In this document: positions 1 through 24,793 of the stretch, piece by piece | How the letters are laid out: each line of letters starts with the position of its first letter | Numbering within the stretch: the first letter of the stretch is position 1 | Source of the DNA: Candidatus Altimarinota bacterium | GTDB lineage: Bacteria; Patescibacteriota; Gracilibacteria; GCA-2401425; JAJOLG01 | Reading direction: 5' to 3' | Length of the DNA: 24,793 nucleotides | Assembly: GCA_021129445.1 (NCBI GenBank) | Contig: JAJOLG010000063.1 | Span: 1,821-26,613, forward strand | Position numbers and translations under genes: made by a program | Notes under the pieces: model-generated | What the model saw: the letters and a program-made list of their open reading frames with translations, nothing else | Told to the model about the DNA's origin: nothing | Database searches by the model: none

Positions 1-538
1 TTGAAAAAAAATTTTCTCGAGTTGAAAAAAAATTTTCAAAACAAAAACTTTTTCATCAAAAAAATTTTTCCAAAAAATCAAAAAATTTTTCTTCAAAATC
101 CTGTTCAGATAAATTTATTTTCCAAAAATCATTCAAAAATTTCATTGTTTCAAAAGCATTTGAAACAGCTCATCACAATCAAGAATGAAGTGGAATATTT
201 TTTTCAATTGTAATTTTTATTCAATTTGGCTTTGTTCATTTATTTTTTTTAGCAAAAAATTTTTGCATTTCTTTTGCAACAAAAAAACAAATATTATTCG
301 CATTTGTCGGGAATTTTATTTTTCACTTTCAACGAATTTCAATTGATCAAGAATTTTTTGAATTAACTTTTTCTTCAAAAAAAATTTTATCAAAAAGATT
401 TATTTTTTGAGAAAAATAAATTTTATCTTTTCAGTTTTGGGTTAAAATTGACACCACTTTAAACAACTCTTTTTGTCATTCTGAACGAAGCGAAAAATCT
501 TTAAATCATTTGGATACTGCATTTCATCAGAATGACAT
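1..538 (-). CDS. ispE: IspE-like GHMP kinase (4-diphosphocytidyl-2-C-methylerythritol kinase), 3' end outside window
   Basis: Read with UGA = Gly, this minus-strand frame contains IEKNIPLHSGLGGAVSN, the ATP-binding loop of GHMP kinases (IspE pattern PxGxGLGGGSSNA); three of its glycines are TGA. It is preceded by FPTNANNI, the IspE 'lP..NNl' segment, and followed by a leucine/asparagine helix (MKFLNDFW). IspE phosphorylates CDP-methylerythritol in the non-mevalonate isoprenoid pathway. About 179 residues are in the window and the C-terminus runs off position 1. The N-terminus is unusual: the expected AKINLFL...DGYH start is missing. The only in-frame ATG (538-536) lies inside the inverted-repeat element at 474-537, so about 20 residues come from the repeat. 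An upstream frame, open from a possible TTG at 586, reads AKSLNL just before the repeat. This would fit an insertion near the N-terminus. The family call is good; the start, and whether the protein is functional, are uncertain. Confidence 0.7.
474..537. repeat. 64-bp REP/MITE-like inverted-repeat element
   Basis: The ends are perfect 11-bp inverted repeats: TGTCATTCTGA (474-484) and TCAGAATGACA (527-537). The left end continues as GAACGAAGCGAAAAATCTTT. This resembles the dispersed 'GTCATTCTGAACGAAGCGAA' palindromic elements seen in many unrelated bacterial genomes (from memory, not searched). It is more GC-rich than its surroundings. Only one copy is visible in the window. It covers the apparent start of the IspE-like gene. 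Confidence 0.6.
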
Positions 539-647
539 TAAATTTAATGATTTTGCTCAATTATTATCAAAAAAACTTCAAAACAATAACTCAGCAGAGG
601 GAATTATTCTTGCAAACGACTTTATTTCAAAGATTTTTTCCACTTAA

Positions 648-1028
648 TTTAAAATTTTTAAATTTCTAATTTTTTCTTTTCAAAAGTCTTTTTGTAATTT
701 TTGCAAAATTTCATATTTCAAAATTTGCAATTCGTTGGAAACCGCAGGATTGCTTCATTTTACATACAAAAATCAATTTTGAATTTTTTCACATTTTGTA
801 AAATTCAAAAATTTTTCTCACATCAGATCCGCGAGATGAAATTTAAACCTTCAAAAAATAATCAAACTTTGGGAAATATCTCAAAGTCAATATTTATCAA
901 TTGAAGAATTTATCAAATCTCACAGTTTCTCCATTCACCTTTTTCTTCTTCAAAAATCTGAATTTCAAAAATTACTCGCAAACTCAGAATCCATCGGTAA
1001 AACAGACTTACTTAAATTTTTATTATAA
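648..1028 (+). pseudogene. Interrupted or start-less plus-strand reading frame, unknown product
   Basis: With code 25 this frame is open for 126 codons and ends at TAA 1026-1028, but contains no ATG. The same frame is also open upstream from 420 to 644 and is cut by one TAA at 645-647, so 420-1028 is a single frame with one internal stop and no ATG. The upstream part overlaps the repeat and the IspE-like gene in antisense and is probably not coding. The downstream part has protein-like composition near its end (LSIEEFIKSHSF, LLQKSEFQKLL) and stops inside a hairpin shared with the converging gene, as a real 3' end would. I do not recognise a family; a weak resemblance to DNA polymerase III delta C-termini was not convincing. 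It could be a decayed gene, a gene with a sequencing error, or chance. Confidence 0.25.
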
Positions 1029-1067
1029 TTATTTTTTTTACCATAATTCATAATAAAAAAAATTATT
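1027..1067. terminator. Possible bidirectional terminator between converging frames
   Basis: Arms 1027-1040 and 1054-1067 pair over 13 of 14 positions. Each arm holds a run of eight T or A, so either RNA strand would carry a U-run. It overlaps the stop codons of the frames on both sides. The stem is AT-only, so the call is weak. Confidence 0.35.
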
Positions 1068-1689
1068 CTATTTCATTTTCTAATTTTTCAATCACTTTTT
1101 CAAAAATTTTATAAGAAATTGCTCTTTCAAAATCTCAAATTTCTCAATTTTCAGTCAAAGTTTTTAAAATTTCTAAAAATAATTTATCAAGACCAGGAAT
1201 AGGTTTCCAAGAATTATGATCAATAACCGTCTCCAAAACCCCCTCTTTTTCCAAAATCGCAACCGAATAAATTACATTTATCCAATCAAAAATTTGTTGA
1301 TGAAATTTATTTTCAATTTGCACAGAAAGTCATAAATTTTGAATTCATTTTTCACTAATTTTCATCGCAATTTTCTCATTTGCCAAATCAGAAATAGGCA
1401 CAAGAATTGCAAGAATAAAGTCAGAAGGTACATTTTTTTCAATCAATCAAGTCACCAAAGACACGATAAAATCTTTATCTCTGTCATTCAAAAATTTCTT
1501 AATTACATCTCATAAACCATCATCAAAAACTTTGGCTTTCGCTTCATCTTTTTTTAATTGTTTAGATGCTTTTTGTGAAGCTTTCGCCTTTTCTTTGTAG
1601 GCTTCATTTAATTTTTCAGCCTGCTCTGGCGACTGAACTCACGCTTCTGCCGAACTATCAATATCTCATCAAAAAATTTCTGGGGACAT
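1063..1689 (-). CDS. Hypothetical protein, 208 aa, last gene of the glycyl-tRNA synthetase operon
   Basis: Complete frame from ATG 1689 to TAA 1063. The first about 60 residues are polar, with an acidic/alanine start (DIDSSAEAG) and a lysine/alanine-rich, probably coiled-coil stretch (EAYKEKAKASQKASKQLKK). After that come amphipathic helices (IKKFLNDRDKDFIVSLVTGLIEK, then DWINVIYSVAILEKEGV). No signal peptide or membrane segment is visible, so it is probably cytoplasmic. I recognise no family and no catalytic motif. The start lies 5 bp after the stop of the DUF2304 gene, so the two are surely co-transcribed. UGA glycines are scattered along its length, as in the neighbours. Confidence 0.8.
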
Positions 1690-1694
1690 AAATT

Positions 1695-2030
1695 TTATTT
1701 ATTTTTTTCACTATCTTCAATAGAAAACTTTCTAATTATTTTTGTCAAATCTCTATCAAGTTTTTCAATTTTCATAAACATATGCAAAATTATAAAAAAC
1801 AAAATCATAATTATCAATAAAAAAAATGCTTTTACAGAATCCTGAATTCATGTAATTTGTGCAAAAATTTCTATTGATTGCGGATAAGCTCATAAAAATC
1901 AGAAAAATCACCAAAAAAATGTCCAAAAAATTATCTCTCTCCACGTTTTTTTTCATTTTAACCACAAAAAAATTCATCTCAAAACGAAAATTAATGCAAT
2001 TACCGGAATTATGATTTTATAAATTGGCAT
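1695..2030 (-). CDS. DUF2304-family small membrane protein, 111 aa
   Basis: Three hydrophobic segments are visible: residues about 5-22 (IIIPVIALIFVL), about 34-50 (IIFWTFFWGFFGFLGAYPQSI) and about 68-88 (FFLLIIMILFFIILHMF). A charged tail follows (KIEKLDRDLTKIIRKFSIED). This arrangement is typical of DUF2304: a short first helix with a WRE-like turn, a G.xxP.S/E.I motif, a third helix and a cytoplasmic coiled-coil tail. DUF2304 genes usually sit beside polyprenyl-phosphate glycosyltransferases, as here (4 bp after the GT2 stop), and are thought to help these enzymes at the membrane. The exact role is not known. The family call rests on this layout and context. Confidence 0.75.
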
Positions 2031-2034
2031 TTTT

Positions 2035-2727
2035 TTATTTAATTAACGAATGTAAAAATAATTTTAAAAGAGTTTTAAGTCAATTTATCAAAGATTGCCC
2101 TTTTGATTGCGAATATTTTGTGTATTTTACAGAAATCTGCACTTCTTTAAATTTTAAATTATTAGAGTGGATTTTTTGAATAATTTCCGAACAAAACTCA
2201 TATCAATTATTTTCAATTTTAACTTTTTGTAAAGCCTTTTTAGAAAATGCCTTAAAACCGCTTTGACTATCAGAAACATAAAGTCAGAAAAAAAACCAAG
2301 TTATTAAATTTCAAATTTTATTAAAAATAATACGATAAACCGGCATTTTTTGCAAATTTAAAAAACGACTTCAAATCACAACTTCGCATTCTCAATTTAA
2401 AATCGGATCAACTAATTTTTGAATTTCATCAGGATTATGCTGTCAATCGGCATCAATTGTCACACAAATTTCCGCTCATTTTTGCAAGGCAAAATCAAAT
2501 CAAGTTTGAGTCGCAGCACCAGCTCATTTGTTGATAAAATGGGAAACAAAAGAAATTTTTCATTGATTTTTCAAATCTTCCAAAATTTTTTTAGTTCAAT
2601 CCGTGCTTCAATCATCAACAACAATAATATTTTTGTATCATAAATCAAAAATTTTTTGTACCACTCAAAAAATTTTTTGTTCTTCATTAAAGGCCGGAAT
2701 TATTATGAAAATTTTTTTATTTTGCAT
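2035..2727 (-). CDS. Family 2 glycosyltransferase, dolichyl/polyprenyl-phosphate sugar synthase-like, 230 aa
   Basis: The GT-A fold motifs are in order: the start strand IIIPAFNEE (residues about 7-15), the nucleotide-binding VVDDGSTDGT (about 40-50), the metal-binding TIDADGQHNPDEI (about 100) and SDSQSGFKAFSK, which matches the 'D..sGfra' segment of DPM1/Ppm1-type enzymes. These transfer a sugar from GDP- or UDP-sugar to a lipid phosphate at the inner face of the membrane. The length matches the short catalytic-only subgroup without C-terminal membrane helices. The membrane partner is probably the DUF2304 protein encoded 4 bp downstream. It starts 8 bp after the stop of the second glycyl-tRNA synthetase, so it shares that operon. 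The sugar and lipid cannot be told from sequence. Confidence 0.88.
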
Positions 2728-2735
2728 TTAATTTT

Positions 2736-4124
2736 TTAAACTCTAAAAATTTTTTCTTCCAAATAATTTATCAACTTATTTTTCTCAAATTCAACTTTTT
2801 CCTGCTCTTTTTTTCAAGCTCAATTTTTTCTAACTTTCACAGTTCAATCATTCAAACGGCTTCATAATTCTTCTCAAATATCTTGATCTAAAATAATATT
2901 CGCTTTGCATCACATCAAATCCGCCTGCATCATTCTTTTCGGCATCGGTCATTTATTTTGATCTAAAAATACAAAATCATACTTATCCCAAATTATTTTT
3001 TTCAATTGCTTGTAATGCTCTGCTAAATTGTATTTTGACGAATCAACAACAGGCAAAATCGCCAAATCGTAAGCTTGTAAATTCGCTGGATAATTAAATT
3101 TAAAATGCTCGTTTCACTCATTATCTTTAAACATTTCCAAATTTTCAAAAATAATCGCAAGCAAAATCCTATCAACTCAAAAAGTTGGCTCAACCACAAA
3201 CAAATCTTCTCTTCAATGCTGATTTTTCATATCATAAGTTCAGCGATTTGCAAGTCCTCAAATTTCCATCCATCACCATGGGAATTTATATTCTGTGTCA
3301 ACAGTTCTTTTTGAATAATGTGCCAAATCGTCTTTTGATAAATCTCTAAAACGAATATTTTCCTCAGAAAATCATAAAATTTCAAGAAAAAATTCTTTTT
3401 GTTTTTCCAGCCAAAACTCAAAAGATTTATCATTTTCTTCGTCAGATTGAGAAAAATATTCAATTTCTGCCATATAAAATTCTTTCCTTCTAAACAAGGA
3501 ATTTTGAGCCCCAGAAATTTCTTTTCTGTATCATTTTCAAATTTGTGCAATTCAAAGTGGGAAATTTCAAGAAATTTTTCAATTATTTTTCATAATTTCA
3601 AGTCAATCGGCAAAAATATTTTGTGCTGTTTCTGGCCTCATCAAATCTAAGGTGTTTAGCTCAAACATCAGTTTTTCTTCCTCAATTTCTAATTCATGAG
3701 AAACTCTATTTTCTCAATCTCATTTAAAAATCACATTATTTTTTTCAAAAAAATTTTTATAAAAATTAACAGTGTTCACAACTTCAATTTTAGGAAATTG
3801 ATCCTCAATTAATTTATCACATCTGTGTTTCAAGCCACTTTCTGGATTTCTGATAATGTAATCAAAAAAAGTTTTTGTATGCCCAGACTTATCCAAAAGC
3901 TCTCTTTTATTGATAGTTGGACCATCCATCAAAAAAACATTTTCCTCAGAATTTACAAAAAATTTTCTCCATAAATCCAAAAATTTATTTGTAAACAAAA
4001 CCCCAGCATTTGAATAATTATAAGCTCATTCCATCCCTCAAATCCCAGTAAATGCCGGTTCAATTATTGCATTTTGTTTTAAAATATTTGCAAATTGCTC
4101 AATTGTTATTTCTGATTTTTTCAT
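2736..4124 (-). CDS. Second, divergent glycyl-tRNA synthetase (class II, alpha2 type), 462 aa
   Basis: All catalytic motifs of dimeric GlyRS are present: LMRPETAQNIF (residues 161-171), motif 2 with YRKEIS (199-204) and EFYMAEIEYF, the glycine-pocket segment FPWGWMEIGGLANR (281-294) and motif 3 FGVDRILLAI (315-324). It differs from the neighbouring GlyRS in two ways. The zinc-binding insertion is reduced and lacks its CxxC pairs (one Cys at 102). The C-terminal anticodon-binding domain lacks the usual [17 protein letters not shown] block; it instead has PMPKRMMQADLMGCKANII (393-411) and a basic/acidic coiled-coil-like tail, closer to the ProRS/ThrRS form of the HGTP fold. It lies 44 bp downstream of the canonical gene in the same operon. 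I infer an active enzyme with a changed tRNA preference, perhaps tRNA-Gly(UCA). A role other than tRNA charging is possible. Confidence 0.88.
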
Positions 4125-4168
4125 ATTTTATTTATTATTGACTTTTTATTTTGCACTCCTTCATTTAA

Positions 4169-5569
4169 TTATTTAATTTTATCCACCAAAAACCCCTTTA
4201 AATCCTTAATTTTTATTCTCACTTGCTCTCAATTATCCCTATTTCTCACAGTCACAGTCCCAAAATATGCATCATTTGGCTCATCTCACTCACCCAAAGT
4301 ATCAAAATCAACCGTCACACAAAAAGGTGTTCAAATTTCATCCTGCCTCGCATACCTTCTTCAAATACTTCATTTTTCATCAAGTTCACAAGCAAAATCC
4401 ATTTTTAACATATCAAAAATTTCTTCTGCCTTTGGTGTAAATTTCTTTATTAAAGGCAAAATCGCACACTTCACAGGCGCAATTTTTGGATCAAGTTTAA
4501 AAATCACAGATCAATCCTCTTTTTCAAAATAAGCTTCACAAATAACAGCCAAAACCGCTCTATCAAGTCCAAAAGATGGCTCAATCACATGCGGAATAAA
4601 TTTTTCATTTGTTTGAGAATTTCTAAATTTTAACTCTTGCCCAGAAAATTTGTCGTGCTGAGAAAGGTCAAAATCCGTTCTGTAAGCCAATCAAGTTAAT
4701 TCTTTAAAACCTCAAAATGGAAAATTATATTCAATATCAACTGTTCTTTTTGAATAATGCGATAATTTTTCTTTTGAATGTTCAAAAAATCTAAAATTTT
4801 TCTCAGATAATCAAATATTTTTACAAAAATTTTTCATATCATTTTGCCATTTTTCAAAAATTTCTTCCCAATTTTTCTCTTCAATAAAGTATTCAATCTC
4901 CATTTGTTCAAACTCTAAAAGTCTAAAAGTAAAATTTCACGGAGTAATTTCATTTCTGAAAGATTTTCAAATTTGAGCAATTCAAAAAGGAAAATTTTGA
5001 CGAGTGTTATCCAAAACATTTTTAAATTCCAAAAAAATTCACTGAGCAGTTTCTGGTCTTAAAAAAATTTTTTCAGACTCTCAAATTTTTCACATTTCCA
5101 TTTCAAACATTCAAGAAAATTTTCTCACATCAGTTAAATTTTCAGATCAACATTTTTCACATTTCAAGGAATTTTTATGAATAATTTTTGTCATTTCTTC
5201 AAACGGAAGTCCTTCTGGATCCACTCATTCAAGCTGATTTTCAATCAAATGATCAGCCCTAAAACGACTTTTGCAATCACGACAATCCGTCAAAGCGTCA
5301 TTAAATCAAGTCGCATGCCCACTCGCCTCCCAGGTTTTCGGATTCAACAAAATCGGTGAATCAATTCAAACAATATCCCTCCTCGCTTGCACAAAATTTT
5401 TCCACCAAAAATTTTTAATATTATTTTTAATTTCAACCCCGTAAGGTCAATAAGTATAAGTATTTGCAAAACCTCAATAAATTTCAGATGCAGGAAAAAT
5501 TATTCATTTTCTTTTACAAAATGAAACAATTTTTTGCATTTTTTCCTTGTCTAAAATATTTTTTTTCAT
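4169..5569 (-). CDS. glyS: Glycyl-tRNA synthetase, canonical dimeric type, 466 aa
   Basis: Charges tRNA-Gly with glycine in the cytoplasm. Visible domains: N-terminal class II core with [15 protein letters not shown] (30-44); a four-cysteine zinc-binding insertion (C96, C99, C137, C140); [11 protein letters not shown] (169-179); motif 2 [25 protein letters not shown] from 204; the glycine pocket FPFGGFKELTGLAYR (283-297); motif 3 [10 protein letters not shown] (333-342); and the anticodon-binding domain with [22 protein letters not shown] (401-422) and TVTVRNRD. It is a single-chain alpha2 enzyme, often called GlyQS; the symbol glyS is used loosely. It is first in an operon, behind a promoter at 5588-5615. 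Many of its own glycines are UGA, so its synthesis needs the charged recoding tRNA. Confidence 0.95.
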
Positions 5570-5587
5570 AAAATTTTATTTTTTTAA

Positions 5588-5615
5588 ATTAAAAAAATTT
5601 TTTTTTAGTATGCAA
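5588..5615 (-). promoter_or_regulatory. Promoter of the glyS operon
   Basis: On the minus strand: TTGCAT (-35, 615-610), a 16-bp spacer of A9 followed by T-run, and TTTAAT (-10, 593-588). It lies just upstream of ATG 5569, giving a short AT-only leader. It is nearly identical to the promoter at 7747-7775. Confidence 0.55.
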
Positions 5616-5631
5616 AAAAATTTTTAAAAAT

Positions 5632-5660
5632 ATTAAAAAATCTCCATAAAATGGAGATTT
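5632..5660 (-). terminator. Rho-independent terminator of the FecR-domain gene
   Basis: Perfect 10-bp stem AAATCTCCAT / ATGGAGATTT (5638-5647 and 5651-5660) with a 3-nt loop. On the minus strand a run of six T follows. It lies 23 bp after the stop of the gene ending at 5684. Confidence 0.85.
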
Positions 5661-5683
5661 ATAAAAAAATTTAGTTTAAAAAA

Positions 5684-7180
5684 TTATTTTTCAATAAATA
5701 AATGAAACTTTATAGTCTCAATCTCATTTCCATCCTCATCCAAAGATGTAATTTTATAAGTATTTTCCTCTCAAACTTTCGCATTTCACCATTCTTCTGC
5801 TATTCTAAAAATAAAATTTTTATCTCATTTTTTAAATGATTTCAAAACATAATCTCAAACCTGAATTTTCGTTGCTCAACTTGATGCAATTCATTTGATT
5901 TCCAAAGCCTGCCCTTCTGGTAATTTTACAAATTCTCAATCTTTATGAGAAATAATTTGCAAAGTTTGTTCTAATTTTAAATCAGAAGTATTTTTAACAG
6001 TTTTTTCTTCATTTTGGATAGTTTCTCAAGTTGAAGTTTTTTTAGGTTCCTCTTTAATTTTAACATTTATTTTAAACTCTTTTTCCGCAAATTTAATTCA
6101 ATCTTCATCAAAAACCTCAACCTTATAAATATTTTCTCACTCTTTCAGATTTTTCCATTTTAATGCTCAATTATATCTCCAATCAAATTTTCACGGAATA
6201 AATTTTCATAATTTCCATCAATTCACTTTTACAGAATTTGTTCAAGATGGTACTTTTCACGATAAATGAACAATTTCATCTTTAAAAATCTCAAAATTTG
6301 TATCTTCATTTGAAAGTGTAATTTCTCATTTATGCTCTGCTTTTTTTACCACAGCTTTTTCCACTTTTTCTTCTGCTTTTACAAGTTTTCAAGTAGAAGT
6401 TTTTTCAGAAATTTTTCAAGTTCACGAAGAAATCTCTTGCACTTCTGCAATATTTTTTAATTCAGAAGTTTCATTTATTTTTCAATTATTTAAATAATTT
6501 TTTTCATACCACGAAGAAAGTTTAAATTCGTCATTTATCGCACGAACCGATGGCAAAGTTCAAATTTTTAAAGAATCAAAATCAGAATCAGACATTACCA
6601 ATTCTTGTCAAACTCAAATTTTCATTTTTCACAAAACTTTTTTTCAATCAAAAAATTCCACATCGACACCTCATTCAATCACCCTTACAGAATTTCAATT
6701 TACAGAAAAAACTCAATCTTTTGTTGATAAAAGCATATTTCAAGATTTTACTTTAAAATAAGATTCAGGATTTATCATTCTCTCAACCAAAAACCAAACT
6801 CTTCATTCTGGAACAACAATTTTGACTTGTGATGAAGAATTTGTTGATTGCAATTTATCAATCAAAATAATCGCTCATTTATCAAGATTTATCTTACTTT
6901 TTGACAATAAATCAATAGATGCAAATTTTGAAGTTTTGATGATATCTCATTTAAAAAGTTTTATTTTTTTAGAAATAAAATTCCAATTTTCAGTTCAGGA
7001 CAACATTACATAAGTCCCTTTTTCTCACGGATTTAAAGTTGCAAAAGTATTTTTGAAATACTCTTTTTTCAAAATTATACTTTGAAATGCAAAGATTATC
7101 CCAACAATAATTGAAATAATTATTAAAAATGGTAAAAAATAAGAAAAAAAACTTTTTTTTGGCGGTCTTGGTCTGTACAT
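5684..7180 (-). CDS. Membrane-anchored FecR-like domain protein with Ig-like repeats, 498 aa
   Basis: A basic N-terminus (MYRPRPPKK) is followed by one membrane helix at about residues 12-34. The next about 150 residues fit a FecR-type beta domain: a line of short strands with KIVVPEGRVWFLVERMINPESYFKVKSGN, DGVFSVNGNSVRVIEGGVDVEFF and a closing GQELVMSD. Two further all-beta modules follow, each with a G.VPSGTNSVKVNG or GIASSGATKIQVGDY pattern and a closing N.YKVEVFDEDG / NTYKITSLDEDG. These resemble glucodextranase-B-like or bacterial Ig-like repeats. Lysine/glutamate/threonine-rich linkers separate them. The protein is probably anchored in the cytoplasmic membrane with the repeats outside. 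The domain calls are by pattern only. It starts 10 bp after the stop of the exported protein upstream and likely works with it at the cell surface. Confidence 0.75.
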
Positions 7181-7190
7181 AATTTATTTT

Positions 7191-7724
7191 TTAATTTACT
7201 TTTATAGATTTTGCCTTTTTATAAGATTTTCATTTTTTTGCTCAAAAATACAAATATTTCGCAGATTTTAATCAAAATCTCAAAACATTATAAGTTGTGT
7301 AATCAAGCGTTTTATTAACATAAATCACAACTTTTGCCTTTATTTTTCAATTTTGTTTAATCAGCTCAATATCATTAAATTTTTTAATATTTTTTCAATT
7401 TACATCAAAATTTACAAAATCAATATAATCTCAACCTTTTCAATACAATCTCAAAACCAATTTTTCCTCAAATTTATTTACATTTTTTATTTTCAAAACG
7501 CTATATCAATTTTCATTATCTAAAATACTAACCCTTGATGAATTTAATTTTAACATTTGATCCAAAATACTTCATTTTAAATCTAAAACAAATTCATATT
7601 TTGTCACATTTTCATAAGATTTTGCCAACCAAGAATATTGAGCAGGCGATTGTTCTGCCAAAATTTGTCAATATTGTGAGAAAAATATTCAAAATGCGAT
7701 GATTATTGAAAAAATTTTTTTCAT
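7191..7724 (-). CDS. Exported protein of unknown function, 177 aa
   Basis: The N-terminus is a clear signal peptide (MKKIFSIIIAFGIFFSQYGQILA, cleavage likely near ILA|EQ). The mature part of about 150 residues is strand-rich, without cysteines and basic at the C-terminus (GAKKGKSYKKAKSIKVN). Segments such as KLVLRLYGKGGDYIDF and GKIKAKVVIYVNKTLDYTTYNV suggest a beta-sandwich. No family is recognised. It is the first gene after a promoter in the divergent region with murC and precedes the FecR-domain gene by 10 bp, so the two may form a surface-located pair. Confidence 0.8.
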
Positions 7725-7746
7725 ATTAAAAAATTATTTTTTTTAC

Positions 7747-7775
7747 ATTAAAAAAATTTTTTTTTGATTATGCAA
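7747..7775 (-). promoter_or_regulatory. Promoter of the exported-protein/FecR operon
   Basis: TTGCAT (-35, 775-770), a 17-bp spacer containing A9 then a T-run, and TTTAAT (-10, 752-747) on the minus strand, 22 bp before ATG 7724. Its -35 box directly abuts the -35 box of the murC promoter on the other strand. Confidence 0.55.
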
Positions 7776-7791
7776 AATTTTTTTTTAAAAA
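7764..7791 (+). promoter_or_regulatory. Promoter of the murC-recG operon
   Basis: TTGATT (764-769), a 16-bp spacer with A4 then T9, and a weak -10 TAAAAA (786-791), about 20 bp before ATG 7813. It overlaps the divergent promoter, so the two may compete. Confidence 0.4.
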
Positions 7792-7812
7792 ATTAAAAAA
7801 CTAAAAAAAATA

Positions 7813-9291
7813 ATGAACAAAAAAATATTTTTTATCGGAATTTGAGGAATTTGAATGTCTGCTTTGGCAAGGTTTTACAAGGCAAAATGATTTGAAGTTG
7901 CTGGATCCGATGCAGAAAAAACTTCAATTACCGAGGAATTAATTTCTGAATGAATTGATGTTAAAATCTGACATTGCCCAGAAAATATCACCTGAAATGA
8001 AGAAAAAATTTTTTATACAGAAGCAATTTCTGAAAAAAATATTGAATTTCAAAAAGCGAAAAAATTGAAATTAAATTTAAAAACTTATTTTGAATGAGTT
8101 TGAGAAATCTCGAAAAAATACAAAACAATCGCAGTTGCCGGAGCTCATGGAAAATCCACTACAACTGCAATGATTGCAATTTTACTGCAAGAACTCGGAC
8201 TTTCGCCATCTTGCATCGTTTGAACAAAAGTTCCAAATTTTGGAAATAAAAATTTTTTGGTTTGAGATTGAGAATTTTTAATCGTTGAGGCTTGCGAATA
8301 TCGCGAAAGTTTTTTAGATTTGGAAATTTTTTGAGAAGTAATTTTAAATATTGAAGCTGAACATTTGGATTATTATTGAACCGAAGAAAAATATTTTGAA
8401 GCATTTAAAAAATTTTACAAAAAAATTCCAAAAAATTGATTTTTAATTTGGAATAAAAATTGTAAAAATTCAAAAAAAATTTTTGGAGAAGAAGAGAAAA
8501 AAATTAAAGAACTTGAAAAAAAATTTATTCAAAATGAAAAAAATTTTGAAGAATGAAAAAAATTTTTGGAAAAAAAAATAACTTGAATTAAAGGTGATTT
8601 AAAAAAAATCCCAGACTTTCAAATCCCTTGAAATCACATAAAATTCGATGTTTTGTGTGCCGTGAAAGCGGTGGAAAAAATTTTACTTTCAATGGACAGA
8701 AATGAAGAAAATTTAAAAAAAATCTTCAAAATTTTTTGAGAAAACAAAATTCGTGAAAAACATTTTTTTGAAGGAAAAAAATTTTTTTGCGGAAGATGAT
8801 TGAAAAATAAAAATTTTAAAATTTTACAAAAAAAATTTTCTTGAACTTGGAGAAGATTTGAAATTTTGTGAAAAGTTTGAAAATCAACAATAATTTCGGA
8901 TTATGCCCACCACCCAGCCGAAATTATCGCAACTTTAAAATCTGCAAAATTAAAATTTCCAAATCAAAAAATTATCACAATTTTTGAACCTCATCAATAT
9001 TCAAGAACAATTGAGCTTTTTGACGATTTTTGCAAAAGTTTTTGAGATGCCGATTTGGTGATAATTCCATCAATTTATAAAGTTCGCGACAAAGACGAAG
9101 ATGTGAAAAAAATGTCTCCAAAACAGCTTGCAGATTGAATTTTAGAAATTTCTTGAAATTCAAAATTTTTGGATTGATATAATGAAACTGAAAAATTTTT
9201 GAGAGAAAACTTTGAAAACGATGAAAATATTTTGATTTTTATGGGTGCATGAGATATTGATAATTTGGCGAGGAAATTTATTGGAAAATAA
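7813..9291 (+). CDS. murC: UDP-N-acetylmuramate--L-alanine ligase, 492 aa
   Basis: Adds L-alanine to UDP-MurNAc, the first peptide step of peptidoglycan synthesis, in the cytoplasm. The N-terminal Rossmann motif IGIGGIGMSALARF (residues 8-21) has two glycines encoded by TGA. The ATP-binding loop [10 protein letters not shown] lies at about 108-117. The central domain contains [13 protein letters not shown] and [12 protein letters not shown]. The C-terminal domain has the [12 protein letters not shown] motif (about 360) and FEPHQYSRT. The C-terminal [15 protein letters not shown] is characteristic of MurC. The central part carries a lysine-rich stretch longer than usual. No Shine-Dalgarno sequence precedes the ATG, only an A-rich run. 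It is followed 8 bp later by recG. Its presence shows that the cell makes peptidoglycan. Confidence 0.95.
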
Positions 9292-9299
9292 TTTAAAAA

Positions 9300-11309
9300 A
9301 TGTCAGAACTTAAAGAAACACTTCAAACAACGGCAAGTTATATTTCTGAATTAGAAAAAAATTGAATAAAAACTTTAAAAGATTTATTTTTAAATTTTCC
9401 GAGAACTTATCAAATTTTCAATAATTCAAACAATTTCAAGGAATTAAGAGCTGATCAATTAAATAATTTTTTTGCAACAATTATAAGAAAAAATACTCAG
9501 CAAACTCGCAATTTTAAGACGCTTTACAAGATAACAATCAGCGATTGAAACTGAAATTTAGCAGAATGTGTTTGGTTCGCAAAACCATTTTTTTGGGAAA
9601 TGTTAAAAACTTGAAGAAAATATTTTTTTGTCTGAAAAGCACAAGAAAATTTTTGAATTTTACAAATTTCTGCCCCAAAAATTGAAATAAATAATTCTGA
9701 TTTTTGATGAAAAGAAATTTCGCCAGTTTATCGTCAATATTGAAAAAAAATCACTTCCGATTGGCTCAGGCAGAAAATTTCTTTAAATTTAAAATTGGTT
9801 AATAATTTATTTTTAGAAAATTTACCAAAATCAGTAATTGAAAGCGAAAAACTGATTTGAAGAGCAGAAGCAATAAAAATTTTACACAATCCAAAAAACC
9901 CAGAAGAACTTGAAAAAGCCAAGGAAAGAATAGCTTTTGAAGAATTATTTTTTTTACAAAAAAATGCACTTTTAAAAAAAGAGGAAATAAAAAAATTGTG
10001 AGATGTGCAAAATATTTCTGTAAAAATGAATGTGGATTTTGTAAAAAAATTTTTTGAAAGTTTGGAGTTCACACCTACAAATGCACAAAAAATTGCAATT
10101 TATCAAATTTTGAAAGACATGGAAAGAAAATTCCCAATGAATAGACTTTTGGAATGAGATGTTTGATCTTGAAAAACACTTGTTGCACTAGTTTCTGCGA
10201 TGAATACAGTTTTATGAAAAAAAGAGGTTGCGATAATGTCGCCAACCGAAGTTTTGACAAGACAACATTTTGCATCGATGACAAAAATGATAGAAAATTT
10301 TGAGAAAAAATTTCCAGAATTTAAATGAGTTTTTAAAACTTGACTTTTACTTTGAGCACACACACCAAAACAAAAACAGGAAATTTTGTTAAAATTGATG
10401 AATTGAGAAATAAATATTTTAATTTGAACACATTCATTGATAACCGAAACTGTGCAATTTCCAGATTTAGGGCTTGCAATAATTGACGAACAGCATAGAT
10501 TTTGAGTTGAGCAACGCGAAAAAATTAAAAAATGAAAACCGATTCATATTTTGAATATTACTGCCACTCCGATACCAAGAACATTGGCTTTGGTGGCATA
10601 TTGAGACCAGGATATTTCATATTTAAATGAAATGCCAAAATGAAGAAAAATAATAAAAACATCTGTTTGTCAGCAAAAAGACAGAGAAAAAACTTTTAAT
10701 TTTATTCGAGAAGAAATAAAAAAATGAAGACAAGTTTTTGTAGTTTGCCCACTAATCCAAGAAAATGAAAAACTTGAATTAAAATCAGTAGTTGAAGAAA
10801 CCGATAGGTTGAAAAATTTTTTTCCAGAATTTAAAATTTTGAGTATGCACTGAAAATTAAAATCCAAGGAAAAAGATGAAATAATGCAAAAATTTAAAAA
10901 TAAAGAGGCTAAAATTTTGGTTTCAACTTCGGTTATCGAGGTTTGAGTTGATGTTCCAAATGCAACAATTATGATTATTGAATGAGCTGAAAGATTCGGT
11001 TTATCACAACTTCATCAATTTCGTGGAAGAGTTTGAAGGTGAGAGCATCAAAGTTATTGTTTTTTGTTTGTAAGTTGAGATAAAAATCCAGAAGAAATCG
11101 CAAGATTAAATGCACTTCAAATACACTCATGAGGTTTACAACTTGCAGAAATTGATATGAAATTAAGATGAGCCGGTGAAGTTTATTGAGTTCGTCAATC
11201 TTGAATTCCTGATTTAAAAATGGCGAGTTTTAATGACCATAAAATGGTTTTGAGAGCAAGAAAAGCTGCGGAAAAATTTTTGGGGATGGATGAAAATTTT
11301 TGTGAATAA
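9300..11309 (+). CDS. recG: ATP-dependent DNA helicase RecG, 669 aa
   Basis: Remodels stalled replication forks and Holliday junctions. The N-terminal wedge/OB domain (residues about 1-240) is divergent. The helicase core has LLEGDVGSGKTLVAL (Walker A, about 280-295), MSPTEVLTRQH (motif Ia), GTHSLI, IIDEQHRFGVEQRE (Walker B/DEQH, about 393), TATPIPRTLAL (motif III), [32 protein letters not shown] (motifs IV-V) and the RecG-specific FRGRVGRGEHQSYCFL. The C-terminal TRG region holds ALQIHSGGLQLAEIDMKLRGAGEVYG. Length is close to the usual 680-700. It starts 8 bp after murC, so it is in the same operon. Confidence 0.96.
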
Positions 11310-11421
11310 AAAAAATTTTTGACTAGTTGGAAAAAATTTTTTTTATTTAAATGCAAATTTTTTGGTTTTAATAGCAAGTGTATTACTTTTATTACCATCA
11401 ACAGATTTGATTAAAAAATAA
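11290..11421 (+). CDS. Small putative membrane protein, 43 aa, overlapping the end of recG
   Basis: ATG 11290 to TAA 11419-11421, in another frame than recG and overlapping it by 20 bp. After a short basic start (MKIFVNKKNF) it has one hydrophobic segment (LNANFLVLIASVLLLLPSTDLIKK) long enough for a single membrane helix. No family is recognised. The promoter at 11407-11435 overlaps its 3' end. It may be a real translationally coupled micro-protein or chance. Confidence 0.4.
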
Positions 11422-11435
11422 AAAATTTTTATACA
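11407..11435 (+). promoter_or_regulatory. Promoter of the small membrane ORFs and ftsK
   Basis: TTGATT (407-412), 17-bp spacer with A6 then T5, TATACA (430-435): a good housekeeping-sigma match. The predicted start site, about 7 bp after the -10 box, falls on the ATG at 11442, which would make a leaderless message. Confidence 0.6.
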
Positions 11436-11441
11436 AAATTA

Positions 11442-11501
11442 ATGCTTTTTATTTATTTACTGATAATAATTACACCAATATTTATAATTTATATAAAATA
11501 A
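11442..11501 (+). CDS. Putative 19-residue hydrophobic peptide
   Basis: ATG 11442 to TAA 11499. All residues but the last lysine are hydrophobic or polar-neutral (MLFIYLLIIITPIFIIYIK). It starts where transcription from the promoter at 11407 should begin, so it could be a leaderless leader peptide or a tiny membrane peptide. Length alone does not exclude chance. Confidence 0.25.
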   Translation: MLFIYLLIIITPIFIIYIK

Positions 11502-11514
11502 TTTTAAAAAAAAT

Positions 11515-11634
11515 ATGAAAACATCACAAAAAAAATCAAAATGAATAATTGTAAAAATCGTTGCATTATTTGCAGTGGTTTGAATCATTTTACTTGCTTT
11601 AAGTCCTCTTTTGGTTTTGTTTACTGATAAATAA
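11515..11634 (+). CDS. Small single-span membrane protein, 39 aa
   Basis: A lysine-rich start (MKTSQKKSKG) is followed by one membrane helix (IIVKIVALFAVVGIILLALSPLLVLF) and ends TDK. Two glycines are TGA. It lies 11 bp before ftsK in the same operon, in a position where small division-associated or preprotein-type membrane peptides occur. No family is recognised; the positive-inside layout and codon pattern make it likely real. Confidence 0.6.
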
Positions 11635-11645
11635 TCATTGATTTA

Positions 11646-13949
11646 ATGAAAGATATTGCAAAAAAAACAAGAAAAAAATCATCAAAAAAAAATATTGCAA
11701 AAATCCCTGAATGACAATACAGGGAAATTATTTGAATAATTTTTTTCATTGTTGCATTATCGCTTTTCTTTATTTTATTAGGAAATTCGTGAATTGCCTG
11801 AGAATATATTCAAAATTTTTTGAGATCACTATTTTGAATATGAGCAATTTTAATTCCTGTAATTTTAACAATTTCCTGAGCATTTTTATTTTTTGTAAAC
11901 CATTTTAAATTCACATTTCACAGAATTTTATGACTTTGACTTTTTTTCATTTGAATATTGACTTTAATCCACCTTTGAACTGATTTTAAATCCTCTTTTG
12001 AAAAATTAAAAGATTACTGATGAATGTTTTGATTTACATCATCTTTTATTTTAAGATCTTTATTTTGAGACTTTATAGCACACATTGTTGGATTTGGAAT
12101 TATTTTTATTTCAATACCATTAATTTTTGATATGTCAATAAAAGAAATGTTTCAAGCTATTTTTAAACCATTGACAAAAGTTAGAGAAAAAACTGAAAAT
12201 GTTGAAGATGCTGAATTTGCTCAATCAAAAATTCAAGATATTCAAGCAATTGAATTTCAAGAAACACAAAAAATTAAATGACCTGCTGTTTCAATTATTA
12301 AACCAAAACAAATTGAAATTGCTGAGGTAAAAAATATTTCTGATGAAAATGAAAAAATCGAAGAAGCTAAAATAAAAAAACAAATTGAAGAAATTTTACC
12401 AAAAGAAGACTCAAAACCTAAAATTCAAATGAAAAAACCTGCTTCGTGATGAATAAAAATTTCAAATTTTACATGAAAAGAAAAATGGGAGTTTCCATCT
12501 TTGGATTTATTGGAAAATAAAGTTGATGATAATTATCCTGATGATACAAAATTGGAAAAAGCTGCATTAAATATTCAAACAAAACTTTCTCAATTTTGAA
12601 TTGAAGTTGATGTTATTAATGCAAGAGTTGGACCAACTGTGACACAATTTACACTAAATCCAGCAGAATGAGTAAAGGTTTCAAAGATTTTAGGGTTAAA
12701 AGATGATTTAGCAATGGCACTTTCTGCAAAAGCAGTTCGTATTGAGGCTCCAATCCCATGACAACCCTATGTTTGAATAGAAATTCCAAATGAAGCTAGG
12801 TCGATAGTGTATTTAAGAGAAATTTTAGAATCTGAGGAATTTAAAAAATGAGATTCAAAATTAAAATTATGTTTTTGAAAAGACATTTCCTGAAACCCTG
12901 TCGTTGAAGATTTATGAAAAATGCCTCATATGTTGATTGCTTGAACCACTTGATCGTGAAAATCAGTGTGAATGAATACATTTTTAATCTCTTTAATGTA
13001 TCAAAACCCTCCAACAGATCTTAAATTTATCATGATTGACCCAAAAATGGTAGAGCTTTCGTGATATAATTGAATTCCATATCTTTTAACACCGGTAATT
13101 ACAGATGCAGATAAAGCATTAGCATCATTAAAATGGTGAGTTTCTGAAATGATGAGAAGATATACTGAATGTAAAGAAAAATGATACAAAAACATTCAAG
13201 AATATAATGAAAATGAAGAAACAAAAATGCCAAAAATTGTAATTGTGATTGATGAACTTGCTGATTTAATGATGAGAGAATTTAAAAAAGACACAGAAAC
13301 CGCAATCGCAAGAATTGCACAAATGGCAAGAGCTGTTTGAATGCATTTAATAATCGCAACTCAAAGACCAACTGCTGATGTTTTAACCTGACTAATTAAA
13401 GCAAATATCCCAACTCGTGTATCATTTGCTGTAAAATCATCGATTGATTCAAGAATAGTTTTAGACACAATGTGATGAGAAGATTTACTTTGAATGTGAG
13501 ATATGATGTACATAAATTCATCGCTCCCAAAACCAAAAAGAGTTCAGTGAATTTTTATTTCTTCAAAAGAAATAAAAAATGTTGTTGATCATATTAAACT
13601 TGCGAAAGAACCAGAAGATGAAGAAAATTGAGATTTTCAAGAAGACATCACAGCTGAGTCAACTCAGGCAAATTCGCTTTCTTGATCATGATGATTTTCT
13701 GCACCATGAGTTTGAGCGATAGATTTGGATGCAATTGCATCAGCTTCAAAACAAGATGAAAAAGTCTGAGAGGCAATCGCTGTAATTCAACAAACATGAA
13801 AAGCATCTGCGACATTCCTTCAAAGAATGATTTGAGTTGGGTATGCGAGAGCTGCGAAAATTTTGGATATTTTGGAAGAGCAGTGAATTGTTTGACCTGC
13901 GAATTGAGCAAAACCGAGAGAGGTTTATTTGGAAAAAAATTTAGAATAA
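11646..13949 (+). CDS. ftsK: DNA translocase FtsK/SpoIIIE, 767 aa
   Basis: Pumps chromosome ends away from the division septum. Four hydrophobic segments lie in the first about 170 residues ([80 protein letters not shown]). An acidic/lysine linker follows to about residue 270. The motor domain has [21 protein letters not shown], Walker A AGTTGSGKSVGMN (about 430), [22 protein letters not shown], Walker [13 protein letters not shown] (about 530) and [22 protein letters not shown]. The C-terminal winged helix (gamma domain) is complete: [31 protein letters not shown]. It is full length for the family. Confidence 0.96.
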
Positions 13950-14039
13950 TTAAAAAAAACAAAAATTATTTTTTACACTTATCTTCTCAAATACAATCAA
14001 AAAACTGACAATTAAGTTTTTAAAATAAAACAAATTAAA

Positions 14040-14060
14040 AAATCACATTTAATGCGATTT
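14040..14060. terminator. Terminator shared by tRNA-Cys and ftsK
   Basis: Stem 14040-14048 / 14052-14060 with a 3-nt loop. On the minus strand it pairs fully with one G.U and is followed by a run of T, just after the tRNA. On the plus strand it has one A.C mismatch and a later T6 run, after ftsK. Confidence 0.65.
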
Positions 14061-14069
14061 AAACTTTTT

Positions 14070-14143
14070 TGGAGGTGCCAGCGGGATTCGAACCCGCGAT
14101 AACGGTGTTGCAGACCGATGCCTTACCACTTGGCGATGGCACC
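14070..14143 (-). tRNA. tRNA-Cys (anticodon GCA)
   Basis: Complete cloverleaf of 74 nt with an encoded CCA end. The acceptor GGTGCCA pairs with TGGCACC, followed by discriminator T. The D arm is GCCAAGTGGTAAGGC. The anticodon loop is CTGCAAC, with anticodon GCA. The T arm is GCGGGTTCGAATCCCGC. Discriminator U73 and GCA are cysteine identity elements. This is the strongest GC-rich island in the window. UGA is not read as cysteine here; it is read as glycine. Confidence 0.96.
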
Positions 14144-14156
14144 AAAAAGTAGGAAT

Positions 14157-14184
14157 AATTTAATTTTTTTTATTTTTTAATCAA
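14157..14184 (-). promoter_or_regulatory. Promoter of tRNA-Cys
   Basis: TTGATT (184-179), 16-bp AT-only spacer, TAAATT (162-157) on the minus strand. The start site would lie a few bases before the tRNA 5' end at 14143. Confidence 0.5.
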
Positions 14185-14186
14185 GT

Positions 14187-14216
14187 AAAAAAATATTTTT
14201 TCTCGAAGAAAATATT
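14187..14216 (-). terminator. Terminator after the rhodanese gene
   Basis: On the minus strand: AATATTTTCT, loop TCG, AGAAAAAATATT (2-nt bulge), then T7. It lies 18 bp after the stop at 14234. Confidence 0.6.
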
Positions 14217-14233
14217 ATTTTTTACAATTTTTT

Positions 14234-14575
14234 CTAACCATATTGCCACAATCAAACACCTCATGCTAAATTTACAAACTCATATTGCGGATATTTTGAA
14301 GCAAGCTGTTTTTGAACATACCCCGAACTTCATCAAGAATGACAATAAAGCACAAAAATCGTCCCGTCTGGATACTCTCAACTTTCAAACATTTCATTAG
14401 AAATTGGCACAGTTTCCTGCCCTTCAATAGGATGATTTATCATATCAACAAGCACAATTTTATCTCACAACTCCTCTTTTTTCTTCAAAAAAGTTTGCTT
14501 ATCCCAACTTTCACATCAGTTATTTCTTCATAAAGGATTACAAGTATCAGGTGAAAATAAATCAAAAATATTCAT
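14234..14575 (-). CDS. Rhodanese-domain protein, 113 aa
   Basis: Single rhodanese fold of usual length: DKIVLVDMINHPIEGQETVPISNEMF (the strand and loop that bind the active site), then VLYCHSGGSSGYVQKQLASKYPQYEFVNLAGGVGLW. The active-site loop starts at Cys78 (CHSGGSS), so a persulfide-carrying sulfurtransferase is likely. The closing 'LxGGv..W' motif is intact. The N-terminus has two extra cysteines (C12, C21). It starts 12 bp after the stop of the Trm9-like methyltransferase; since rhodaneses supply sulfur for tRNA wobble-uridine thiolation, a shared role in tRNA modification is an attractive inference. Confidence 0.88.
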
Positions 14576-14587
14576 ATTTTTTTAAAA

Positions 14588-15331
14588 TTATTTTTTTTCT
14601 AAAATTAAAGAAAAATTTTTTCATTCGTCAAAAAATTTTACAGAAAATCAGTTTTCTTCAAAAAGTTTTTTAATCTCATTTTTTTCAAAGGCGTAATAAT
14701 ACCTCAAAACATCAGAATCTCTCCAATAAAAAAAACAATCTTTTTTTGAAAAAAATCAAAGAGAAAAAATACTTCTCCAAAAAGATTTTCTCAAAATTTT
14801 TTTAAATTTTTGATAAAGACGATTTTTTTTCAAAATTTTTTCTCAATCTTTCTCAATTTCAACAAATTCATTTTGATAAAAATTCCAAACTGTCAAAAAA
14901 ATTTTTCAATTTTTATTTAAAATTTTATGAAAATTTCTTATCGCTTGAATTCTTTGTTTTTTCGATGAAAGATGGTGAAACATCGCAATGCACCAAATTT
15001 GATGAAAACCACCAATCGCCCCCGGGGGCGATTTTTCTGAAACATCCCAAACAAAATATTTATTTTGCGGATAATTTTTCCTCGCCTCCTCAGTCATTTT
15101 TTCCGAAAAATCACATCAAATATAATTTTCTGACTTCAATCATTTTGATTCAAAAAAATCAAAAAGCCTTCAAGTTCCGCATCACAAATCCAAAATTTTA
15201 TCATTTTTTCAGAATGGAAATTTTTCATAAAAAAAATCAAACTCTTCCCAGTGAAGGTTTTTTCTTGTTTCGTTCCAATCTTTTGCGATAAAATTGTAGG
15301 ATTTTTTTACGATTTTTTTTTGGAAATTCAT
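14588..15331 (-). CDS. SAM-dependent methyltransferase, Trm9/ALKBH8-like, 247 aa
   Basis: Class I methyltransferase: motif I KILDLGCGTGRLFDFF (residues about 40-55, several glycines as TGA), motif II YIGCDFSEKM, post-II region and WCIAMFHHLSSKKQRIQAIRNFHKILNKNGKIFLTVWNF. The start YNFIAKDWNETRKNLHW matches the 'ia.~Fs.tR...Wp' beginning of the Trm9/ALKBH8 group, which methylates carboxymethyl side chains on wobble uridines. The C-terminal half (lysine/phenylalanine-rich, with VLRYYYAFEKNEIKKLFEENGF) fits the same group. An exact 20-bp GC-rich palindrome encodes SPPGAI in the middle. Its ATG immediately follows the stop of the toxin-like frame. The methyltransferase call is firm; the substrate is inferred. 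Confidence 0.88.
15014..15033. repeat. GC-rich perfect palindrome inside the methyltransferase gene
   Basis: 20-bp perfect palindrome centred between 15023 and 15024, with a core of five C then five G flanked by CG and AT. It sits inside coding sequence in an otherwise very AT-rich gene and encodes SPPGAI on the minus strand. It resembles a small dispersed palindrome insertion. Confidence 0.8.
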
Positions 15332-15564
15332 TTACTGATGATTATCAATTTTATAAACTATCAAACTTACTCAATCTAAAAAACACAATGCTCTAAATTG
15401 TTTATTTATCCTAAAATATAAATTTTATCAGATTTTGGTTTTCTGAATTTTAAATCAACACTTTTAGAAAAAAATCACTGTAAAATTTTATCTTTTGCTT
15501 TTTTATATTGACCAACTAATCATCTTTTTTCAAAGAAAATTACTACATAAAATTTCAAAGTCAA
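15332..15564 (-). pseudogene. RelE/ParE-type toxin-like gene with a frameshift
   Basis: Two frames together make a typical small toxin of about 77 residues. The first (from TTG 564, directly after the preceding stop) reads KFYVVIFFEKRGLVGQYKKAK ... VDLKFRKPKSDKIYI. The second reads FRINKQFRALCFLDGVSLIVYKIDNHQ and stops at 15334-15332, one base before the methyltransferase ATG. 'FRInkqfRA' and the closing 'viykI..H' are hallmarks of the RelE/ParE fold. One added base in the A4 run 15413-15416 would join them. The break may be a real mutation, a sequencing error in a homopolymer, or slippage. No ATG is available, so the start is unsure. The preceding gene is much longer than a normal antitoxin. 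Confidence 0.6.
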
Positions 15565-16068
15565 CTATTTCACACTCTCAACAAACTCATCACTCTGCAA
15601 AGTAATCTCAAAAACCACACTTTCACCTCAAAAATCCAAAACCAAATCACAATTCACAATTTCCAAATATTTTTTTTTACTTTTCAAAAAAATATTTAAT
15701 TCAGAAAAATCTTTTTTTTCTGCAAAAATTTTCTTTATTTCAAACAAAATTCCATCAAAATTTTTTAGATTGTATTCTAAAAAATTTTTTCAAATTTTGT
15801 CAAAAATAATTTTTTTATCAGGATTTTTTTCCAAAAATATTTTTTTTATTTTAAATAAAAAATTTAAAAAATTTGATTTTAAAAAATTTTTTTTCTTTTT
15901 TTCCTCCTCTTTTTTTAAAATTTTTCTCAAATCATCTGAAATTTTTTTTTGTAAAATTTTTGAATCAGAAAAATTTTCTGAAAAAAATTTCTTCAAATTT
16001 TCAATTTCAAAATTTTTTTCATAATCAAAAAAAATTTTTTCAACACTTTTTTTATTTTTTTCTATCAT
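15565..16068 (-). CDS. Lysine/phenylalanine-rich hypothetical protein, 167 aa
   Basis: Complete frame from ATG 16068 to TAG 15565. Highly charged and probably coiled coil in the first 100 residues (DDLRKILKKEEEKKKKNFLKS), with about 25 phenylalanines. The last 50 residues look like a small beta domain (KKYLEIVNCDLVLDFGGESVVFEITLQSDEFVESVK). I recognise no family. It directly precedes the toxin-like frame (stop and TTG adjacent), so it could be an unusual antitoxin partner, but no DNA-binding motif is visible. The lysine- and phenylalanine-rich make-up partly reflects AT bias. Confidence 0.65.
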
Positions 16069-16101
16069 ATTTTTTTTCTTTAAAAGAAAAATATTTTTCC
16101 A

Positions 16102-16130
16102 TATCTTGTATAAAATTTTTACCCTGTCAA
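16102..16130 (-). promoter_or_regulatory. Possible promoter of the 16068 gene cluster
   Basis: A perfect -35 box TTGACA (130-125) on the minus strand, with a 17-bp spacer to a poor -10 AAGATA (107-102). Its position, 34 bp before the ATG, is suitable. Confidence 0.35.
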
Positions 16131-16143
16131 AAAAAATTTTTAC

Positions 16144-16171
16144 TTGCGCAAATGAAAAAAATTTTTTAAAT
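16144..16171 (+). promoter_or_regulatory. Promoter of the ribonucleotide reductase gene
   Basis: TTGCGC (144-149), a 16-bp spacer with A7 then T-run, and TTAAAT (166-171), about 32 bp before ATG 16204. Confidence 0.5.
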
Positions 16172-16203
16172 TTTTTTATATTTTAAAAAATAATTTTATA
16201 ATA

Positions 16204-18810
16204 ATGATAAAATTTGTAAAAAATAGAGAATGAGATGTTCTTAATTTTAAAATTGAAAAAATTGAAAATGCAATTTTAAATGCTGGAAAAGCAATTTGAC
16301 AATTTTCCAACGAAGATAATGAAAAAATAAAAGATTTAAGTGAAAAAGTTGTGTGTAATTTGCAAAAAATCACAATTGAATGAGTTTTAGATATTGAAAA
16401 AATTCAGGATGTTGTGGAAAATACTTTGATGGAAGAAAAAGAATTTAACCTTGCGAAGGAATATATTATTTACAGAAATAAGAGAATTGAAGAAAGAAGA
16501 TGAAGCCACAAAAAAGTGATAAAAAAACTTGAAAAACAAAAATTGACAATTACAAAATTTGATTGATCAAAAGAGCTTTTTTCAATGAATAAAATTAAAA
16601 AAACTTACGATTTTGTTGCGAAAGAATTGGAAAAAGATTGTCCTTTTGATCCAATCGAGAAAAAAATGAAATCTTACATGGTTGACTGAATAAAAACCGA
16701 AGATATTACTAAGTTAATCATAAAATCTGCAATTGACTTAATTTCTGTTGAAAATATAAAATGGCAAAATATCGCATGAAGATTTGCGATTTTGGATTTG
16801 TATAAAAAAGCTTCAAGAAACAGAAATATTGAAAATTGAGATGTATATTCTTGAAAAAATTTTAAGGATTTATTTGATCAATATATCGAAAAAGGTCTTT
16901 ATTATAAAGATTTTTATGAATATTATACCGAAGAAGAAATTTTTAGAGCATGAGAATATTTGGATCAACAAAGAGATTTTGAATATAACTACTCAACAAT
17001 TTTGATGTTTTCAAAAAGGTATTTGTTAAATCCAAACAAACATGTGATGGAACTTCCGCAGGAAATGTATATGGCCGCAGCACTTTTCTTGGCAATTCCT
17101 GAAAAAAGAAATGTGAGACTAAAAACAGCAATTCAAATTTATGAATACTGCTCTTCACAAAAAATCTCACTTCCAACACCAACTTTAATGAATGCAAGAA
17201 CAAATTATCAACAACTTTCATCTTGTTTCGTGCTAAGCCTTGATGATGATTTAAGGTCAATTTATCACAATGTGGAAAATATGGCTCAAATCTCAAAATT
17301 TTGATGATGAGTTTGAAGCTATTTATGACATATTAGATCTCAATGATGATATATTAGATGAAATAAATGAGCTGCTGGATGAGTTGCACCATGGATAAAA
17401 GTAATAAACGACACTGCAATCGCAGTAAACCAACTTTGAACAAGAAAATGATCAATTTCTGTAACTTTGGATGTTTGGCACAGAGATATTGAAGAATTTT
17501 TGGAATTACAAACAGAAACCTGAGATATCAGAAGAAAATCTTTTGATGTTTTTCCTGCAATTTCAGTTCCAGATTTATTTATGAAAAGAGTTGAAGCAAA
17601 TGAGAAATGGACACTAATGGACCCAAAAGAAGTAAAAGATGTGACATGAAAAAGACTTGAAGATTTTTTCTGAGAAGATTTTGAAAAATTTTATGTTGAA
17701 TGTGAAAATAATAAAAAATTAACATTAAATAAAAAAATTTTAGCAAAAGATATTTTTAAAACTTATTTAAAATCTGTTGTTGAAACTTGAATGCCTTATA
17801 CTTTTTTTAGAGACACTGTAAATAAATTAAATCCAAATAAACATGCTTGAAATGTTTATTCAACTCAACTTTGTACAGAAATTTGTCAAAATACTTCACC
17901 TTCAAAATTTGTTGAAGAAACTTATGAAAACTGAGAAGTTTCAATAAAATACACACCATGAGATACAGTTGTTTGTAATTTAGCATCAATAAATGTTGCA
18001 AAAGTAAATAAAGACAAAGAAATTAAAAAAGTTATTCCAGTTGCAATGAAAATTTTGGATAATGTAATTGATTTGAATTTTTACCCAGTAAAAGAAACTG
18101 AAATTACTGCAAAAAAATACAGGTCAGTTTGACTTTGATTTATGTGACTTGCTGAACATTTAGCTTGCAACAAAATGCAATATGATAGCCAAGAAGCGAA
18201 AGAATATACAGAAAATTTATTTGAAAGATATGCATATTTTACACTAAAAGCATCTGCGGATTTAGCAAAAGAAAAGTGAGCATATGAATTATTTGAATGA
18301 TCAGAACGGTCAAAATGAATTTTAATTTGAAAAGACAAAGAATATTTTACAAAAAATTCTGAAATATCAGAAAAATGGCATAAACTAATCGATCAAATTC
18401 AGGAAACATGAGTAAGATTCGCATACCACACTGCACCCGCTCCAAATACTTCAACTGCAATGGTTGTTTGAACAACTGCATGACTTTTACCTGTTTACAA
18501 AAAATATTTTGTAGAAACAAATATGATCGCACCATCTGTAAATGTTGCTCCAAACTTAAATAAAAATAATTTTTGGTATTACAAAGAGTATGTAAATATG
18601 AATATGAACGATGTGATTGACATGATGGAATGAATTTATAAACGGGTTGATCAATCTGTTTCGTTTGAATGGATAATAAATCCAATGAATGTATCACCTG
18701 TTGAAATTTATAATTATTATTTTAAAACTTGGAGAGCTGGAATTAAAACAATTTATTATGTGAGGTCTATGAGTTTGGATATTAATGAATGTGTTAGTTG
18801 TAGTTGATAA
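16204..18810 (+). CDS. nrdA: Class I ribonucleoside-diphosphate reductase, large subunit, 868 aa
   Basis: Reduces ribonucleotides to deoxyribonucleotides using a radical from a small subunit not in this window. The N-terminal ATP cone (MIKFVKNREGDVLNFKIEKIENAIL) may be followed by a second, diverged one (about 110-200). The barrel begins near residue 310 with SLPTPTLMNAR and SSCFVLSLDDDL (C341), then FGGGVGSYLGHIRSQGGYIRG. The thiyl-radical loop is STQLCTEICQN (C557, E559), with Gln555 where E. coli NrdA has Asn437. The redox partner Cys is C591 (VVCNLASINV). KTIYYVRS holds the tyrosine pair of the radical path, and the tail CVSCSG is the mobile dithiol. At 868 aa it is longer than E. coli NrdA (761), through the N-terminal part. 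It stands alone between a promoter and a terminator. Confidence 0.94.
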
Positions 18811-18838
18811 AAAAAATAGCCTTATGGCTATTTTTTTT
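18811..18838. terminator. Bidirectional terminator between nrdA and the O-methyltransferase gene
   Basis: Perfect stem AAAAATAGCC / GGCTATTTTT with TTAT loop, then T-run on the plus strand; the A-run gives a T-run on the minus strand. It overlaps the stop codon of the converging gene (18837-18839). Confidence 0.85.
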
Positions 18839-19406
18839 ATTTTCTTCTTAAAATCATAACTCAATCCAAAACCTCCTCATCATGCACCGGTAAAACAAAA
18901 AACTCAAAATCATCCTGATTTCACTCAATATATTCATACAAATTTTCCATTTTTGACTTAAATTTCATCACATCATCAATAAAAATTATTGAACCAGGCT
19001 TGGTATTTTTTTTAATTTTCAACAAAAAGTCCAAATAATATTTTTTTCTCGCATCAATAAATACAAAATCAAAAATTTCATCTCACAAATCAAAATCCAA
19101 AAAATTTCCAAAATTAAAATCAACAATTTTTTCTAATCAAACCGCCAAAATATTTTTTTTTGCATCTTCAAAAGACGGCAAAGATACATCAAAAGTTTTC
19201 AATTTTCATCATTTTTTTTCCAAAATATCAGCAATCCAAATTGTTGAATAACCATTTGCACAACCGATTTCAAGGACATTTTTTACTCATGAAATATCGA
19301 TTAAAAATGCCAAAAATTTTGCATTTACTTCCGATAAGTTTGGAATATTTTCTTTAATTCAGAATTTTTTTAGTTTTTTTAGGAATTTTTTTCTTTGTTG
19401 ATTCAT
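18837..19406 (-). CDS. O-methyltransferase (class I SAM, YrrM/COMT-like), 189 aa
   Basis: Starts with a helical leader (RKKFLKKLKKFGIKENIPNLSEVNAKFLAFLIDI), typical of the family. Then motif I NVLEIGCANGYSTIWIADIL (residues about 42-60), the acidic ribose contact KTFDVSLPSFEDAKKNI, DFVFIDARKKYYLDFLLKI (metal/catalytic DARK, as FIDa.K..y in this family) and PGSIIFIDDVM. Such enzymes methylate catechol-like compounds, or tRNA 5-hydroxyuridine (TrmR). The length is slightly below the usual 210-220. The substrate cannot be told. It is monocistronic and diverges from the radical SAM gene. Confidence 0.85.
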
Positions 19407-19427
19407 AAAAAAATTTAATTTTTCAAA

Positions 19428-19455
19428 ATTAAACAAAAAAAATTTTCAAACACAA
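19428..19455 (-). promoter_or_regulatory. Promoter of the O-methyltransferase gene
   Basis: TTGTGT (455-450), 16-bp spacer with A4 then T8, TTTAAT (433-428) on the minus strand, about 22 bp before ATG 19406. It overlaps the divergent promoter. Confidence 0.45.
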
Positions 19456-19471
19456 AAAAAATTTTTTAAAT
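19443..19471 (+). promoter_or_regulatory. Promoter of the radical SAM gene
   Basis: TTTTCA (443-448), 17-bp spacer with A8 then T-run, TTAAAT (466-471), about 20 bp before ATG 19492. Confidence 0.4.
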
Positions 19472-19491
19472 AAAGAAAAAAATTTAAAAAA

Positions 19492-20490
19492 ATGATATTT
19501 TACATCGAAAAAAAGGCAAAAAATTTACCACAAGTAAAAAAAATTTTAGAAAAATTCCCAAAAGCAAAAATTTTGGAAATTGATAATTATAAAAATTTAT
19601 TTGATAAAAAAATTTCTTGAACAATCTGAGAAAATATTTTTATTTTAGCAAAACTTGACTCAAATCCAATCACAAGTGCACCGCCAAAATATTGACATAA
19701 TTGAAATGCATATTTTTTTAAAACATCACTAAATTGTATTTTTGATTGTAGTTATTGCTTTCTGAAATGAGCTTTTAAAAATTCTTACCCGGTTTTATTT
19801 TTGAACTACGAAGAAATTCAGAAAAAAATTGAAGAAAAAATTTTGGAAATCAAAAAAGAAAATCCAAATCACGAAACAATTCGGTTTTATTCGTCGGATT
19901 ATTCCGATATTCAAGGTTTTGATTTTATGTCAAATTTTAACGAAAATTTTATAAAATTTTTTGAAAAATTTGAAAATGTAATGATGGAAACCCGCACAAA
20001 ATCAGCAAATATTGAAAATTTTTTAGAAATAGCCAAAAAATGATTTGTTCCAAAAAATACTGAAATTGCATTTTCATTAAACCCTCAAAGTTTAATTGAA
20101 AAATACGAGAAAAAAACTGCAAGTTTAGAAGCAAGATTTTCTGCAATAAATAAACTTTTAGCAAAATGATTTAAAGTTTGATTGAGATTTTTGCCACTTT
20201 TACCGGTGCAAAATTATGAAGAAATTTACAAAAAATTTTTAAACGAGGTTAAAAAAAATATCCCAATGGATAAAATTTTTTCAGTTTTTGCAACTTGATT
20301 GCTTTACACAAAAGAAGATTATAAAAAGATTTTACAAAAAAATCCTGAATTAGATATTTTGTATCAATTACAGGATTGATGAGATTGATTTTTTCGCGAA
20401 AAAGAAAAAATTAGAAAAAAATTTTACGAAATTTTTGATGAATTTCATGAGAAAACTATTATTTGTTTAGATGAGAAGAATTTAATTTAA
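19492..20490 (+). CDS. Radical SAM protein of the spore photoproduct lyase (SplB) family, 332 aa
   Basis: The cluster-binding motif is CIFDCSYC (C82, C86, C89; CX3CX2C, all present), within TSLNCIFDCSYCFLKGAFKNSYPVLF, very like the SplB segment. The central part has RFYSSDYSDIQGFD and METRTKSANIENFL, and later IAFSLNPQSLIEKYEKKTASLEARFSAINKLLAKGFKVGLRFLPLLPVQNYEEIY, the 'SLNP..i...E..T.s...Rl.A' pattern of SplB-like enzymes. SplB repairs the UV spore photoproduct in endospore formers. This organism is not expected to form spores, so the substrate may be another DNA lesion or something else. It has its own promoter and converges on map. Confidence 0.85.
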
Positions 20491-21272
20491 AACATCTTCA
20501 AATCAAAATCCCCTGTCAATAATTCCGGTCAATCCTTTGTAATCAACACCGAATGCTCCCATTGCGCTCAAATTGCATAATCCTTCGCAACTGCCGACCA
20601 TCAATCTTCCAAAATATAACAATGTTTCTGCTTTCAATTCGTTGCCATCGGCTCAATCGCCAAAACCATTCATTCTTTTATTAAAGGCCCTGTTCATTTT
20701 TTTCAATAATTTAAAATCTCCGGTTCTTCATGCAACTCCGCTCAAACTCAATGCCCAGTAAAATCCCGAATTGGACAATATCAAGCCCTTTGAATAGTTT
20801 TCTGCACAGCATTTTCAATATCTCAAATTCTATTTCACGGAACAGCCTGCTTTATTCATTTTAACATTGCTTGTTTTACAACTTTTGATAAATGCTCCGC
20901 TTCTGAATTTTTTCAAACCACATAAGTTCTACAAGAATCCGAATGAACTCATTGCTGATAAATTCAACAATCAATTTTCAAAATATCTCAATTTTCTAAA
21001 ACATCTTTTTTCGAAGGAACTCAATGCACAACAATATCATTTAAAGATGTACATAAAACCGCTGGAAATCATCAATACCCTTTAAAAGATGGAATAACAT
21101 TATACTTTTCGCATAACTCCTCTGCTAATTTATTTAATTGAAATGTCGAAACACCAGGTTTTACCATTTTTCAAACCTCATCATGAATTTTCGCCAAAAT
21201 CTTTCATCATTCGCGAATTGCTTTTATTTGAGCCGGTGTTTTAATTTTTATTCATCATTTTTTTTTAGCCAC
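20487..21272 (-). CDS. map: Methionine aminopeptidase type I, 261 aa
   Basis: Removes the N-terminal methionine from new proteins. The metal ligands are all visible: KIDCGIYQQGVHSDSCRT (two aspartates), FTGHGVGAELHEEP (histidine), MVLAIEPMAT (glutamate) and QWEHSVLIT (glutamate). The substrate-pocket KGYGGFPAVLCTSLNDIVVHGVP is complete. TGA encodes most glycines, including GHG and YGG. No ATG fits: the frame is open back to a TAA at 21282 and the only usual start is GTG at 21272 (VAKKKGGIKIKTPAQIKAIREGGKI). Its stop shares TTAA with the stop of the converging radical SAM gene, a 4-bp overlap. It is monocistronic. Confidence 0.93.
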
Positions 21273-21301
21273 AATTTTTTGTTATTTTTTAATTTTTTAT
21301 A

Positions 21302-21329
21302 TTGATAAAAAATTTTTCTGTTTTTACAA
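21302..21329 (-). promoter_or_regulatory. Promoter of map
   Basis: TTGTAA (329-324), 16-bp spacer with A5 then T-run, TATCAA (307-302) on the minus strand, about 30 bp before GTG 21272. Confidence 0.45.
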
Positions 21330-21378
21330 AAAAATTTTAAAGTTTTTTTGAAAAAATTATTTTGATTATTTTTATATT

Positions 21379-21461
21379 TTTTTAAGAAAAATAATTTTTC
21401 AAAGCAAAACTGTTTGAGTAAAGCGAGTTTTTTGGTGAAGAAAAAATATTTTTCTTAAAAA
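21379..21461. repeat. 83-bp inverted repeat in the map-tsf intergenic region
   Basis: Arms 21379-21400 and 21440-21461 pair over 21 of 22 bases (one mismatch). The 39-bp middle part has further pairing (AAAACT with AGTTTT) and is less AT-rich. Both flanking genes point away, so it is not the terminator of either. It may be a small RNA, a mobile palindrome or a structural site. The rest of 21273-21557 holds only the two promoters. Confidence 0.55.
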
Positions 21462-21499
21462 GAAATCTTAAAAAAATAATAAAAAATCTCAAAAAAAAT

Positions 21500-21528
21500 T
21501 TGATATTGAAAAAAAAATTTTTTACACT
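21500..21528 (+). promoter_or_regulatory. Promoter of tsf
   Basis: TTGATA (500-505), 17-bp spacer with A9 then T-run, TACACT (523-528), 29 bp before ATG 21558. Confidence 0.6.
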
Positions 21529-21557
21529 TTCAGAAAGTATTAATTTAACAAAAAAAT

Positions 21558-22331
21558 ATGTCAAATATTACTGCCTCAATGGTAAATGAACTTAGACAAG
21601 AAACTTGAGCTTGAATGATGGCTTGTAAAAAAGCGTTAGTTGAAACAAATTGAGATAAAGAACTTGCAAAAGATGTTTTAAGAAAATCTCTTTGATGAAA
21701 AGCACAATCTAAAATGGATAGAGCAACTTGAGAATGAAGAATTTTTACAAAAAAAGAATGAAATAAATCTGCAATTGTAAAAATCTGATGCGAAACTGAT
21801 TTCGTTGCAAATAATGATAAAGTTGCAGAATATGCAAATTGACTTTTAGACGAAGCAATTTCAAATTGAGCAGACTCTGCAATGCAAAAAGCAAAAGATA
21901 CACTAGCTGAATTTATCTGAATTATTTGAGAAAATATAAAAGTTGAAGAAATCAAAGTTATTGAATCTGAAATTTCTTGAACTTATGTTCATTCAAACTG
22001 AAAAATTTGAGTAATTGTTGCTTTAAACTGAGGTTCTGAAGAAGTTGCATCTGATATCGCAATGCATGCTGCTGCAATGATGCCAGAAGTTTTAGATCCA
22101 TCTGAAATTGCAGATTCTGTAATTGAACACGAAAAACAATTTTGGGAAGAAGAATTAAAATGAAAACCAGAAAATATTATTGAAAATATCATGAAATGAA
22201 AAGAGAAAAAATTCAGATGAGAAAAAGCTCTTAAAACTCAAAATTTTGTAAAAGATCCATCTCTAACTTGTGAATGATATGCTAAAAATGCTTGATGAGA
22301 AATTATTGAATTTATGAGAATTTCTGTTTAG
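21558..22331 (+). CDS. tsf: Elongation factor Ts, 257 aa
   Basis: Exchanges GDP for GTP on EF-Tu. The N-terminal UBA-like domain ([39 protein letters not shown]) is followed by the core with the EF-Tu-contact motif CETDFVANND (about residues 75-85) and AEYANGLLDEAI. The C-terminal parts include [37 protein letters not shown] and FWEEELKGKPENIIENIMKGKEKKFRGEKALKTQNFVKDPSLT, with the usual ending (EIIEFMRISV). Full length. In many bacteria tsf follows rpsB; here it stands alone between its own promoter and terminator. Confidence 0.95.
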
Positions 22332-22353
22332 TTTTTGAAAAAAATTGTAATTT

Positions 22354-22380
22354 AAAAAAACTCCTTTTTGGAGTTTTTTT
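22354..22380. terminator. Bidirectional terminator between tsf and rel
   Basis: 11-bp stem AAAAAAACTCC / GGAGTTTTTTT with a T5 loop. T-runs appear on both strands, and it lies between the converging stops at 22331 and 22409. Confidence 0.85.
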
Positions 22381-22408
22381 AATTTTTTAATATTATTTAA
22401 AAAATTTT

Positions 22409-24574
22409 CTACGACTTCAAATTCTTCACAAAAATATTCTGAACAAAATCCAATTCCTGAATTTTTTCAACCAACAACGAAAAATTATTTAAATTTGTAA
22501 AATAAACTCAAATTTTTAAAACCTGAAAATTTGGATTTAAATCCTCTTCATAAAAAATTTTTGAAATCCAAACTCAATCAATATCAAAAATTTTAAAAAC
22601 TTTTCAAGAATCATTTGCTAAATATAAAAATTCAATGTCCAAATCCGCAGTATATTCAGCAGGTCATCATTCCCAATATCATTTTATAAACCTTTTATAA
22701 TCTGCAGATTTTACAAAAGGACAGGATTTTTTATGTACTCAAATATACGATCACCTTCAAACATATCAAATAATCTCATCTCATTCTTGCGGATCACAAC
22801 AAGTTTTCATCAATTTGTAATTATCTCATCATCCTTTAAAATATACTCATTTTCATCTTTCCCCTTTCTTATTTTTCTCTTTTTCATCTATTTTTTTCTC
22901 AACTTTTGAAAATAATTTTTCTGATCATAAAATTTTTTTGATTACAAAAATCGTTGGAATTGCTCATTTTCAAATTTTTTCTAAAAGCTCTTCTCTTTCA
23001 TTTTTTGTCATTTTTTTTCAATCAAACTCTTTTAAAATTGAATAATTTTTATCAAGTTTATTTTGTCATAATTTTATTAAACATTCATTTAATAATTTTA
23101 TTCAATCCTCTAAAAGTAAATCTTTATTTTGCTCATTTAGCCATTTTTTAATTTCAGAAATGGCTCTTGAAGTTTTCACAAAGTTTAACCACATTGGATT
23201 TGGCTTTGCAGACTGACTTGTGTTTATTTTTATGGTATCTCAATTGTTTAAAATGGTTTTTAAAGCCACTCACCTTCAATTTATATTCGCTCAAACACAC
23301 TTTAATCATACTTCTGTATGAACTGCAAAGGCAAAATCAAGTGCAGTTGCTCATTTTGGCAAATCTTTAATGTCTCACCTTGGTGTTAAAACAAAAATTC
23401 TTGCATGCAAAGCATCAGAATGAACACTTTTTAAAAATTCATCATTATCTTCAATTTCATTTTCCAAATCTATCAAATTTTTTATAAATCTTCATTGCTC
23501 ATCTCTTTTTAATCACTCTTTATATGACCAATGCGATGCAGCTCAATATTCTGCCTCAAAATGCATTTCTTTTGTACGAATTTGAATTTCAACCGGCCTA
23601 ATTTCATTATCAAATTCTTGTCAAAGTCAAATAACAACAGTGTGCAAACTCCTGTATCCATTTGGCTTTGGAGTGGAAATATAATCCTTAAAACGATGTG
23701 TTAAAGGACGATAATATTTATGCATAATTCATAAAATCCTATAACAATCCTCAACAGAATCAACAATAACTCTAATCGCAAAAATATCATAAATTTCAGT
23801 AATATTTTGCACATTTTTCATATTCAATTTTTTAAAAATCGAATAATTTCACTTTACCCTTCAAGAAATAGAAAAATTTTTAAAATTTTCTCATTTAATA
23901 ATATGCGAAATTCTATCTTCTGAATTTTTCATAAAATCATCACCCATTTCTCAAATTTGCCTTCAAATATTTTCAAATTGCTTTTTACTCAAAATCTCAA
24001 AACACAAATCCTCCAAAGGTGTTTTCATCTTGTAAATACCAAGCCTTTCAGCAACTGGAACATAAATATCCATCGTTTCCTGAGCTATTCTTTTTTGCTT
24101 TTTCTCAGGTAAAACTCAAATTGTTTTTAAATTATGAAATCTATCTGATAATTTTATAAAAACAACTCTCAAATCCTTTGCCATTGCAATAAACATTTTT
24201 CTGAGAGATTTTATCTTCGCATCATTTTTATCTCACGATAAATCAATATTTGAAACTTTTGTCAATCACTCAACAATCACCGCAACTTCATCTCAAAAAT
24301 TCTCCTTAATATCATCAATCGAATAACTTGTATCCTCAACAACATCATGTAAAATCGCAGAAATAACCGTTTCAGTTCACGGTTTTAAGTCTAAAACAAT
24401 CTTTGCAACCTCAACAGGATGTGCGATGTAATCCTCTCATGATGCCCTAAATTGACCCTCATGAGCTTTTTTTGCAAAAAAATATGCTTTTTCAACCTCA
24501 TCCAAATTTATTTTTTCTTTTAAATTTAGATTAATTTCATCAATTTTTTCCTTTAAAGATTTTAAATAATTCAT
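22409..24574 (-). CDS. rel: Bifunctional (p)ppGpp synthetase/hydrolase Rel, 721 aa
   Basis: Makes and breaks the stringent-response alarmone. The HD hydrolase domain has YIAHPVEVAKI (residues about 49-59) and ILHDVVEDT (74-82). The synthetase domain has RFKDYISTPKPNGYRSLHT (294-312); the RFKD form marks bifunctional Rel/SpoT enzymes. It also has VEIQIRTKEMHFEAEYGAASHWSYK. Then come TGS ([33 protein letters not shown]), a helical region, the zinc-finger/CC region (LMKTCCDPQEGDEIIGYVGRGSYIGVHKKSCPF) and a C-terminal ACT-like domain (EYTADLDIEFLYL ... NFSLLVEKIQELDFVQNIFV). All domains of a long Rel are present. It is monocistronic, with a good promoter and a short AT leader. Confidence 0.96.
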
Positions 24575-24591
24575 AAAAAAATTTTTTACAT

Positions 24592-24620
24592 ACTATAAAA
24601 TCTTTTTTAGGAAAAGACAA
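24592..24620 (-). promoter_or_regulatory. Promoter of rel
   Basis: TTGTCT (620-615), 17-bp spacer, TATAGT (597-592) on the minus strand: one of the best housekeeping-type matches in the window. The leader would be about 10 nt long and without a ribosome-binding site. Confidence 0.65.
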
Positions 24621-24629
24621 TTTTTTTTG

Positions 24630-24654
24630 TTTAATTGTAATTAAAACAATTAAA
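24630..24654. repeat. AT-only hairpin upstream of the rel promoter
   Basis: Perfect 9-bp inverted repeat TTTAATTGT / ACAATTAAA (630-638, 646-654), overlapping the stop codon of the partial gene and lying 10 bp upstream of the rel -35 box. No T-run follows on the minus strand, so it is a poor terminator; it might be an operator or a chance palindrome. Confidence 0.3.
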
Positions 24655-24793
24655 ACATAACTTTTTCTCTATCTAAAACACTTTTTTCATTTCAATTTCT
24701 ATCAAATAAAATTTTTGCAAACCTTCATAAAAAACTTTTTTCCGCTTTTTTAAAAGATTTTTTATTGCAATGCGGACAAACTTCTCTGTATGA
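24650..24793 (-). CDS. C-terminal part of an unknown protein with a CxxC motif (5' end outside window)
   Basis: The minus-strand frame is open from the window edge to TAA at 24652-24650: 47 residues. It contains REVCPHCNKKSFKKAEKSF, a single CPHC that may be half of a zinc ribbon, followed by FAKILFDRNGNEKSVLDREKVMF. The frame is supported by TGA-encoded glycines in plausible places and by the position of the stop just before the rel promoter. No family can be named from this fragment. Confidence 0.6.

Follow-up and report, generated by a model that had tools for sequence, protein, structure and literature searches.

A highly diverged glycyl-tRNA synthetase paralogue lies next to the ordinary gene in a bacterium that reads UGA as glycine, probably by an independent origin

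Codon reassignment depends on a tRNA together with an enzyme able to accept it as a substrate, and a tRNA that reads UGA carries A36. The architecture of glycyl-tRNA synthetase (GlyRS) also occurs outside translation, in PolG2, an accessory subunit of the mitochondrial DNA polymerase gamma that resembles GlyRS. Glycine identity elements include C35 and C36 (PMC9976931). Among the closest described systems is that of the Absconditabacteria (SR1), in which a single GlyRS glycylates both tRNA-Gly(UCC) and tRNA-Gly(UCA) (Campbell 2013, as cited in a review, PMC13293708). Precedents for duplicated synthetases include CysRS* at UGA, PylRS2 and yeast GRS2 (PMC9437257).

The stretch of DNA analysed here, to which we refer as the window, spans 24,793 nt of the genome of a tiny, uncultured Candidatus Altimarinota bacterium (GCA_021129445.1, contig JAJOLG010000063.1). 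As the preliminary description had proposed, translation with table 25 yields two full-length genes of the dimeric GlyRS type, 44 bp apart: glyS1 (4169..5569, minus strand), encoding an ordinary dimeric-type GlyRS of 466 aa with 23 TGA-glycine codons, and glyS2 (2736..4124, minus strand), encoding a highly diverged, apparently orphan GlyRS paralogue of 462 aa with 24 such codons. No terminator was seen in the spacer between them (4125..4168, minus strand), and an Rfam search around the two genes, spacer included, detected neither a T-box nor any other Rfam RNA. Just upstream of glyS1, a terminator-like hairpin with a T-run, read by eye (5634..5659, minus strand), suggests that glyS1 and glyS2 start a new transcription unit, and 8 bp after glyS2 follows a gene (2035..2727, minus strand) whose product, judged by eye, is glycosyltransferase-like. 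Because these genes share one strand with gaps of 44 bp and 8 bp, and the hairpin lies upstream of glyS1, it is plausible that glyS1 and glyS2 belong to one operon; the tandem arrangement would lead to both enzymes being made together.

UGA is the main glycine codon of this organism. TGA codons occurred on glycine columns in 80/99 cases in RpoC, 59/77 in RpoB, 23/33 in RecG and 15/21 in GlyRS1, in agreement with the earlier reading of UGA as glycine, and UGG fell mostly on tryptophan columns. The 19 coding sequences of the window end in TAA (16) or TAG (3), and none ends in TGA. UGA accounts for 422/508 glycine codons in the window and for 9516/11341 in the 531 kb of the genome that were read (L379-L418, L170 and the window, together 79% of the genome). 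This share of 83-84% is as high as or higher than those found in the 11 code-25 relatives sampled (0.16-0.79). One of these, G033, has a single GlyRS at a UGA share that reaches 0.79 in its sampled loci, and an SR1 GlyRS is reported in a review to charge tRNA-Gly(UCA) (PMC13293708); both speak against the suggestion that a second GlyRS is needed to balance the demand for UGA decoding. In this 79% of the genome, a motif search revealed no clear candidate for a release factor gene (GGQ) or for tilS, either of which may be on unread contigs.

The organism had been assumed to belong to the known code-25 group, and the phylogenetic analyses place it elsewhere. In a tree of RecG (recG, 9300..11309, plus strand), the window genome is sister to G001, the only order-mate sampled, with support of 98/94. 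The same relationship was recovered with RpoB+RpoC (L170; 99/97, and an SH-aLRT of 99 in another RpoB+RpoC tree), where the two code-25 families sampled group with each other, across a 100/99.9 branch from the window genome. AU tests rejected a grouping of the window genome with the code-25 families, both for RecG under a mixture model (p = 0.036) and for RpoBC (18 rows, LG+G4; p = 0.009), and the database order assignment also puts the window genome with G001. We therefore rejected the possibility that this is an ordinary member of the Absconditabacteria/Gracilibacteria. G001 uses the standard code, as seen from the lack of in-frame TGA in its longest ORFs and the presence of TGA among its stops, and none of its 33 tRNAs has a UCA anticodon. 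A position outside the known UGA-glycine clades is well supported by the three genes (RecG, RpoB and RpoC) and the database order, with long branches involved in these trees. Given this sister relationship to a standard-code genome and the rejected grouping with the code-25 families, UGA=glycine very likely had a second, separate origin here; a literature search that reached few subscription journals found no published report of such an origin.

The assembly is 94.8% complete by its record and carries 26 tRNAs, tRNA-Gly(UCC) among them. There is no tRNA-Gly(UCA) among these 26; CAU and Glu tRNAs are absent as well, so that the assembly is incomplete for tRNAs and the missing tRNA-Gly(UCA) proves nothing. 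Besides a normal tRNA-Trp(CCA, G73) on contig C4, the genome holds an odd second tRNA(CCA) on contig C8 (L385:1944-2019) with C1-G72, A73 and G37, which adjoins tRNA-Lys and has a terminator-like hairpin after it. Two code-25 genomes carry the same G37 in their tRNA-Gly(UCA) (L360 and L311), and the standard-code G001 has one tRNA(CCA). We treat the odd tRNA(CCA) as a lead only for UGA decoding. Another tRNA, with a CCG anticodon (L382:3026-3102, contig C5; A1-U72, G73), looks tryptophan-like rather than arginine-like and has a similar counterpart in the code-25 genome G033. The organism might thus read CGG as tryptophan; four codons in the window gave no clear answer. In G033, too, a tRNA match of 139 bases (L358, C8:46982-47120) is too long for a plain tRNA and probably represents an intron-bearing tRNA gene.

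The first gene, glyS1, is a normal housekeeping GlyRS. It passes the curated cut-offs of both NF003211 (glycine--tRNA ligase; 613 bits, cut-off 312) and TIGR00389 (486 bits, cut-off 243), and it has the four-cysteine insertion and the standard anticodon-binding domain that had been ascribed to it, with 23/23 conserved positions of the anticodon-domain signature kept (conserved positions being those conserved in at least 90% of 35 other GlyRS). The GlyRS phylogeny proposed as a check in the preliminary description placed glyS1 with three standard-code families of the same class (f7, f8 and f3; support 100/96), apart from the GlyRS of the sampled code-25 families, and failed to place glyS2, whose branch is too long. 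The GlyRS of the order-mate G001 sits elsewhere in this tree than glyS1, so that gene transfer was probably part of the history of these genes.

The protein encoded by glyS2 is 32% identical to that of glyS1 and scores under both curated cut-offs (NF003211: 247 bits, E = 2e-73, cut-off 312; TIGR00389: 213 bits, cut-off 243), and we therefore label it a GlyRS paralogue and not a proven GlyRS. Its catalytic signatures are retained, comprising RPETAQ, the motif-2 R and E, the second motif-2 R, EIE and EP(T)FGVDR, in which the T in place of S is also found in an ordinary GlyRS (L059). An AlphaFold2 model (mean pLDDT 82.9) predicts that residues 6 to 462 form a complete GlyRS fold, with a match to the M. 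tuberculosis GlyRS 8u2p at Z 34.8 (2.6 Å over 368 residues) and PolG2 as the next fold match after GlyRS (Z about 30). Judged by these signatures and by the fold (Z 34.8), glyS2 carries the class II catalytic core and the glycine-pocket residues, and the earlier claim that both genes keep these elements holds. Divergence, as counted at conserved positions, is heaviest in the anticodon-reading domain, where 7/23 positions are kept, compared with 54/90 in the core (36/90 changed); PF03129 scored 20.1 bits on glyS2, just under its threshold of 21. None of the four cysteines of glyS1 remains (0/4), as had been noted beforehand. The accompanying claim of a different anticodon-binding domain at the C-terminus was rejected, as the model shows the same fold there, with its conserved sequence erased.

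The glyS2 ORF is intact and uses UGA like its neighbours. Together with the predicted fold and the preserved ATP and glycine signatures, this identifies glyS2, as modelled, as an intact, extremely diverged GlyRS paralogue. It forms the longest branch in both GlyRS trees, and in a tree test its grouping with glyS1 was neither established nor rejected (p = 0.069). At the level of the core, glyS2 is slightly nearer to some CPR GlyRS from outside its class (L110-L113; 35-38% identity, compared with a mean of 32%) than to GlyRS of its own class.

Protein searches returned, among the matches listed, no glyS2 orthologue in 59 relatives, in 288 genomes of the class, in 379 genomes of the phylum or in 126 genomes (49 + 77) of the two orders to which the known code-25 clades belong. 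Nor did any emerge when 84,980 genomes, and viral contigs as well, were scanned with peptide patterns, a format that stretches with TGA glycines would escape. The matches listed were ordinary GlyRS, with roughly 25-50% identity to glyS2 over the matched parts, and among the genomes searched glyS2 appears as an orphan known from one genome. Within the two orders, in which the genetic code was checked for some members only and some GlyRS matches have no in-frame TGA, 111/126 genomes had a GlyRS match and 0 of 126 had two intact adjacent GlyRS genes. The preliminary description had raised a tie between the duplication and code 25, and orthologues in code-25 genomes had been set beforehand as the test of that idea; with 0 found across these 126 genomes, a duplicated GlyRS is, on the sampling described, not a general code-25 feature. 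In each of three genomes of these orders (G236, G631 and G647), the GlyRS matches, most of them partial, were divided between two contigs, a pattern that may reflect contamination, broken genes or real second copies.

Our leading reading of glyS2, held tentatively, is that it provides dedicated or relaxed charging of the UGA-decoding glycine tRNA. In this division of labour glyS1 would charge tRNA-Gly(NCC), reading C35 and C36, while glyS2 would still make glycyl-adenylate and would glycylate the glycine tRNA that decodes UGA; the A36 of that tRNA, or some other change in its identity, would be disfavoured by a normal anticodon domain. The eroded anticodon signature of glyS2 would then mark a release from, or a change of, anticodon specificity, and specialisation for an A36 tRNA is possible and fits this eroded domain. 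The unequal retention of core and anticodon-domain positions (54/90 versus 7/23), the kept signatures and predicted fold, the intact ORF, the dominance of UGA, the separate UGA-glycine lineage and the precedent of CysRS* (PMC9437257) all argue for a dedicated role. Against it, other UGA-glycine bacteria manage with a single GlyRS, up to a UGA share of 0.79, and a review reports that an SR1 GlyRS charges tRNA-Gly(UCA) (PMC13293708); since the window genome lies outside the known code-25 clades, however, their single GlyRS is no refutation of a dedicated glyS2 here. Also against it, no UGA-reading tRNA was found among the 26 tRNAs of the assembly, and glyS2 comes from a single genome. With 36/90 conserved core positions lost, the activity of glyS2 is not assured. 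The composite scenario, in which UGA=glycine arose again within the class, in an order that otherwise uses the standard code, and did so with a dedicated second GlyRS, is doubtful as a whole.

Much of the same divergence could also be read as a loss of stand-alone tRNA charging. A glyS2 that no longer charges alone, acting as an accessory or regulatory protein or as a heterodimer partner (PolG2-like), or drifting as a former GlyRS whose job glyS1 would have taken over, is a somewhat unlikely explanation that draws on the longest branch in every GlyRS tree, the lost anticodon signature and four cysteines, the 36/90 changed core positions, PolG2 as the next fold match after GlyRS and the apparent sufficiency of glyS1 alone, but that has to accommodate the retention of the ATP and glycine-pocket signatures and of the C-terminal domain, as well as an ORF that stayed intact despite a much reduced genome. 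The erosion of the anticodon domain bears differently on the proposal that glyS2 is a general backup or an acquired GlyRS of relaxed specificity, serving the same tRNAs as glyS1 and unrelated to recoding: a backup would be expected to keep this domain, and neither a donor nor a close relative was found, among the matches listed, in the 84,980 scanned genomes and the phylum sample. We regard this proposal as improbable, although yeast GRS2 offers a precedent (PMC9437257), a resistance copy would be another likeness, and the proximity of the core to L110-L113 (35-38% versus a mean of 32%), closer than to its own class, makes acquisition possible.

The odd tRNA(CCA) raises a further possibility, namely that it forms an orthogonal glycine pair with glyS2, in which a modified C34 (e.g., lysidine) would read UGA and not UGG. 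Such a pair would account for a second tRNA(CCA) besides the normal tRNA-Trp(CCA, G73), where the standard-code G001 has a single one; its G37 recurs in tRNA-Gly(UCA) from L360 and L311, and A73 often accompanies alpha2-type GlyRS (PMC3990555). However, unmodified CCA reads UGG, which is still tryptophan here, the odd tRNA is without G1-C72, no tilS-like motif was seen in the 79% of the genome read, and a normal tRNA-Gly(UCA) may merely be missing from the assembly, like the CAU and Glu tRNAs. We consider this pairing highly improbable.

If the dedicated-charging reading is true, a second UGA-glycine lineage with a specialised GlyRS would represent one of two routes to the same code change, would offer a natural comparison for relaxed identity at anticodon position 36, and would perhaps be a source of GlyRS with altered anticodon reading. 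Whatever glyS2 does, if UGA=glycine arose separately here, the view in the literature that it has a single origin would have to be revised. The larger point is thus a probable independent UGA-glycine lineage, in which glyS2 is a candidate enzyme for the recoding tRNA.

Set beside known systems, glyS2 shares with dimeric (alpha2) bacterial GlyRS (NF003211/TIGR00389; T. thermophilus 1ATI, M. tuberculosis 8U2P) the full-length fold, the class II motifs and the glycine-pocket signatures, but lies below both cut-offs, is without the four cysteines and retains a minority of the conserved anticodon-domain positions. PolG2 resembles glyS2 in overall fold (Z about 30) at about 16% identity; glyS2 differs in retaining the synthetase signatures and in its greater closeness to GlyRS (Z 34.8). 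The two yeast genes GRS1 and GRS2 (PMC9437257, PMC3306390) likewise provide two alpha2 GlyRS genes in a genome, the second of them diverged, but GRS2 serves the same tRNAs as a backup under stress, whereas glyS2 adjoins glyS1 and is far more diverged. CysRS* (PMC9437257) is similar in being a duplicated synthetase proposed for recoded UGA; its amino acid is cysteine and its tRNA is known, while in the case of glyS2 the amino acid is glycine and no UGA tRNA was found in the assembly. With the Absconditabacteria/SR1, finally, the window genome has in common the reading of UGA as glycine and an alpha2-type GlyRS, but they have one GlyRS, whereas the window genome, placed outside that clade, has two.
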